Source of the DNA: an uncultured delta proteobacterium | GTDB taxonomy: Bacteria > Desulfobacterota > Desulfovibrionia > Desulfovibrionales > Desulfovibrionaceae | NCBI GenBank assembly: GCA_900079685.1 | Contig: LT599018.1 | Coordinates: forward strand, 186,001-250,000 | Direction of reading: 5' to 3' | DNA: 64,000 bases | Shown: one piece after another, positions 1 through 64,000 of the stretch | Position numbering within the stretch: position 1 is the first letter of the stretch | Layout of the letters: each line of letters starts with the position of its first letter | Translations under genes and position numbers: made by a program | Notes under the pieces: generated by a model | Seen by the model: only the letters and a program-made list of their open reading frames with translations | Databases searched by the model: none | What the model was told of the DNA's origin: nothing

Positions 1-2
1 AG

Positions 3-371
3 GCTATCCGGTCCTTTGCGCTGGCGTACGACCCGCTGCCCGTGCACCTGGATGCGGCGTACGCAGCCACCACGCCGTTCGGGGGCATCATCGCTCCCGG
101 GGTTATGTCGTTCATGGCCGTCTGGGCCGAGTTTCTGAAAACCAACGGCTGGGGCGCCAACTTTGTGGCCGGGAAAAGCACAAAAATCGAGTGGCTCGCC
201 CCCGTGTATCCGGGAGACGTGCTGCGCGGCGAGGCCCGGATCATGGAAGTGGTGGCGCACAAACCGGACTGCGGCATCGTGTACCTCGGTATCGACGTTT
301 ACAACCAGCACGGGATCAAGGTTATATTCGACACCAGCGAACTGGTGATTAAGGCGCGGCCCGGAGCGTAA
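3..371 (+). CDS. MaoC-like hot-dog dehydratase, 3' part
   Basis: This is the C-terminal part (about 122 codons) of a gene that begins left of the window; the frame is open from base 3. The visible protein contains a F-A-x-x-Y-D-P-x-P-x-H-x-D start, then TPFGGIIAPG and a W-x-x-P-V-Y-P-G-D segment, the pattern of MaoC/R-specific enoyl-CoA hydratase hot-dog domains. Such enzymes add water to the double bond of enoyl-CoA or related acyl thioesters. The H-x-D near the start and the GGIIAPG loop match the usual second half of the catalytic region. The substrate cannot be told from this fragment. It converges on the symporter gene, with a hairpin between them. Confidence 0.8.
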   Translation, partial: AIRSFALAYDPLPVHLDAAYAATTPFGGIIAPGVMSFMAVWAEFLKTNGWGANFVAGKSTKIEWLAPVYPGDVLRGEARIMEVVAHKPDCGIVYLGIDVYNQHGIKVIFDTSELVIKARPGA

Positions 372-376
372 TACGG

Positions 377-412
377 CACGCGCCGGGATGGCGGCTGTCA
401 TCCCGGCGCGTG
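377..412. terminator. Hairpin between convergent genes
   Basis: Two perfect 14-base arms (377-390 and 399-412) with an 8-base loop lie between the convergent MaoC-like and symporter genes. There is no long T run on either side, only TTGT on the plus side, so this is a plausible bidirectional terminator rather than a textbook one. Confidence 0.6.
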
Positions 413-442
413 TTGTAAGATGCACTATATCCCGTCCTAGCG

Positions 443-1867
443 CTAGCGGTTCTCCGCATCAAAATATTCCTTCGTCAGCTTGAAAACAACGGGACTCAGC
501 AGGGCGAGCGCCACCAGGTTGGGCAGGGCCATGAGCCCGTTGAACAGGTCGGCCAATGCCCAGACCAGGTCCAGCTTGGCCACCGCGCCGAGCGGCACGG
601 CCAGCACGAAAATGACGCGGAAGGGAAAAGATGCCTTGTGGCTGAAGAGATACATGGCGCAGCGCTCGCCGTAGACGCTCCAGCCAAGCACCGTGGAGAA
701 AGCGAAAAGCACCAGCGAAACCGTGACCACAAAACGGCCGACGCCGGGGATGATTGTGTCGAAGGACCGCGCGGTGAGCGTCCCCTGCAGGAACTGGCGG
801 GCGGCGTCGGGATCCATGCCTGCTGGGGCGGAGGCCATCCATTCGCCGCTCAGCAGGATCACGAGCGCGGTCACGGTGCAGACCACCAGAGTGTCGAGGA
901 AGGGGTCCAGCATGCCGAGAAAGCCCTGGTGTACCGGATTCTTGGTCGTGGCGGTGGCGTGGGCGATGGGCGCGCTGCCCAGGCCAGCCTCGTTGGAAAA
1001 CAGGCCGCGTGAAACGCCGCGCTTGATGGTTTCACTCAGGATGGCCCCTGCAAACCCGCCGGCGGCCGATATGGGCGCGAACGCGTGACTGAAAATGAGG
1101 CCGAAGGCATGCGGCACGCGGTCAAGGTACATGATCATGACCACGATGCCGAACAGAATGTAGAAAATAGCCATGAAGGGGACCAGTTTGCCCGCCACGG
1201 CCCCGATGCGTTTGACCCCGCCGAGTATCACGGCGCCGGTGACAAGGAAGAGCAGCGCGGCCACGAACCAGCTGGCCGGAACGACCTGCCCGCCCAATTC
1301 CATGCGCCAGTCGGTGAGGCCGGTGGCATTGAGCACGTTGGCCGTGATGGCGTTGCATTGGGTCAGGTTGCCGATGCCGAAGCTCGCCACCGCGCCGAAG
1401 ATGGCGAAGAGGGCGGCCATCCAGCCCCAGTTTTTGCCCAATCCGTTCTTGATGTAGTACATGGGGCCGCCGACGTAGCTGCCGTCCGGGGTGACCTCGC
1501 GGTACTTCACGGCCAGAGTGGCCTCGCAGTATTTGGTGGCCATGCCCACCACGGCCGTGACCCACATCCAGAAGACAGCGCCGGGCCCGCCGATATAAAT
1601 GGCGGTGGCCACGCCCACGATGTTGCCCGTGCCCACGGTCGCGGCCATGGATGTCATGAGGGCATTGAAGGGCGAGAGTTCCCCCTCGTCGCCGCCGTGC
1701 CTGCGGCCCCGCCACATGTGCCCGAACGCATGGAAAAGCGAGCGCACGGGCATGAAGCGCAGGCCGAGCATCAGATACACGCCCACACCGAGAAGCAGGG
1801 GAATGAGCAAAAAAGGACCCCAGACAAAATCCACCAGAGTATTCACCAGGTTGGCGAAAGCTTCCAT
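443..1867 (-). CDS. Sodium:alanine/glycine symporter (AGCS family)
   Basis: A 474-residue inner-membrane carrier of the alanine or glycine:cation symporter family, expected to bring small neutral amino acids in with Na+. The family-defining stretch near residue 90 reads TVGTGNIVGVATAIYIGGPG, followed by F-W-M-W and a K-Y-x-E-A-T-L-A motif. Roughly ten to eleven hydrophobic segments cover the protein. I chose the ATG at 1867 because AAAGGAG lies just upstream and the protein then starts with the usual MEAFANLVN-type N terminus; an in-frame extension to 1939 has no comparable ribosome site and reads as non-membrane sequence. The gene stands alone between a hairpin and the tetR-type gene. Whether alanine or glycine is preferred cannot be read from sequence. 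Confidence 0.93.
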   Translation of the reverse strand: MEAFANLVNTLVDFVWGPFLLIPLLLGVGVYLMLGLRFMPVRSLFHAFGHMWRGRRHGGDEGELSPFNALMTSMAATVGTGNIVGVATAIYIGGPGAVFWMWVTAVVGMATKYCEATLAVKYREVTPDGSYVGGPMYYIKNGLGKNWGWMAALFAIFGAVASFGIGNLTQCNAITANVLNATGLTDWRMELGGQVVPASWFVAALLFLVTGAVILGGVKRIGAVAGKLVPFMAIFYILFGIVVMIMYLDRVPHAFGLIFSHAFAPISAAGGFAGAILSETIKRGVSRGLFSNEAGLGSAPIAHATATTKNPVHQGFLGMLDPFLDTLVVCTVTALVILLSGEWMASAPAGMDPDAARQFLQGTLTARSFDTIIPGVGRFVVTVSLVLFAFSTVLGWSVYGERCAMYLFSHKASFPFRVIFVLAVPLGAVAKLDLVWALADLFNGLMALPNLVALALLSPVVFKLTKEYFDAENR

Positions 1868-2041
1868 AAAGGCACGCTCCTTTGGATTGAACGCGAGAAA
1901 AAATAAGGCTGCGCGGCAAGGCGGGATGAGGCGGGCCAACGCAACGGCCTGATTCTATAATAAGTAGAGCAAAGAGGGGCGGGTTGTAAAGAAAAAACCC
2001 TTTCCTCCGGAACGCACTCCAGGGGAAAACGCGCTTTCGTC

Positions 2042-2728
2042 TTACCGCGGAACGTCGGGAAGGGTCAGAATATCCCCCGCCAGGTGGGGTTTTATGGCGT
2101 CCGGGTGGACGAGGCTTGTGATGAGCAACGAGGCGAGCTGCGCTTCGTAGCGGTCAGGGGACCAGCCGCGCCGGATGACCAGAAGATAGTATATCTCGCG
2201 GCCGGAGAGCATCCAGAGCAGGTCGCGCACGGCTTCCTTGTCCAGGTGGGGGAGAAGTTTCCCGCTGGCGACCAGCTTGTCGACCATCTCCGCCTGCTTT
2301 TCCCGGCGCAGGTCGTTCAGTTCCGTTTCCAGCTCCGCCAGTTGGGGGGAGACCATGCGGGCCCCGTAGACGGCGGTGAAGGTCGGCGCGTTGCCCTCGT
2401 AAATGTTGCGGATGATCGCGGCGGCGTTGCGCAGAATAAGCACCGGGTCCGTGGTGTTCCGCATCCGTTCGATTGCGTCCACGTTCCGCTCGTCGTGGAG
2501 CACTCTGTCTTCGATGGCGGCCATGATGATGCCCGCCTTGGAAGAAAAAATCGCATAGACGGTCTGCGGGGAAACACCGGCCCGCCGCGCCACCTCGGCC
2601 ACGGTCGTACCGGCGAAGCCCTTTTCCAGGAGCAGAGCCTCGGCCGCGTCAATAACGCGGTTTCGCGTGTCCGTAGCCTGTTTTTCCCGCGCAGGGGAGA
2701 CGTATTTGCGGTTTTTTTGCTTGTCCAT
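2042..2728 (-). CDS. TetR/AcrR-family repressor, likely of the RND operon
   Basis: A 228-residue regulator with an N-terminal TetR helix-turn-helix (about residues 20-66: R-x-R-V-I-D-A-A-E-A-L-L, then TTVAEVARRAGVSPQTVYAIF) and a variable C-terminal ligand domain. Proteins of this type commonly sit divergent to multidrug efflux operons and repress them until a drug-like ligand binds. Here the efflux operon starts 335 bases away on the other strand, and a 38-bp palindrome lies 29 bases before this start. The start at 2728 (MDKQKN) is preferred because an upstream in-frame ATG at 2794 would place coding sequence over the palindrome. The ligand is unknown. Confidence 0.88.
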   Translation of the reverse strand: MDKQKNRKYVSPAREKQATDTRNRVIDAAEALLLEKGFAGTTVAEVARRAGVSPQTVYAIFSSKAGIIMAAIEDRVLHDERNVDAIERMRNTTDPVLILRNAAAIIRNIYEGNAPTFTAVYGARMVSPQLAELETELNDLRREKQAEMVDKLVASGKLLPHLDKEAVRDLLWMLSGREIYYLLVIRRGWSPDRYEAQLASLLITSLVHPDAIKPHLAGDILTLPDVPR

Positions 2729-2757
2729 GTTGACATTCCGCCCCGTGTTCTTTAAAG

Positions 2758-2795
2758 CTTGCATTTCGATAGAGCAGACTCTATCGAAGTGCAAG
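2758..2795. promoter_or_regulatory. 38-bp palindrome, probable TetR operator
   Basis: The arms CTTGCATTTCGATAGAG (2758-2774) and its complement (2779-2795) match at 16 of 17 positions around a 4-base centre, CAGA. It lies between the divergent tetR-type gene and the RND efflux operon, immediately upstream of the regulator start. This placement and size fit a TetR-family operator that autoregulates the repressor; binding is inferred. Confidence 0.7.
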
Positions 2796-2841
2796 TCTTT
2801 TTTGCGCGCAGCCGGTTTTTTTCTATGAAATGGTTTTACAG

Positions 2842-2870
2842 AAGACGGTTTTAAAGCTTTTCGCTATACT
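2842..2870 (+). promoter_or_regulatory. Possible promoter of the efflux operon
   Basis: TATACT at 2865-2870 is a good -10 hexamer. AAGACG 17 bases upstream is only a weak -35 match. The stretch is AT-rich compared with its surroundings and lies about 190 bases before the adaptor gene. The palindrome ends about 45 bases upstream of this -35 element. Confidence 0.3.
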
Positions 2871-3063
2871 GTGACGTTTTTGATTGTTTTTTACCCGCGC
2901 CAACGGTAAGAGTGCGAGTCCCGGCCTGACCGCGCGTTTTTGAGGCCTCCCGGCTTTCGGAAACGGCGGCGGGCGCATTATTTTTGATCTTTGCCGCGAG
3001 GTTGTCCCGGCGGGCCTTTCCCGCCCACGGCAATGCCCGCGTAACAGTTCCCGAGGTGAGTGT

Positions 3064-4446
3064 ATGCGTATCCCCAGGCGATACATATTGTTTCTGGCCG
3101 TTCTCGGCATGGTGCCCGCCGCGTTTCTTGCCGGTTGCGACAAGGGGCCGCAGCAGATGCAGATGCCGACGCCCGAGGTCACCTACCTGACGGTGAAAAC
3201 GGAGCGCGTGGAACTCACCTCCGAGCTCAGCGGGCGCACCTCCGCCCTGGAGGTCGCCGAAGTGCGGCCGCAGGTGACGGGCATCATCCAGAAGCGCCTG
3301 TTCGACGAAGGGCAGGAAGTGGCGGAAGGCCAGCAGCTCTACCAGATAGACCCGGCCTTGTATGAAGCCTCCCTTGCCGAGGCCAAGGCGGCTCTTTTGC
3401 GGGCCGAGGCCAACTTTACCGCCGCGCAACTTATGGCGAACCGCTCCGCGCAGGCGGTCAAGGTCAACGCCGTCAGCAGACAGGAAAACGACAACGCCTT
3501 CGCCAGCATGAACCAGGCCCGGGCGGAAGTCGTCGCGGCCAAGGCCGCCGTGGATACCGCCTCCATCAACATCCGCTACACCAAGGTTAACGCCCCCATT
3601 GCCGGGCATATCGGCATTTCCTCGGTGACGCCCGGCGCGCTTGTTACCGCGAACCAGGGCCAGGCGCTTGCGACCATCCAGCGGATGGACCAGATGTACG
3701 TGGACCTGACCCAGTCCAGCGCGGAACTCCTGCGGTTGAAGCGGTCCATGATGGAAGGCCGGCTGGTCTCCGCCGGGGACGGCGCGGCCAAGGTCAAACT
3801 CAAGCTTGAGGACGGCCAGCTCTACGATATCGAAGGCGCGCTCCAGCTCGCGGATATCACCGTTGATACGGGAACCGGCGCCATTACCGTGCGCGCCAAG
3901 TTCGACAACCCCATGCGCGAGATAACCGCGGGCCGGCGGGAACGCCTCCTGTTCCCCGGCATGTTCGTGCGGGCCATTCTGCAGGAAGCGGTCAACGAGC
4001 GGGGGATACTGATCCCGCAGCGGGCCGTCGGGCGCGATACCATGGGCCGCGCGACCGTGTACTGCGTGCGGGAGGTCGAACCCACCAAGGCAGAGATCGA
4101 GGCCGCGCAAAAGGCGGGCAAGACCGCTGAAAAGAGCACCAAGGCCATGGAAGAGGTTATCGAGATCGACCGGAGCATCGGGAAAGATTATCTGGTCCGC
4201 TCGGGCCTGAACGTGGGCGACAAAGTCATTCTCGACGGCAGGGTCAAGGTGCGCCCCGGCGCCGTGGTCAAACCCGTTCCGTATGTGCCGCCCAAGGCGG
4301 CTGACGCGCCCTCCGGCAAAGCGGCTGACGCCTCTTCGGGCAAGGAGGCTGACGCCTCTTCGGGCAAGGAGGCTGACGCCTCTTCGGGCAAGGAGGCTGA
4401 CGCCTCTTCGGCTTCCGGAAGCAACGGCGCCCCGGCCGCGAAATAG
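3064..4446 (+). CDS. RND efflux periplasmic adaptor (AcrA/MexA type lipoprotein)
   Basis: A 460-residue membrane fusion protein that couples an RND pump to an outer-membrane channel. The N terminus is a lipoprotein signal ending in LAGC (Cys25), so it is probably anchored to the inner membrane. The body shows the AcrA-like order: barrel-sandwich start (R-P-Q-V-T-G-I-I), alpha hairpin (about residues 100-165), return lipoyl half (Y-T-x-V-x-A-P-I-x-G) and beta-barrel. GAGGTGAG precedes the ATG. The last 50 residues are unusual: after the membrane-proximal domain comes a run of ADASSGKE repeats and an Ala-rich end not normal for the family. The pump gene follows after 20 bases. Confidence 0.93.
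4297..4410 (+). repeat. 24-bp tandem repeat in the adaptor gene
   Basis: Nearly five in-frame copies of a 24-base unit encode ADASSGKE-type octapeptides at the adaptor C terminus. The first copy is the most diverged (reading ADAPSGKA), the next copies are almost identical, and the last is partial. Identical unit sequence at DNA level suggests recent slippage. Confidence 0.9.
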
Positions 4447-4466
4447 GGGAAAAAGAGGAATATTTC

Positions 4467-7400
4467 ATGGCGCATTTTTTTATCGACAGGCCCATCTTCG
4501 CATGGGTTATCGCCATATTGATCATGCTGTTCGGGGTATTGGCCATCAACTCCCTGCCGATTTCGCAGTATCCGAACATCGCGCCGCCGGAAGTGACCAT
4601 CACGGCCGTCTATCCCGGCGCGTCGGCGAAAACCATTGAAGACACCGTGGTCCAGGTTATCGAGCAGAAGCTCAAGGGTATCGACAATCTGAACTACATA
4701 TACTCCACCAGCGATTCCAGCGGCCAGGGGAGCATCACCCTGTCCTTTGACGCGGGCACCAACCCGGATATCGCCCAGGTGCAGGTGCAGAACAAGTTGC
4801 AGCTCGCAACGCCGCTCCTGCCGGAAATGGTGCAGCGCCAGGGCGTGACGGTCATGAAGTCCACCCGCAACTTCCTCATGGTCGTGGGCTTTTATTCCGA
4901 AGACGGCAGCATGTCCGAGTACGACATCGCGGACTATGTCTCCAGCTTCGTCCTGGACCCGCTCAGCCGCGTGCGGGGCGTGGGCGACATGTCCGTGTTC
5001 GGTTCCCAGTACGCCATGCGTGTTTGGATCGACGTGCCCATGTTGGAGAAATATCAGGTCACGGTGGCGGACATCACCAGCGCCATCACAAGCCAGAACG
5101 CCCAGATTCCCGGCGGGCAGATCGGCGGCGCGCCGGCGGTGCCCGGCCAGCCCATCAACTTCACGGTTATCGCCCAGAACCGGTTGCAGACCGTTGACCA
5201 GTTCAACCAGGTCCTGGTCAAGGTGCGGCCCGACGGTTCCAGGGTGCTGCTCAAAGACGTGGCGAAGATGGAGCTTTCCGGCGAGAATATTCTCGCCCGC
5301 GCCCGGTACAACCGCATGCCGGCGTCCGGCGTTGGCCTTAAGCTCGCCAGCGGCGCCAACGCCCTGGAAACGGCGGCGGCGATTCAGGAGGAAGTGCAAA
5401 AGCTTTCGCAGTTCTTCCCCAAGGGGCTCAAGGCCATGTACCCGTACGACACGGCTCCCTTCGTGCGGATTTCCATCCAGGAGGTGGTCAAAACCCTGAT
5501 CGAGGCCATTATTCTGGTCTTCCTGGTCATGTACGTCTTTCTGCAGGACATCAGGGCCACGATCATCCCGACCATCGCCGTGCCCGTGGTGCTCCTCGGC
5601 ACCTTCGGGACGCTGGCGGCCTTCGGCTTCACCATCAACACCCTGACCATGTTCGCCATGGTTCTGGCCATCGGGCTTCTTGTGGACGACGCCATCGTGG
5701 TCGTTGAAAACGTGGAGCGCGTCATGCGGGAGGATCGATTAGGACCCCGCGCGGCCGCGCGAAAATCCATGTCCCAGATCACCGGGGCGTTGGTGGGCAT
5801 CGCGCTGGTGCTGTCCGCGGTGTTTTTGCCCATGGCCTTTTTCGGCGGGTCCGTGGGCGTCATTTATCGTCAGTTCTCGGTGACCATCGTCTCGTCCATG
5901 ATCCTTTCGGTCGTGGTGGCCATGGTGTTGACGCCGGCGCTCTGCGCCCAAATGCTCAAACCCCACCAGCACGTAAAGACGCACGAATTCAAACCGGGAC
6001 TCGTCGGATTCCTCGGCAGGGTCTGGTATCTGCTTGTCGGCAAATGGCTGGATATGTTTTTCGCCTGGTTCAACCGGATGTTCGAAAGCTCGGTGAACAA
6101 GTATTTCCATCGGGTACGTAAGATTCTGCGCCGTCCGGCCAGATACGTCATCATATATGTCCTGGTGGTCGCGGCCATGGGCTTCGCCTTCGTGCGCCTG
6201 CCCACGGCCTTTCTGCCGGAGGAAGACCAGGGCATTATGTTCTCCCTGATCCAACTGGAGCCGGGCGCAACCTTTGACCGCTCGCTCGCGATCGTCAACG
6301 AGGTGGAAGAGCACTTCCTGCAGAACGAGAAGGAAGCCGTTGAATCGCTCATGTGCATCGTGGGGTTTTCCTTCGCGGGCAACGGGCAGAACAACGGCAT
6401 GTGCTTCATCAAAATGCGGGACTGGAAGGAGCGCGACCGCCCGGATTTGCGCGCCCCGGTCGTGGCGCAGCGTTCCATGGGGCGGTTTTCCTCGGTCAAG
6501 AACGCCAACATCTATTTCTTCATGCCGCCGGCGGTTATGGAACTCGGCACGGCTAACGGGTTCGACTTCGAACTCCTGGACCGCGCCAACCTCGGGCATG
6601 ACCGGCTCATGGAGATCCGCAACGAGATGCTGATGAAGGCGCGGCAGAGCCCGGTGCTGCAGTCCGTCCGGCCCAACGGCCTGAACGACGCGCCGCAGTA
6701 TCAGCTGGACTTTGATCTCGCCAAGGCCGCGGCCCAGGGCGTGGACCTCAATTTGTTGAACTCCACGATCACCTCCCTCTGGGGCAGCTACTACGTCAAC
6801 GACTTCCTGGACCGGGGCCGGACCAAGAAGGTCTTTCTCCAGGCGGACGCCAAATACCGCACCAAGCCGGAAGACCTGGCCCATATCCATATCCGCAACA
6901 ACCAGGGCCAGATGGTTTCGCTCTCGTCCTTCACGGACGGGCATTGGGTCATGGGGTCCCCGCGTCTTGAGCGGTACAACGGCGTGCCGTCCATAGAAAT
7001 CCTCGGCGAAGCCGCCCCCGGCAGAAGCTCGGGCGACGCCATGCTGGAGATGGAACGGATCTTCAACACCCTGCCGCCCGGCGTGGACTATGCCTGGACG
7101 AGCTTGTCCTACCAGGAAAAGCTGTCCGGCTCGCAAGCGCCGATGCTGTACGCGCTGTCCATCCTGGTCGTGTTCCTGTGCCTCGCGGCCTTGTACGAAA
7201 GCTGGGCCATTCCGTTCTCGGTCATGCTCATCATTCCGCTGGGCGTTATCGGCGCCCTTGGCGGGGCCATGATGCGGGGGCTTTCCAACGACGTGTACTT
7301 CCAGGTCGGCCTTCTGACGATCATAGGTCTGTCCGCCAAGAACGCCATCCTGATCGTGGAATTCGCCAAGGAGCTTGAGGAGGAGGGCATGGACCTCATC

Positions 7401-7733
7401 CAGGCGACCTTGCAGGCCTCCAAGATGCGGCTCCGGCCTATTTTGATGACCTCCTTCGCCTTCATCCTGGGCGTGCTGCCTCTCGCCATCAGCAAGGGCG
7501 CGGGCTCCGGCAGCCAGAACGCCATCGGCACCGGGGTTATGTGCGGCATGATTACGGCGACGTTCCTGGGGATTTACCTGATCCCCTTGTCCTTCGTCAT
7601 GATTTCCCGCATATTCCACGTTACGGTGCACAGGCTTGACGAAGGCGACGACGAGGACCATCCGAAACCGCCGGAATCCCCGTCGGGCGAAAAACAATAC
7701 GAGCGCTTCTCGGCGGCGGGAGAAGGGATATAA
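4467..7733 (+). CDS. RND multidrug efflux pump, inner membrane (AcrB/MexB, HAE1 type)
   Basis: A 1088-residue proton-driven drug exporter. It begins with the classical [17 protein letters not shown]-type N terminus and carries the two-halved RND layout with twelve membrane segments. The proton relay is intact: [14 protein letters not shown] holds the two adjacent Asp residues in TM4, and [17 protein letters not shown] holds the TM10 Lys. It is about 40 residues longer than AcrB, mostly in the cytoplasmic link between the halves (around residues 490-550) and at a charged C-terminal tail. A GAGGAA site precedes the start. It is flanked by adaptor and channel genes, so a complete tripartite pump is encoded. 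Substrates cannot be deduced. Confidence 0.96.
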
Positions 7734-7734
7734 T

Positions 7735-9168
7735 ATGCGTCCCACAGCTATGCACATGACACGCATCTGCCTTGCGGCCGCCGTTATCGCGTCCTTTGCG
7801 CTGACCGGCTGCACCATGGCCCCGCGCTACGACAGGCCGGATCTGCCGGTGGACGCCGCCTGGCCGGAATCCACGAGGCTCACCGACGAACAGCGTGACG
7901 CGGCGGATGCGGCCGCCAACAGGGTCTGGCGCGCATTTTTCAAGGACGGAACCGTGGTTTCGCTCGTGGAAACGGCGCTTGCCAACAACCGCGATCTGCG
8001 TGTGGCCATGCTCAACATTGAAAGGGTCCGGGCGCAGTATTGGATCCAGCGGGCGGACCTTCTGCCCACGATCAACGCGGCGGGTTCCGCGAGCAACCAG
8101 TACCTCAACAAGGCCGTATCCCAGCGGGGGGAAGCGGTCATCAGCCGCCAGTACCAGGCAACGGTCGGGTTCACGGCCTTTGAGCTGGACCTGTTCGGGC
8201 GCATCCGTTCCCTGAAGGAAAGCGCGCTGCAGCAGTTCTTCGCCACCGAGGAAGCCGCGAAAAGCGCCCAGGTCACGCTGGTGGCGGAAGTCGTCAACGC
8301 GTACCTGAACCTCACGGCGCAAAAGGAGCTTTTGGCGCTTGCCCGGTCGACCTATCAAAACCGTCAGGAATCCTATGATCTGATAAAACGCATGTTCGAC
8401 ATGGGCCTGACCTCGCAGTTGACCGTGAACCAGGCCCGGACCATCGTGGAAGAGGCCCGCGTGGCTTCCGCCCAGTTCGAGACGAACGTCGGGCAGGCGG
8501 AAAACGTGTTGGTCCTCCTTCTCGGCGCTCCCGTGCCGGAAGGGCTGCACCTTGCCGAAAACATGCGCGAGATCGAAATGATCCCCGACCTGCCGCCGGG
8601 GCTGCCCTCGGATCTCATGCAGCGCCGCCCGGACATCATGGCGGCTGAGCACCGGCTCATGGCCATGAACGCCAACATCGGCGCGGCGCGGGCGAACTTT
8701 TTCCCGAGCATCAGCATCACGGCGGCCCTGGGAAGCATTGCCCCGCAGTATCACGATCTCTTTTCGCGCGGCGCGGGCACTTGGCTTTTCGAGCCGCGGG
8801 CCGTGCTGCCGATTTTTGACTCGGGCCGGAATTACGCGACCCTCAAAATGTCCGAGGCAGACCGGGACATGGCCGTCGCCACGTATGAAAAGAGCATTCA
8901 GACGGCTTTCCGGGAAGTGGCGGACGCCCTCGTGCAGCGCGCCACCATCGGCGAGCAGTTGGAAGCCCAGAAAGCCCTGGTCGACGCGACCGAGGCGACG
9001 TACACCTTGTCCCAGAACCGGTATGAGATCGGGCTGGACAGCTTCATCAACGTGCTTGACGCGCAACGGTCATTGTTTTCCGCCCGCCAGGGGATGATTA
9101 ACACCGTTCTCCTGCGCGAAACGAACGCCCTTAACCTGTACAAAGCGTTGGGCGGCGGCTGGGAATAG
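7735..9168 (+). CDS. Outer-membrane efflux channel lipoprotein (OprM/NodT family)
   Basis: A 477-residue outer-membrane factor that forms the exit duct of the RND system. The signal peptide ends at LTGC (Cys26), so the protein is expected to be acylated like OprM. The two tandem TolC-type repeats are visible, with the typical L-V-x-x-A-L-x-N-N-R-D-L-R start near residue 75 and D-L-x-x-R-R-P-D-I-M-A-A-E in the middle; the end reads N-V-L-D-A-Q-R-S-L-F. The chosen ATG follows the pump stop codon by one base and has GGGAGAAGG upstream; an in-frame longer form would lack a signal peptide. A terminator follows. Confidence 0.94.
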   Translation: MRPTAMHMTRICLAAAVIASFALTGCTMAPRYDRPDLPVDAAWPESTRLTDEQRDAADAAANRVWRAFFKDGTVVSLVETALANNRDLRVAMLNIERVRAQYWIQRADLLPTINAAGSASNQYLNKAVSQRGEAVISRQYQATVGFTAFELDLFGRIRSLKESALQQFFATEEAAKSAQVTLVAEVVNAYLNLTAQKELLALARSTYQNRQESYDLIKRMFDMGLTSQLTVNQARTIVEEARVASAQFETNVGQAENVLVLLLGAPVPEGLHLAENMREIEMIPDLPPGLPSDLMQRRPDIMAAEHRLMAMNANIGAARANFFPSISITAALGSIAPQYHDLFSRGAGTWLFEPRAVLPIFDSGRNYATLKMSEADRDMAVATYEKSIQTAFREVADALVQRATIGEQLEAQKALVDATEATYTLSQNRYEIGLDSFINVLDAQRSLFSARQGMINTVLLRETNALNLYKALGGGWE

Positions 9169-9191
9169 CCTTCCGCGACGGCCGGATTTGT

Positions 9192-9223
9192 AACGCCCGT
9201 TGGCTTTGCCAGCGGGCGTTTTT
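9192..9223 (+). terminator. Rho-independent terminator of the efflux operon
   Basis: A 12-base stem with one mismatch (AACGCCCGTTGG at 9192-9203 and its partner at 9209-9220) is followed by a T run. It sits 24 bases after the channel stop codon. Confidence 0.85.
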
Positions 9224-9283
9224 ACGTCTCCGGGGCGTCCCGCATCCGCATTTTTTTGGATGCGGCGTAATTAAAAGATTTCT

Positions 9284-9300
9284 CTTAACAAAACCTTAAT
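9284..9300 (+). promoter_or_regulatory. PmrA/QseB-like direct-repeat box
   Basis: CTTAAC, five bases, CTTAAT: two half-sites with the spacing of the PmrA/QseB box (YTTAAK-N5-YTTAAK), one base off consensus. It lies 104 bases before the DUF533 gene that leads into a QseB/QseC-type pair, so the encoded regulator may act on its own operon. That link is an inference. Confidence 0.5.
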
Positions 9301-9403
9301 CACCGCCCGGTAGGGTGCTTTGCATGGGAACATTCCGTCCGGAATGCCGGGAGTGTTCCGGCGGAGGCCGGGTGCCTCGATACTTTCATGAAGGAGTCTT
9401 CGT

Positions 9404-10174
9404 ATGAATACGTTTCTTAACGGTTCGTCCAGCTCTATCCTGAGCTCGGTCAAGGAGCAGTTGCAGGGCGCCATTGGCGGTAATTCCGGGAATAACGGCG
9501 GCGGGCTGGCCGGCATGGCGCCGGGGTTGCTGGGGGCGGGCGCTCTCGGCGGCATTGCGGGCGCGCTGCTTTCCGGGAAAAGCATGAAGAAAATGGCCAC
9601 GGGCGCTCTGGCGGTCGGCGGCGGAGTGGCGGCGGGCGCCTTGGCCTGGAATTTGTACAAACAATGGTCCTCCGGGCGTGGCGACGCGACACCGGTTGCC
9701 GGTCAGGGGATTCCCGCTGCCGTACCGCCCGCTCCCGCCATTGCATCATCCGGGGCGCTTTCCGGGACACCGGGCGGGGCGGAGCCGGACGGTATGCTTT
9801 TCCTCGAAGCCATGATTTTCGCGGCCAGGGCCGACGGGCATATCGACGCGCGGGAACAGGCGCGGATCAACTCCATGGTGGAGGAAATGATGCCGGGCCA
9901 GGGCGCCAAGGAGGCCGTCGAGTCGTTCCTGAACCGGCCCATAGACCCCAGGACCTTGGCGGGCAGGGTGCACAGCCCGCAGGAGGCGCACGCCGTCTAC
10001 AAACTGTCGTGCCTCATGCTGGATGTGGACCATTTTATGGAACGCGCCTACCTGGATATGCTGGCCCAAAACCTGAACATCGATCAGGTGACGCGGGAGA
10101 TGCTGGAACTGGATGCGGATGCCGCAAGACGCGCCATGGACGGCGGAATGCCGCTCGATAGGGAATTGCCATGA
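9404..10174 (+). CDS. DUF533 / TerB-like membrane protein (YebE type)
   Basis: A 256-residue protein of unknown function. The first 90 residues are Gly/Ala-rich with a likely membrane segment (G-A-L-G-G-I-A-G-A-L-L and G-A-L-A-V-G-G-G-V-A-A-G-A). A linker follows, then a C-terminal all-helical domain from about residue 125 with F-A-A-R-A-D-G-H-I-D-x-x-E near its start, the acidic pattern of TerB/DjlA-like domains. This is the layout of DUF533 proteins such as E. coli YebE. AAGGAG precedes the ATG. It is the first gene of a four-gene run with the BOF protein and the two-component system, which suggests an envelope-stress role but does not prove it. Confidence 0.85.
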   Translation: MNTFLNGSSSSILSSVKEQLQGAIGGNSGNNGGGLAGMAPGLLGAGALGGIAGALLSGKSMKKMATGALAVGGGVAAGALAWNLYKQWSSGRGDATPVAGQGIPAAVPPAPAIASSGALSGTPGGAEPDGMLFLEAMIFAARADGHIDAREQARINSMVEEMMPGQGAKEAVESFLNRPIDPRTLAGRVHSPQEAHAVYKLSCLMLDVDHFMERAYLDMLAQNLNIDQVTREMLELDADAARRAMDGGMPLDRELP

Positions 10175-10204
10175 AAGAAAAAAAACTGGTACAAGAGGTA
10201 AGTC

Positions 10205-10603
10205 ATGCAAAGCGAATCCATTTTCATAAAAACGGCTGCGCTTCAAAAGAAGAGCGCTATCACGGCGCTCGTGCTCGCGGGAGCGCTGACCCTGCTTCCG
10301 GCCGGAGCGTTTTCCGCCAGCACGGGCGGTTTCAAGGGACCGGCGGCTGATCTGGCGACGGCCAAGCAGGCGTCGCAGATGCGGGATGACGCCAAGGTCA
10401 CGCTTAAGGGAAACATAGTCAAAAGCCTGGGTGACGAGACATATACATTCCAGGATGCGTCGGGAACCATTGAGGTGGAAATCGACGACGACGTCTGGCG
10501 GGGCCAGACAATCGTCCCAGGGGACGTGGTCGTCATCTCGGGAGAAGTGGACAAGGACTGGACGCACACGTCCGTTGACGTTTCTTCCATAACGAAACAA
10601 TAA
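10205..10603 (+). CDS. BOF (YgiW/YdeI) family periplasmic OB-fold protein
   Basis: A 132-residue exported protein: a signal peptide (hydrophobic core A-L-V-L-A-G-A-L-T-L-L, cleavage near AFSAS) followed by one bacterial OB-fold domain. The motif V-x-L-x-G-x-I-x-x-x-L-G-D-E-x-Y-x-F-x-D-x-x-G and the acidic IEVEIDDDVWRG are characteristic. E. coli YgiW is a stress-tolerance protein encoded next to qseBC, and this gene likewise lies directly before a QseB/QseC-type pair. The start is supported by AAGAGGTAAGTC upstream. Confidence 0.87.
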   Translation: MQSESIFIKTAALQKKSAITALVLAGALTLLPAGAFSASTGGFKGPAADLATAKQASQMRDDAKVTLKGNIVKSLGDETYTFQDASGTIEVEIDDDVWRGQTIVPGDVVVISGEVDKDWTHTSVDVSSITKQ

Positions 10604-10610
10604 CTTCGCA

Positions 10611-10648
10611 TTCCCCGCCGGGCTCGCGGCCGAGCGCCCGGCGGGGAA
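10611..10648 (+). terminator. Hairpin between the BOF and response-regulator genes
   Basis: Two perfect 13-base arms (10611-10623 and 10636-10648) separated by 12 bases form a strong GC stem, without a T run. It may attenuate transcription or protect the upstream mRNA end, giving more BOF protein than regulator. Confidence 0.45.
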
Positions 10649-10663
10649 ACCGGGCGGCTTTCC

Positions 10664-11326
10664 ATGCGTATCCTGCTGATCGAAGACGACCCCATCATCG
10701 GCGACGGCATCCGGGCCGGGCTGATCGACCTTGAGTATGCCGTTGACTGGTTCACGGACGGCAACGACGGCCTGGCGGCCGGGAAGGGGGCGGATTACGA
10801 CGCCGTGGTGTTGGATCTTTCCCTGCCCTCCCTGGACGGCCTGGATATTCTCCGGGAATGGCGCCGCGCCGGCAATCCGGTGCCGGTGCTCGTCCTCACG
10901 GCGCGAAGCAGCCTGGGAAACAGGGTCGAAGGCCTTAATTGCGGCGCGGACGATTACCTGGGCAAACCCTTTGCCCTTGAGGAACTGAACGCGAGGCTCC
11001 GGGCGTTGATCCGGCGCAGCAACGGGCGGGCGGCTCCCGTTCTTTCCCACGGGGATGTGGCGTTTGATCCGGAGAAGCGGACGGTGCGCCGGCAGGGGCG
11101 GGAAATTTCCCTGAGTCCCAAGGAAACAATGTTGCTGGAGTTGTTTTTGCTCCGCAAGAACAGCGTGCTGTCCAAGGACCAGATCGAGGAAAAGCTGTAC
11201 CCGTGGGGCGAGGAGGTCGTCAGTAACGCGGTCGGGGTGCATGTGCACCATATCCGAAAAAAACTTGGCGAGGGGTTCATCAAAACCGTCCACGGGATCG
11301 GCTATACCTTGGGAGAGCCGGAATGA
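10664..11326 (+). CDS. OmpR-family response regulator (QseB/PmrA type)
   Basis: A 220-residue DNA-binding regulator. The receiver domain (1-115) has the acidic triad at E7-D8-D9, the phosphoacceptor Asp51 in V-V-L-D-L-S-L-P, Thr in the VLTAR segment and the conserved Lys in G-K-P-F. A winged-helix output domain fills the C-terminal half (about 125-218). It overlaps the kinase gene by four bases (ATGA), so the pair is translationally coupled. Gene order ygiW-like, regulator, kinase matches the enterobacterial ygiW-qseBC neighbourhood; the family also includes PmrA and BasR, so the exact counterpart is uncertain. Confidence 0.93.
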
Positions 11327-12714
11327 GGCCAAAACGGGAGTGGAGCCTGCGCCTCAGGCTGAGCCTTTTTTTCGCGGTCCTTCTGCTCGCGGCCTGGACT
11401 GTCGCGGCGTTTTGCTCCTGGCGGGCGAGCGTGGAGCATATCAACGCCTTTTTCGATACCCAGCAGATGCTGTTCGCCAAGCGTCTGGCGGCGGCGCGTT
11501 ATGCAACGATCACGGAGCATCTGCCGGATACGGACGACATGCTGGCTGCCGCCGGCCGAGGGGACGAGGGCGAGCAGGAGGATGATTCCCTCGCCTTTGC
11601 CGTTTTCAGCCCCGGTGGGCAATTGCTGCTGAGCGACGGCGATGAAGGGAAAAGGTTCGTCTTCACGCCAAAGGCGAACGGTTTTGTGGACACGCGCATC
11701 AAAGGCGACTGGTGGCGGATCGTCTGGCTCACTTCCATGGATAGGAAAGTCATTGTCGCGGTAGGCCAGGAACGTGAATACCGGGACGACATGGCCTTTG
11801 CGATGCTGGCCGGGCAGATGCTGCCCTGGCTTGTGTTGCTGCCGGTTCTTCTGCTGGGGCTCATGATGATGCTTAGCCGGGAGCTTGCGCCGCTCCGCTC
11901 GGTCGCGGCGAGCCTCGGCCGGCGCGACCCGAATGATACAACGCCCATTGCCGCGCAGGTGCAGTCCGAAGTACGGCCCCTGGTGCAGGCCTTGAACAGC
12001 CTGTTCTCGCGTATCGGCGACATGTTGCGGCGGGAACGGGTGTTTATCGCCAACGCGGCCCATGAGCTGCGTACGCCCCTGGCGGGTCTCAGCATACAGG
12101 CGCAGGTCGCGCACAGCGCCAAAACGCCGGAAACCCGCGCGCACGCCCTTGCACAGTTACGCAAGGGCATCAGCCGCACGAGCCGCCTCGTGGACCAACT
12201 GCTCATGCTTTCCAAACTCGAATCGCCGGATGCGCCGGATGTTTCAGGCGCTAAAGACGGCGCCGGCAGCCACGGCATGCCGCGCGACTCCCTGCGTTGG
12301 GGCGAGCTCGTTGAAAACGCTCTGGAAGAGGCGCAGGGGCAGATCGAGGCAAAAAATATAACCCTGAGCTTTCACGACGACTCCGGGGGAGCCTCCATCC
12401 TGGGGCAGCGGGAACTCCTGGACGTGCTCTTGCGGAACGTCGTCGGCAACGCGGTGGCGTATACGCCGGAGGCCGGAGTCATCGACGTGCGGCTTGACGC
12501 GCGGGGTTTTACCATGTGGAACAGCAGCGGCACGATTGCGGCCGCCGACGCCGCGAGGCTGGGCGAGCGCTTTTTTCGCCCACCCGGCCAGGGCGGGCAT
12601 GGCAGCGGGCTGGGGCTTTCCATTGTCAAGCGGATCGCGCAGATACACGGGCTCGGCATGCATGTCAGCGCCGAGTCCGGGCGGTTCGCCGTGGTGTTCA
12701 CCTTTCCGGCCTGA
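11323..12714 (+). CDS. Membrane sensor histidine kinase (QseC/PmrB type)
   Basis: A 463-residue kinase. TM1 lies near residues 10-30, a sensor loop of about 140 residues follows, and TM2 lies near 165-185 ([14 protein letters not shown]). The DHp helix carries the phosphorylated His247 in [11 protein letters not shown]. The ATP-binding domain has the N box (L-L-R-N-V-V-G-N-A), a weak G1 region and [11 protein letters not shown] near the C terminus. The D-E-D-x acidic cluster in the sensor loop ([11 protein letters not shown]) resembles the metal- or peptide-sensing loops of PmrB/QseC, but the signal is not known. Confidence 0.92.
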
Positions 12715-12788
12715 GCCGGAAAGGCGCCGGTCCAGGGCGGCCCGTGCGGCGCGGGAAGGGCGGAGGCCCAACGGGTTCGGAACGGAAT

Positions 12789-12820
12789 GGGGGGAGCGCC
12801 CGCGCGCGGGCGCTCCCCCC
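12789..12820. terminator. Perfect 32-bp GC palindrome between convergent genes
   Basis: Bases 12789-12820 are completely self-complementary (14-base stems plus CGCG centre). It lies between the ends of the convergent kinase and chemoreceptor genes. The T/A run is only on the right side (GGAAAAAA), which is not the ideal orientation for a plus-strand terminator, so the role as a shared terminator is probable but not certain. Confidence 0.55.
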
Positions 12821-12833
12821 GGAAAAAACGCGG

Positions 12834-14924
12834 TTACTGGACCCGTTTTAACTCCTGCAGCAGGTTGTGCAGGGCGGTAATGGTTTCCGTCACCCGGGTC
12901 AGGTTGTCCTGGGCCTGGGTCATGAGATCGGCCGTGCTCAGGGAAATGCCGGAAATATCCTCCACGCTGCGGGTTATGTCCCGGCTGGTGCGGTCCTGCT
13001 CCTCGCTGGCGGCGGTGATATCCCCCACGTGGGCGGCGTTGGCCTTGACCGACGTCACGATTTCGCGCAGGGAGGCGCCGGCGCTTTCCGCCAGGCTCGA
13101 CGTCAGGTCCACGGTCTGCGAGGTTTCGTCCATAATGCGGATATTGCCGCGCGTGCCTTCCTGAATCGTTTTTACGGATTCGCCCACTTCATGCGTGGCG
13201 GCCATGGTCTTTTCCGCCAGTTTGCGGACCTCGTCGGCGACCACGGCGAACCCGCGCCCGGCTTCCCCGGCGCGGGCCGCTTCAATGGCCGCGTTCAGGG
13301 CCAGCAGGTTCGTCTGGTCCGCGATGTCGCTGATGACATCCAGCACCTTGCCTATGCCTTCGGCCCTGACGCCGAGCGCGTTCAGGCTTTCTTTCAGCTT
13401 GCGGGTCTGGGTGTTGACGTTCTGGATGGAGGCGGCAACGTCCGCCACGGCTTTCGCGCCGCCTTCGGCCAGCGCTTCGGCTTCTTCCGCGCTGTGCGAG
13501 GCGTTGCCTGCGCTGTGGGCGACGTTATGCACCGTGCCGTTCATGTTGCCCAAGGCGCGCACGCTTTCCTCGGCTTTGCGCCGCTGCTTGTCCGCTCCGG
13601 CGGCAGCCTGTGTGATGCGGTCGCGCAAGCCGCGGTTGTGCGTGTTCAGGGATTCCACCAGCGCCTCGAGCTGCCCCGCCGCCTGGTGCACGCCCTCGGT
13701 GCGGGCTTTTTCCGCCTGTTTCCGGCTTTCCTCGGCCTCGCGCACGGCATCCTCGGCCCGCTTCGTCTGGGCCTTGGCTTCCTCGGCGGCGGATTGGCTG
13801 GCCGCGATCATGCCGCGCAAGTTCGCGACCATGCGGCGCAGGGCGTTGGCCAGGGTGCCGACCTCGTCGCGCGTGTCCACGTCCAGAGGGTGGTCCAGCT
13901 TGCCCTGGGCGACGAGTTCCGCGTAATCCACGGTTTTCCGCAGGGAACGGACTATCCGGCCGCTGATGAACAAAAGGCACAGCCCCGCGATGGTCAGCTG
14001 GGCCAGGTTGATGACCAGGGCTTGGATCGCGATGTCCCGGATGGGCGTAAACACCTCGTCGGTGCGGATCTTGACGATGGTCGTCCAGTTGGTGAGCGGG
14101 CTGGTCTTGTAGATGGCTATCCAGTCGTAGCCGCTCCAGGAATATTCCAGGCGGCCGTTGTGCTGTTTGACCATTTTGGGCGTGAGCGAGTTGGGCGTCA
14201 GCGGGGACATGACCTGCGTCGGCGCGGGGTGGTACAGCAGCTCCCCGTTGCCGGTGGCGGAAAAGGCGTGGCCTTCCTTGCCGATGCGTAAGGGGGCCAG
14301 ATAGTCCCTGACAAACACGTCATAAAAAACGCCGGCCTGCACGACGCCGGCAGCGCGGCCGTTGGAACCGGCGACAGGCACGGCAAAGGGGATGACCAGG
14401 GTTTTCTTGTCCCTGCTTTCCACCAGTGACGGCAACTGCTTGCCGTTTTTGTCGAAGACCAGCGGGTACCCCACGGCCTTGCCGCTTTGCAGGGCTTTTT
14501 GCAGCACGTCCTCGGAAACGGCGGCGCTGCCGGGGTTACCTTTGCCCGCGCTGACGAGAATGGTTCCGTCCGTGGTCAGCACGTTCAGGTAGGCATAGGT
14601 TTTATTTTTAAAAAACGGCCTGTTGTTGAAGGAAAACAGCAATTCTTCCTCAATGGCCGCGCGGCGTTCCGCCGGCAACTCCGGCCCCAGCAGGGCGAGA
14701 AGCGGCGGGATTGCGCTCATGCCTTCCAGGTCCTGGAAAATGGCGCTGGTCAGGCTGTCCTGCCCCACCATGACCGTGTCCAGGCCCTTGGCGATGGATT
14801 CCTCCACGGACGCTTTGAGCGCGGCCGCCGTCTGGCTTTGGATGAACCAGACGGAAAAGGCTGTTGTCAGAATAAAAAGCCCCAATGTGGGCAGCACGAT
14901 TTTTGCGCGGAGACTGCGCTTCAT
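12834..14924 (-). CDS. Methyl-accepting chemotaxis protein with dCache-type sensor
   Basis: A 696-residue chemoreceptor. TM1 is near residues 8-28; a periplasmic region of about 270 residues has the dCache-like pattern (long helix, then Y-L-N-V-L-T-x-D-G-T-I and a second PAS-like module with G-H-A-F-S-A-T-G-N-G-E-L-L-Y-H-P). TM2 and a HAMP domain follow near 315-385, then a coiled coil rich in A-E-E-A-K-A-Q-T-K-R, and the signalling tip (L-L-A-L-N-A-A-I-E-A-A-R-A-G-E-A-G-R-G-F-A-V-V-A-D-E-V-R). The ATG at 14924 is preceded by GGGGAGGAA; an upstream in-frame ATG lacks such a site. The ligand is unknown. No C-terminal CheR pentapeptide is visible. Confidence 0.95.
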   Translation of the reverse strand: MKRSLRAKIVLPTLGLFILTTAFSVWFIQSQTAAALKASVEESIAKGLDTVMVGQDSLTSAIFQDLEGMSAIPPLLALLGPELPAERRAAIEEELLFSFNNRPFFKNKTYAYLNVLTTDGTILVSAGKGNPGSAAVSEDVLQKALQSGKAVGYPLVFDKNGKQLPSLVESRDKKTLVIPFAVPVAGSNGRAAGVVQAGVFYDVFVRDYLAPLRIGKEGHAFSATGNGELLYHPAPTQVMSPLTPNSLTPKMVKQHNGRLEYSWSGYDWIAIYKTSPLTNWTTIVKIRTDEVFTPIRDIAIQALVINLAQLTIAGLCLLFISGRIVRSLRKTVDYAELVAQGKLDHPLDVDTRDEVGTLANALRRMVANLRGMIAASQSAAEEAKAQTKRAEDAVREAEESRKQAEKARTEGVHQAAGQLEALVESLNTHNRGLRDRITQAAAGADKQRRKAEESVRALGNMNGTVHNVAHSAGNASHSAEEAEALAEGGAKAVADVAASIQNVNTQTRKLKESLNALGVRAEGIGKVLDVISDIADQTNLLALNAAIEAARAGEAGRGFAVVADEVRKLAEKTMAATHEVGESVKTIQEGTRGNIRIMDETSQTVDLTSSLAESAGASLREIVTSVKANAAHVGDITAASEEQDRTSRDITRSVEDISGISLSTADLMTQAQDNLTRVTETITALHNLLQELKRVQ

Positions 14925-15047
14925 ACAATTCCTCCCCCCTGTGATACGGGAAAACGACGCACGATACACTGTTCAAGAGGAATATGATAGAAGTTTTTGT
15001 GTTTTTATATCAGGCTGTTATTTTTTTACCGAAAATCGGAGTGGAGG

Positions 15048-16436
15048 TCATTCCGGCACCACCCGCATCCGCCGCCATTTTCCGTTCCGGAACCGCAGAA
15101 ACGCGCAGAGCGCCAGGCTCATGATGTACACGGTCAGCGCGGCCCAGAGGGGGTGCAGGGAGGCGACCCCCAGAGTTTTCATGGCCAGGATGGGCAGAAT
15201 GAGGACAAAAAGGGCCTCGCCGCCGAGGATGAGCATGACGGCAAGGGTGTCGCCCGCGCCCTTGAGCGCGCCGAGAAACACGATGTTGCACGAGTCCACC
15301 AGGGAATAGACCGCGATATAGTAAATGAGCACGATCCCGGTGGCGCGGATGGGCGCGTAAACGACGGACGGGTCGCCCGGACGGAAGATATCCATGAGCG
15401 GCCCGGCGAACAGGAAGAACGCCAGGGCCATGGGGATCATGTACATGAGGCACAGGTGCAGCGCGTTGTAGGTCGCTCTCGCCGCCTGGTCCGGCCGCCC
15501 GGCGCCCATGGCCTGGCCGACCAGGGCCGCGACGGCCGAGTTCATGCCGAGCATCGGCATGAATACAAGCGAATTGACCGAGAACGCGATGTTGCTGGCG
15601 GCGAGCGGGACTTCCCCCAATTTGCCCACTTCAAGGACGAACCAGGCAAAGCCCACGACTTCCATGAACAGATTGACGCCGCTCGGCCCGCCGAAGCGCA
15701 GCAGACGGACGACAAGCTCCGCGTTGACGCGCCATGCGCGGAACACGTGGAACTCCTTGTCGTTTTTGGCCGTGAACACCCCAAAGCCGAGAATGACGGC
15801 GCAAAAGGCCCAGCCGATGACCGTGGCGATGCCGGCCCCGGCGATGCCCAGTTCCGGAAAACCCCATGCGCCGAAGATGAGGGCGTAATCCAGCGGGATA
15901 TTGAGCAGCGCCCCGAGAAGGTTGGCCACCAGCACGGGCCGGGTGTGGCCGCGCCCGATGAAGAACCCGCTGACGACCGAGCCGAGCAGGAAAAAGGCGG
16001 AACCCAGCGTGAGGATGCGGAAATAGGTGATCTCTTCGGCCATGACGGCCGGGGCGTGCCCCGTCCAGGTGAAAAGAGGCCCGGCCAGGAGGCAGGCAAA
16101 GGCGAGCAGAACGGTGCCGGCCAGCGTCATCCAGAGGCCCTGCCAGAGAGCGGCTCCCACTTCCTTGTGCCGCCCCGCGCCCACGTAATGGGCGATAAAC
16201 ACGGCCACATACCCGCACAAGCCCGCCAGGGGAAGCTGCAACACGGCGGCGGCCATGGAGCTGGGCAGGGCCGCCGCGATGGACGTGACCGAGTAATGGC
16301 TCAGGAACAGTCTGTCCGTGAACTGCATGACGGTGGTGGAGAGCATGCCCGCAATGAGGGGCAGGCTCACCCGCAAAACTTCGCGGTACCCTTGGGGCGC
16401 ATGCCAGCGCGCTGTGAAAGAAGAAACGGAAAACAT
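15048..16436 (-). CDS. MATE-family cation-coupled exporter
   Basis: A 462-residue multidrug and toxin extrusion protein with about twelve membrane segments in two similar halves. The N-terminal half shows S-L-P-L-I-A-G-M-L-S-T-T-V-M-Q-F-T-D-R-L-F-L, and the second half begins near residue 235 with L-L-R-F-G-G-P-S-G-V-N-L-F-M-E. Such pumps exchange Na+ or H+ for organic cations or other compounds. Two starts are possible: GTG at 16448 and ATG at 16436, sharing the GAGG upstream; ATG is given. A 146-bp palindromic element begins 46 bases before the start. It points away from the PAP2 gene. Confidence 0.93.
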   Translation of the reverse strand: MFSVSSFTARWHAPQGYREVLRVSLPLIAGMLSTTVMQFTDRLFLSHYSVTSIAAALPSSMAAAVLQLPLAGLCGYVAVFIAHYVGAGRHKEVGAALWQGLWMTLAGTVLLAFACLLAGPLFTWTGHAPAVMAEEITYFRILTLGSAFFLLGSVVSGFFIGRGHTRPVLVANLLGALLNIPLDYALIFGAWGFPELGIAGAGIATVIGWAFCAVILGFGVFTAKNDKEFHVFRAWRVNAELVVRLLRFGGPSGVNLFMEVVGFAWFVLEVGKLGEVPLAASNIAFSVNSLVFMPMLGMNSAVAALVGQAMGAGRPDQAARATYNALHLCLMYMIPMALAFFLFAGPLMDIFRPGDPSVVYAPIRATGIVLIYYIAVYSLVDSCNIVFLGALKGAGDTLAVMLILGGEALFVLILPILAMKTLGVASLHPLWAALTVYIMSLALCAFLRFRNGKWRRMRVVPE

Positions 16437-16481
16437 AGGGCTTCTCACATCCTCGGGCGTTTTTGCCGGTTCGGAACGTGG

Positions 16482-16627
16482 GGGCGGTCTCCAAATAACG
16501 CCTTTTGTCCGATAGCTGCGTCAAGCGGCCCTTTTTACTCCGGTCACGTATGTCTCAATACGCTCCCTTCGCAAAAAGGGTCGCTTTCCTTGCTCTCGGC
16601 GCAAAATTCGTTATTTGGAGACCGCCC
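16482..16627. repeat. 146-bp near-palindromic element with 19-bp perfect ends (MITE-like)
   Basis: The ends GGGCGGTCTCCAAATAACG (16482-16500) and its exact complement (16609-16627) bound an interior that is also largely self-complementary: two arms of 70 bases (including the blocks TTTTG, AAGCG, CCCTTTTT, CGTAT) around a 6-base loop GTCTCA. It fills most of the gap between the divergent MATE and PAP2 genes and contains no gene. It could be a miniature inverted-repeat transposable element or a dispersed structured repeat. No clear target-site duplication is visible. Confidence 0.75.
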
Positions 16628-16753
16628 TCAGCATACGCGGAGGAAGGGGGCATATATATTCTTTTGGCGATAAAATCCACCCGGTATCGCGCGGGAAATT
16701 TTTACGGGTACTTATCCTTTTCAACGCGCGTCTTTGCCGGTATAGAGAGTGCC

Positions 16754-17437
16754 ATGCGCACACCGTATCCTTTTGCCCTGCACGGCCTTTGTCTTCTGCC
16801 CGTTATCGTCCTTTTATGCGGCATGCACATATGCATCGGCCCGGAAGACGCCGTGTACGCGTATTTCACCGCCGTGCGCCGCGCGCACCCCTCCTGGACG
16901 CTGCCGGTGGAAGTGTTTACGGATTGCGCTCTGTTCCTCTTCTATCCGGCGTATGCTTTTTTCCTGCTGCGGGGAGTCAGGAACAAAAAGCCGGAAGATA
17001 TCTTTTTCGCCGTCAGCTACCTTCTTGCCCAGGTTCTCATTGCCGCCCTGCTGTGCCGGGTGGTCAAAATCGCCGTGGGCAGGCCGCGCCCCATGACCGG
17101 CGGCCCGTTGCATCCTTTTTCCTTCGGTTGGGGCTACCAGTCCTTCCCTTCGGGCCACACCGGGGAAATAATCGGCTCGACCGTGCCGTTCCTCTGGCGG
17201 TACGGGGGGGGCAGGTTTTTGCTTCTGCCCCTGGGGTTCGGTCTTTTGATTGCCGCCGTCGCGTTTTCCCGGTTATATTTAAGCATGCACCACCCCACGG
17301 ACATATGGGGCGGTCTTGTGTTCGGCAGCCTTAGCGGCTATGTTTCATGGGTCTTCTGCAATGCGCTCCTGACCCGGTGGCGCACGCTGCTGCCGCGCCG
17401 CGCGCGGGCCTGGCTGGATGCCGGCACCCACCACTAA
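16754..17437 (+). CDS. PAP2-family membrane phosphatase
   Basis: A 227-residue integral membrane phosphatase with the full acid-phosphatase signature: K-I-A-V-G-R-P-R-P (motif 1), F-P-S-G-H-T-G (motif 2) and S-R-L-Y-L-S-M-H-H-P-T-D (motif 3). Five to six hydrophobic segments are present. Members dephosphorylate undecaprenyl pyrophosphate, phosphatidylglycerol phosphate or lipid A (LpxE/LpxF). The next gene, 30 bases on, encodes an ArnT-like lipid-linked sugar transferase, so a lipid A or lipid-carrier substrate is a reasonable inference. The start at 16754 opens a hydrophobic N terminus; a longer in-frame reading would begin inside the palindromic element. Confidence 0.88.
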   Translation: MRTPYPFALHGLCLLPVIVLLCGMHICIGPEDAVYAYFTAVRRAHPSWTLPVEVFTDCALFLFYPAYAFFLLRGVRNKKPEDIFFAVSYLLAQVLIAALLCRVVKIAVGRPRPMTGGPLHPFSFGWGYQSFPSGHTGEIIGSTVPFLWRYGGGRFLLLPLGFGLLIAAVAFSRLYLSMHHPTDIWGGLVFGSLSGYVSWVFCNALLTRWRTLLPRRARAWLDAGTHH

Positions 17438-17467
17438 CGATACCAGATTGTCCAAGGAGTTCTGCTC

Positions 17468-20008
17468 ATGAGCAAGCCAACAGACGGTACCACGCCCGCC
17501 GGCAAGAAACCGGAAGAGACGCCCGGAACCCCTGAAATATCCTGGCAGTCCGCCATGGACGCCCCCATGGCCGCGCCGGGGGAAACCTCTCCGGAGACGG
17601 TAGCGGAAACGGCGGAACAGCCCGGCCGGGAACCCGCAAAAACCGCCCCGGCGGAAGCGGCGGCACCCAAGGAAGAACCGGAAACAGTGGATTTTGTGTT
17701 GGCAAACGCTCCCGCGGGGCCGGAAAAGGCAGCGGAGGAGTCCGCTTTCGGCGGCAAGGCCAAGGACGCGGACGCGCTCTGGGCCACCCTCGGCAGGGAT
17801 GGTGCAGCCAAAACGGAAGAGGCGGCCGGTTCCGCCCCGGATGAAGGCGTACGGGGCCTGCCCGGGATTCCCCCGCTTACCGCCGCCCCTGCAACCGCCG
17901 CCCCTGCAACCGCGAAGGACAAGAAAGAGGACAAGGCGAAGAAAGGGAAAGAGCCAAAGCCCCGTGTTCCGTCTTCCGGGCCTTTCGCGGGCAAGGCTTT
18001 CGGTCCCGTCATTGCCGCAAAGCCCATGATGCGGGATGAGGACGGCAACCTCGTGCCCACCCCGGCCACATTGGCCTCGCGTCTTTTCACGGCCCTGGCC
18101 CTTATCCCCATCATTCTGCCCGTGGTGCTGTTCCTGGCGCAGGTCGCGTGCACGCTGGACGTGCGCGCGCTCTGGTACTCGGACGAGGTCCGCTACGCTG
18201 CCGCGTACCGGAGCATGGTCGATTCCGGCAACTGGCTGGTGATGCACCTTAACGGCGCCATGTATCCGGATAAACCGCCGCTGTTCTTCTGGTTTTTATA
18301 CGGACTTGACGAGGCGGCCAAAGCGATTCTGCCGCTCATACCGTTTGCCGTAACCGTCACGGCGAACACGCTCTTTTTCGCGGGTGTCGCCATCTCCGGC
18401 CTGCTGTGCCTTTTGGCGACGCACGCGATGGCCTCCCTGGTGGCGCGCGTTGACAGGCGCACGGTGCTGGCCGCCGACCTCGTTCTTGTGAGTTGCTTCT
18501 TTTTCGCCTCGCTGGCGCACTACCTGCGCATGGACCTGTTGTTCACGGCCTGCATTACAATCAGCCACGTCTTTTTGTTCCACGCCTGGGTCCGGGAGAA
18601 AGCCCCGCTCCTCATGGTGCTGGGCTATCTGTTCGCCGGGGCGGCTGTGCTGGTCAAGGGGCCTCTGGGCCTCGCCCTCCCCCTGCTGGCGGGCCTGTGC
18701 TTCCTCATCTGGCAGGGCAGAATCCTGCGGTTTTTCCGGATCGATTCCCTTTTCGGCCTCCTCATCGGGCTGGCCGTTCCTGGCGTCTGGCTGACGCTGG
18801 CCTGGATGAACGCGGGCGACGCCTTTTTGAACAATATCCTGCATAAGCAGGTTCTGGCCCGCGCCCTGGATACCTGGCATCATGCCGAACCCTGGTACCA
18901 TTATCTGATGACCCTCCCGCTCATCTGGCTGCCCTGGACGCTGGTTCTCCTGTTCCTGCCCTGGGGCCGCTTCATGAACAAGGGCATGCGCGAGGGGCTC
19001 AAGGCCTCCCGCACCAAGGACGGTGCCGGGATAGCCTATCTCTGGTGCGCGTTCCTGCCCGGCGCTATCCTGCTTTCTCTCGTCAGCATCAAGCTGCCCA
19101 TCTACTGCCTGCCCCTGTTCCCGCCGCTGGCGATTCTCACCGCGCGGACCGTGCTGCAAATGCGTCCTTTCGCGGCAGGCTGCCTGCAGTATTCGCTGGC
19201 GTTCGTTCTGCTCGTGCTCGGGCTGGGCCTTGTGCTTATGCCCGCAGCCCCCGGCAATTATCTGCCGCTCCCGTTCGTGCCCAAAGGCGTGATGGTGCTC
19301 GGCGGCGTCTGCCTGTTCTTTGCCTGCGCGCTTGCGTTTCTCATCAAGCCGCGCCGGGGCGAAGGGGCCATTCTGCTCGTCGCGGTTTTCGCGACCGTTT
19401 TCATGTATCCGGCCTGGACCGTGACCGCCCCCAGCCTTGACGCGTTCATGAGCCCCAAAGCCCAGGCGGATGTCATTAAAACATACAGGGACGCGGGATA
19501 TTATCCGGCTACCTTCAAAGTATACGGCGGAACGTATACCTATTACGCCGGGAATATGCGCGACTGCCAGAGCTGGGAGGACGTCACGGCCCAGGCGGAA
19601 AACAACCCCAAGATGATCCTGGCGATGCGCGCGTCGCTCTGGGACAATATGGAAAACAAGCCCGGCGGCTTTGCCGAGGTGCACCGCCAGACCATTGCCG
19701 AGCGGGACTACGTGCTCGTCGCGCGGCCGCCTCTTGGCGGAAAAACCGAGGCCCCGGCTGCTCCGGCGGAAGCCGCGCCCGCCGTTACGCCCGCTGTTAC
19801 GCCTGACGCTGCGGCTCCTGCCACCGCGCCCGTTGCCGAACCGGGCCAGGCTCCCCAGCCCCCGGCCACGGAGCAAAGCGGGGGCGCGCCCGGCGCGGCG
19901 TCCGGTAACGCATCGGGCGCAGCGCCTGCGGAACCCGCCCCTCCGGCGGCGGAACCGGCGGCGCCCGCAAACGGGGCTGCTCCCGCTCAGGGGGCTCCGG
20001 CGCAATAA
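17468..20008 (+). CDS. ArnT-like GT-C glycosyltransferase with long disordered tails
   Basis: An 846-residue protein whose middle (about residues 200-755) is a polytopic GT39/GT83 lipid-linked sugar transferase. The first membrane segment leads into a loop with A-L-W-Y-S-D-E-V-R-Y-A, the acidic catalytic motif of ArnT/PMT enzymes, and later D-K-P-P-L-F-F-W and V-K-G-P-L-G-L-A. ArnT moves 4-amino-arabinose from undecaprenyl phosphate to lipid A; related enzymes use other sugars and acceptors. Typical members have about 550 residues. Here a hydrophilic Ala/Glu/Pro-rich stretch of about 195 residues precedes TM1, and a Pro/Ala-rich tail of about 90 residues follows. AAGGAG precedes the ATG. Co-directional with PAP2 and macrodomain genes. 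Confidence 0.88.
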   Translation: MSKPTDGTTPAGKKPEETPGTPEISWQSAMDAPMAAPGETSPETVAETAEQPGREPAKTAPAEAAAPKEEPETVDFVLANAPAGPEKAAEESAFGGKAKDADALWATLGRDGAAKTEEAAGSAPDEGVRGLPGIPPLTAAPATAAPATAKDKKEDKAKKGKEPKPRVPSSGPFAGKAFGPVIAAKPMMRDEDGNLVPTPATLASRLFTALALIPIILPVVLFLAQVACTLDVRALWYSDEVRYAAAYRSMVDSGNWLVMHLNGAMYPDKPPLFFWFLYGLDEAAKAILPLIPFAVTVTANTLFFAGVAISGLLCLLATHAMASLVARVDRRTVLAADLVLVSCFFFASLAHYLRMDLLFTACITISHVFLFHAWVREKAPLLMVLGYLFAGAAVLVKGPLGLALPLLAGLCFLIWQGRILRFFRIDSLFGLLIGLAVPGVWLTLAWMNAGDAFLNNILHKQVLARALDTWHHAEPWYHYLMTLPLIWLPWTLVLLFLPWGRFMNKGMREGLKASRTKDGAGIAYLWCAFLPGAILLSLVSIKLPIYCLPLFPPLAILTARTVLQMRPFAAGCLQYSLAFVLLVLGLGLVLMPAAPGNYLPLPFVPKGVMVLGGVCLFFACALAFLIKPRRGEGAILLVAVFATVFMYPAWTVTAPSLDAFMSPKAQADVIKTYRDAGYYPATFKVYGGTYTYYAGNMRDCQSWEDVTAQAENNPKMILAMRASLWDNMENKPGGFAEVHRQTIAERDYVLVARPPLGGKTEAPAAPAEAAPAVTPAVTPDAAAPATAPVAEPGQAPQPPATEQSGGAPGAASGNASGAAPAEPAPPAAEPAAPANGAAPAQGAPAQ

Positions 20009-20019
20009 GGAGAGGGGCC

Positions 20020-20553
20020 ATGCGGATTATCTTGTGCGCGTTTGATGAACCCCTGGAAAACGCCTGGAAAGCGGCTCTCTCCGACTGCCAGGCCGAAGTG
20101 GAACAGGGCGGGCATTCCCTTACCGTGCAGCGCGGCGACATCACAAAACTTCACGTCGCGGCGGTGGTTTCCCCGGCCAACTCGTACGGGTATATGCGCG
20201 GCGGGGTGGATCTGGCCTACACCAAGCGCTTCGGGCCCGGAGTGGAACATGCATTGCGGGCGGCCATCGCAACATTGCCGGAAGGGTATTTGCCCATAGG
20301 GCAGGCGCTGGCCGTTGCCACCGGGGATGCGCGTATTCCGTACCTGGTCAGCGCGCCCACCATGAAAACGCCCCAGCGCCTTAACGGGCCGGAAACGGTT
20401 ATCGCGGCCTCCCGCGCGGCTGTGCGTTGCGCCTTGGAGCAGGGCTATGAGTCCCTGGCGTTTCCGGGCATGGGCACGGGAACGGGCGGCCTGGATACGG
20501 CCGTCGCGGCGAGAGGGATGCTGCAAGGCATTTGCGAGGGGTTGCGGCACTGA
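20020..20553 (+). CDS. Macrodomain protein (ADP-ribose binding)
   Basis: A 177-residue stand-alone macrodomain. The ADP-ribose binding elements are visible: G-D-I-T-K-L (beta strand and Asp), V-V-S-P-A-N-S-Y-G-Y-M-R-G-G-V-D (substrate loop with Asn and GG) and the phosphate loop F-P-G-M-G-T-G-T-G-G-L. Such proteins bind or hydrolyse ADP-ribose, O-acetyl-ADP-ribose or ADP-ribosyl groups on proteins. It begins 11 bases after the ArnT-like gene with AAGGAGAGG as ribosome site, so it is likely co-transcribed, although no functional link to lipid A is known. A strong terminator follows. Confidence 0.9.
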   Translation: MRIILCAFDEPLENAWKAALSDCQAEVEQGGHSLTVQRGDITKLHVAAVVSPANSYGYMRGGVDLAYTKRFGPGVEHALRAAIATLPEGYLPIGQALAVATGDARIPYLVSAPTMKTPQRLNGPETVIAASRAAVRCALEQGYESLAFPGMGTGTGGLDTAVAARGMLQGICEGLRH

Positions 20554-20574
20554 ATGTTACGATACGCAAAAAAA

Positions 20575-20608
20575 GCCTGGCGCATGTACAATGCGCCAGG
20601 CTTTTTTT
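20575..20608. terminator. Bidirectional rho-independent terminator
   Basis: A perfect 11-base stem (20575-20585 with 20591-20601) and a 5-base loop, with seven A bases before and seven T bases after it. It ends both the macrodomain operon and the convergent oxidoreductase gene. Confidence 0.95.
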
Positions 20609-20627
20609 ATTGGTGGAGGATTGGGGG

Positions 20628-22079
20628 CTAGTCTTCCTGGGTCAGCGGCTTGGGCGCGCGGAAGGTTTTCTCCAGCCCGATTCTGGTGGTCTCCACGGCT
20701 TGGTCCAGGCTGGCCCTGGTGTTTACCACGGCCTGGTCAATCCCGGCCCTGGTTGCCCCAACAGCCTGATCGAGGCTGGCCTTGGTGGCTTCCACGGTGT
20801 GGTTGAAGCTGGCTTTGGTCGCTTCCATGGTCTGGTTGAAGCCGGCCCTGGTGGCTTCCATGGTTTTTTCAAGCCCGGCCATGGTGGATTCCACGGCCTG
20901 GTCCAGGGTGACCCTGGTGGCGGCCATGGCGTGGTCAATACCGGCCCTGGTGGCTTCCACCATGCTTTCAAACCCGGCCTTGGCCGTTTCCGCGGTCGTC
21001 TCGAATTCTTTCTGCAGGCCGGTCATGAGTTCGTGCACGGAGATGATGGACGTGACCCTGTACGCGTTGGCGCCGGAAAAGGCGAAGCCGCGATCCAGGT
21101 TGCCCTTCATGGCGTTGAGCAGGGCCGAGGCGATGCAGTAGGGCGACTTTTGCGGGTCGCAGGTGCTGATGCACTGGAAGATGCAGCGGAAGTTCTTTTT
21201 GCCGTCCGCGAGCGCATCCAGGAATTTGCCTTTGATGGCTCTGCCGGGCAGGCCCACCGGGCTTTTGATGATGGTGATGTCCTCTTCGGACGCGTTGACG
21301 TAGCTTTCCTTGAAGCGGATGTCCGCGTCGCACTCGTGGGTGGCCACGAAGCGGGTACCCATCTGCACGCCGGCGGCGCCGAGGTCCATTACTTTCTTGA
21401 TGTCTCCGCCGGTGAACACGCCGCCCGCCGCGATGACCGGGATGCGGCAGCCTTTCTTTTCTTCGAACTCTTTCAGGGCCGCAACCGTTTCCGGAACGGC
21501 ATTTTCAAGCGAATGGGCGGGATCGAAAATATCTTCGGGTTTGAAGCCGAGGTGGCCGCCGGCTTTGGGGCCTTCAACCACGAAGGCGTCCGGCAGCACG
21601 CCATAGCGCTGGAGCCATTTTTTGCAGATCAGGGTGGCGGCGCGGGCGGAGGAAACAATGGGCACGAGCTTGGTGTTGCATTCTTTCTGAAGGCTTTCGC
21701 GGGTTTCCTGGAGATATTTGGGCAGGTCCATGGGGAGCCCCGCGCCCGCGAAAATGACGTCGATGCCTTCTTCAATGGAAGTTTTCACGAGTTGGGAAAA
21801 ATCCGTCAGCACGCACATGATGTTCACGCCGAGAACACCGTCCGTCAGCGAGCGGGCTTTGCGGATTTCGTTCCGCAGGGCGCGGATGTTCGCCTCATGC
21901 GGGTTGACCGCGACATCGGGTTCTTTCATGCCGATCATTGCGGCCGCGATAACGCCGACGCCGCCTTCATTGGCAACGGCGGATGCAAGACGATGCAGCG
22001 ATATGCCGACGCCCATGCCGCCTTGGACAATGGGTTTGCGCACGACGAGATCACCGATTTGCAAAGAGGGAAAAGCCAT
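20628..22079 (-). CDS. FMN-dependent nitronate monooxygenase/FabK-like oxidoreductase with repeat tail
   Basis: A 483-residue protein. Residues 1-355 are a TIM-barrel flavoprotein of the 2-nitropropane dioxygenase / enoyl-ACP reductase II family: P-I-V-Q-G-G-M-G-V-G-I-S near the start, E-G-P-K-A-G-G-H-L-G, V-I-A-A-G-G-V-F-T-G-G and G-A-A-G-V-Q-M-G-T-R-F for FMN binding. A Cys-rich insert (C-I-F-Q-C-I-S-T-C near residue 300) is present. Residues 364-473 are ten 11-residue repeats, followed by a 10-residue charged end; ordinary family members stop near residue 360. GGAGG precedes the start. Reaction is either nitronate oxidation or an NAD(P)H-dependent reduction; sequence does not decide. Confidence 0.9.
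   Translation of the reverse strand: MAFPSLQIGDLVVRKPIVQGGMGVGISLHRLASAVANEGGVGVIAAAMIGMKEPDVAVNPHEANIRALRNEIRKARSLTDGVLGVNIMCVLTDFSQLVKTSIEEGIDVIFAGAGLPMDLPKYLQETRESLQKECNTKLVPIVSSARAATLICKKWLQRYGVLPDAFVVEGPKAGGHLGFKPEDIFDPAHSLENAVPETVAALKEFEEKKGCRIPVIAAGGVFTGGDIKKVMDLGAAGVQMGTRFVATHECDADIRFKESYVNASEEDITIIKSPVGLPGRAIKGKFLDALADGKKNFRCIFQCISTCDPQKSPYCIASALLNAMKGNLDRGFAFSGANAYRVTSIISVHELMTGLQKEFETTAETAKAGFESMVEATRAGIDHAMAATRVTLDQAVESTMAGLEKTMEATRAGFNQTMEATKASFNHTVEATKASLDQAVGATRAGIDQAVVNTRASLDQAVETTRIGLEKTFRAPKPLTQED
20661..20990 (-). repeat. Ten tandem 33-bp units encoding 11-residue repeats
   Basis: The units have the protein consensus EATRAGLDQAV, with variation at most positions but strict 11-residue spacing and no gaps. 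The hydrophobic residues at positions 6-7 and 11 suggest a long amphipathic helix or coiled coil of hendecad type. It occupies codons 364-473 of the flavin oxidoreductase gene. Confidence 0.92.
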
Positions 22080-22136
22080 GGAGCCTCCAGAAGAAAAAAG
22101 AGAAAAAAACCGCGAGGATAAGAGTTAAATCCTCTA

Positions 22137-25100
22137 TCACCGCGCTATAATACACAGGTTTTTATATAAACACCAGTCGCAATTTTGACCAGACCTGGGG
22201 GGAAAGTTTTCCGCGTTTGCCATGTGCCGCAAGAGAAACCGGAAAAGCGCGGGGATGCGTTCCGTAATCGCCCGCTCCCGGACATCCTCCGCCGTTTTTT
22301 CGCCGAAGAGGGGGGTATCCTTGGCGCCCATCCGCAACGGGACATAGGCGGCGTCGCGCACGGCCCGGCCCGTCTGCCGGCCTGCCATGTAAATATAGGC
22401 GGGCAGTTGCACGCTGGCGAAGGCCTTGGCAACGGCGGCAAGCGGGTCACCAGAGCCGCCAGTCCCGCCGGAGCCGCCGGAATACTCGCCGGACCCGCCG
22501 GGCCGCCATGCTTCCAGCGCGTCCCAGAAGGCGTCGTCCTGCCAGACGGCATGTTTGACCAGGGGCACGTGGCCTGTTTTGTAGTCCAGCACCAGCAATT
22601 GCCCGGCCTCTTCGTCCACCCTGTCGATAACGCCGCCAAGGGTACGTTCTTTTCCGTCCACAATGACGGCCGCCCGGAATTTTTCCTCGACGTGGCGCGG
22701 GATGCGGCCCGCGTGGTTTTCCAGGAGGGTCCGCAGAATGGGGGGCACGGCCTCTTCCAGCATGATACGGTCATCCGCCGGGAGGGTGCGGGATAATTCG
22801 CTCTCCGCGAACTGCCGCGAGAACGCATCGCACAGGGCGGCTGCGGCGGCTGCATCCGCCGTGAGGGGCTTGTCCAGCCGGTCCGTGAAATACCCGCGCA
22901 GCACCTCGTGCAAAAAAGTGCCGGTGCCGAGCGGGTCGCGGCCTTCCACCACGCCTTCCACCTCGCGGATGCGGCCGACGCGCTGGTAAAAAAACTGCGC
23001 GGGGCAGCGAAGATAGGCATCGAGCAGCGAAGGGGACAGGTCGCCTTCCAGGATGGTTTGCATGCGGCGCATTGCCGCGTCTTTGGCGGGAATGGTCCTG
23101 TGTTCGCGGGGCACGGCGGGGAGACGGCAGGAAATGAGGCTCAAGGGGCCGTCGCAGCCCGCTTTTTCAGGGTGTTCCGGGGTCAGGATGCGGCCGAGTT
23201 TTTCCTCCTCTTTCCAGAGGAGTTCCTCCACAAACCGGCTGCGCGTCTTTTTCGCGTCGTTCAGGCCCTGGGCGGTCACGCCTTCCTGCCAGTAGAGGGT
23301 GACCTGCCGCGCGCCGTTGACGAGGCGGAAAAAGTTATACGCCGCCACCTTTTCCCGCCCCCGCTTGCCGGGCAGGCCGGTGAGTCCCCGGAGGGAATCG
23401 GGCAGGAGCGGGTCATGTCCGCTCGTTCCGGGCAGTTTGTCTTCCGTGAGGTCAAGGATGAAAAGGCGGTCAAAATGCAAAAGCCGCGTTTCCAGAACAC
23501 CCAGGATCTGGTCACCCACGAGGGGGTAAGCTTCAAACGGCACGCGTTCTTGGGCCAGCAGGTTCCGCAGGACGGCGAACAGGGTTTCCGGGGGGAGATG
23601 TTCCTCTTTCAGGGCGGTATGGGCCAGTTGGGGTATGACGGAGACGCTCAGCCGGTAGAGACACTCCGCGTCTATCGGGAAATGGTCCCACAGGGCCGCG
23701 CCGTGGTCGCGCATGAGGTCGACAAGCCCTTGCAGCGCCGTCGCCAGATCGCCCGGTGTTGCAATGCTCTCCCAGCGGAAGACGGCGGCGTCCAGGATGC
23801 GGGAGAATAACGCTAATGATGGGGCCAAAGACTGGGCTGACAGGGCGGTTGCCGCCTCTTCCGGTCCGGTTCCCGCGCCGTCGGTGACGGTCGCGGCGGT
23901 GCGCGCCGCCAGGTCCCTCAGCGGCGCGAACCGCCGGGAAGCGCGCACCACGCGCTCCGCATGGTGCAGAAACCGCCGGAAATTGTGGCCGGACGGATTC
24001 CGTCGGCCTTTTCCCTGATCCGGCGTTTGGTCCGGGGCGGGGGACGGGTCGAGCATCTTGAGGTACGGGTGCCGGAGCAGCGCGATAAGGGCCTTCCAGT
24101 GGTAGCCGCTGCCGCGTTTTGTCTCCTGCATGGCCAGGATGCATTCCACCAGCCGGAACAGCGGCGAGCGGGCCAGGGGGTAGCCCATGGAGATGTTGCG
24201 GTCCGCGTCCGGCAGATGGTGCAGCACGGGCATGAGGAGGCTGGTGTCCGGCAGGACCACCGCGCGGGATTCCCCTGCGGGCCGGGCCGCGCCCTCGAAC
24301 GTATGGGAATTATGCGGATTATGCCCAAGGGCGCGCAGTTCTTCCGCTAACGCGCTGATCTGCGAATGCACGTCGTACCCGGCCCGGAAGGTGATGACCG
24401 GTTCGCCCGGCTTGCGGGGCGCGCCGTGAGCGGCATCCGGCTCCGATCCGGGCGCGGCGGTAAAGGGGGTGATCGTCGTTTGCCACGCCCCGGCCCAGCG
24501 GATGAGGTCCGTGCAGCTCCAGTGCGGCTCGGCGGAACCGCCGGGCACGATGTTCGGGTCGGCATGCAGGCAGACGGCGGCGCCGTGCCGCTCCCAGAGG
24601 GTGCGGAACAGCACCTGCTGCGAGCCGGTCAGGGTGTGGAACCCGGCCAGGATGATCTGTTTTCCGGCCATGCCCGGAATGCGGGAAAGGTCTTCGCCCC
24701 GTGCGATGATCCGGACGACCGAGGCCGCGTCAAATCCCGGCGTTGTCCAGCCGCGTTCCCGCAGGGCTGCGACGTACCGCGCATGGATGGTGCCCAGGTT
24801 TTCCAGGAGGGCCGCCGCGAAGGGCGTTACCTGGTCTTCCATGTGAATGTAGTCGTCGGGTTCCCGGTTGTGGGTGAAAAACTCCTCCATCAGGTTGGCA
24901 AGCCGCACGCCCCAGGGGAAGAACCGCTTCGAGTCGTCAAGGGGCAGGTCGCGGAGCAGCCCGCCGTGCGTGTCCCGCAGGTCCCGCACGATGTGCAGGA
25001 GCAAGGCCACCTGGTCGAGAATGCCCACGGGGACGGCCCCGGTTGCGGCGTCCTGCCGCGCGGCCGCGCGGATAAGGCCGAACAGGCCGGACACGGACTC

Positions 25101-25298
25101 CATGCGCGGCAGGACGCAGGGCTTGGGGATGCGTTCGTCGTTTCTGATGGTTTCCGTCAGGTACAGGGCGGGCCGGCTGTGCGGGAACACGCAGAACGCG
25201 CGGCCCATGTCGCCGTCCGTCAGGTCCAGGGCGATGTCGATGAGCGCCGGAAGGAACGGGCGGTTCCAGGCGACGTTGATGAACGGGCGCGGGCTCAC
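22137..25298 (-). CDS. addB: AddB-like helicase-nuclease subunit with iron-sulfur staple
   Basis: A 1053-residue partner of the adjacent UvrD-like protein. The N-terminal helicase-like region lacks a recognisable Walker A site. The C-terminal PD-(D/E)XK nuclease domain begins with S-L-L-D-A-Y-L-R-C-P-A-Q-F-F-Y-Q and has the catalytic L-L-V-L-D-Y-K-T-G segment. The last residues read C-D-W-C-L-Y-K-N-L-C; with the earlier Cys in Y-L-R-C these four make the 4Fe-4S staple known from AddB. The GTG start at 25298 overlaps the previous gene by four bases (GTGA) and has GGAGG seven bases upstream. The pair repairs DNA breaks by end resection for RecA. Confidence 0.87.
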   Translation of the reverse strand: MSPRPFINVAWNRPFLPALIDIALDLTDGDMGRAFCVFPHSRPALYLTETIRNDERIPKPCVLPRMESVSGLFGLIRAAARQDAATGAVPVGILDQVALLLHIVRDLRDTHGGLLRDLPLDDSKRFFPWGVRLANLMEEFFTHNREPDDYIHMEDQVTPFAAALLENLGTIHARYVAALRERGWTTPGFDAASVVRIIARGEDLSRIPGMAGKQIILAGFHTLTGSQQVLFRTLWERHGAAVCLHADPNIVPGGSAEPHWSCTDLIRWAGAWQTTITPFTAAPGSEPDAAHGAPRKPGEPVITFRAGYDVHSQISALAEELRALGHNPHNSHTFEGAARPAGESRAVVLPDTSLLMPVLHHLPDADRNISMGYPLARSPLFRLVECILAMQETKRGSGYHWKALIALLRHPYLKMLDPSPAPDQTPDQGKGRRNPSGHNFRRFLHHAERVVRASRRFAPLRDLAARTAATVTDGAGTGPEEAATALSAQSLAPSLALFSRILDAAVFRWESIATPGDLATALQGLVDLMRDHGAALWDHFPIDAECLYRLSVSVIPQLAHTALKEEHLPPETLFAVLRNLLAQERVPFEAYPLVGDQILGVLETRLLHFDRLFILDLTEDKLPGTSGHDPLLPDSLRGLTGLPGKRGREKVAAYNFFRLVNGARQVTLYWQEGVTAQGLNDAKKTRSRFVEELLWKEEEKLGRILTPEHPEKAGCDGPLSLISCRLPAVPREHRTIPAKDAAMRRMQTILEGDLSPSLLDAYLRCPAQFFYQRVGRIREVEGVVEGRDPLGTGTFLHEVLRGYFTDRLDKPLTADAAAAAALCDAFSRQFAESELSRTLPADDRIMLEEAVPPILRTLLENHAGRIPRHVEEKFRAAVIVDGKERTLGGVIDRVDEEAGQLLVLDYKTGHVPLVKHAVWQDDAFWDALEAWRPGGSGEYSGGSGGTGGSGDPLAAVAKAFASVQLPAYIYMAGRQTGRAVRDAAYVPLRMGAKDTPLFGEKTAEDVRERAITERIPALFRFLLRHMANAENFPPRSGQNCDWCLYKNLCIIAR

Positions 25299-28200
25299 GG
25301 CCTGTCCTCCTGTCCGGGAACGGGAGGACAGGCGACGGGGATGCATTCCCGCCGGTCAAGGTACACGACGATGCCGGTCGTTTCCCGCTCCGGCTCTCTG
25401 CGGCGCACGGATCGGGACAGCAGGGAAAGGTAGCGTTCCACCTGGAGGATGTGGTCCGGGGACGGGCGGCCCGTCTTGTACTCCACGGCCAGCAGCGGCG
25501 CGTCAGGCGCGTCCACCAGGAGATCGACCCGGCGGATGGAGCCGTCCGCGTCCATCAGGGGTTGCTCCGGGCTGCCGTGGCGCATCCAGGTTGCGGTTTC
25601 CGGCAGGGAGCCGTACCAGGCCAGCATGTCCGCCATTGCGCGGCGCACGCCGTCCGGATCGGGCATGGGGATGGGGAAGGCCCGGAGGCCCTGGTCCACG
25701 GCCCGCGCCACGTCCGCCGCCAAATCGCCCGTCAAGCGCAGGGACTCAAGGCAGGCATGGGCCAGGAGCCCGCGCTGCCGCTCGGAAAAACCCTTTTCCC
25801 CCATGGGGTTGCGGAAAATTTTGAGCCGGGGCAGCCAGGCCATCAGGGGCAGGCCGGTTTCCTGGGCGAGGGGTGCCGGTTCCACCGGCGTTTCCGCCGG
25901 AATTTCCGCAATGGGGCAGGGGGCCGGGCTCCCCCCCGCAAGCAGGGGAGGGAGCGGCAATTTGCCGTAAGTGAATTCGCCGTGCGTGAAAGGGGTGGTT
26001 TCCAGCAGCGTTTCCAGGGCCTTGCCCAGGGATGAGCGCGAGGCGCTGTGCCCGCTCTGGGTGATGAAACCGTACAGCTCCTCCGTCGGCCTGGTCCAGG
26101 CGACGTACAGGAGGTTGATCTGCTCCACGATGCCCCGGATGGATTCCGCCGCGCTGTTTTCCCGGTAGGTGACGAGCGGCGTGCCGGAAGACGCGTCGAT
26201 CGCCAGCGGTTTGTACGGCGGGTCCGCCTGATGGTGGAAGGGCACGACCACCACGGGAAATTCCAGCCCCTTGGCTTTGTGCATGCTCAAGATACGCACG
26301 GCGTCCATGTTTTCGGGCATGGGCACGCGCTCGTCCATGCCGGACTCCGCCCAGTACTCGAGAAAGGCGGAAAGGGAGGAAAATCCCTTGCTTTCCGCCG
26401 CGTACGCCACTTCCGAAAAGCGTTGCAGGAACGGGGCCTGCTCCGGAAAACGCTCGAACAGGCGGCAGTGCCGGATCAGTTCGCGCACCATGTCATAGGC
26501 GCTCAACAGCCCGGTCTGGTCGTGGAACGGCGCCAAGGTCCGCTGCCAGGCCTCGGGAAACGCCGCGCGGAACGCCGCGTACAGCGGCGGCGCGGCGGGG
26601 AGTTCCCTGGCGGCGGCAAGCCAGTCCGTAAGGGTCGCAAAGCCGGGCATCCTGTCGCCGAACAATTCCGGGGAACCTGCCGCGCTCCAGAAGGCGGTGT
26701 CGTCCATGGGGTATTCCAGGAAGGCCAGGGTATCCACGAGCCGGGTCACGAGCGGGTGGCTTCCCAGGCGGAAACTGTGCTCCGTGGCCACGGGAATCCG
26801 CCATTCCGCCAGCCAGTCGGAAACGAGCCCGGCCTCCCTGTTCGTGCGGACGAGCACGGCCACTTCCCCGGGGTTCCGCCGGGAGAGTATCCCGTCTTGC
26901 AGCCCGCCTTGCAAAAGGACACGCAGGGCTTCCTTGACCGCGTCCATCAGGTCCGCCGTGTACTTGGCCTCTATCCGGGTGAGGCGCACGTAGCCTTCTT
27001 TGCTTCTGTTTTTCTCCGGCACGTCCTGGCGGCACCCGGCGAAGGAGGCGGCAAGGGAGCGGGCCGCGTCCGCGAACACGCCGGGCTCGGTGGCGGCGGG
27101 CAGCATGGCCTCAAGGATGCGCCCGACAAAGGCCGCGTCCGCCAGCTGGCCGAAAATGCGGTTGTTGGTATGCACGATGGCCGGGGCGCTTCGCCAGTTG
27201 CAGTCGAGTGTTGTCGTGCGGGGCGGTTCCGGCAGCATGGCCGTAAGGTTTTCATCCAGAGCCACGGCGTTGAAGAGCTCCGCGTTGCCCCCGCGCCAGC
27301 CGTAAATGGCTTGTTTCACGTCCCCGACATACGTCAGGGTCCCCCCGCGCGCGAGGCATTCCTCAACCAGGGGGATGATGGCCCGCCACTGGTCCGTGCT
27401 GGTATCCTGGAACTCGTCGAACAGCAGGTGGACCAGCGTATCCCCCAGGCGGCAGAACGCGTCGGATACCCCGTTGCCCGATTCCAGGGATTCCCGCGCG
27501 AGCGAGGGTAACCGGGAGGCGGGCACGCTGCCCGATTCGCGCTGCACGGTTTCCAGGCCTTCGAGCAGCGGCATTGCCAGGGCCACGAGCGGCATGTATT
27601 CGCGGGTGGTGACGAGCGGCGGGCCGTAGGCCTTCAATCTGCCGTAGGCGGCAAGGAGGTCGCGGAAGGCGGCGGCCGCGTCGGCGGAGGCCTTGCCTTT
27701 GGAAGCCTTGTTCAGCCACTCGTCAAAATCCGCCTTTTGGGCGAAGGAATCCGCGAAGTCCGGCACGGTCATGGCCGGACATTCCTGGCATTTTTGAAGA
27801 AATTTCAGAGCGTTGGCGTTGAGGGAGAGATTCTCGTCATCGACCATGGTTCCCAGGGCGGCGGCGGCGTCATGCATGGCCGCGCACAGGGAGGCCAGCA
27901 TGGCGGCGGCCTTTTTGCCGTCTTCCTCGCTCGGCAAAGGGGAACCGTTCAAATGCAGGTCGATGAGTTCCCGGAGGCGCTTGCGCAGAATGTCGCCCGC
28001 GGCCACGCCCTTGGCGCGGTGGTGGAAGAGGAGCGAGCGGCAGGCGCCCCGCAGAAGGTTCGCCACGTATCCTTCCGGTTCCTGGTCCGCCTGGTCGAGC
28101 AGGGCGTCGTACAGGGGGAGCAGGGCCTCGTCCAGCGTGAAGAGGGGGGCGAAATCCGGCGGCAGGGAGAGAGAGAGGGCGTTGAGCCGCACGAGCAGGT

Positions 28201-28576
28201 TGAGCAGGCTGTCGATGGTCCTGATGTTGACCGCGTCATACCGGCGGAGAATGACCGTGATCCAGTGCCGGGCCTGTTCCGGGGTAAGGGGAAATTCCGG
28301 GTCGCCTTTTCCCTTTGCCAGGGCCTGCTGTTTCAGCTCCCGGACGACCCTGGCCTGCATTTCCGCCGCGGCCTTGTTGGTGAAGGTGGCGGCCAGAATA
28401 CCCGCCAGGGAATAGGGCGCGTTGTCCCCTCTGGGGGCTTCCCGGCCCTCGAGCAGGCAGAGGGACGGCCCGCCGTCGGGGAGCGCCCCCGCGAGGTGCC
28501 ACAAAAAGCGGCGGGTCAGGGTGTAGGTTTTCCCCGACCCGGCGGACGCCGTGATTTGTTCCATGCCTGTCGCCAT
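25295..28576 (-). CDS. addA: AddA/RecB-like UvrD helicase-nuclease
   Basis: A protein of about 1093 residues with superfamily 1A helicase motifs in order: ITASAGSGKTYTLTRRF (Walker A, near the N terminus), L-L-F-D-E-F-Q-D-T-S (motif II), V-G-D-V-K-Q-A-I-Y-G-W-R-G-G (motif III), and M-H-K-A-K-G-L-E-F-P-V-V-V-V (motif V). The C-terminal nuclease domain has V-D-L-L-V-D and L-L-A-V-E-Y-K-T-G followed by Q-V-E-R-Y-L, the RecB-type catalytic set. It runs into addB with a four-base overlap. Start codons at 28594, 28576 and 28564 are all possible; none has a strong ribosome site. An insertion sequence ends about 110 bases upstream. Confidence 0.88.
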   Translation of the reverse strand: MATGMEQITASAGSGKTYTLTRRFLWHLAGALPDGGPSLCLLEGREAPRGDNAPYSLAGILAATFTNKAAAEMQARVVRELKQQALAKGKGDPEFPLTPEQARHWITVILRRYDAVNIRTIDSLLNLLVRLNALSLSLPPDFAPLFTLDEALLPLYDALLDQADQEPEGYVANLLRGACRSLLFHHRAKGVAAGDILRKRLRELIDLHLNGSPLPSEEDGKKAAAMLASLCAAMHDAAAALGTMVDDENLSLNANALKFLQKCQECPAMTVPDFADSFAQKADFDEWLNKASKGKASADAAAAFRDLLAAYGRLKAYGPPLVTTREYMPLVALAMPLLEGLETVQRESGSVPASRLPSLARESLESGNGVSDAFCRLGDTLVHLLFDEFQDTSTDQWRAIIPLVEECLARGGTLTYVGDVKQAIYGWRGGNAELFNAVALDENLTAMLPEPPRTTTLDCNWRSAPAIVHTNNRIFGQLADAAFVGRILEAMLPAATEPGVFADAARSLAASFAGCRQDVPEKNRSKEGYVRLTRIEAKYTADLMDAVKEALRVLLQGGLQDGILSRRNPGEVAVLVRTNREAGLVSDWLAEWRIPVATEHSFRLGSHPLVTRLVDTLAFLEYPMDDTAFWSAAGSPELFGDRMPGFATLTDWLAAARELPAAPPLYAAFRAAFPEAWQRTLAPFHDQTGLLSAYDMVRELIRHCRLFERFPEQAPFLQRFSEVAYAAESKGFSSLSAFLEYWAESGMDERVPMPENMDAVRILSMHKAKGLEFPVVVVPFHHQADPPYKPLAIDASSGTPLVTYRENSAAESIRGIVEQINLLYVAWTRPTEELYGFITQSGHSASRSSLGKALETLLETTPFTHGEFTYGKLPLPPLLAGGSPAPCPIAEIPAETPVEPAPLAQETGLPLMAWLPRLKIFRNPMGEKGFSERQRGLLAHACLESLRLTGDLAADVARAVDQGLRAFPIPMPDPDGVRRAMADMLAWYGSLPETATWMRHGSPEQPLMDADGSIRRVDLLVDAPDAPLLAVEYKTGRPSPDHILQVERYLSLLSRSVRRREPERETTGIVVYLDRRECIPVACPPVPGQEDRP

Positions 28577-28646
28577 ACGGGCGGATGATGCCAAATTTAG
28601 CGGGCCATGCCAACAGAATATGCAATGGAAAACTTACGGCAAAAAA

Positions 28647-28686
28647 AGCCGCCGCGTCCGCGCCATCAGGCGCGGACGCGGCGGCT
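28647..28686. repeat. Left 40-bp direct repeat (terminator hairpin) flanking the insertion sequence
   Basis: An 18-base stem pair around ATCA forms a near-perfect hairpin; the same 40 bases in the same orientation occur at 30258-30297. This copy is preceded on the plus strand by seven A, which on the minus strand is the U tract of a rho-independent terminator. It reads as a duplicated insertion target. Confidence 0.9.
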
Positions 28687-28696
28687 CAGACCTCTG

Positions 28697-28728
28697 ACAA
28701 ACCCCCGTTTTTTTGAGCGGGGGTTTGT
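28697..28728. terminator. Terminator-like hairpin at the IS left end
   Basis: Perfect 11-base arms (28697-28707 and 28718-28728) overlap the inner part of the terminal repeat and are followed on the plus strand by TTTA. It lies after the transposase stop codon and may insulate the element from outside transcription. Confidence 0.6.
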
Positions 28729-28745
28729 TTTATTGCAGCGTTTAG

Positions 28746-30203
28746 TTATGCGGGCACTGCGGATTTTGGAGCGGAGCAAATTCTCCAAAGATGGGAAAAC
28801 AAGCGGGAAAGTGTCGTTTGGGAGCGGGAAAAGCCTGGGCCGCAAGGGCCGTTTGACCGCTCCCAGATGCGCAGGGCTATTTTCTTCATGTTCTGGCAGG
28901 CGGCGGACAAGAGGCATTGCATCTGGACCTTCGCAAGGCCTCGGAAGCGGGCGTAGCGATGCCCATGTAATTCCTTGCCGTCGGCAAAGCTCCGCTCCAC
29001 TGTCTCCTTACGGCGTTTGTAGATGGCTTTGCCTTTGTCCTCGTAGCGATATTCGTTGATTATATCTTTATATTCCTGCCAGATATGGCGCGTTACTGCT
29101 TTGGTATGGTTGCGACTGGCGGTGCATTGCCCGAGAAGGGAGCAGTTGCGGCAAACGGACGGGTCCGAGACATATTCACGGTAACCGTCCCGGGTCGTTG
29201 TCCTATAGCGCAGGACTCGGTTTTGCGGGCAGAGCTGGCAGTCACAAGTCTCATCATAGACAAAATCCCTTTTGCGCAGGTAACCCGCGCGGTGTGTGGG
29301 GCGGCTGTACCCGATGACTCCATAAATATCTCTTTCCACAAGGCCTTTGCAGATATGGGGAGTGAAGTAGGCTGCATCAAGGCCTGCGGACTCGACGTTG
29401 AAACCAAAACGCTTCCGTTGGCGATCAAGGCGGGAGAGGTAGGGCTGAGAGTCATGCACATTGCCGGGGGTAACGAAACTGTCGGTTATGATGCCGCAGA
29501 TTCCGTCCACGGTACGGTGATCCAGATAGAAAAAACCCTTGGGTTTGCCCTCGCGCACCATATACCCGCTGTCCGGGTCCGTGGTGCTGACCTTGATTTC
29601 CTTGGTTTCCGGAGTCTCATCGCGGGGCGGCAAAGGCTTTTTGCCATGCTTGCGGCGGTCTTCATCAATGTCCCGGTCAAGTTCCTCCACATAATCGCGT
29701 ACGGATTTGAGCACCTGGGCCTTGTCATATTTTCCCTTGTTGGCACTGGCTTTCAGGTGGGTTGAATCGGTGTACAGCGTTTTGCCGTCCACCATCTTGC
29801 GCTTTATGGCCTGGAGCACAATCTCGTCAAAAATTTCCTGGTAAACCGGGCTGTCATTGAAACGCCTGCGGCGGTTTTGGCTGAAGGTGCTGGCGTGGGG
29901 GATTTTGTCGGTGAGAGTAAAGCCGAGAAACCAACGATATGCGACATTGACTTCGATTTCGCGAATCAACTGTTGCTCGCTGCGAATGCCGAACAAATAC
30001 CCAATAAAAAGCATCTTGAATAGCACAACCGGATCAACTGCCGGCCTGCCGTTATCGGGACAGTATCTATCTTTGACCTTGTCATAGATGAATCTGAAGT
30101 CGATAGCCTTGTCGATTTTACGAAGAAGATGTTCTTTAGGCACGAGTTGCTCGATATATACCAGTTCCATCATGCCTTGCTGTTCGGTTTTGCGCTTTAT
30201 CAT
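28746..30203 (-). CDS. IS1182-family DDE transposase
   Basis: A 485-residue transposase, full length for the family. An N-terminal InsH/DUF772 domain (V-P-K-E-H-L-L-R-K-I-D, later L-F-K-M-L-F-I-G-Y-L-F-G-I-R-S-E) is followed by the DDE core: Y-T-D-S-T-H-L-K-A with the first Asp, G-L-D-A-A-Y with the second, and K-E-T-V-E-R-S-F-A-D-G-K with the catalytic Glu. A zinc-like Cys set (C-x-L-C-P, C-R-N-C-S-L-L-G-Q-C) lies between. No frameshift or stop interrupts it, so the element may be active. The gene has the same direction as the thiolase gene upstream. Confidence 0.95.
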   Translation of the reverse strand: MIKRKTEQQGMMELVYIEQLVPKEHLLRKIDKAIDFRFIYDKVKDRYCPDNGRPAVDPVVLFKMLFIGYLFGIRSEQQLIREIEVNVAYRWFLGFTLTDKIPHASTFSQNRRRRFNDSPVYQEIFDEIVLQAIKRKMVDGKTLYTDSTHLKASANKGKYDKAQVLKSVRDYVEELDRDIDEDRRKHGKKPLPPRDETPETKEIKVSTTDPDSGYMVREGKPKGFFYLDHRTVDGICGIITDSFVTPGNVHDSQPYLSRLDRQRKRFGFNVESAGLDAAYFTPHICKGLVERDIYGVIGYSRPTHRAGYLRKRDFVYDETCDCQLCPQNRVLRYRTTTRDGYREYVSDPSVCRNCSLLGQCTASRNHTKAVTRHIWQEYKDIINEYRYEDKGKAIYKRRKETVERSFADGKELHGHRYARFRGLAKVQMQCLLSAACQNMKKIALRIWERSNGPCGPGFSRSQTTLSRLFSHLWRICSAPKSAVPA

Positions 30204-30257
30204 GGAGATATAAAAACAAAATCCCGGCTAAAAGGCCAGGACTTTGTCAAGGGTCTG

Positions 30258-30297
30258 AGCCGCCGCGTCCGCGCCATCAGGCGCGGACGCGGCGGCT
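30258..30297. repeat. Right 40-bp direct repeat (terminator hairpin) flanking the insertion sequence
   Basis: Identical to 28647-28686 in the same orientation. It lies 14 bases after the thiolase stop codon. In the thiolase direction it is now followed by insertion-sequence bases instead of the U tract, so the thiolase terminator has probably lost part of its strength. Confidence 0.9.
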
Positions 30298-30311
30298 TTA
30301 ACAGGGGCATG

Positions 30312-31499
30312 CTAGTCCGCGATGCGTTCGACGAGCAGGCACACGCCCATGCCGCCGCCGATGCACAGCGTGGCAAGGCCTTTGCGGCCGTTTTTCTGCT
30401 TCATGATGTGCAGGAGGGTGGTCAGGATGCGCGCGCCGGAAGCGCCGACAGGGTGGCCGAGCGCAATGGCGCCGCCGTGCATGTTGACTTTTTCCATCGG
30501 GAACCCGAGGTCGCGCGCAACGCAAATGCTCTGTGCGGCAAAAGCTTCGTTGGCTTCGATCACGTCGAGGTCGTTGACGGTCCAGCCGGCTTTTTTGAGG
30601 GCGGCGCGGCAGGCGGGCACGGGGCCGATGCCCATGACGGAGGGTTCAACGCCGCCGGAAGCATACGCCGCGATGCGGGCGAGTGGTTTGATGCCCAGTT
30701 CCTTGGCTTTGGCTTCGCTCATCACCACGATGGCGGCCGCGCCGTCGTTGATGCCCGAAGAGTTGCCGGCCGTGACCGCGCCGTCCTTTTTGAAGGCGGG
30801 TTTCAGCTTGGCAAGGGCGTCAATGGTGCATTCGTTGCGGATGTGTTCGTCTTTTTCGAACACGACGTCGCCCTTCTTGGTCTTGATGACGACCGGGCAG
30901 ATTTCTTCCTTGAACGCGTCCTGGTACTGAGCCTCGGCGGCCTTTTCCTGGGAGGCGAGGGCGAAGGCGTCAAGTTCTTCGCGGGTGAGGCCGTATTTTT
31001 CCACCAGGTTTTCGGCGGTGATGCCCATGTGGTAGCCTTCAAAGTCGTCCGTCAGGCCGTCGTTCACCATGGTATCGATGATTGTGGCGTTGCCCATGCG
31101 GTAGCCGGTGCGGGCCTTGTCCAGGGCGTAGACAGCGGAGGACATGTTTTCCGTGCCGCCGGCCACGATAATTTCCGCATCGCCGCACTGGATGGCCTGG
31201 GCGGCCAGCACCACGGACTTGAGGCCGGAGCCGCAGACCTTGTTCAGCGTCATGGTCGGGGTGGTGACGGGAAGGCCCGCCTTGATGGACGCGCGGCGGG
31301 AAACGTTCTGCCCTTTGCCGCCCTGCAGCACGGAGCCGAGGATGACTTCGTCCACCATCTCCGGTTTGACGTTGGCCCGTTCCAGAGCGGCCTTGATGGC
31401 GGTGGCGGCGAGTTCGTCGGCGGGAACGCCGGAGAGAGAACCGTTAAACCCGCCAATGGCGGTACGCGCGGCAGCGCAGATGACGACGGACGTTTTCAT
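30312..31499 (-). CDS. Acetyl-CoA C-acetyltransferase (biosynthetic-type thiolase)
   Basis: A 395-residue thiolase that condenses two acetyl-CoA to acetoacetyl-CoA or runs the reverse. The nucleophile is Cys89 in [11 protein letters not shown], the conserved His is in [14 protein letters not shown], and the second Cys is in L-C-I-G-G-G-M-G. The N-E-A-F-A-A-Q motif is also present. Length and motifs match AtoB/PhaA-type enzymes. GGAGG precedes the ATG at 31499. It is a single gene with a 490-base gap upstream; its downstream terminator is interrupted by the insertion sequence. Confidence 0.95.
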
Positions 31500-31990
31500 G
31501 GGAATCCTCCAAAAGTGTTGCAATAACGGTGGCTCGTTCTATTTGAAAAAAAATATTAGTATAATTGAGTTATTATAGCGAAATGAAAATGATGGCGGAA
31601 AACATGCGGCCAGTGTTTGCTGCAATTTCGTAAAACGATTATTTGGGGCAAGATACGGATTTGAAACACTCTTGTCAATGGCGTTCCCCCTTACGGGGAA
31701 CGGCTTTTCGAGTCGCGGGCGTCCCGAAGATGCTCCGGCCCGGCATGGAGGCGTGACCATGAAACAGCGGTATCCGCCACAGCGCCGGACACGGCTGGCG
31801 CATGCCCGGGGATATCGCCGTGGCCTGTTTTTCCGGGGAATTCTCCCTTATACAGATATGGGGCTGCCCGTGGTTTTGCATGGCAACCTGGGCGGGAACC
31901 GGCAGGAGTCGTAGCGCGGAACGCGCGGCGGCAAAGCCGGAAACGGCCCCGGCGTCACGTTCCGGGGCCGTTTTGTTGGAGAGACTCGGC
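31500..31990. other. Gene-poor 490-base gap upstream of the thiolase gene
   Basis: I see no convincing gene here. The thiolase-proximal part is AT-rich with an 18-base palindrome TATAAT-TGAGTT-ATTATA at 31560-31577, about 60 bases before the thiolase ATG, a candidate promoter or operator. A small hairpin with 8-base arms lies at 31682-31702, followed by CTTTT. The far end holds the terminator of the PPC gene. Confidence 0.5.
31942..31972. terminator. Terminator hairpin after the PPC gene
   Basis: Perfect 11-base arms (31942-31952 and 31962-31972) around a 9-base loop, with TTTTGTT on the plus side and TTTCC on the minus side. It lies 19 bases beyond the stop codon of the last gene of the TRAP/dehydrogenase run. 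Confidence 0.7.
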
Positions 31991-32455
31991 TTACACCGGT
32001 TGCGGGTTGAAGATCATCAACTCGACGTCTTCGTCGAAACGGCGGCCCATGTTCAGGCCTTCCACCTCGCCGATCACGAAATCCGCCGTGATAAGCACCG
32101 TGTTGCCTTCGATGAGGTGCCCGCCCCAGCCGCCGCCGTTCTGGTCACTGAAATTGCAGTGCACGTGGAACAAGGTTTCGCCTTTGTCTCCCTTACAGAT
32201 CATGCCGCTGGTGCTGACAAGCTCAATGGGCCCTGTCAGCACGATGGGATCGCCGTAGCCGTACCCTATCTTCCGGTCTTTCAGGGGGATGGGGTTGAAA
32301 AACCGCGCGGTCCGCAGGCTGCCGATACCCGTCAGGATCAGGCCGTTATTCAGGTTGTGCTTTTCGCAAGCCTCGGCAAACCCTTTCAGGATGTCCTCGC
32401 CCGGGGTCAGACGGAAGGCCACGACGCGGCCGATTTTTCCACTCGCTGAAATCAT
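31991..32455 (-). CDS. PPC (DUF296) domain protein
   Basis: A 154-residue single-domain protein of the PPC family (plants and prokaryotes conserved), related to AT-hook protein domains. Typical elements are present: F-R-L-T-P-G-E-D-I-L, G-L-I-L-T-G-I-G-S-L-R, and H-V-H-C-N-F-S-D-Q-N-G with G-G-H-L-I-E-G-N-T-V near the centre. The conserved His residues (H-V-H and G-H-L) resemble the metal site seen in bacterial PPC structures. The biochemical role is unknown. It is the last gene of the run, 42 bases after the zinc dehydrogenase, so it is probably co-expressed. Confidence 0.88.
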   Translation of the reverse strand: MISASGKIGRVVAFRLTPGEDILKGFAEACEKHNLNNGLILTGIGSLRTARFFNPIPLKDRKIGYGYGDPIVLTGPIELVSTSGMICKGDKGETLFHVHCNFSDQNGGGWGGHLIEGNTVLITADFVIGEVEGLNMGRRFDEDVELMIFNPQPV

Positions 32456-32497
32456 ACTCTCTCTCCTTTCCCGATGCCGCCGTGAGGCCCGGGGTTT

Positions 32498-33535
32498 TTA
32501 CGGTTTCAGGATGGTTTTGCCGCACTCGCCCTTTTCCATGAGGTCCAGGCCCTTTGCAAAGTCGTCCAGGGGCAGGGTGTGGGTGACCACGGCGGAGACG
32601 TCGAGCCCGGCGGCGAGGAGCCCGCGCATTTGTTCCCAGTTCTGGTACATCAGGCGCCCGGCAATGCCTTTCATGGTCAGGCCGCGGTAGACGAATTCAC
32701 CCATATGGAATTCGATGGGCTTGGAGGGGATGCCCACGGCCACGATTTTCGCCTCGGGTTTGCAGTAGGAGAAGGATGCGCTGACGGCGCGGACGTTGCC
32801 GGAGTAATCCACCACCACGTCCACGCCCTTGCCGCCCCGGGTCAGGGCTTTTACAGCCTCGACCGGGTCCTGCTCGATGGGGTTGATTAAATGGTCGGCC
32901 CCCATTTTCAGGGCCATGGCTCCCCGCATCGGGTTGGGCTCCAGCGCGATAACCGATTCGGCCCCGACCTTCTTCGCCACGGCCACGGCCATGGCGCCGA
33001 TGGGACCGCAACCGATGATGGCGACTGTTTTGGCCGCCACCGGGAATTCCATTATGCCGTGGATCGCAACGCCCAGCGGCTCCATCATGCTTGAGATTTC
33101 CACGGGCAGGGACGGGTCGCAGACAAAGGCGTTTTCTTCCGGCACAATCGCGTATTCGGCAAAGCAGCCGTCGCGGGTCACCCCGAACAACTCGGTGTTG
33201 TAGCAGACGTGCTGGTACCCGTTGTGGCACATCTCGCAGGTATTGCAAACAATGTGCGATTCGGCGGACACGATGTCCCCGACCTTGACGCTTTTCACGC
33301 CGGGCCCGACTTCGACGACCTCCCCCGCGAATTCGTGCCCGATGACGACGCCGGGCCTGATGCGCTTTTGGGCCCATTCGTCCCATTGGTTGATATGGAC
33401 GTCCGTGCCGCAGATGGCCGCTCCGAGCACCTTCGTGAGCACTTCGCGCGGGCCGGGTTGGGGAACGGGTCTGGTAACCAGCGCAAGATGGCCCGGGCCG
33501 GCTTCTTCCTTGACGACGCATTTCATGGTCTGCAT
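32498..33535 (-). CDS. Zinc alcohol dehydrogenase, threonine 3-dehydrogenase-like
   Basis: A 345-residue NAD-dependent medium-chain dehydrogenase. The catalytic zinc ligands are Cys42 (I-C-G-T-D) and His67-Glu68 (G-H-E-F); the structural zinc is held by Cys97, Cys100, Cys103 and Cys111. The Rossmann motif reads G-C-G-P-I-G-A-M. The W-D-E-W-A-Q-K-R-I segment after C-G-T-D-V-H-I and the end F-A-K-G-L-D-L-M are those of L-threonine 3-dehydrogenase, but no Kbl partner is nearby, so the true substrate may be another vicinal hydroxy compound. AAGGAG precedes the ATG at 33535. It belongs to the TRAP/aco-like run. Confidence 0.85.
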   Translation of the reverse strand: MQTMKCVVKEEAGPGHLALVTRPVPQPGPREVLTKVLGAAICGTDVHINQWDEWAQKRIRPGVVIGHEFAGEVVEVGPGVKSVKVGDIVSAESHIVCNTCEMCHNGYQHVCYNTELFGVTRDGCFAEYAIVPEENAFVCDPSLPVEISSMMEPLGVAIHGIMEFPVAAKTVAIIGCGPIGAMAVAVAKKVGAESVIALEPNPMRGAMALKMGADHLINPIEQDPVEAVKALTRGGKGVDVVVDYSGNVRAVSASFSYCKPEAKIVAVGIPSKPIEFHMGEFVYRGLTMKGIAGRLMYQNWEQMRGLLAAGLDVSAVVTHTLPLDDFAKGLDLMEKGECGKTILKP

Positions 33536-33656
33536 GGTTTCTCCTTGCCGGGCGAGCCTCAAGACCCCCGCCTGAAGCACCGTTCCGGCGGAAATGGGGC
33601 GGCTTTTCCCCGCATGTTACAGTATGTGAAAACTACCGGGGACTTCCGTCCGCGCG

Positions 33657-34538
33657 TCAATCCTCAAAAAGGCCCATGGCCTTCTCATATATCCTGGCCA
33701 CGGCGCAGTGGTCTTCGTCCGCTTTGCCCATGGCTTCCAACTGGTTCATATAGTCGAGCACCGTCATGGACAGGGGAATGTCCACGCCCAGATGCGCCGC
33801 CAGATCTTTTGCGTTGTTCAGGTCTTTCTGGTGCACGGCTGTGCGGGCGCTGGCCGAATAATCCCGGTTAATCAGGCGCGGAGCCTTGATGTCCATGACC
33901 GCGCTTCCGGCAAATCCGGACCGGATGGCCTGGAACAGGGTTTCAACATCCAGCCCGGCCTTCCTGGCGAAGCAGAAGGCTTCGCCCAGCGCGGCCAGGT
34001 GAATGCCGACCAGCATGTTGTTCACGATCTTGGTGGCGCTGCCGCAGCCGCTCGCTCCCATGTACGTGACGCTCTGGCCCATGCGCGCAAGGTACGGCCT
34101 GACCGCGTCAAACACCTTCCGGTCGCCGCCGGACATAAGCACCAGCGTACCGGCGATCGCCCCGGTTTCTCCGCCGCTGACTGGGGAGTCAATGAGCTCC
34201 ATGCCCTTGGCGCGGGCTTTTGCGGCCAGTTCCTGAATCAGCGCCGTGGCGGTGGAGCCGGTGTCCACGATAACGGTTCCGGCCCGCCCCTCGCCGAGGA
34301 TCGTCGCAACCACGCTTGCCACCAGTTCGTTTTTGGGCAGGCAGAGGAAGATCAGGTCGCAGGCGGCGGCGATTTCCTCCACGGAAGAGGCCGTTTTGCC
34401 CCCGGCCTTTGCGAACAGCTCCCGGCGTTCCCCGGACACGTCAAACCCGGTCACCTGAAGCGGTTCGCCCTTTTGCATCAGGTTGACGGCCATGGGAAGC
34501 CCCATGATGCCAAGCCCGATAAATCCTATATTCGGCAT
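33657..34538 (-). CDS. Beta-hydroxyacid dehydrogenase (3-hydroxyisobutyrate / tartronate-semialdehyde reductase family)
   Basis: A 293-residue NAD(P)-dependent enzyme. The N-terminal Rossmann motif is I-G-F-I-G-L-G-I-M-G-L-P-M-A, the substrate loop reads D-S-P-V-S-G-G-E-T-G-A, and the catalytic Lys170 lies in G-S-A-T-K-I-V-N-N-M. It oxidises or reduces a beta-hydroxy acid; relatives act on 3-hydroxyisobutyrate, D-glycerate/tartronate semialdehyde or sulfolactaldehyde, and sequence alone does not choose among them. It lies 48 bases after the E2 gene. The dehydrogenase set suggests catabolism of the acid brought in by the upstream TRAP carrier. Confidence 0.88.
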   Translation of the reverse strand: MPNIGFIGLGIMGLPMAVNLMQKGEPLQVTGFDVSGERRELFAKAGGKTASSVEEIAAACDLIFLCLPKNELVASVVATILGEGRAGTVIVDTGSTATALIQELAAKARAKGMELIDSPVSGGETGAIAGTLVLMSGGDRKVFDAVRPYLARMGQSVTYMGASGCGSATKIVNNMLVGIHLAALGEAFCFARKAGLDVETLFQAIRSGFAGSAVMDIKAPRLINRDYSASARTAVHQKDLNNAKDLAAHLGVDIPLSMTVLDYMNQLEAMGKADEDHCAVARIYEKAMGLFED

Positions 34539-34586
34539 GGTATTCCTCGCAGTTGCGGTAAAAACGTTGACGCCGCTCCCGTGCTC

Positions 34587-35843
34587 CTACAGCAGAATGG
34601 ACATGGGGTCCTGCAGGAGGGTGCGGAGCGTCACCTGGAACCGGGCCGCCACCGCGCCGTCCAGCAGCCGGTGGTCGTAGGTCAGGGAAATGCGCATGAC
34701 CTGCTTTTTGTACACTTTGCCTTCGCCGTCCATATCCAGTTCGGAATCGACGGCGCAGACGCCGAGAATGGCGGCATTGGGCTGGTTGATGATCGGGGTG
34801 AACGTCTCCACGCCGAACATGCCGAGGTTGGAGACGGAGAAGGTGGAACCCGCGTATTCGTCCATGCCGAGTTGCCCGTCGCGGGCGCGGCGCGCAAGGT
34901 CTTTCGCCTTGGCGGACAAAGCCTCCAGGCCGAGCATGTCCGCGTTGCGGATCGTCGGCACGATCAGGCCTTCGTCGAGGGCCACGGCCATGCCGATATG
35001 CACGTCCTCGTTATACACGACTTCGTTCCCGTCCAGGCTGGCCAGCATTTCCTTATGCTGCGACAGGGCCTTGGCGGTTGCCTTGAGGATGAGGTCGTTG
35101 AGCGAGAAGGTTTCTCCCTTTTCGCGTTTGGCGTTGAGCATGGCGCGGAATGCCAGCAGTTCGGTCACGTCGATCTTCATGTTCTGGGTGACCGGCGGGA
35201 TCTGGGTGTGGGAGGCGAGCATCCGCTCGCCCACGGTCTTGCGCATGCCTTTGAGCTTTTCGCGCCGGGCGGCGGAAGACGCGGCCGCTACCGGGGCGGC
35301 TTGGGCCGGAGCCGGGCTTGGGGCGGCGGAGGCCGCGGGCGCGGCCAGAACGTCGCGCTGCAGAATGCGGCCGCCGGGGCCGCTTCCGGCGAGCAGGGCC
35401 AGATCCACGCCCTTGGCGGCGGCGACTTTTTTCGCCAGAGGGGAGGCCTTGATCCGGCCGCCGGGTTGCGCCGTTGCCTGCGGAGCGCTTTGGGGGGCGC
35501 TCTGGGGTGCGGGAGCGGCGGCGGGGGCCGCCTGCGCCGGAGCCTGCGCTGGGGCCGGAGCTTGGGCCTGGGCCGGAGCCGGGGCGGCCCCGGGCACGGC
35601 TTCGCCGGACTGGCCGATATAGCCGAGAACGCCCTGCACCGGCACCTCGTCGCCGTCTTTCGCCACAATGGCGAGCAGCAGGCCTTCGGCTTCACTCATC
35701 ACTTCCGTGGAGAGCTTGTCCGTTTCTATCTCCATGAGCGGCTCGCCGACCGCGACCGGGTCGCCGACCTTTTTCAGCCATTTGCCCACCGTGCCTTCGG
35801 TCATGGTCAGGCCGAGCTGGGGCATTGTTATGGTAAAAGCCAT
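34587..35843 (-). CDS. 2-oxoacid (acetoin-type) dehydrogenase E2, dihydrolipoyl acyltransferase
   Basis: A 418-residue E2 subunit. The lipoyl domain (1-76) has the lipoylated Lys43 in E-I-E-T-D-K-L-S-T-E. An Ala/Pro linker of about 45 residues leads to the E1/E3-binding domain (about 130-170: K-A-S-P-L-A-K-K-V-A-A and G-P-G-G-R-I-L-Q-R-D-V). A second Ala/Pro linker precedes the catalytic domain, whose active site is D-H-R-L-L-D-G-A-V near the C terminus. It transfers the acyl group to CoA. E1alpha and E1beta are encoded directly upstream. No E3 (dihydrolipoamide dehydrogenase) is in the window. Confidence 0.92.
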   Translation of the reverse strand: MAFTITMPQLGLTMTEGTVGKWLKKVGDPVAVGEPLMEIETDKLSTEVMSEAEGLLLAIVAKDGDEVPVQGVLGYIGQSGEAVPGAAPAPAQAQAPAPAQAPAQAAPAAAPAPQSAPQSAPQATAQPGGRIKASPLAKKVAAAKGVDLALLAGSGPGGRILQRDVLAAPAASAAPSPAPAQAAPVAAASSAARREKLKGMRKTVGERMLASHTQIPPVTQNMKIDVTELLAFRAMLNAKREKGETFSLNDLILKATAKALSQHKEMLASLDGNEVVYNEDVHIGMAVALDEGLIVPTIRNADMLGLEALSAKAKDLARRARDGQLGMDEYAGSTFSVSNLGMFGVETFTPIINQPNAAILGVCAVDSELDMDGEGKVYKKQVMRISLTYDHRLLDGAVAARFQVTLRTLLQDPMSILL

Positions 35844-35892
35844 AATAGTATAACTCCTGGTTATGATCTGCCGTCCTTGTCTTTCCCCGCCG

Positions 35893-36876
35893 TCATGCCG
35901 GGCGCAGCACCTTGCGGACCGCCCTGACGATGTCGTCTACCTGGGGGAACACCGCGTCCTCAAGGGGCGGCGAGAAGGGGGAAACCACGTTGGCGCCGGC
36001 CACGCGGCCCACCGGGGAATCCAGCTCGTCGAACAGCTCTTCCGTAATCTGGGCGGAAAGTTCCGCGCCGACCCCGCCGCGTTTCACGCCTTCTTCCACC
36101 ACGATGACGTTGTGGGTTTTGGCCACGGATTCGCGGATGGCGTCCCAGTCCAGCGGCACCAGGCTCCGGAGGTCCAGCACTTCCACGTCCATGCCTTCGG
36201 CGGCCAGCTTTTCAGCGGCGTCCAGTGCGAAATAAACCTGGCGCGACCAGGTGATGATGGTCAGGTCCTTGCCGGGCCGCTTTACGTCGGCTTTGCCCAG
36301 CTCGATAATATACTCGCCCTCGGGCACATCTTCCTTCTTGGCGTAGAGGAGTTTGTGCTCCAGGAAAACCACCGGGTCGTTGTCGCGGATGGCGGCTTTG
36401 AGCAGCCCCTTGGCGTCCGCCGCCGTGGACGGGCAGACGAGCTTGAGCCCGGGAATGTGCATGAAAAGGGCTTCCAAGCATTGGGAATGCTGGCCCGCGT
36501 TGCGGCGCCCGGCGCCCATGGGCGCGCGGAACACGATGGGCAGGGTCAGCTGCCCGCCGGTCATGTAGCGGAGTTTTGCGGCCTGGTTCATAACCGGGTC
36601 CAGGCAGCAGGTGATGAAATCGTTGTACATCCATTCCACCACCGGGCGGATGCCGCGCATGGCCATGCCGACGGCCATGCCCGTGAACCCGGCCTCGCTG
36701 ATGGGCGTGTCCAAGACCCGCCAGGGGCCGAATTCTTCCAGGAAGCCCTGGGTGATGCCGAAAACGCTGCCCATTTCGGCCATGTCTTCGCCGAGCACCA
36801 CGACCTTACTGTCCCTGACCATCTCTTCGTGAAGCGCCTCACTGATGGCTTTGCTTACGCTCAGTTTCTTGCTCAT
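35893..36876 (-). CDS. 2-oxoacid (acetoin-type) dehydrogenase E1 beta
   Basis: A 327-residue beta subunit of a thiamine-diphosphate dehydrogenase: V-V-V-L-G-E-D-M-A-E near the start carries the Glu that activates thiamine, followed by R-V-L-D-T-P-I-S-E-A-G-F-T-G and the C-terminal transketolase domain with L-D-L-R-S-L-V-P-L-D. AcoB and PdhB share this plan. The ATG overlaps the stop codon of E1alpha (ATGA), so the two subunits are coupled, and GAGGTG lies upstream. Substrate class (acetoin, pyruvate or branched 2-oxoacid) is not settled by sequence; the size and separate E1 subunits fit the acetoin group. Confidence 0.92.
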   Translation of the reverse strand: MSKKLSVSKAISEALHEEMVRDSKVVVLGEDMAEMGSVFGITQGFLEEFGPWRVLDTPISEAGFTGMAVGMAMRGIRPVVEWMYNDFITCCLDPVMNQAAKLRYMTGGQLTLPIVFRAPMGAGRRNAGQHSQCLEALFMHIPGLKLVCPSTAADAKGLLKAAIRDNDPVVFLEHKLLYAKKEDVPEGEYIIELGKADVKRPGKDLTIITWSRQVYFALDAAEKLAAEGMDVEVLDLRSLVPLDWDAIRESVAKTHNVIVVEEGVKRGGVGAELSAQITEELFDELDSPVGRVAGANVVSPFSPPLEDAVFPQVDDIVRAVRKVLRPA

Positions 36877-37871
36877 CGTGCAACACACCTCGTATTATCG
36901 CTGGAATACACGTCGGTAAGGGCCTCGGACACCGGCGGGTAGGCCGATTTGTCGGCAAAGGCCGCCGCGTCCTCGATTTCCTTAATCATGGCGTCCTCAA
37001 TGGCGGCCAGTTCCTTTTCCGTGGCTGTTTTGTCCTGCAGCAGGCGCGCTCTGAATACCGCGATGGGATCTTTTTTGTGGGCTTCCTCAAGGTACGCCTT
37101 CGGGCGGTAGTTGGCGGGATCCCCGCAATAGTGGCCCTGCCAGCGGTAGACCTTGGTTTCGATCAGGCTCGGCCCGTCACCGGCCCGTGCCCGGTCCACG
37201 GCCTTTTTCATGGCTTCGTAGACGGCGAGCACGTCGCTCCCGTCCACGGTTTCGCCGGGGATGTCGTAGGCTTTGGCCCGGACCGCGATGGTCTTGGTAT
37301 TGGTGACCTTGTGGATGGGAACGGAAACCCCGTACCCGTTGTTTTCGCACAGGAACACCACGGGCAGTTTCCAGGCGGCGGCCATGTTGATGGCCTCGTG
37401 GAAGAAGCCCTGGTTGGAGGCGGCATCGCCGAAGAAGCATAAGGTCACGTGCGTATCCCCGAGGATTCTGGAAGCCAGGGCGCTCCCGGCCGCGATGGGG
37501 ATGCCCGCGCCCACGATGCCGTTGGCGCCGAGGATGCCGAGGTTCACGTCCACGATGTGCATGGAACCGCCCTTGCCTTTGCAGTAGCCGGTTTCCTTGC
37601 CGAACAGCTCGGCGATGGCGAGATCGGTCTTCGCGCCTTTGGCGATGCAGTGGCCGTGGCCGCGGTGGGTGGAGGTGATGAAATCGCCTTCTTCAAGGGC
37701 CGCGGAAGCCCCGGCGGTGCTGCCTTCCTGACCGATGCACAGATGGATGTTTCCGGCCAGCATGCCCTTGGTGAAGCATTCCGCCGCCTTTTCCTCGAAC
37801 ATCCTGATCCGGACCATGCTCTCGAAAAGTTTCAAGAGAAACTGTTTGGGGTAACTTCCCTTTTTCACCAT
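36873..37871 (-). CDS. 2-oxoacid (acetoin-type) dehydrogenase E1 alpha
   Basis: A 332-residue thiamine-diphosphate-dependent alpha subunit. The cofactor motif starts G-D-A-A-S-N-Q-G-F-F-H-E-A and ends with C-E-N-N, and the G-H-G-H-C-I-A-K-G loop lies before it. The active tunnel residues in S-T-H-R-G-H-G-H are typical of AcoA and other E1alpha proteins. It follows the TRAP large permease by 106 bases on the same strand, which puts the complex under the same likely promoter as the transporter. Together with E1beta and E2 it would cleave acetoin or a 2-oxoacid to an acyl-CoA plus aldehyde or CO2. Confidence 0.92.
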   Translation of the reverse strand: MVKKGSYPKQFLLKLFESMVRIRMFEEKAAECFTKGMLAGNIHLCIGQEGSTAGASAALEEGDFITSTHRGHGHCIAKGAKTDLAIAELFGKETGYCKGKGGSMHIVDVNLGILGANGIVGAGIPIAAGSALASRILGDTHVTLCFFGDAASNQGFFHEAINMAAAWKLPVVFLCENNGYGVSVPIHKVTNTKTIAVRAKAYDIPGETVDGSDVLAVYEAMKKAVDRARAGDGPSLIETKVYRWQGHYCGDPANYRPKAYLEEAHKKDPIAVFRARLLQDKTATEKELAAIEDAMIKEIEDAAAFADKSAYPPVSEALTDVYSSDNTRCVAR

Positions 37872-37977
37872 TATGATCGCTCCTTTACTATGGCTTTTGC
37901 GCTCGCGCGTCCCGTTGTGGAAAGGCCGTGCCTTTCGGGACGGGGGCTTTCCGCAACGGGGGCGCCGCGCCGGAATC

Positions 37978-39267
37978 TTAATGCAAATACTGCGGCAAGA
38001 ACATCGTTATGATCGGGATGTAGGTTATCACCATCAGGGCGACGATACCAGCCACCACGAAGGGCACGATTCTTTTGCACAGATCGGCCACCGAAACCCC
38101 GGATATGTTGCAGCCCACGTATAAATTGATGCCGACCGGCGGCGTTATGAGACCGATGGCCATGTTGACCGTAATGAACACGCCGAAATGGACCGGGTCG
38201 ATCTTGAAGGCATGCACGATGGGCATCATGATCGGGACCATGATGTAGAACGCGGAGTTGGCGTCCAGGAAGCAGCCGGCGATCAGGAAGACCAGGTTGA
38301 TAAGAAGCAGCACGGTAAGCTTGTCGAGCCCGGCGCCAAGAACGGTTTGGGAAATGTTGCTCGCGATGTGGCTGGTTGTCAGCAGCCAGGCGAACACGCT
38401 GGCCCCGGCGATGATGAACATGACGATCCCGGAGGAGATGGCCGCGTCCACGAACAGCCGCCACAGATCCTTGACCCTGATTTCCTTGTAAATGACCATG
38501 CCCACGAACAGCCCGTAAACCACGGCCACCCCGGCGGCCTCGGTGGGGGTGAATATGCCGCCGTATATGCCGCCCAGGATGATGACCGGGGTCAAAAGCC
38601 CCCAGAAGGCGTCCTTGAAGGCCGCCAAGCGTTCTTTGTATGAGCTGGGCGCGCGCTTGATAATATTTTTGTTGCCGCGCGAGGCCCAGAGGGCGGCGAA
38701 AACATAGGCCAGGCCCACAAGGATGCCCGGGATGATGCCGCCGCTGAAAAGCGCGCCCACGGAGACGTCCGCAATGGACGCATAGACCACGAAGGCGATG
38801 CTGGGCGGAATAATGATGCCGATGGCCCCGGACGCGCTCATGAGCGCGGTGGCGACGCCCTTGTCATACCCTCCGGCCACCATGGCCGGAATGAGTATGC
38901 CGCCGAGCGCGGCCACGGTTGCCGGGCCGGAGCCGGAAATGGCCGCGAAAAAGCAGGCCACCAGCACCACCACGGTTATCATGCCACCCTTCAAATGCCC
39001 CACGCACACTTCGGCAAAGCGCACCAGCCGCTGCGAGATGCCCGCATACTCCATGATAACGCCGGCCAGGATAAAGAACGGTATGGCCAGCAACGCAAAT
39101 TTGCCGATGGCGGTATACATGATGCTGGGGAACATGGAAAAATCGAAATCCGCGATATGCAGGCCGATCAGCGCGGACAAGCCCAAAGAAACGGCAATGG
39201 GGACGTTGAGGAATATGAGGAGGAAGAAAACCCCGAACAGGATGGTCCCGATGAGTTCTATCGACAT
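37978..39267 (-). CDS. TRAP transporter large permease (DctM type), system 1
   Basis: A 429-residue membrane protein with about twelve segments, the Na+-coupled transport subunit of a TRAP carrier. Typical DctM features are N-V-P-I-A-V-S-L-G-L near the start, I-P-F-F-I-L-A-G, S-G-S-G-P-A-T-V-A-A-L-G, and P-P-V-G-I-N-L-Y-V near the end. It overlaps the small permease gene by ten bases. Downstream come the E1alpha/E1beta/E2 genes, so the imported compound is probably a substrate for that complex or for the dehydrogenases after it. Confidence 0.95.
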   Translation of the reverse strand: MSIELIGTILFGVFFLLIFLNVPIAVSLGLSALIGLHIADFDFSMFPSIMYTAIGKFALLAIPFFILAGVIMEYAGISQRLVRFAEVCVGHLKGGMITVVVLVACFFAAISGSGPATVAALGGILIPAMVAGGYDKGVATALMSASGAIGIIIPPSIAFVVYASIADVSVGALFSGGIIPGILVGLAYVFAALWASRGNKNIIKRAPSSYKERLAAFKDAFWGLLTPVIILGGIYGGIFTPTEAAGVAVVYGLFVGMVIYKEIRVKDLWRLFVDAAISSGIVMFIIAGASVFAWLLTTSHIASNISQTVLGAGLDKLTVLLLINLVFLIAGCFLDANSAFYIMVPIMMPIVHAFKIDPVHFGVFITVNMAIGLITPPVGINLYVGCNISGVSVADLCKRIVPFVVAGIVALMVITYIPIITMFLPQYLH

Positions 39268-39818
39268 GCCGCCGCTCCGTTGACGCCGGATCTAGCCTCG
39301 GCGGAAATGCGTTTATATTCGGAAAAACCGGCCTGGAGAGCGCGCAGCCCTATAAACACACCGCCGACGGGCATGGCGAGCCCTTGAAACGCCAGGGGGA
39401 TTTCAAGGGCGGCGGTTTTCGCGCCCAGCATTATCTGGTTGTCAACCATGGTAACCCCTTCGATGACCATGAACACGATCATCGTCAGCGAGCAGACCAT
39501 GGAAAAAAGCGCCATATACGCCTGGGTTTTCTTGGGCGCCAATTCGACGAAATAACTCATGCCGAGGTGGGCGACCCGCCGGAATCCGGCGGCGATGCCG
39601 AGCATGCTCAGCCATACGAAGGTAATAACGGTGATTTCCTCGGTGAAGGAAAAGGAGTTGGTGAAACAATACCGGCTGATTACGTTGATGAAGTTCATGA
39701 CTGTCATGAAGGCCAGACAGATAAAGATCAGCCCTTCCTCCAGGTAGTCGAAGAGTTTCAGCGTCTTTTGCAATTGCCACCTCGGCGTCTTGGTTTGGCG
39801 GTCGGGCTTTTGAGGCAT
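39258..39818 (-). CDS. TRAP transporter small permease (DctQ type), system 1
   Basis: A 186-residue protein with four membrane segments, the small subunit that pairs with DctM. The pattern N-V-I-S-R-Y-C-F and F-T-E-E-I-T-V-I-T-F-V-W-L-S-M-L-G is characteristic of the family. It has a somewhat longer hydrophilic N terminus than usual. It lies between the binding-protein gene and dctM, with a hairpin on the upstream side. Confidence 0.92.
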   Translation of the reverse strand: MPQKPDRQTKTPRWQLQKTLKLFDYLEEGLIFICLAFMTVMNFINVISRYCFTNSFSFTEEITVITFVWLSMLGIAAGFRRVAHLGMSYFVELAPKKTQAYMALFSMVCSLTMIVFMVIEGVTMVDNQIMLGAKTAALEIPLAFQGLAMPVGGVFIGLRALQAGFSEYKRISAEARSGVNGAAACR

Positions 39819-39819
39819 T

Positions 39820-39847
39820 GGGCGGGGAAGCGAAAGCCTCCCCGCCC
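39820..39847 (-). terminator. Intercistronic hairpin between dctP and dctQ (system 1)
   Basis: Nine-base arms GGGCGGGGA and its complement (39820-39828 and 39839-39847) lie just after the binding-protein stop codon and directly before the small permease start. There is no T run. Such stems often stabilise the binding-protein message so that it exceeds the permeases. Confidence 0.5.
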
Positions 39848-39874
39848 GTCCGCCGCGTACGGGAAAATGCGGTG

Positions 39875-40876
39875 TTACTTGAAGGTGTAGCCGAAGACCT
39901 TAAAGGCGTCTTCGCCGAGTTTGTCCTTGTACGACTTGTAGATGGGGGCCGCGGCTTCCTGGAAGGCCTTGGCTTCCGCGTCGGTCAGCGTGACGATTTC
40001 CATGGTCTTGGCGAACAGTTCCAGGTTCTGCTTGTCGAGCTTGCGGGACTCCTCAATCTGCTTTTTGCAGGCGAGCTGGCCGGCTTCGAGGAAGATGGCC
40101 TTGTCCGCGTCGGACAGTTTTTTCCAGACCTTGTTGCTGACGGACAGCACGAGGGGGTCATAGGAATAGTTCCAAAGGGAGATGTACTTCTGCACTTCCT
40201 GGATTTTGCCGGCCCGGATGGTGTCCAGCGGGTTTTCCTGGCCGTCGATGGTGCCCTGCTGGAGGGCGGTGAACACTTCCGAGAAGCTCATAACCGTGGG
40301 GTCCGCGCCGAAGAGTTTGAAGAGGTCGACGTACATGGCGATGGGTGGGGTGCGGATTTTCAGCTGTTTCATGTCGGCCGGGGACCGGACCGGACGGACG
40401 CTGTTGGTCAGCTGGCGGAAACCGTTTTCGCCGAAGCCCAGAACCTTCACGTTCTTCTTTTCGATGAGGTCCGTGAAATACTTGGCCCCGGGGCCGTTGA
40501 AGAAGAGTTCATCAACGCTTTCATAGCCTTTCGGGAACAGCCAGGGCATGGTGATGACCGTCAATTTGGGTTCGAACCCGGTCATGTTGATGGAGGAGTG
40601 GAGATCCAGGTCGGTTACGCCGGTGAAGATCATTTCAATGCCCTTGACCAGATCGCCGCCGGAAAGCTGTTCGTTGCCGAACAGGGAAACCTTGTACCGT
40701 CCCTCGGTTTTTTCCTCGACAATGCGTTTGAATTCACGCCCGGCGACGAACCAGACGCTTGTCTCCGCCGGGGTGATGTTCATGCGCAGTTCCGTCACTT
40801 TTCCGGCCGCGTGCCCGGCGCCGGGGCCCGCCAGGAGCGCTGTGAGCATAAACGCGATCAGCACTAGTTTTTTCAT
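39875..40876 (-). CDS. TRAP transporter substrate-binding protein (DctP type), system 1
   Basis: A 333-residue periplasmic binding protein with a signal peptide (M-K-K-L-V-L-I-A-F-M-L-T-A-L-L-A, cleavage near G-H-A-A). The DctP core is clear: I-R-T-P-P-I-A-M-Y with the conserved Arg that pairs with the ligand carboxylate, and A-L-Q-Q-G-T-I-D-G-Q-E-N-P. Ligands of this family are mostly organic acids; the neighbouring dehydrogenases suggest a hydroxy or oxo acid, which is an inference. The ATG at 40876 has GAGGAG upstream. A two-component system lies directly upstream on the same strand. Confidence 0.93.
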   Translation of the reverse strand: MKKLVLIAFMLTALLAGPGAGHAAGKVTELRMNITPAETSVWFVAGREFKRIVEEKTEGRYKVSLFGNEQLSGGDLVKGIEMIFTGVTDLDLHSSINMTGFEPKLTVITMPWLFPKGYESVDELFFNGPGAKYFTDLIEKKNVKVLGFGENGFRQLTNSVRPVRSPADMKQLKIRTPPIAMYVDLFKLFGADPTVMSFSEVFTALQQGTIDGQENPLDTIRAGKIQEVQKYISLWNYSYDPLVLSVSNKVWKKLSDADKAIFLEAGQLACKKQIEESRKLDKQNLELFAKTMEIVTLTDAEAKAFQEAAAPIYKSYKDKLGEDAFKVFGYTFK

Positions 40877-40953
40877 AAGGTAACTCCTCAAATGTGCATT
40901 AAACGTTTTCTACGACATGGATGCCGCGTCCGGATTCGTCCGGCAGCAGCGCC

Positions 40954-40980
40954 GCGCCTTCACCGGCCCGGTGAAGGCGC
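40954..40980. terminator. Strong hairpin downstream of the AraC-type regulator gene
   Basis: GCGCCTTCACCGG (40954-40966) is exactly complementary to 40968-40980, giving a 10-base stem with a 7-base loop when folded. It lies in the 227-base gap between the regulator gene and the TRAP binding-protein gene. No T run follows, so it may be a terminator or a leader structure of the TRAP operon. Confidence 0.5.
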
Positions 40981-41103
40981 AGACTGCGGGGATAACCCCG
41001 GAATGAGAATAGCGGAAAAGGAGAGGGCACGGCGTTCGATTCCGTGCGCAAAAATATCGAAATGATGTGCAAATAAATACGCAAGAAATGGTTCGACGGG
41101 CGA

Positions 41104-41847
41104 TCAATCCGAGAACGGCGGCGGAGCTGCCTTTTTTACCTTACGGTGCCCCAGCGGGGAGGTGCCGGTCATCCGTTTGAACCAGCTCGCGAAATAGGCG
41201 GAGGTGGAAAACCCGAGCCTTCCCGCAATTTCCGTGACGGGAAGGTGCGTGCTTTCAAGAAGCTCCTTGGCTTTCGCCAGGCGCTGGCGTGCCGCGAAAT
41301 CGCTGATGGACATGCCCGCGTGGCGGCTGAACACGCGGCTGCAATGCGAGGGGGAGACGTGCGCGGCGCGGGCGATGTCTTCCAGGCGAAGCGTTTCGCC
41401 CAGGTTCGCCGCCACATATTCCCTGACCTGCGCTACCAGGGGGTGGGCGGCCTTGTCCGGAGCGTTTGCCTGCTTGGCGGCAAGCGCTTTGCGGATCAGG
41501 TCGGCGAGCGCCGCGGGATCAAGGGGTTTTAAAAGATAATCCTTCACGCCGGAACGCAGCGCGCCTCGGGCGTATTCAAAGTCGTCATAGGCGGTCGCCA
41601 TGACGATGGCGGCGGCGGGGCGTTCCTTCATGATGGCGGCGGCGGCGTCCAGCCCGTTGACGCCGGGCATGCGTATGTCCATCAGAATGAGATCCGGGGA
41701 ATGCTCCAGCGCGAGTTCAATGGCCTCCTGGCCGTTGGCGGCCTCCAGGATGCGGGAGACGGGCAGACCGTTTTCCCGCACGTACTGCCTGAGAAACGTC
41801 CGCACAATGGGTTCGTCGTCGGCCACGAGCAAGGTTATCGCGTTCAC
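41104..41847 (-). CDS. Response regulator with AraC-type output (YesN-like)
   Basis: A 247-residue regulator. The receiver domain has the acidic pair D-D at residues 10-11, the phosphoacceptor Asp57 in L-I-L-M-D-I-R-M-P-G and Lys in K-P-L-D. Two AraC helix-turn-helix motifs fill residues 140-240: L-E-D-I-A-R-A-A-H-V-S-P-S-H-C-S-R-V-F and V-T-E-I-A-G-R-L-G-F-S-T-S-A-Y-F-A-S-W-F-K. It follows its sensor gene by only four bases. By position it probably controls the TRAP/dehydrogenase operon downstream, the nitrilase operon upstream, or both. Confidence 0.92.
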   Translation of the reverse strand: MNAITLLVADDEPIVRTFLRQYVRENGLPVSRILEAANGQEAIELALEHSPDLILMDIRMPGVNGLDAAAAIMKERPAAAIVMATAYDDFEYARGALRSGVKDYLLKPLDPAALADLIRKALAAKQANAPDKAAHPLVAQVREYVAANLGETLRLEDIARAAHVSPSHCSRVFSRHAGMSISDFAARQRLAKAKELLESTHLPVTEIAGRLGFSTSAYFASWFKRMTGTSPLGHRKVKKAAPPPFSD

Positions 41848-41851
41848 CGGT

Positions 41852-43647
41852 TCAGACTCCCTTTGGGAACACGTCGGCTTCCTGTCTGGAGTCCGCTGTT
41901 TCCAGCGGCGCCATCCGGGGGACTGCCAAGGTTATGGCGCATCCCTTTCCGGGCGCGCTTTCCACTGAAAAACGGCAATTTTCGCCGTAGTGCAAAGTCA
42001 GGCGGCTCATGGTGCTTTTCAATCCCACGCGGTTTTCCACGCGGTGCCGCACCTCCTCCGGGTCGAACCCGCAGCCGTTGTCCCGCACCGAGGCGAAAAG
42101 CATGGCCTCCTCTCCCCACACGCTGATATTGACGTCGCCGCCTTCCACGCTGGATTCGAGGCCGTGCACAATGGCGTTTTCAACCAGGGGCTGGAGGATC
42201 ATGCAGGGGAGGGAAACCCGGTACCTATCGCCGACGCTTTCCTCGTCCACCGCCACCGAAAACCGGATGCGGTCGCCGAAGCGTTCCTTCTGGATATTGA
42301 TATAGTGTTGCAGGAGCCCCAGTTCGTCTTGGAGGGGGATGAGTTCCTCGCTTTTGCGCAACGTGTAGCGCAGAAGCTCGGAAAGATCCCTGGTGAGCGC
42401 GGAGGCTTTGGAGGCGCCTTCCATGTAGGCCATTTGCGAGATGGTATTCAGGGTGTTGAACAGAAAGTGCGGGTTGACCTGCGACTGCGCCGCTTCAATC
42501 CGGATTCGTGCAGGGCCTTTTCCAGACTGGCTTTGGCAAGCTGTTCCTGAACGAGGGAAAGGCGGCTCCTGTCCAGCTCGTGCTGGCGGCGTTTGGACTC
42601 CGCCTGGTTGATGATGGCCCTGACGATGGTCATGGTCGCTTCCGCCACCGTGTAAAGCCTGCTCTTGGGCTCGAGGGGGACATCGTTCACGGCGCGGCGG
42701 AGGGAAGGCGCGTCAAACCCGTAGTGCAGGGCAAGCGGGGCCGCCTCATTCGCAAGGGCTTCCCTGTCCGCCGTGGAAAGGAATATCTCCCCGCATTTGA
42801 GGTAGCCGACAACCTCGTCCCGGTAGCGGATGGGGGTGATGATGCTGGCGATATTGTGGCAACAGGAAAAAAAGTGCGGCCTGACGTCGCCCTTGAGCTG
42901 TTCGAACACCTTGCGGAAAAAACGGCGGCAATAGGTGCCGTCTTCGGCGGTCATCAGCATGGCGCAGAAGGACGCGCGGCTTCCCGCCTGCATGATGTAG
43001 CGGCCTTCTTTGTCCAGAAGGCTGATGCTCACTTCCAGCACTTGGGAGAGATGGGCCAGGACCGAGTGCAGCGCCTCCAGGTCGAAAAATTCGTCGAACA
43101 AATCGTTTTCGTCGTACGGTTCCGGTCTGTACGGCGGGCCGATATCCCAAGCGAGGGGCGCGTCTTCCTTCCGGTTCCCGGCGGGTTGGGAAGCGCCGCC
43201 CGGCTTCGGGTATTTGCCGGAAATAAAGTCCACGTACCAGGGTTTGAATGCGTCGCTTTCCTGGTCGAAGGGGGAAAGCGGGTAATAAATGTAGATCACG
43301 AGGACGCGCAGGTTCTCGGCGCTGTTGTTGGTCACCACGTGGCGGGAGTGCGGGCGGATATGGAAGTAGCTGCCGGGGGCCATCGGGTAGCGCACGCCGT
43401 CCACCGTGTGCTCACCGTGGCCGGAAATAACATAGAGCACCTGCTCTTCGCGCCTGTGGCTGTGTTCGGGCTGGGAGGTGAAGGAGTAAAACGTGATGAG
43501 CCCGGCCGTAACCCGGCTCATGGTCCGTTCGTCCGGCTCGGTCAGCCAGACGGCCTCCCCCCAGGGGAACTTCTGTTGGTTGAAGAAGTTCGATTCCGCG
43601 AGCGCCGAGCTGTCGTCGAATATTTCCAGGGAAAAGACTTTGTTCAT
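41852..43647 (-). pseudogene. Cupin-PocR-histidine kinase (YesM/LytS-like), frameshifted
   Basis: The gene reads as one sensor split by a one-base loss near 42492. The first frame (43647 to about 42493) encodes a cupin domain (H-S-H-R-R-E-E-Q-V-L-Y-V-I-S-G-H-G-E-H-T, residues 60-130), a PocR-type sensory domain with Cys residues (S-F-C-A-M-L, Y-C-R-R-F-F, F-S-C-C-H-N, C-G-E-I-F-L) and a coiled-coil helix ending A-L-H-E-S-G-L-K. The second frame continues without a gap as A-A-Q-S-Q-V-N-P-H-F-L-F-N-T-L-N, the H box of 5TM/LytS-type kinases, then the N box (P-L-V-E-N-A-I-V-H-G) and G-L-K-S-T-M-S-R-L. No membrane segment is seen, so it would be cytoplasmic. Adding one G between 42492 and 42493 on the minus-strand reading restores a full protein of nearly 600 residues. 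Either real decay or a sequencing error. Confidence 0.85.
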
Positions 43648-43858
43648 GGAGCCCTCGCTAGACAGGCAAGGTACGGCCGCGGCCGGACGGGACAATCTGA
43701 ATCAGCCGGGAGGTAGTATTGCGTATATGGTGCCGGCGCGCAACAGGAATTGCGCGGGCCGGGCAAGGCGGGCGACGGCAGGGGGCCGCCGAGGATACCG
43801 CATGCGTTCCGGCGCTTTTCCTGGATAGCGTGCGCGCTCCTTGCAGTGGCCGGACGGC

Positions 43859-43881
43859 AAAAAGCCCGGACGGGCCGGGCT
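43859..43881 (-). terminator. Terminator of the nitrilase operon
   Basis: AGCCCGG arms (43863-43869 and 43875-43881) with a 5-base loop, followed on the minus strand by TTTTT. It lies 27 bases beyond the nitrilase stop codon and separates the nitrilase operon from the sensor kinase gene. Confidence 0.75.
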
Positions 43882-43907
43882 GGAAAAGGTGAATTGGCAG
43901 CATGCGG

Positions 43908-44855
43908 TTATGCGTTATCTTCCGTGATGAACTCTATGCCCCTCTGCGGCCGTTCGTCAACGAGCAAGGTGAACACGTCGTTCCGGGCGTAGTGATCGAC
44001 AACGTCAAAGTCGTACCGGGCTTCGGCCAGGCGGCCAAGGTCGAGATCCGCCACCAGGATGCCTTCCTCGCCGTACAGCGGGCCCGCCAGATAGTTGCCC
44101 AGGGGGTCCAGGATGGCGCTGCCGCCCCGGCACATGAGATCCGGCTCGGCGTCCAGGTCCCCGTAGCCGGGCAGGTCAGTGGGGACCATGTCCTTGGTCT
44201 GGTACTGGTTGCAGGAAAGCACGAAGCAGCGGCCCTCCAGAGCGATGTGTTTGATGGTGGCCTGCCAGCTGTCCCTGGCGTCGGCCGTGGGCGCGAGGTA
44301 GATCGCGGTGCCTTTGGCGTACATCGCGGCCCGCAGGAGCGGCATGTAGTTTTCCCAGCAGATGACCGAGCCCATTGTGCCGTAAGGGGTATCAACAACG
44401 GTCAGGGTGCTGCCGTCCCCCTGGCTCCAGATAAGGCGTTCGGACCCGGTGGGCTTGAGCTTGCGGTGTTTGCCGAGGTACGTCCCATCCGGGCCGAAGA
44501 AGACCACCGTGCAGTGCAAACTCCCGTTATCCCGCTCGATTACCCCCACGTTCAGGTACACGCCCGCTTCCGCCGCCGCCTGCCCGAGAAGAAGGGTTTC
44601 CTCGCCGGGAACGGGGATGGCCTGCTCGTAATACCGGCGGAAGTCCTTGCGGCCTTCGTCGGTGCGCTTGCCGACATTGGAGCCGAAATGCATGCCCCGC
44701 GGGTAACAGGGGATGTACGCCTCGGGGAACAGGACGATCTTCGCGCCCTTGGCCGCGGCTTCCCTGGTCAGCCTGGCCACTTTGGCGACGGCGGCGTCCT
44801 TGTCAAAAGGAATGGGTGATGCCTGGACAACGGCAACACGGACTTGGGTGCTCAT
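43908..44855 (-). CDS. Nitrilase (carbon-nitrogen hydrolase, branch 1 type)
   Basis: A 315-residue hydrolase. The catalytic triad is visible as Glu45 in L-F-P-E-A-Y-I-P, Lys132 in K-H-R-K-L-K-P-T and Cys166 in V-I-C-W-E-N-Y-M-P. The F-P-E-A-Y-I-P-x-Y-P and C-W-E-N-Y signatures are those of true nitrilases and cyanide-degrading relatives, not of amidases or N-carbamoylases. The product would be a carboxylate plus ammonia. It starts 36 bases after a TRAP large permease gene and is the last gene of that operon, so the carrier may bring in the nitrile or amide, or export the acid. Preferred substrate is unknown. Confidence 0.92.
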   Translation of the reverse strand: MSTQVRVAVVQASPIPFDKDAAVAKVARLTREAAAKGAKIVLFPEAYIPCYPRGMHFGSNVGKRTDEGRKDFRRYYEQAIPVPGEETLLLGQAAAEAGVYLNVGVIERDNGSLHCTVVFFGPDGTYLGKHRKLKPTGSERLIWSQGDGSTLTVVDTPYGTMGSVICWENYMPLLRAAMYAKGTAIYLAPTADARDSWQATIKHIALEGRCFVLSCNQYQTKDMVPTDLPGYGDLDAEPDLMCRGGSAILDPLGNYLAGPLYGEEGILVADLDLGRLAEARYDFDVVDHYARNDVFTLLVDERPQRGIEFITEDNA

Positions 44856-44891
44856 GGGTATGGTCTCCTTGGATACGGTATTGTAACGGTG

Positions 44892-46166
44892 TTATCCCAG
44901 TATATCGGCCAGCAGCAACGAAAGCGCGGGAATGTAGGTGACGGCCAGAAGCAGCAGCAACAGCGCGCCGAGCATGGGCAGCACGTTGATGACCAGTTTT
45001 TTGAACGCCACGTCGCGTTGCAGGCTGTTCGCCACGAAGAGGTTGATCCCGAGCGGCGGCGTAAGCAGGCCGATGGCCAGGTTGATAACCATAATCACCC
45101 CGAAATGGACGGGGTCGATGCCGTACTGCAGCAGCAGCGGCGCGAATATCGGCCCGAGCAGGATAATGGAGGCGTTGATCTCCATGATGCAGCCCGTGAC
45201 CAGGAGAATGCCGTTAATCAGCATTAGGAGGGCGATTTTGTTTTCCGTCAGGGCGGACAGGGTGTTGGTGATTTTCAGCGGCACCTGCTCGGTGGTCATG
45301 ACCCATCCCATGGCTGTCGCGCAGGCGATGATCAGCATGACCATGGCCGAGGGAACGGCCGCCGCGTGAAAGCTGGGGATGATGTCCCTGACCGCCAGTT
45401 CCCGGTATATGAAGAGGCCGACCAGCAGGCTGTAGACGCAGGCCACGGCCGCGGCTTCCGTGGGGGTGAAGAACCCGCCGTAGATGCCGCCGAGGATGAT
45501 GACGGGCATCATGATGCCCCAGCCGGCCACTTTGAAGGCCTGCCAGATGGGGAGTCTTCCCTGCACGCCCGCGCCGTACCCGTGTTTTTTGCAGTAAAAA
45601 TAGCAGACGATCATGAGCACGACGCCCATCAGAATGCCGGGCAGAATGCCTGCCGCGAACAGTTTCCCGATGGAGACGTTCATGGTGACGCCGTAGGAAA
45701 CAAAAGGGATGCTCGGCGGGATGACCACGCCGATGGTCCCTGCGGCGGCGAGCAGGGCGGCCGAGAACGGCTTGCCGTATCCCGCCTGGACCATGGCCGG
45801 CACCATGATGGTGCCGATGGCCACAACCGTTGCCGGGGCCGAGCCGGAAATGGCCGCGAAGAACATGCAGGCCAGGATGGCGATGATCCCAAGGCCCCCG
45901 TGGACGTTGCCGACGATGCTGGTCGCCAGCATGATGAGCCTTTTGGATATGCCGCCGCGGTCCATGAGCACGCCCGCCACCATGAACAGCGGGATGGCGA
46001 GCAGGGGGAAGGAATCCATGCCCGTGAACATGCGCTGGGCCACGAGAAACAGGGGCACTTTGCCGCTGAAGGCAATGGCGATGAAGGTCGCGAAGCCGAT
46101 ACTGATGGCGATAGGCACGTTGAGCACGACCAGCGCGGCCAGGGAAAGAAAAAGCACCTCGCTCAT
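44892..46166 (-). CDS. TRAP transporter large permease (DctM type), system 2
   Basis: A 424-residue DctM subunit with about twelve membrane segments: N-V-P-I-A-I-S-I-G-F near the start, S-G-S-A-P-A-T-V-V-A-I-G in the middle and P-P-L-G-I-N-L-F-V-A-N-S near the end. The ATG at 46166 overlaps the stop of the small permease gene (ATGA) and has GGAGG upstream; a longer in-frame reading would extend into the small permease. It differs clearly from the system 1 protein, so the two operons are not a recent duplication. The nitrilase gene follows. Confidence 0.95.
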   Translation of the reverse strand: MSEVLFLSLAALVVLNVPIAISIGFATFIAIAFSGKVPLFLVAQRMFTGMDSFPLLAIPLFMVAGVLMDRGGISKRLIMLATSIVGNVHGGLGIIAILACMFFAAISGSAPATVVAIGTIMVPAMVQAGYGKPFSAALLAAAGTIGVVIPPSIPFVSYGVTMNVSIGKLFAAGILPGILMGVVLMIVCYFYCKKHGYGAGVQGRLPIWQAFKVAGWGIMMPVIILGGIYGGFFTPTEAAAVACVYSLLVGLFIYRELAVRDIIPSFHAAAVPSAMVMLIIACATAMGWVMTTEQVPLKITNTLSALTENKIALLMLINGILLVTGCIMEINASIILLGPIFAPLLLQYGIDPVHFGVIMVINLAIGLLTPPLGINLFVANSLQRDVAFKKLVINVLPMLGALLLLLLAVTYIPALSLLLADILG

Positions 46167-46672
46167 ACGGCTTCCTCCTGGGTGCTCTCCATGCTGCCGC
46201 CGCTTGCGATGACCGCGGCCAGAACGAGATAATGGACGCACATGAGGGCGCAGCCGATGGGCACGGCGAGAAACACCAGGGACATGGGAATTTCCATGGC
46301 CGGCGAGGTTTGCGTGGTTTTGCCGAGCCGTATGAAATAGTCCCAGCCGTACCAGGCGGCAAGGCCCATGAAGGCCATGCAGAGGGTGTTCGCCAGAACC
46401 GCCAGGGGGCGCTGGAATCTTTCGGGCAGGGGTTTGACGAAAACCTCAACCCCGATGTGGGCGTTTTTCACAACTCCCAGGCAGCCGCCGAAAAAGACGG
46501 CCCAGATGCTGATATACCGGGAGAGTTCGTCCGTGAAGCCGAACCCGCTCTGGATGACGAACCGCTCCAGAATCCCCCAGAAAACCACGGCCGTCATGGC
46601 AATGAGCAGCCAGGCCGCGATATATTCCTCAATCCGGATAAGGACCGCCTGGAGCCGTAGCAGAAAGTGCAT
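46163..46672 (-). CDS. TRAP transporter small permease (DctQ type), system 2
   Basis: A 169-residue four-segment membrane protein. W-G-I-L-E-R-F-V-I-Q and F-T-D-E-L-S-R-Y-I-S-I-W-A-V-F-F-G-G correspond to the conserved second and third segments of DctQ proteins. The ATG at 46672 follows GGGAGG by a normal distance; an in-frame ATG four codons earlier sits within that ribosome site. The gene lies between the binding protein and the large permease. Confidence 0.92.
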   Translation of the reverse strand: MHFLLRLQAVLIRIEEYIAAWLLIAMTAVVFWGILERFVIQSGFGFTDELSRYISIWAVFFGGCLGVVKNAHIGVEVFVKPLPERFQRPLAVLANTLCMAFMGLAAWYGWDYFIRLGKTTQTSPAMEIPMSLVFLAVPIGCALMCVHYLVLAAVIASGGSMESTQEEAV

Positions 46673-46748
46673 TATGCCTCCCATGTCTGCGAAAAGAGCG
46701 TGAACCGTGTTGACCGCCGCCCCACGTGGCCGGGGCGGCTCTTGGGGG

Positions 46749-47762
46749 TCACTTCGCCTGCGCGTCGGCGATCGCCTTTTTCAGTTCCTCGATCAGGCCG
46801 GGGCTGACCTGCTTGCGGATAAAATCTTCCACGCCCGCTGTTTGTTTCTGGAACTGGGCATGCACGTCAGGGGTAAGCTTGATGATTTCCGTGCCCTTGG
46901 ACGCCATAAGGTGCTCGGCTTCGTCGGATTGCTTTTTATTGCGCGTGCGTTCCTCATCCCGCCAGATGGCCACGCCTTCCATCACGATTTTCTGCTGGTC
47001 GGCGGTCATCTGCTTCCAGATATCCTCGTTGACCATAAACAGGTACGGGCAATAGAGATGGCCGTCCATGGTGAGGTATTTCTGCACTTCGTAGTAACGC
47101 ATGGAGGCGGTCAGGGAGATGGGGTTTTCCTGGCCGTCAACAACGCCCTGGGCAAGGGCCGTGTACAGTTCGGCGAAGGCCATGGGGGTCGGGATGCCGC
47201 CCAGCTCGCGGATCATGGCCATGTGGGCCTGGTTTTCCATGACGCGGATTTTCAGCCCCTTCACGTCGCCGGGCACACGGATGGGTTTGTTCGTCGTGGT
47301 GAAGTGGCGGAACCCGTTTTCCGCAAAACCCAGGCAGCGCACACCCGTGTCCTTGAGCACCTTTTCCCGGAGCTTGTCGCCGAAGGGGCCGTCAAGCACC
47401 GTGTAGGCCACTGCCTCGGAAGGGAAGACAAAGGGGATGTCGAACACCAGGATGTCCTTGGAGAAGTTGGGGAAGGGCCCGTTGGTCAGCGAGGCCATCT
47501 CCAGCGTGCCCATTTGCAGGGCTTCCAGCATTTCACGTTCTCCCCCCAGCTGGCTGGCGGGGTACAGGGTAATTGTGATGGCGCCGCCCGTTTTTTCCTC
47601 GACGTATTTTTTGAAGATTTCACAGGCCTCAATGAGCCTGTCTCCCACGGCGGGCGTGACCGTGCCGAGTTTGAGCGTCATGGCGGCGGACGCGGCGTTC
47701 AGACCGAGCCCCAGGCAGAGCGCCATCGTAATGGCCAGAATGCGGATGGACTTGATGCGCAT
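46749..47762 (-). CDS. TRAP transporter substrate-binding protein (DctP type), system 2
   Basis: A 337-residue periplasmic protein with a signal peptide (I-L-A-I-T-M-A-L-C-L-G-L-G, cleavage near A-A-S-A-A). The family core is present: G-L-K-I-R-V-M-E-N-Q with the conserved Arg and A-L-A-Q-G-V-V-D-G-Q-E-N-P. GGAG precedes the ATG at 47762; a longer in-frame reading has no ribosome site. It is the first gene of the TRAP-nitrilase operon and is divergent from a GntR/FCD regulator gene, 244 bases away. Confidence 0.93.
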   Translation of the reverse strand: MRIKSIRILAITMALCLGLGLNAASAAMTLKLGTVTPAVGDRLIEACEIFKKYVEEKTGGAITITLYPASQLGGEREMLEALQMGTLEMASLTNGPFPNFSKDILVFDIPFVFPSEAVAYTVLDGPFGDKLREKVLKDTGVRCLGFAENGFRHFTTTNKPIRVPGDVKGLKIRVMENQAHMAMIRELGGIPTPMAFAELYTALAQGVVDGQENPISLTASMRYYEVQKYLTMDGHLYCPYLFMVNEDIWKQMTADQQKIVMEGVAIWRDEERTRNKKQSDEAEHLMASKGTEIIKLTPDVHAQFQKQTAGVEDFIRKQVSPGLIEELKKAIADAQAK

Positions 47763-47883
47763 ACGATCTCCTATGGTTACCGGGTTCTCTTGATACAATA
47801 CCATGTTGCGGCAGGCCGGGTTTCCTCTAGTCTATGGCCGGAGGCAAAAGAAGAGTCAATTCGCCCGGGCCGCCGCGGGTGAT

Positions 47884-47895
47884 ATATTGCAATAT
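47884..47895. promoter_or_regulatory. Palindrome ATATTGCAATAT in the divergent TRAP/GntR promoter region
   Basis: A perfect 12-base palindrome about 120 bases before both the TRAP operon start and the gntR-type gene. Further right, between 47970 and 48000, a GTGATATGTGATATAC stretch also has repeated GTGATAT half-sites. Either may be a binding site for the GntR/FCD protein or the AraC-type regulator; evidence is position and symmetry only. Confidence 0.35.
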
Positions 47896-48006
47896 GCGCG
47901 GGAGGTTACGTTCAGTCGTTTCCGTGAAAAAGCAACCATGCCGGGTCGTTATGCTGTCAATCCGGGAGAATTTGTGATATGTGATATACTACACACAGAG
48001 GGGCAC

Positions 48007-48663
48007 ATGGTCGCAAAACAAAGATCACTCGCGGAAGTCGCCGCCGACAAGCTCAGGCTGATGATCGTCCAGGGCCGGCTGGATCTCGGTGAGAAGATAC
48101 GGGAACAGGATCTTGCCGACGCCCTCGGGCTGAGCAAGACGCCCATCCGGGAAGCGCTGCTGCGTCTCGCGGCGGAGCATCTTGTTGTGATCAGGCCCCG
48201 CAAGGGAACCTTTGTTTTTTCCACCGACCCGGAAGATCTGGAAGATTTGTGCGCGCTGCGCATAGCCCTTGAGCAGGCGGCCATACGCCATGCCATGCAG
48301 CGCAATTACGCGCGCCTTATCGCCGCGCTGGAACGTTTCGGCGAGCCGGTGGATAAAATCCTGCACGAAGACAGGCACGACATGAACTACTATCTGAAGC
48401 TGGATTTCGAATTCCACCGGACGATCATGAACCTCGCCAAAAACCCGTATCTGACGGACGCCCTCTCCGCCATAGCCACCAAGGTGCAGGCCCTGCGGTA
48501 CAGGAACTATTACAGTTCCTTTTTCGTGAAGCGGTCATTGGAAGACCATAACAAGCTGTACGAGTTCATGCGCAACGAGGATGCCGAGGGGGCGTGCGCT
48601 TTCATGGATGTGCACGTCCGCCGGATTTTCGAGCCGGAAAACCTCAAGCTGCTGTATATGTGA
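48007..48663 (+). CDS. GntR-family regulator with FCD ligand domain
   Basis: A 218-residue transcription factor. The winged helix occupies residues 5-75 (E-V-A-A-D-K-L-R, I-R-E-Q-D-L-A-D-A-L-G-L-S-K-T-P-I-R-E-A-L-L-R-L). The C-terminal all-helical FCD domain has the metal-site pattern with D-x-x-F-H (D-F-E-F-H-R-T-I), H in K-L-Y-E-F and H-V near the end. Such regulators usually respond to organic acids. It is divergent from the TRAP-nitrilase operon, its likely target. The start at 48007 has AGAGGGG upstream; in-frame codons before it extend across the promoter region. Confidence 0.9.
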   Translation: MVAKQRSLAEVAADKLRLMIVQGRLDLGEKIREQDLADALGLSKTPIREALLRLAAEHLVVIRPRKGTFVFSTDPEDLEDLCALRIALEQAAIRHAMQRNYARLIAALERFGEPVDKILHEDRHDMNYYLKLDFEFHRTIMNLAKNPYLTDALSAIATKVQALRYRNYYSSFFVKRSLEDHNKLYEFMRNEDAEGACAFMDVHVRRIFEPENLKLLYM

Positions 48664-48686
48664 CGGCAGGCCGCGCGGAGCTCGAT

Positions 48687-48723
48687 ACAGCCCCTGCCCG
48701 TGCAACGGACGGCCAGGGGCTGT
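48687..48723. terminator. Terminator between convergent GntR and HD-GYP genes
   Basis: Ten-base arms ACAGCCCCTG (48687-48696) and its complement (48714-48723) with a 17-base loop, followed by TTCT. It lies between the two stop codons. Confidence 0.6.
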
Positions 48724-48774
48724 TCTCTATCCGAATGAAAAGGGCAGCTCGCTTCCGGCGCGTTCCCGGCCATT

Positions 48775-51753
48775 TCACTGTAAATCGTTTTGCTCCGGTT
48801 TCAGATATGCCGCCGCGTACCGTTCGGGAATACCCGCCTTGAGGAAGAGTTCGTAAAGCTGCGGATCGATATGGTTGTTTTTCTTGAAATTTTCCATGAT
48901 GTCCAAGGCCTCGCGGAGCGTCTTGGAGGTCTTGTACGGGCGGTCCCAGGCGGTGAGAGCCTCGAAAATGTCGGCAATGGCCATCATGCGCGCTCCCCAG
49001 CTCATCTCATCGCGCAGCAGCCGCCGGGGGTAGCCTTTACCGTCCATGGTTTCGTGATGGGCTCCGGCGATTTCCGGGACCTGGCGCAGGTGTTTGGGCA
49101 GCGGCAGTTCGTCCAGCATCAGGATGGTGCGCGTGATGTGGTCGTTAATCTTGTACCGTTCTTCCTGGGTCAGGGTTCCCCGGCGTATGCTGAGGTTATA
49201 CAGCTCTCCCCGGTTGTACAGCGTGGCCGGGACGTCCAGCTGGAAATTCCAGGGGCTGTCGGCGGGCAGCATATCGTTTTCGCCTCTGGGGATAATATGT
49301 TCGGGGTTGTCCATGAGCAGCGTTTCCCTGACCGGCGGATCCGGCACGGACGCGCCTTCCATGCGCGCCAGCTCGCCTCGGGAGACCCCCAGCCGTTTGT
49401 CCAGAGTCCGCACGAAGGGCTTGCCGCCGATAGCCGCAAGACGAGCGAGAGCCGCGTCGTCCATATGCTCGCCGCCGAGGTTGCTGGCGGCCACGAACGC
49501 GAAATCATCGTCCAGTTCCGCCAGGGCCTCCGCCAGTTTTTGCTGCTCGACCGCGGGGTCGGCGCCCTCCAGCCGGGCTTTGAGGCTGGCTATTTCCGCG
49601 TCGCGCTTGAGCACTTCAAAGCGGGTGCGGATTTCGTGGATGCGGTCGTAAAGGGTCTCCAGCTTGGTGGCCTTATCCATGACATATTCCGGCGTGGTGA
49701 TCTTGCCGCAATCGTGGAGCCATGCGGCCAGCCGGGCTTCCTCGCGGCTGTTTTCATCCAGGTGAAAATCCTTGAGCGGGCCGTCTTCGGCGTCGTTGGC
49801 CGCTTCCAGCAGCATCTGGAAAATCTTCGGTACCCTGGCGCAATGCCCGCCGGTATAGGGCGACTTGGTATCGATGGCCCCGGCCAGGATATGGATGAGC
49901 GCGTCCCGCAGGTCGTACTGGCTTTTGATCAGGGCCTGGGTTTCCAGCACCACGGCGGCGGCCGCCACGACGGCTTCCATGAAGCTGATTTGTTCGGCGG
50001 TAAGTTTGGGCGTCTTTGCTTTTCCGCGTTTCATAAGGGTCAGGCTGCCCAGGGGCTCGCCCGTGCGGTCGCGCAGGGGCAGGCTGATCAGATGCAGATA
50101 GTGCGCATCCGGGCGCCCGACAAAGCCCTGAGCCACCGGCTCCACGGCGGCCCGGGGGTCGTCGCGGGCGATGCAGTCCACGATGCTCCGGCCTTCGGTG
50201 AGGGCGCGGGATGTCGCATAGGATGTCCCCGGGAGCAGGCCGGGCATGGTGATGGGTTGGACCTCACCGCCGTCCCAGCAGGACAAGCCTTTTTCAAGGA
50301 AGTTTTTCGACTCGTCCATAATCATGAGCGCCCCGCCGTGGGCGTCCGTTATGGTCATGATTTCCCGCAGCACCCGACCGGGCAGGGTCTCGAAGTCGCG
50401 GTCGCCGCTTATCAGGCCGATGATGGAGAGGATTTTCTGCTGATTATCCCGCATGAACTCCACGTTCCGCACCAGGTCGTTGATTTCCGGCACCAGCGAA
50501 AATCTGGTCTTCGGCCCATAATAATTGTACATTTCGGCCAGGTTTCGCGTCCGCTCGGTCATAAGCCGCAGGGGAACGGCCACATGCCGGGCCGCCAGCC
50601 AGATCACCGGCACGATCAACAGCAACAGGCCGAGCATGCCCAGCGCGGCGTACCGCAGAAACAGGCCTGCCGTGAGGAAGAGCTCGTCCCTGGGGATGGC
50701 CAGAACCATGAAGTCGCCCGGCCGGGTCGGATCGTCGTCCAATTCTTCCAGAACCAGGAGCCAGTCCCGCCCCCCGTCGCGGATCCGCAGCCCCGTGCTT
50801 TTCGCCCCGCTCGACAGGCGTAAATTTGTCGTGCGCTGGCCCTGAAGGTACTTTTCCACTCCCTGCCGGGTGACCGGGGCAAGATCCTCCAGTTGTCGCA
50901 GGGCCGGTATATCGTTCTCCTGCGTCAGAAGGCCCCGGTCCGCGGCAAGGAGGTGTTTGTCCGCCTGGAACAGCGCCACGCGCGATCCCGGCGTCGGGCG
51001 TTCGTTGGCCAACAGGCGGGACAGGTGGTCCAGACGGAGGCCCACGGCGACCACGGCGCGGCCGTCCAGGCTCCTTCGCGCCATGATCATGCTTACGGTC
51101 TGGCGGCTGAAGACGATCATCGGATCGGTCTCAACCGTTCCCTCGGCCTGCATGGCGGCCTGATGCCAGGCGCGCGCGTTGTCAAGGTAGTACGGGGCTC
51201 TGTATTCCTGCCGGGTATGCAGCAGCCGCAACCGGGAACCGTAGAAAGAATACTCGCTGGCAGGAGACGGGCCGGACGTCCGTATTTCCAAAGTCATCAG
51301 GACGGTTTCCGGCGGGCCTTTGAAAAAAATACGCTCATGTTCGGTTTGCAACAGCTTGGCCATGAAGATGTCGCCGTTGTCGTAGCTGACGATGACGGAC
51401 CCGAAGACGCTGTGGAACCGCAGAACTTCCCGGACAAGGGGCAGCAGCCGGATACGGTCTTCCGGGGTGCGGGCCATCGGCAGTTCGCCTTTGGCGGAGG
51501 CTGCCAGAAAAGCATGGGCCGGCTGGCGTATACTGTTGTTGATACCCCGTTTGATTTCGCGGCCGATGGCATCGACCCGCCTTTCCACGGCGGTCTCCAG
51601 ATTGTGGGTTATCATACGGTATCCGAGCCAGGCCAGAGCCACGCCGGTAGCCAGCAGCAGAGCGGCGGCGATCAGGACGAAGTATCCTTGCAGGCCGAAG
51701 AATCGCAGCCTGAAACGACGCTTGACGTCTTCTTGCACGCGCCTGCCGTTCAT
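48775..51753 (-). CDS. Membrane HD-GYP phosphodiesterase with dCache and GAF sensors
   Basis: A 992-residue signalling protein. TM1 is near residues 22-45, a large periplasmic sensor (about 45-355) follows, TM2 lies near 360-390, then a HAMP-like linker, a GAF-type domain (about 440-620: A-L-M-I-M-D-E-S-x-x-F-L) and a C-terminal HD-GYP domain. The metal-site HD is near residue 680 in A-W-L-H-D-C-G-K, and the end motif is H-H-E-T-M-D-G-K-G-Y-P near 899-909. The spacing between these two is about 219 residues, against about 60 in standard HD-GYP proteins. HD-GYP domains degrade cyclic di-GMP. GAGGTGG precedes the ATG. It is a single gene after a terminator. Confidence 0.9.
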   Translation of the reverse strand: MNGRRVQEDVKRRFRLRFFGLQGYFVLIAAALLLATGVALAWLGYRMITHNLETAVERRVDAIGREIKRGINNSIRQPAHAFLAASAKGELPMARTPEDRIRLLPLVREVLRFHSVFGSVIVSYDNGDIFMAKLLQTEHERIFFKGPPETVLMTLEIRTSGPSPASEYSFYGSRLRLLHTRQEYRAPYYLDNARAWHQAAMQAEGTVETDPMIVFSRQTVSMIMARRSLDGRAVVAVGLRLDHLSRLLANERPTPGSRVALFQADKHLLAADRGLLTQENDIPALRQLEDLAPVTRQGVEKYLQGQRTTNLRLSSGAKSTGLRIRDGGRDWLLVLEELDDDPTRPGDFMVLAIPRDELFLTAGLFLRYAALGMLGLLLLIVPVIWLAARHVAVPLRLMTERTRNLAEMYNYYGPKTRFSLVPEINDLVRNVEFMRDNQQKILSIIGLISGDRDFETLPGRVLREIMTITDAHGGALMIMDESKNFLEKGLSCWDGGEVQPITMPGLLPGTSYATSRALTEGRSIVDCIARDDPRAAVEPVAQGFVGRPDAHYLHLISLPLRDRTGEPLGSLTLMKRGKAKTPKLTAEQISFMEAVVAAAAVVLETQALIKSQYDLRDALIHILAGAIDTKSPYTGGHCARVPKIFQMLLEAANDAEDGPLKDFHLDENSREEARLAAWLHDCGKITTPEYVMDKATKLETLYDRIHEIRTRFEVLKRDAEIASLKARLEGADPAVEQQKLAEALAELDDDFAFVAASNLGGEHMDDAALARLAAIGGKPFVRTLDKRLGVSRGELARMEGASVPDPPVRETLLMDNPEHIIPRGENDMLPADSPWNFQLDVPATLYNRGELYNLSIRRGTLTQEERYKINDHITRTILMLDELPLPKHLRQVPEIAGAHHETMDGKGYPRRLLRDEMSWGARMMAIADIFEALTAWDRPYKTSKTLREALDIMENFKKNNHIDPQLYELFLKAGIPERYAAAYLKPEQNDLQ

Positions 51754-51918
51754 GGTCCACCTCGCACGCCGCCACGCCGCTTTGGCGGGGGATCCGTCAA
51801 CGATCGGTCCTCTCCGTGGCGGTTCTGTTCATTTTCACTATTGCATGAAAGACAGGCGCGGCGACCTGATTCTATCGCCCACTGGCTGAGAGAAAAAATA
51901 ACGGAGATGGGCTGACGG

Positions 51919-51955
51919 AAAAGCGCGCCCCGGAACGGTTTGTTCCGGGGCGCGC
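51919..51955 (-). terminator. Rho-independent terminator of the hybrid kinase gene
   Basis: Perfect 14-base GC arms (51923-51936 and 51942-51955), 5-base loop, followed on the minus strand by TTTT. It lies about 100 bases after the hybrid kinase stop codon, within a 305-base gap that shows no other feature to me. Confidence 0.85.
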
Positions 51956-52058
51956 GGGGGATCACGCCGTATGGTGCGCCGCCAGCCTACGGCAAACGCC
52001 CGGCAAACGCTGCCGCCCGGTCATGAACGCGAGCCCCGGCTCCGGGATTCGGGAAGGA

Positions 52059-54578
52059 CTATCCCGGCAGATGCGCCGTAAGCTGTTCGAGCACTTTGCC
52101 TAAATTCAGCGGTTTGCCGACATGGCCGTTCATCCCGGCTGACAGGCATTTTTCGATGTCTTCGCGGAATACGTTGGCGGTCATGGCAATAATGGGGATG
52201 GTCCTGGCGTGTTCGTCCTCCATGGCCCGTATACGCCGTGTCGCCTCGTACCCGTCCATTTCCGGCATGTGCACGTCCATGAAGATCATATCGAAGTCGC
52301 GGGCGCGCGTTTCCATGGCGGCTACGGCCGACGAGCCGTTTTCGGAGCAGGTGATGGCCAGCCCCGTGGGTTCGAGCAGGGAAAGCACGATTTCGCGGTT
52401 TATCGCCACATCTTCGACCAGCAGGATCCGGCGGCCGCTGAAATCAGGCTGGCCGCCGTCCTGCTTGCCGCCGGGCAGGCACGCCCCCACTCCCAGGCAT
52501 TGCGCCATGGCGTCGGTAACGACGGAGGGAAACAGCGGCTTGGGAATGAAGTCGGCAATGCCCGCTTCCCTGGCTTCTTTTTCAATCATGACCCATTCCG
52601 TCGCGGAACTCATGATGAAGGCGGCGTTGCCGCAGCCAAGCTCCCGTATGCGGCGGATCAGTTCCACGCCGTTCATGCCCGGCAGGCTCCAGTCGATGAA
52701 ATATATATCGTGGGGGGCCTGACTGGTGATTTTTTCACAGGCTTCGGGCCCGCCGGGCACGGCATCGCAATGAAAGCCCAACCGTTCGGCGATATGCTGG
52801 AAACACTCCCGCACTTCCGGCTCGTCATCCACGACAAGAACCCGCAGCTTTTCCCATGCGACGGCCGGATCCGCCGGGCTGTCGGCCTGATTTTCGCTGC
52901 CCAGCCCGGCGCGCATGGTGAAGGAAAAGGTCGCTCCCTGTCCCTCCCTGGATTCTATCCATATCCTGCCGTTCATTTTTTCCACAATGCTCTTGGAGAT
53001 GGCAAGCCCAAGCCCGGTGCCGCCGAACCGCCGCGAAATATCCGCGTCCGCCTGCGTAAAGGAGGTGAACAGCTTCTTTTGCTGCTCCTCCGAAATGCCG
53101 ATGCCGGTATCCTGTACGCTGATGCACAGCACGCAATCGTTGTCCGTTTTCTCTTCAAGCCGCGCGCTAAGGTGGATGGAGCCGTCTTCGGGCGTGAATT
53201 TCGCGGCGTTCGTCAGCAGGTTGGTGATGACCTGGGAAAGCCGCTGTTCGTCGGTGATGATGGTCCGCGGCAGAGCGTCGTCAATAACAACGCGTAATTT
53301 TTGCCGTTTTTCATCCATCCGGAACGTGATGAAGTTTACGATTTTCAACAGCATCTTTTCAACGTTGCATTCGGCGGACGCCAGTTCAAACTTGTTCGCG
53401 TCTATTTTTGACATGTCCAGCACATCGTTGATGACGCCCAGCAAGTGCACGGAGGCGTCGGCTATTTTCTCCAGGCAGTAATCCTTTCGCGCCGCTTCCG
53501 TGGAGGTCAGCGCTATGTTCGTCATGCCGATAACGGCATTCATGGGTGTGCGTATCTCGTGGGACATGGTTGAAAGAAAGCTGCTTTTGGCCTGGTTGGC
53601 GTCGTTCGCGGCCTTGTACGCTTCCCGCAGCTTTTCGCGGCTGTTTTTATCCTGCTCGCGCTGCTCGGACAGAATGCGCGTTATCTCGTTGATGGCGGTT
53701 TTGATTTCCGCAAAATCACCGATGTAGTCGATTACCACGCGCGTCTGGAGGTTTCCCGCCGCGATGGCGGCAAGTTTTTCTGATATATCACCGATATATT
53801 TGTTCAATTCGGACTTCGTGGATTGGATGGACCCTATGAGCATGCCGATTTCCGATGTGTCCGGTACGGCGTTGAACCCGGAATGGAGGTTGCCCCGGGC
53901 GATTTGCAGCATTTCGTCCCGGATGGCGACGATGGGGCGGATGACCCGCGTATGGAGCGCCAGCGCGGATATGATCTGGATGGCGGCCGTAACCGCGAGG
54001 CAGGCCACGGTAATGGCCGTCCACCAGCGCGAGAGGGTGAGCAGGGACGTGACCTCGCTCTCCGTCCGTACCCCGAGGGTCGCGATGAATTCCGTTTGGG
54101 CCTGACGGATACGCGAAATCCAGTTTTCATATCCCTCGCTGTACACGGCATCCAGGGCTTCTTTTCGTTTTCCTTCCGCAGCAAGAACCATGGATTTTTC
54201 TTCAAGCGGTATCAGGTTGTTCGACAGGGAGAACATCTTTTCGACAAGCTTTTCTTCCGCCTGCGTTATGCCGATCTTACGCATGTTGGCCACGGCGATG
54301 TCGCGGTTTTTAACGACGTTGACCTCGTTCCAATAGTTGTCGTAATGTATGGAGTCTTCCGTGGCTGCATACGCTCGCACTTCATCCGTCAAATAAGCGG
54401 ATCCTTCCATAAAACGCTTGGCATTTGCCGTAAGGTTGTAGCGATTGTCATAGGCATCGTTAGCAGCATTTGTATATTTTATGATAAAGAAAAATGCCAT
54501 GCAGCTTAACAAAAGAAGAAGTAGTGACGTTATATTTAGAATCGCAGTCAATGTAGATTGTTTTATTGACTTTTTCAT
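52059..54578 (-). CDS. Hybrid sensor histidine kinase with two receiver domains
   Basis: An 839-residue sensor. TM1 (about 10-32) and TM2 (about 185-212) enclose a helical periplasmic domain like the four-helix bundle of chemoreceptors. HAMP repeats follow (two G-N-L segments near 240 and 295), then a DHp helix with His340 in S-T-M-S-H-E-I-R-T-P-M-N, the ATP-binding domain (N-L-L-T-N-A-A-K-F-T-P and G-T-G-L-G-L-A-I-S-K) and two receivers (V-L-V-V-D-D-E-P and F-I-D-W-S-L-P-G; then I-L-L-V-E-D and F-M-D-V-H-M-P-E-M-D-G). No HPt domain is attached, so a separate phosphotransfer protein is expected. The ATG at 54578 opens a signal-anchor; longer in-frame sequence is not membrane-like. Confidence 0.92.
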   Translation of the reverse strand: MKKSIKQSTLTAILNITSLLLLLLSCMAFFFIIKYTNAANDAYDNRYNLTANAKRFMEGSAYLTDEVRAYAATEDSIHYDNYWNEVNVVKNRDIAVANMRKIGITQAEEKLVEKMFSLSNNLIPLEEKSMVLAAEGKRKEALDAVYSEGYENWISRIRQAQTEFIATLGVRTESEVTSLLTLSRWWTAITVACLAVTAAIQIISALALHTRVIRPIVAIRDEMLQIARGNLHSGFNAVPDTSEIGMLIGSIQSTKSELNKYIGDISEKLAAIAAGNLQTRVVIDYIGDFAEIKTAINEITRILSEQREQDKNSREKLREAYKAANDANQAKSSFLSTMSHEIRTPMNAVIGMTNIALTSTEAARKDYCLEKIADASVHLLGVINDVLDMSKIDANKFELASAECNVEKMLLKIVNFITFRMDEKRQKLRVVIDDALPRTIITDEQRLSQVITNLLTNAAKFTPEDGSIHLSARLEEKTDNDCVLCISVQDTGIGISEEQQKKLFTSFTQADADISRRFGGTGLGLAISKSIVEKMNGRIWIESREGQGATFSFTMRAGLGSENQADSPADPAVAWEKLRVLVVDDEPEVRECFQHIAERLGFHCDAVPGGPEACEKITSQAPHDIYFIDWSLPGMNGVELIRRIRELGCGNAAFIMSSATEWVMIEKEAREAGIADFIPKPLFPSVVTDAMAQCLGVGACLPGGKQDGGQPDFSGRRILLVEDVAINREIVLSLLEPTGLAITCSENGSSAVAAMETRARDFDMIFMDVHMPEMDGYEATRRIRAMEDEHARTIPIIAMTANVFREDIEKCLSAGMNGHVGKPLNLGKVLEQLTAHLPG

Positions 54579-54882
54579 ATAGTTTACCTGCGTTAGATAA
54601 ACGTAACGAGTAATGGCAGAGGCGATTGTACCCGCCGTAAATGCAGCCGTGAGCATGAAAGCAGCGTCGCCAAGCGACTTTGCGAAGCGTAAACCGCCAG
54701 GCCGGAAGCAATGCACAAAGAGATGGTCCTGGATATCTTATTATATATACTTGTTGCTGTAGAATCGCAAGGATAAAGCTTTTTTCCGCTTATTTTATAA
54801 GAACGTATCCGCGGAAGGGGGGATGCGCCGGATCAAGTCCGGTGCGGCCGGATACAAGCGCACAATGCGCCCGCGGCGGCGT
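54579..54882. other. AT-rich 304-base gap between hybrid kinase and metal transporter genes
   Basis: The central part (about 54720-54810) is markedly AT-rich compared with the window, with stretches such as TATTATATATACTTG and TTATTTTATAAG. It likely holds the promoter of the hybrid kinase gene. I see no small gene and no clear terminator for the transporter operon here. Confidence 0.4.
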
Positions 54883-55689
54883 CTACCGTTTCAGGAGCAA
54901 TTGCGCCCCGTAGGCGGCGGTCGCCACGGCGATGATGACGGCGCCGGGAGAAAGGTCGAAAACATAGGCCACGGCCACCCCCCCAAGGCAGAAGGCGAAG
55001 CAGAGAAGGGAAGACGCGAGCATCATGCCCGGCAGGCTCCGGGTCATCCGCCGCCCCATGTAGGGCGGGATCGTCAGGAGCGCGATGACCAGGATAAGCC
55101 CCACGATCTGCAGCAGCATGACCACCGCGACGGCCGTCATGCCCACCAGAAGGTAGAACAGCCCCGTGACCGGCAGGCCCCGCGCCCGGGAAAATTCCGG
55201 GTCAAGGGTGACGGCCGTCAGGCCCTGCCCGTACCGGTAGAGCATGCCGAGCAGCGCGAGGTCGAGAGCGGCCATGAAGACGAGATTTTCCACCGGCACG
55301 GCCAGAATGCTGCCGAAGAGAAAGCCCATCAGATCCCCGGCATACCCCGGTGACAGATCGATCAGGATGATGCCCAGCGCCATGCCGCCGGCCCAGAGGA
55401 TGCCCATGGCCGTATCCGCCGTCTGGCCCGGCGCTATGTCGCCGTTTTTAATCATGGTTTTGGCCATGACCAGGGAGGAGGCTAGGGAAAACCCCATGGT
55501 GCAGGGCAGGACCGGCAGACCGGCGATGAAGGCGATGCCTATGCCGCCGTATGCCGCATGAGCCACGGCCCCGGCCAGATAGGACAGCCTGTTCAAGATG
55601 ACCAGGGAGCCGATGATGCCGCAGGCGATGCTGCACAAAAGCGCCGCAAGAACGGCGTGTTGCATGAAGGGATAGGCAAGCACGCTCAT
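54883..55689 (-). CDS. znuB: Zinc/manganese ABC transporter permease (ZnuB type)
   Basis: A 268-residue membrane protein with about eight segments of the ABC-3 family. It begins M-S-V-L-A-Y-P-F-M-Q-H-A, and shows L-A-G-A-V-A-H-A-A-Y-G-G-I-G and G-L-I-L-V-I-A-L-L-T-I-P-P, which are typical of ZnuB/MntB. The ATG at 55689 overlaps the ATPase stop codon and has GGAG upstream; an in-frame extension would read into the ATPase gene. Third and last gene of a znuACB-order operon. Confidence 0.92.
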   Translation of the reverse strand: MSVLAYPFMQHAVLAALLCSIACGIIGSLVILNRLSYLAGAVAHAAYGGIGIAFIAGLPVLPCTMGFSLASSLVMAKTMIKNGDIAPGQTADTAMGILWAGGMALGIILIDLSPGYAGDLMGFLFGSILAVPVENLVFMAALDLALLGMLYRYGQGLTAVTLDPEFSRARGLPVTGLFYLLVGMTAVAVVMLLQIVGLILVIALLTIPPYMGRRMTRSLPGMMLASSLLCFAFCLGGVAVAYVFDLSPGAVIIAVATAAYGAQLLLKR

Positions 55690-56588
55690 GCGGTTTTCTC
55701 CGGCCCCTTCGGCTTCTCCGGCCCCCCTGGCAAGGCGCAGCCGCAGCCGGAGCTGTGGCGGACCATATGGCTGAGCGGACAATCCGGCGCGTGGACGCCG
55801 ATAACGGTCCGCATGGTTTCCGTGTCCGGGCAGTTGCCGGGGACAAGGGTCAGGGTTTTGTTGACGAGCGCCACGCCGCTGAAAAAGGGCGAGGCCATGC
55901 CCAGCTCGTGGCTGACCATGACCATGGTGACGTCGTGTCTGAGCCGGTCGCAGAATTCCAGGAAACAGCCCTTGCCTTCCGGGTCGATGCTGGCCGTGGG
56001 TTCATCGAGCAGGAGCAGAAAGGGATCGTTCCCGTTCCTGCCCATAAGGGCGCGGGCAAGGAGCAGCCGCTGGCGCTGGCCGCCGGACAGGGCGTGGACG
56101 GCGTTGCCCGCGAGGTCCGCGATGCCGATGCGGTCGAGGATTTCCATAGCCTTTTCACGCGCTTCTTTCGTCCGCGCCCACAGGGTGCGGCGGCCCCAGG
56201 GGCCTTCCACCGCGATACCGGCGCCGCCCATGAGCGTCATGTCCAGGACCGTCGCGGGAAAAGACTGGCGGATGGTGGAAAATTGCGGCACATACCCGAT
56301 GCCCGCGCGGGCGTCCTCCGGGGCCTTGCCGAACACGCGCACCGTGCCGGTATCCGGTTTCAGGAGCCCCAGGATGATCCGCAAGAGCGTGGTTTTGCCC
56401 CCGCCGTTGGGGCCCAGAATCGCCAGAAAATCGCCGTGGGCCACGCGCAGGGTCACGTTGTCCAGGACAAGTTCGCCCTCGCGGGAGAAGGAAACGCCTT
56501 CCAGCGAGACGGCGGGAGCCGGTTCCGGGGCGCGGGCGTCCGGAGGGTTTGTCCGGACGTTCAGGGGGGCGCTTATGGGGGCGTTCAC
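55686..56588 (-). CDS. znuC: Zinc/manganese ABC transporter ATPase (ZnuC type) with Cys/His tail
   Basis: A 300-residue ATPase: Walker A L-G-P-N-G-G-G-K-T-T-L, Q-loop Y-V-P-Q-F, signature L-S-G-G-Q-R-Q-R, Walker B L-L-L-L-D-E-P-T and H-switch V-S-H-E. It starts at a GTG that overlaps the stop of the binding-protein gene (GTGA). The N terminus carries about 27 extra Pro-rich residues. The end is unusual: after the ATPase domain come C-P-L-S-H, H in V-R-H, and C-G-C, a cluster of Cys and His that could bind metal and sense cytoplasmic zinc. That role is a guess. Confidence 0.92.
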   Translation of the reverse strand: MNAPISAPLNVRTNPPDARAPEPAPAVSLEGVSFSREGELVLDNVTLRVAHGDFLAILGPNGGGKTTLLRIILGLLKPDTGTVRVFGKAPEDARAGIGYVPQFSTIRQSFPATVLDMTLMGGAGIAVEGPWGRRTLWARTKEAREKAMEILDRIGIADLAGNAVHALSGGQRQRLLLARALMGRNGNDPFLLLLDEPTASIDPEGKGCFLEFCDRLRHDVTMVMVSHELGMASPFFSGVALVNKTLTLVPGNCPDTETMRTVIGVHAPDCPLSHMVRHSSGCGCALPGGPEKPKGPEKTA

Positions 56589-57526
56589 TGGGGCGCTCCC
56601 AGCGCCGCGGCCAGCTTTCCGGAAAATTCCAGCAGCGCGCCGGGCCAGTCTTCGGCCAGCGGGGTAGCATGGATGACGGAGGCCCCGATATTGTTCGCGA
56701 TCGCCTCCACGGCGGAACGGCCGGTCATGGAATCTGCCACGATGACCTTGATGTTGTTGGCCTTGGCGAAATCCATCAGCATGGCCATGCTTTTCGGGCC
56801 GGGTTCGCGGCCTTCAAGCTCCACGCTGGCTTCGCGCAGGCCGAAATTGCGCGCGTAGTGCGCCCAGCTCTGGTGGAAGGTCAGGAAGGTTCTGGTCTTG
56901 GCCCCGGCCAGCATGGCGCGGATGCGCGCGCTCAGGTCCGCCAGGTTTTTATCCAGCGCCGCTCCCCGCTCGGCGAACGCAGCGGCGCGGTCCGGCCGTT
57001 TTTCGGCGAGCGCCGCGACGATGACGGGCACGGCCTTTGCCATGTCGTCCGGGGAGAGCCATGCATGCGGGTCGTCCGTGTCAAGGCCGTGATGATGGCC
57101 GCCGTGGGCGTCATGATCGTGATCGTGCTCGTCATGCCGGTTCCGCCCCTTGCCCGGCAGGGTATCGCGCAGGGCCAGATCCGGTTTGCCCTCGATGCGG
57201 GGGATCGCGCCGAGCAGATCCACGACGCGCATGGAAGGGTTCAGGGACCGGAATTTCGGCACCCATTGCGTCTCAAAGGGCACGCCGATGGTGCAATACA
57301 TCTCGGCCCGGGCGATGCTTTCCATCTGGGCGGCGGTGGGCTCGTAGGAATGCGGGTCCTGACCCTTGGCGGCCATTACCGTGACCGTGACGTCGCTGCC
57401 GCCGATCTGTTCCACAAAATATTTCTGCGGCGGGATGCTGACCGTGACCGCGATCGGAGCGGCCCCGGCTGTGGCAGGGAAAAGCAACGCGGAAAAAAGA
57501 GCGAAAAATGCAAGCGCGGCGCGCAT
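56585..57526 (-). CDS. znuA: Zinc ABC transporter substrate-binding protein (ZnuA type)
   Basis: A 313-residue periplasmic metal-binding protein with a signal peptide (A-L-A-F-F-A-L-F-S-A-L-L-F-P, cleavage near A-G-A-A). Metal ligands appear at H in Q-D-P-H-S-Y-E-P, at D-P-H-A-W-L-S, and at H in T-F-H-Q-S-W. A His/Asp-rich loop (D-E-H-D-H-D-H-D-A-H-G-G-H-H-H) sits just before D-P-H, which is characteristic of zinc- rather than manganese-specific proteins. GGAG precedes the ATG at 57526. First gene of the operon; a terminator of the cheZ gene lies just upstream. Confidence 0.93.
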   Translation of the reverse strand: MRAALAFFALFSALLFPATAGAAPIAVTVSIPPQKYFVEQIGGSDVTVTVMAAKGQDPHSYEPTAAQMESIARAEMYCTIGVPFETQWVPKFRSLNPSMRVVDLLGAIPRIEGKPDLALRDTLPGKGRNRHDEHDHDHDAHGGHHHGLDTDDPHAWLSPDDMAKAVPVIVAALAEKRPDRAAAFAERGAALDKNLADLSARIRAMLAGAKTRTFLTFHQSWAHYARNFGLREASVELEGREPGPKSMAMLMDFAKANNIKVIVADSMTGRSAVEAIANNIGASVIHATPLAEDWPGALLEFSGKLAAALGAPQ

Positions 57527-57581
57527 GGGCGGCTCCAATCGGCAAAACGTTGAATGAATTCCATTATCATTTGCTATCATG

Positions 57582-57616
57582 AAAAAGCGGCGCCAGTATA
57601 CACGAAAGCGCCGCTT
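57582..57616 (-). terminator. Terminator of the cheZ gene cluster
   Basis: Nine-base arms AAGCGGCGC (57585-57593) and its complement (57608-57616), followed on the minus strand by TTTTT. It separates the CheZ-like gene from the zinc transporter operon, which reads in the same direction. Confidence 0.8.
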
Positions 57617-57633
57617 GACAGCAAGGCCGGGAA

Positions 57634-58434
57634 TTATAGACCGAGATCCGCCAGGAGGCTGTCCACGTCGGCCTGATTCGTGTCCCGGGAGGGGCCTTTG
57701 AGCTCCGACCCTTTGACTTCCTTGATTTCGTCCAACCGCCGTTTGCTTTCCGCCGCGATTTCCACGACGGCCTTTTCCGGCATTTCCTCGCGGGTTTTGA
57801 GCATCAGGCCGCTGGAAACGTACATTTCGAAGATGGAATCCTGGATTTCGCCCAGCGCGGCGACGACCTTTTTCAGGCGCTGGCCGGTGAGGTCCTGGAA
57901 GCTCAGGGATGTCATGATCTGCGTGAGGGAGTCCTCAAAGGTCGTGACCTGCCCGATCAGGGTATTGACCGCGTCGGAATCCCCCGCTGTTTTGATCGTC
58001 TGCAGATGGCCGGACACTTCCTGCAAAAGGTCGAGGAGGCGCTCCACCTCACCCATGATGCTTTCCGTGGCCTCGAGGGTGGTGGCCATGACTTCGTTGA
58101 GCTGCTCCGTGGCTTCGCAGAAAAGTTTGCCGGTATCTCCCTTGGCGGCGCTGTCCTGGCCGGGACCGGCAACGGAGGTGATGGTCTTGTACAGGTGTTG
58201 CAATCCCTGGCGCATTTCCGTGTTGATATGGCGGTACAGCTCGCTTTCCTTCAGCGCGTTGTCGAGCGACGCACTTAAGGTCGCCCGGACGAAGACGAGC
58301 AGTGCTTTTTGAGCCGCCTCGCCAATTTCCGTGGTTTTGGCATATTCGCGGAAAAGCCCGGTGATGCCGTCCATTGCGTGGTCGACGATTTTTTGTTGCT
58401 CAAGCATGCCAGATCCTTCGATAGCGCTGCCCAT
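57634..58434 (-). CDS. CheZ-like phosphatase of chemotaxis
   Basis: A 266-residue, almost entirely helical protein. The CheZ active region is recognisable in S-L-S-F-Q-D-L-T-G-Q-R-L-K-K-V, including the Gln used to attack phospho-CheY, and the C terminus (A-D-V-D-S-L-L-A-D-L-G-L) matches the CheY-binding tail. It would speed loss of phosphate from CheY. No other che gene lies in the window except one chemoreceptor. The ATG at 58434 has AAAGGGGAG upstream; in-frame codons before it give a low-complexity basic sequence without a ribosome site. It follows the PilZ-like gene. Confidence 0.85.
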   Translation of the reverse strand: MGSAIEGSGMLEQQKIVDHAMDGITGLFREYAKTTEIGEAAQKALLVFVRATLSASLDNALKESELYRHINTEMRQGLQHLYKTITSVAGPGQDSAAKGDTGKLFCEATEQLNEVMATTLEATESIMGEVERLLDLLQEVSGHLQTIKTAGDSDAVNTLIGQVTTFEDSLTQIMTSLSFQDLTGQRLKKVVAALGEIQDSIFEMYVSSGLMLKTREEMPEKAVVEIAAESKRRLDEIKEVKGSELKGPSRDTNQADVDSLLADLGL

Positions 58435-58489
58435 AGAATATGCTCCCCTTTCCCCTGGTTCCGCACAGAACAGTATAGCCGGCCGGGGA

Positions 58490-59020
58490 TTATTCCAGCC
58501 GCGTCTCGCGGAGGAGTCTTCTTTCTTCTTTGAACACAAACCGGATGATTTTTTCGCGTTCTTCTTCATGGATGCGGGTGAAGGACAACTCGAAAAACGG
58601 CGTGCCGTCCTTGTCCACCTTTCGCGCGGTCACCTTGCCGATGCCCGAGGCGGTATCAAACCCGGATTGGCGGAAAAACACGATACTTTCGAGCCAGTCG
58701 CCGGGCGCCAAGGGGGCGCTGGTGGTGAAATGCAGCTTTGACGCGCTGATGGAATGGATCTCCATGGTATGGGGGAAATCCTGCTCCATCGAGGAGGTGC
58801 ACATCGCGGCAAGCAGCGCATCCACTTTGGCGTCCAGTTGCAGCAAAAATTTGTTGACGGCATCCGGCAGGGGCGATGCCGCCAGAAATTCCTCCTGGGA
58901 GGGGCCCGCCTGGACTGTGTTGAGTTGCGCGTACGCCTGGTCGTCCGGGCCGTTCAAGGGTCTGAACCGGCCGCGCAGGTATGTCGCGATTTCGGCATAC
59001 TCGGCGTTTTTGGATTCCAT
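58490..59020 (-). CDS. PilZ-like domain protein
   Basis: A 176-residue protein. Its C-terminal half (about 75-170) has the fold pattern of PilZ domains: E-I-H-S-I-S-A-S-K-L-H-F, then P-L-A-P-G-D-W-L-E and G-K-V-T-A-R-K-V-D, ending I-H-E-E-E-R-E-K-I-I-R-F-V-F-K-E-E-R-R. The R-x-x-x-R and D/N-x-S-x-x-G residues that grip cyclic di-GMP are missing or changed, so nucleotide binding is doubtful. The start at 59020 (MESKN) follows GGAG; ATG at 59032 is an alternative. It lies between the cpoB and cheZ-like genes. Confidence 0.75.
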   Translation of the reverse strand: MESKNAEYAEIATYLRGRFRPLNGPDDQAYAQLNTVQAGPSQEEFLAASPLPDAVNKFLLQLDAKVDALLAAMCTSSMEQDFPHTMEIHSISASKLHFTTSAPLAPGDWLESIVFFRQSGFDTASGIGKVTARKVDKDGTPFFELSFTRIHEEEREKIIRFVFKEERRLLRETRLE

Positions 59021-59045
59021 GGCGCGCTCCATCGGCTTGCAAAGC

Positions 59046-59936
59046 CTATTTGTTCTGTTCCATGAATTTTTTCGCCCGTCCGGCTTCCGGGCTGGCGGGG
59101 TATTTCTTGACCAATTCCTCCAGGCGGAGCTTGGCCGCGTCCTTTTTGCCCGCATAGTAGAAGGCCATGCCCTGCTTGAGCATGGCGGACTGGAATTTGC
59201 CGCTGCCCGGGAATTTTTGGATCACGTCCTGGTAGGCGAGGGCGGCCCCGGCATAATCCTTCAACTGGTAGTAAGATTCGCCGCGCCAGAAATGGGCGTT
59301 GCTGGCCAGACTGTGGTTGGCATAGGTCTTGGTGAAGTCCGTGAAGGCCTTGACCGCGCCCTTGTAGTTGCGCGAGGCGAAGGCGTTCATGCCGGAATCG
59401 TACAGCCGGGTGGCGGTGTCCTTTTGGTCGTTCGCCGCCTGCGGGGCAGAGGGAACCGTCTGGGGAGCCGTTTGGCCTGCCGTCTGGGTAGGCGCCGTTT
59501 CGGGGGTGGCGGCGGTTCCGGGCGCCATCGCGGCGCCGTCCGCCGGAACCGCGCCAGGAGGGGTTTCCCCGGCGACGGGGGTATCCAGGACGTCAACCTG
59601 CACGCCCATCTGCGCCGCCATCATCCGGACGGCCGTTTCCAGCCGGGCGACCTTGGCGGTCAGTTGCGCCATGTGGCCGGTGCCGTTTCCGGCGGTCATT
59701 TCGTCCATCTGGCCGCGAACGGTGTTGAGCTCCTGGCGCATGGCCTGGACCTGGGCCCACATTTCGGCCTGGCCGGGCAGCACCTGTTCCACGTTGCCCA
59801 CCTGGGAGGAAAGCTGCTGCATGCGCTGTTCGTTTTGGGTCACCCGGGCGTTGAGCGATTTAATTTCGCTCTGGTTGATGCAGGAGGTCAGCATCACGGG
59901 CAGGGCGAGCAGGCAAACAAGAAGGCTGCGTTTCAT
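59046..59936 (-). CDS. cpoB: CpoB/YbgF-like Tol-Pal coordinator, lipoprotein form
   Basis: A 296-residue exported protein. The signal peptide ends in LTSC (Cys19), so it is a lipoprotein, unlike E. coli CpoB which is soluble. A coiled coil (about 25-120, with N-A-R-V-T-Q-N-E-Q-R-M-Q-Q-L-S) is followed by a Pro/Ala/Thr linker and three TPR-like units (Y-D-S-G-M-N-A-F, A-H-F-W-R-G-E-S-Y-Y, M-L-K-Q-G-M-A-F-Y-Y). E. coli CpoB links outer-membrane constriction and peptidoglycan synthesis at division. No tol or pal genes are next to it here. Confidence 0.87.
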   Translation of the reverse strand: MKRSLLVCLLALPVMLTSCINQSEIKSLNARVTQNEQRMQQLSSQVGNVEQVLPGQAEMWAQVQAMRQELNTVRGQMDEMTAGNGTGHMAQLTAKVARLETAVRMMAAQMGVQVDVLDTPVAGETPPGAVPADGAAMAPGTAATPETAPTQTAGQTAPQTVPSAPQAANDQKDTATRLYDSGMNAFASRNYKGAVKAFTDFTKTYANHSLASNAHFWRGESYYQLKDYAGAALAYQDVIQKFPGSGKFQSAMLKQGMAFYYAGKKDAAKLRLEELVKKYPASPEAGRAKKFMEQNK

Positions 59937-59979
59937 ACACTATCTCCGGTTATGCGTTCCCGTTGGGGATCGCGAAAAG

Positions 59980-60249
59980 TTACCGATCCGTCCGGTCCGG
60001 GTTTTCCCCCGCCGGTTCCGGGCCGCTTTCGCCGCCCGCTTCCAGGCTCGCGTCCCGCAACGGGCGCGCCCGGCGCATGCCCACGGCGAGATAGAGAATC
60101 CCGCCGATAACAGGCGCGAAGGTGCCCGCGCGTATCCACAGCTTCCGTTCGTCGGGCAGGGGGAAGTCGTGGCGCGAAGCGTGCCAAATACACCACAAAT
60201 TGGGAAGAATGGGAAGGCTCAGGATACTGAGCCAGAATACGCTCTCCAC
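59980..60249 (-). CDS. Small membrane protein, PLDc_N-like
   Basis: An 89-residue protein with two membrane segments (F-W-L-S-I-L-S-L-P-I-L-P-N-L-W and F-A-P-V-I-G-G-I-L-Y-L) and a charged Pro/Glu tail. The spacing of W and P in the first segment resembles the PLDc_N domain found in small bacterial membrane proteins, but the match is loose. The start is a GTG with GGGAG upstream, three bases after the lspA stop codon. Function is not known. It belongs to the lspA-cpoB run. Confidence 0.65.
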   Translation of the reverse strand: MESVFWLSILSLPILPNLWCIWHASRHDFPLPDERKLWIRAGTFAPVIGGILYLAVGMRRARPLRDASLEAGGESGPEPAGENPDRTDR

Positions 60250-60252
60250 GAG

Positions 60253-60750
60253 CTATCTCCCGGTTTTTTCCGCCGGCGGGGACCGGCGAAGGGAAAAGAT
60301 GAGGGCCAGCGCCGCGCCGCAGCAGATGGCGATATCCGCCACGTTGAAGGCGGGCCAATGGTACGTGCCCCAGTAAAAATCAAGAAAGTCTATGACCTCG
60401 CGGTACAGAATGCGGTCGATAAGGTTGCCGGCCGCGCCGCCGAGGATCAGCCCGAGGGACAGGAAAAAGGGATAATCGTCCGCCCTGGAGCTTTTTGCGA
60501 GCATGATGACGACCACAATCGCCACGAGCGTCGCGGCCAGAAACAGCCAGAACTGCCATGAGATGTCGTGGCGGTTCAGAAAGCCGAAGGCCGCGCCGCG
60601 GTTGCGCACATGCACGAGGCTGAAAAAATCTTTGATTACCGGTATTTCCGTATACAGGGGGATGGAGTGCAGCACCAGGACCTTGGTGGCCTGGTCGATA
60701 AGCGTCACCAGGGCGGTGACGGCGGCGATGATGGCGTAACGGTTGCGCAT
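60253..60750 (-). CDS. lspA: Lipoprotein signal peptidase II
   Basis: A 165-residue enzyme that cuts signal peptides from lipoproteins after lipid attachment. Four membrane segments and the catalytic Asp pair are clear: G-N-L-I-D-R-I and F-N-V-A-D-I-A-I, with D-Q-A-T-K near the N terminus. GGAG precedes the ATG. Three proteins encoded in the window carry lipoboxes and would be its substrates. In many bacteria lspA follows ileS; here it is divergent from ileS. Confidence 0.96.
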   Translation of the reverse strand: MRNRYAIIAAVTALVTLIDQATKVLVLHSIPLYTEIPVIKDFFSLVHVRNRGAAFGFLNRHDISWQFWLFLAATLVAIVVVIMLAKSSRADDYPFFLSLGLILGGAAGNLIDRILYREVIDFLDFYWGTYHWPAFNVADIAICCGAALALIFSLRRSPPAEKTGR

Positions 60751-60866
60751 GGGGCTCCGGAAAACTTTTTGGTCTAATTTTTAAGTATCAACGGATGGCG
60801 GCGTCTTGTCAAGATTGAGACGCTCTCCGGAAGAGGGGCTCTCTCCCATCTCCCGGCTACCGCCCC

Positions 60867-60905
60867 AAGTCAAATCTTGACTTCATCCCATAAATGGCAC
60901 ACTAT
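60867..60905 (+). promoter_or_regulatory. Candidate ileS promoter with an overlapping 17-bp palindrome
   Basis: TTGACT (60877-60882) and CACTAT (60900-60905) are spaced by 17 bases, a good housekeeping promoter. The -35 box is the right half of AAGTCAA-ATC-TTGACTT (60867-60883), a palindrome that could be an operator. It lies 33 bases before the ileS start. Confidence 0.55.
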
Positions 60906-60937
60906 TCCCCTCTTCATTATGATACTGGGAGTTTTCC

Positions 60938-63757
60938 ATGACCACCGATTATAAAAAGACCCTGAATCTTCCCGAGACCTCCTTCCCCATGAAGGCGAAC
61001 CTTACACAGCGCGAGCCGGAAATGCTCCGCACCTGGGAAGAGATGGACGTCTACACCGCCATGGTCAGCGCGGGCAACGAGAAAGGCCGCTATGTCCTGC
61101 ACGACGGCCCCCCGTACGCCAACGGCCACCTCCATATGGGCCACGCCCTGAACAAGATTTTGAAGGACTTCATCGTCAAGTCCAAAAACATGTTGGGCTA
61201 CATGGCTGAATACGTTCCCGGATGGGATTGTCACGGCCTTCCCATCGAATTGCAGGTGGAGCATTCCCTGGGCGATAAGAAGAAGGAACTCCCGGCCCAC
61301 GTGGTGCGCAAACGCTGCCGCGACTGGGCGAACAAGTTTATCGACATCCAGCGCAAGGAATTTAAACGGCTGGGCGTCTTCGGCACCTGGGAAGATCCGT
61401 ACCTTTCCATGGCCCCGGCGTACGAAGCCGCGACGGCCCGCGAACTGGCCAATTTTTATGAAAACGGCTCGGTGGTGCGCAGCAAAAAAGCCATCCACTG
61501 GTGCATTTCCTGCCACACGGCCCTGGCCGAGGCGGAAGTGGAGTACGAGGACCACACCTCCCCCTCCATCTATGTGCGGTTCCCGCTGAACGATCCTAAA
61601 ATCCGCGATCTTTTCCCCAAGGCCGATCCCGCCAAAACCTTCGTCCTCATCTGGACCACCACGCCCTGGACCATCCCGGACAACATGGCCGTTGCCGCGC
61701 ACCCGGAGCTTGACTACGTGCTGGTGGAAGCGAACGGCGCGTTCTACCTCCTGGCTGAAGGGCTGCTTGAAGCCAACGCCAAAGTCTACGGCTGGAGCGG
61801 GTATGAAATCGCGGGCCGGGCCAAGGGCGCGGACCTGGAAGGGCTGAAAGCCCGCCATCCGATTTATGAAAGGGTATCCCCGCTGGTTCTCGGGGACCAC
61901 GTCACGCTGGAAGCGGGCACGGGCTTCGTGCACACCGCGCCCGGCCACGGCCGTGAGGACTACGACACGGGCGTCAAATACGGCCTGGAAATTTATTCGC
62001 CCATGGACGACGAGGGCCGCTTCTACGACACCGTGGGGTTTTTCGCCGGGATGAACGTCTGGGAAGCCAACCCCAAGGTTATAGAAAAATTGAAGGAAGC
62101 GGGCAACCTCATGGCGTCCGCCAAGATCACCCACTCCTACCCGCACTGCTGGCGCTGCAAGGAGCCGGTGATTTTCCGCGCCACCACCCAGTGGTTCATC
62201 CAGATGGAGGCCAATAACCTCCGCGCAAAGGCGCTTAACGCCATCAAGAACGATGTGGAATGGGTCCCCTCCTGGGGCGAGGCCCGCATCTACAGCATGA
62301 TCGAAAACCGGCCGGACTGGTGCATCTCCCGCCAGCGGACCTGGGGCGTGCCCATTATCGCCCTCCTGTGCGAAACGTGTAACGAAGCCTGGCACGACGC
62401 CGCCTGGGCCAAGGATATCGCGTCCCGCTTCGCCAAACACCCCACGGGCTGCGACTACTGGTTCGAGACGGATTTGGCGGAAATCGTCCCGGCGGGCCTG
62501 AAATGCCCGTCCTGCGGTTCCGTCCACTGGAAGAAGGAGACGGACATCCTGGACGTCTGGTTCGATTCCGGCACCAGCTTCGCGGCGGTCTGCGAGCAGC
62601 GGCCGGAATGCACCTATCCCGCCAACATGTACCTTGAAGGGTCGGACCAGCATCGCGGCTGGTTCCATTCCTCGCTCCTGGCCTCCATCGGCACGCGGGG
62701 CATCGCGCCGTATAAGGAAGTCCTCACCCACGGCTACGTGGTGGACGGCCAGGGCCGGAAGATGTCCAAATCTCTGGGCAACGGCATGGCCCCGGAAGAG
62801 ATCATCGCCAAATACGGCGCTGAAATTCTCCGCATGTGGGTGGCATCCGCCGACTACCGCGAGGATATCCGCATCTCCGAGGAAATCCTGAGCCGCCAGG
62901 TGGACGCCTACCGGCGCCTTCGCAACACCTGCCGCTACATCCTGGGCAACATCGGCGACTTTACGCCGGATGCGGCCGTGGCGGAAAAGGACATGGACCC
63001 CCTGGACCGCTTCGCCATCGATCTCGTCACCCGCGCCCATGACCGCGTGCAGGACGCGTACGTCACGTATGAGTTCCACAAGGTGTTCCATACCCTGCAC
63101 AACCTGTGCGCCACGGATCTTTCCGCCTTTTATCTCGATATATTGAAGGACCGGCTCTACGCCTCCGCGCCCGGAAGCGTACAGCGCCGCTCGGCCCAGA
63201 CTGCCATGTGGCGCATTCTGCTGCTGCTCCTGCGCGCCATGGCCCCTGTTTTGTCCTTCACCGCCGAGGAAGTGTTCCGCTACCTGCCGGACGCGCTGAA
63301 GCCCGGCAGAACCACGGTCTTCGCCCTGCAGGCCGCCGACGCGCCCGGCTACGCCATGCCCGAGGCCGAACGCGCGGCCTGGGAAACCATGCTCGCCGTG
63401 CGCGGCGAAGTTTCCCGCGCGCTTGAGCCGCTGCGCAAGGAAGGCGTCATCGGGCACGGCCTGGATTCACGCGTGACCCTGTACGTCGACGATGCCCTCG
63501 CGAAGACCCTGGACAGTCTGGGCACGGATTTGCGGGCGCTGTTCATCGTGTCCCAGCTCGTCGTCCGGCCTATCGGCGAAGCCCCGGCGGGAGCCTTTGC
63601 CGCCGCCGAAGTCCCCGGTCTTTCCATCGCCGTGGAAAAGGCCAGGGGCGAGAAGTGCGAGCGCTGCTGGATCTACAGCGAAGAACTGAACTCCGATGCC
63701 GCATACCCCAACACCTGCCCGCGCTGCGCGGGAGTGTTGCGTGCAATGAACGCATAA
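60938..63757 (+). CDS. ileS: Isoleucyl-tRNA synthetase
   Basis: A 939-residue class I synthetase, normal length. The HIGH-type motif reads H-L-H-M-G-H-A (near residue 65) and the KMSKS loop [10 protein letters not shown] (near 610). The editing domain (about 200-400) has [10 protein letters not shown] and T-A-P-G-H-G. The C-terminal zinc site has C-E-R-C-W near residue 908 and C-P-R-C near 930; a further zinc set (C-x-x-C) lies near 480 (L-C-E-T-C) and 525. It charges tRNA-Ile. GGGAG precedes the ATG. Confidence 0.98.
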
Positions 63758-63785
63758 CGGCGGCTTGCCGTTCTTAGAAAACGCC

Positions 63786-63818
63786 AAGGCCCCGGACTGG
63801 AAATGTCCGGGGCCTTTT
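63786..63818 (+). terminator. Terminator of ileS
   Basis: Twelve-base perfect arms (63786-63797 and 63805-63816) with a 7-base loop and TTTT at the end of the stem. It lies 29 bases after the ileS stop codon. Confidence 0.88.
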
Positions 63819-63848
63819 GGTATGTTTTCGCGGTAAGAGGGGAGATTC

Positions 63849-64000
63849 ATGCGGAAAATTCACTGCGTTGCGGCCACGTTCGGCAGCGTCAGAGCTGGGG
63901 CTTCTGTGGAAAAGGGCTTGTCCCGCATCACGGCGGACGGTAAGGCCCTGTTCACCCAGACGGCGGACTTCACGGACCCCGCGCTTGTTTCGCGCGTTCC
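63849..64000 (+). CDS. Unidentified gene, 5' part (runs off the window)
   Basis: The frame is open from an ATG at 63849 to the window edge (about 50 codons), with AGAGGGGAG at the right distance upstream, so a real gene start is likely. The visible protein begins M-R-K-I-H-C-V-A-A-T-F-G-S and shows no signal peptide or known motif. I do not recognise it. Confidence 0.6.
   Translation, partial: MRKIHCVAATFGSVRAGASVEKGLSRITADGKALFTQTADFTDPALVSRV

Follow-up and report, generated by a model that had tools for sequence, protein, structure and literature searches.

The uncultured delta proteobacterium studied here encodes a predicted FabX-like flavoenzyme whose C-terminus is a run of ten gap-free 11-residue repeats, likely folded as one long amphipathic helix. 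Our best reading, to which we assign a probability of about one half, is that this tandem-duplicated helix would associate with itself as a hendecad coiled coil and turn the enzyme into a stalked oligomer. Judged from its conserved core, the protein is a candidate acyl-ACP dehydrogenase/isomerase that probably puts double bonds into the membrane fatty acids of this sulfate reducer. The gene occupies positions 20628-22079, minus strand, of the window (the whole 64,000-nucleotide stretch of DNA that was analysed) and encodes 483 residues in a single open frame.

The repeat is far beyond what chance would produce. The ten units (consensus EATRAGLDQAV) span residues 364-473, corresponding to window 20661-20990 on the minus strand, as defined by repeat finding, self-match and unit alignment; an earlier sequence-only reading had their number and coordinates exactly right. 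Self-match of the tail at a lag of 11 residues is 42% compared with 8.7% in shuffles (z 13.4) and is also high at lags 22 and 33 (z 9.4 and 9.5), while mean pairwise identity of units, computed for nine of the ten, is 0.46 versus 0.07 for shuffled units. The DNA of the tail has periods of 33 and 99 nt, the former found by TRF and by a second repeat finder. Position 3 of the unit is Thr in nine of ten cases, and positions 7 and 11 hold a large hydrophobic residue in every unit. A non-repeat, low-confidence end (RAPKPLTQED) and the stop codon complete the gene at 20628..20660, minus strand (ORF, AlphaFold2). A frameshift or gene-fusion artefact is ruled out by the single open frame, the conserved synteny with a nuclease gene in relatives and the presence of the tail in a sister species. 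The genome contains no second copy of the tail that we could find, ruling out its acquisition from another gene of the same genome. Elsewhere in the window, at 4293-4411, a 24-nt unit (CAAGGAGGCTGACGCCTCTTCGGG) occurs in five copies that are 92% alike. The strand opposite the enzyme gene carries a 529-codon open frame (window 20532-22121, plus strand), which is probably no gene but a consequence of GC-rich codon usage.

Residues 1-347 (21039..22079, minus strand) form the complete TIM-barrel flavoenzyme that had been proposed to precede the tail, but the original nitronate monooxygenase/FabK-like label gives way to a FabX-like one. FabX of Helicobacter pylori (PDB 7e1q, 9lt5) is a decanoyl-ACP dehydrogenase/isomerase of unsaturated fatty acid synthesis that contains FMN, the residue His182 and a [4Fe-4S] subdomain anchored by C300, C304, C308 and C320 (PMC8626469). 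We classify the core as FabX-like because the His, the four cysteines and the FMN contacts are kept and because FabX is its best match in both sequence and fold. The catalytic His is His176 (21552..21554, minus strand; invariant in a 35-row alignment), the cluster cysteines are C299, C303, C307 and C315 (21135..21185, minus strand), and FabX N99, E175, Q240 and T243 correspond to N86, E169, Q239 and T242. Comparison by phmmer gives 1e-77 against H. pylori FabX chains and 2e-28 against FabK, and Foldseek ranks FabX 9lt5 first (1.1e-34) with the FabK/nitronate monooxygenase side at 8e-22. Pfam assigns the core to nitronate monooxygenase (NMO, 4e-58), and the FabK equivalog model TIGR03151 scores 143.5 bits, far under its 453.1-bit cut-off. 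FabK and nitronate monooxygenase share the fold family of this core but do not possess the C-terminal four-Cys iron-sulfur subdomain that it has in common with FabX. Of 203 homologous cores, 202 contain the motif C-x3-C-x3-C-x5-16-C, and the remaining one is a sequence cut by a contig end. The Ser that holds the His in FabX, S273, is kept as S273; among the ACP-contact residues R164 is kept (R158 here), whereas T130 is replaced by Met (M117 here). Two further differences separate the proteins: H. pylori FabX ends at residue 363 without a tail, and it uses oxygen whereas the family here is anaerobic.

The tail is predicted to be a single helix. AlphaFold2, supplied with the 35-row alignment, models residues 348-472 (20664..21038, minus strand) as one unbroken helix that continues the last helix of the core, with pLDDT by block dropping from 96 to 63; the tail alone, modelled without an alignment, gives one helix over residues 2-120 of the fragment at a mean pLDDT of 93. 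At 1.5 Å per residue, 125 residues of helix would extend for about 19 nm. The hydrophobic moment is greatest at 98.0 degrees per residue, equal to 3.67 residues per turn and the hendecad value, and hydrophobic residues follow the 4-4-3 spacing of a hendecad period within the one predicted helix. They form a stripe at positions 3, 7 and 11, with small residues beside it at 6 and 10; the centre of this face comprises Thr3, Leu/Phe/Ile7, Ala/Thr10 and Val/Met11, with Arg/Lys4, Asp/Glu8 and Glu1 to its side and opposite. Over the ten units (110 residues) the net charge is -4, no unit is positive and the moment is 0.28. The best weak Pfam match of the tail is the Apolipoprotein A1/A4/E domain (PF01442; 3e-9, 37.3 bits where the cut-off is 90), and among solved structures only chance-level resemblances were found. 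The hendecad tail first read from the DNA is therefore real, and because it is predicted to be a long amphipathic helix, oligomerisation and tethering are both sensible candidate roles.

Long helical tails have been gained separately at least six times among 202 cores. On a maximum-likelihood tree of these cores, in which some supports are weak, the long-tail state needs at least six changes, and this scatter, together with the mostly differing tail sequences, rules out a single long-tailed ancestor. The survey covered the tails of about 200 distinct homologues, a sample enriched for long open frames, and most end 10-35 residues past the core (median tail 20, 90th percentile 35); tails of at least 45 residues occur in 11 of 203 homologues. 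Homologue open frames of up to 971 residues do not represent long tails, as the excess is upstream read-through. The tail of this genome measures 131 residues, those of three genomes of one genus 106-122 residues in 18-residue units, and single homologues carry 84 residues of mixed 7/11 units and 98 residues of a less regular repeat; five more have tails of 46-51 residues with short hendecad runs. In another family of the phylum, the 112-residue tail of L258 repeats the native terminal motif S-L-x-x-E-Y. In L258 (112) and L041 (98), from two different families, the tail is built by repeating the native terminal motif SLxxEYxxA, and the two tails are mutually similar, perhaps through shared origin or transfer. 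Nine long tails with a computed period, the partial sister-species tail included, peak at 97.5-99.5 degrees, and the net charge of the other long tails ranges from -5 to +4.

The sister species, represented by L052, the one further genome of the genus, has four complete units of the same kind and the end of another in a tail fragment at a contig edge, the core gene being absent from that assembly. Outside the genus, the closest relative (G011, 76% identity) ends in a 20-residue tail, ESLQAEFDTALASTKAAFAR, which resembles a seed of the repeat. Tailless homologues throughout related genomes had been put forward as evidence against a role for the tail; most homologues do lack it, but the sister species has it and other lineages have grown their own.

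The hydrophobic stripe is retained and the tail is not decaying. Codon-level decay of the repeat in this lineage, the other observation named in advance as counting against a role, was not seen: dN/dS is 0.62 among units and 0.54 between the two species. Of the 14 units observed, 13 have Thr at position 3, and all have a large hydrophobic residue at both position 7 and position 11. Neutral simulations, started from the consensus, run to the observed divergence, assuming a star tree and ignoring repeat homogenisation, kept positions 3, 7 and 11 this well in 0 of 2000 runs.

Similar repeats are found in one other kind of protein. The sequence-only reading had suggested looking for the same tail on other proteins, and in 348 genomes of the order the only matches are membrane-anchored CCDC90-like coiled-coil proteins (PF07798), ruling out that the tail is widespread on other proteins there. 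Their unit, T-R-A-D-L-E-K-S-I-x-E, is closely similar to that of the tail. Two examples (L118:1408-1719 and L234:1051-2025) contain long hendecad runs (TRADLEKSIQE / VRADLSKDIEQ) that differ greatly in repeat number. These proteins stand alone as stalks and carry a membrane helix at the C-terminus, whereas the tail here follows an enzyme and has no membrane segment.

The main rival to self-association, and one we regard as rather unlikely, holds that the tail resembles synuclein, perilipin and apolipoprotein in being a lipid-surface helix, which would lie along the inner membrane and keep the enzyme near acyltransferases. The tail shares gap-free 11-mers, a 33-residue higher order and weak amphipathicity with perilipin 4 and alpha-synuclein (PMC5889406), and its moment falls between those of Plin4 (0.257) and synuclein (0.30) (PMC5889406 table). 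Its face is rich in Thr, Ala, Gly and Val, the weak apolipoprotein match points the same way, and the presumed product of the enzyme is destined for membrane lipids. In Plin4, binding requires more than 66 residues of helix, and lipid droplets were no longer bound once the charge per 33-mer had been changed from +1 to -1 (PMC5889406). Against the lipid reading, the tail is net negative without a single positive unit, has fixed positions for larger hydrophobics (L, I, F, M, V), and belongs to a set of long tails that lack a shared basic character; perilipin 4 and alpha-synuclein bind lipid, whereas the present tail is known from sequence and a predicted helix. Attachment to a storage granule or membrane is not favoured, given the net negative charge. 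Alternatively, the tail could be a passive by-product of short-repeat slippage that lengthens a tolerant, solvent-exposed helix whose only function is to stay soluble. We find this doubtful: the stripe and Thr3 are kept beyond neutral expectation (although selection against misfolding could do likewise), the repeated gains share a helical period and the sister species conserves the tail, whereas most homologues manage without one, length and sequence vary freely across lineages and dN/dS among units is only moderately low. Long helices are common docking surfaces, and the tail might bind a protein other than itself, such as ACP, a condensing enzyme or the non-oxygen electron acceptor that FabX of an anaerobe would need. 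Tail sequences are unrelated across lineages, which makes one conserved partner unlikely and the docking proposal very improbable.

We favour self-association because the only matching proteins of the order are CCDC90-like stalks and because the charge of the tail is negative, which speaks against an anionic lipid surface as its partner. A stripe of this kind on a solitary 125-residue helix should be expected to be buried. The native last helix would have been lengthened in this genus as a 33-nt unit was duplicated in frame, with steps of 99 nt adding a higher order to the growth, to yield a single straight amphipathic helix some 125 residues long. Its stripe would then be buried against the same helix of other enzyme copies in a straight or right-handed hendecad coiled coil, and the paired tails would make the enzyme a stalked oligomer. 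The helix that is unbroken with and without the core, the 98.0-degree peak, the similar periods of the independent gains and the pattern kept both in the sister species and beyond the neutral simulation are all consistent with a coiled coil. Counting against it, an invariant Thr and many Ala and Gly, as on this face, are less often seen in strong coiled-coil cores, and the apolipoprotein repeat is the best weak Pfam match, a model that CCDC90-like coiled coils match too. H. pylori FabX crystallised with one monomer per asymmetric unit (PMC8626469), so there is no known need for oligomers. We infer the coiled-coil state, as we do any benefit that oligomers may bring. The separate gains of tails suggest a useful role, which may be to hold copies of the enzyme together.

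The gene neighbourhood is conserved. A PD-(D/E)XK nuclease gene (AddB/RecB-like; Pfam PF12705) lies upstream of the enzyme gene at 22137..25346 on the minus strand and likewise adjoins the FabX-like gene in the four relatives checked; the enzyme gene is therefore vertically inherited. On the other side, a repeat search found a perfect inverted repeat of 18 bp (20568..20608) containing A and T runs, likely a terminator common to the two convergent genes; it does not appear in the output of a simple terminator scan.

The anaerobes of this family probably obtain their unsaturated fatty acids through FabX, because FabA above cut-off is found in 0 of 288 genomes of the Desulfovibrionaceae-type family, a family search finds a FabX-like core in 256 of the 288, and the double bonds of D. 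alaskensis are suitably placed. Double bonds at carbons 9 and 11 are expected when they are set at the ten-carbon stage, and these are the positions in the C16:1 and C18:1 fatty acids of that species (PMC4916218). The present genome encodes FabZ and a weak ApeP-like dehydratase, with no FabA-class match above cut-off and no fatty acid desaturase. Among the papers searched, none links Desulfovibrio with FabX. In these sulfate reducers without FabA the electron acceptor must differ from that of H. pylori, because oxygen is absent as an acceptor in these anaerobes.

A broader and distinctly tentative idea, which we think improbable as it stands, is that growth of the FabX tail is a repeated adaptation in which stalked oligomers or surface arrays would tune membrane lipid synthesis in several Desulfovibrionaceae lineages. 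As a housekeeping lipid enzyme that has gained repeat tails several separate times, FabX offers a natural experiment in how repeat growth of a terminal helix may give rise to a new assembly domain.
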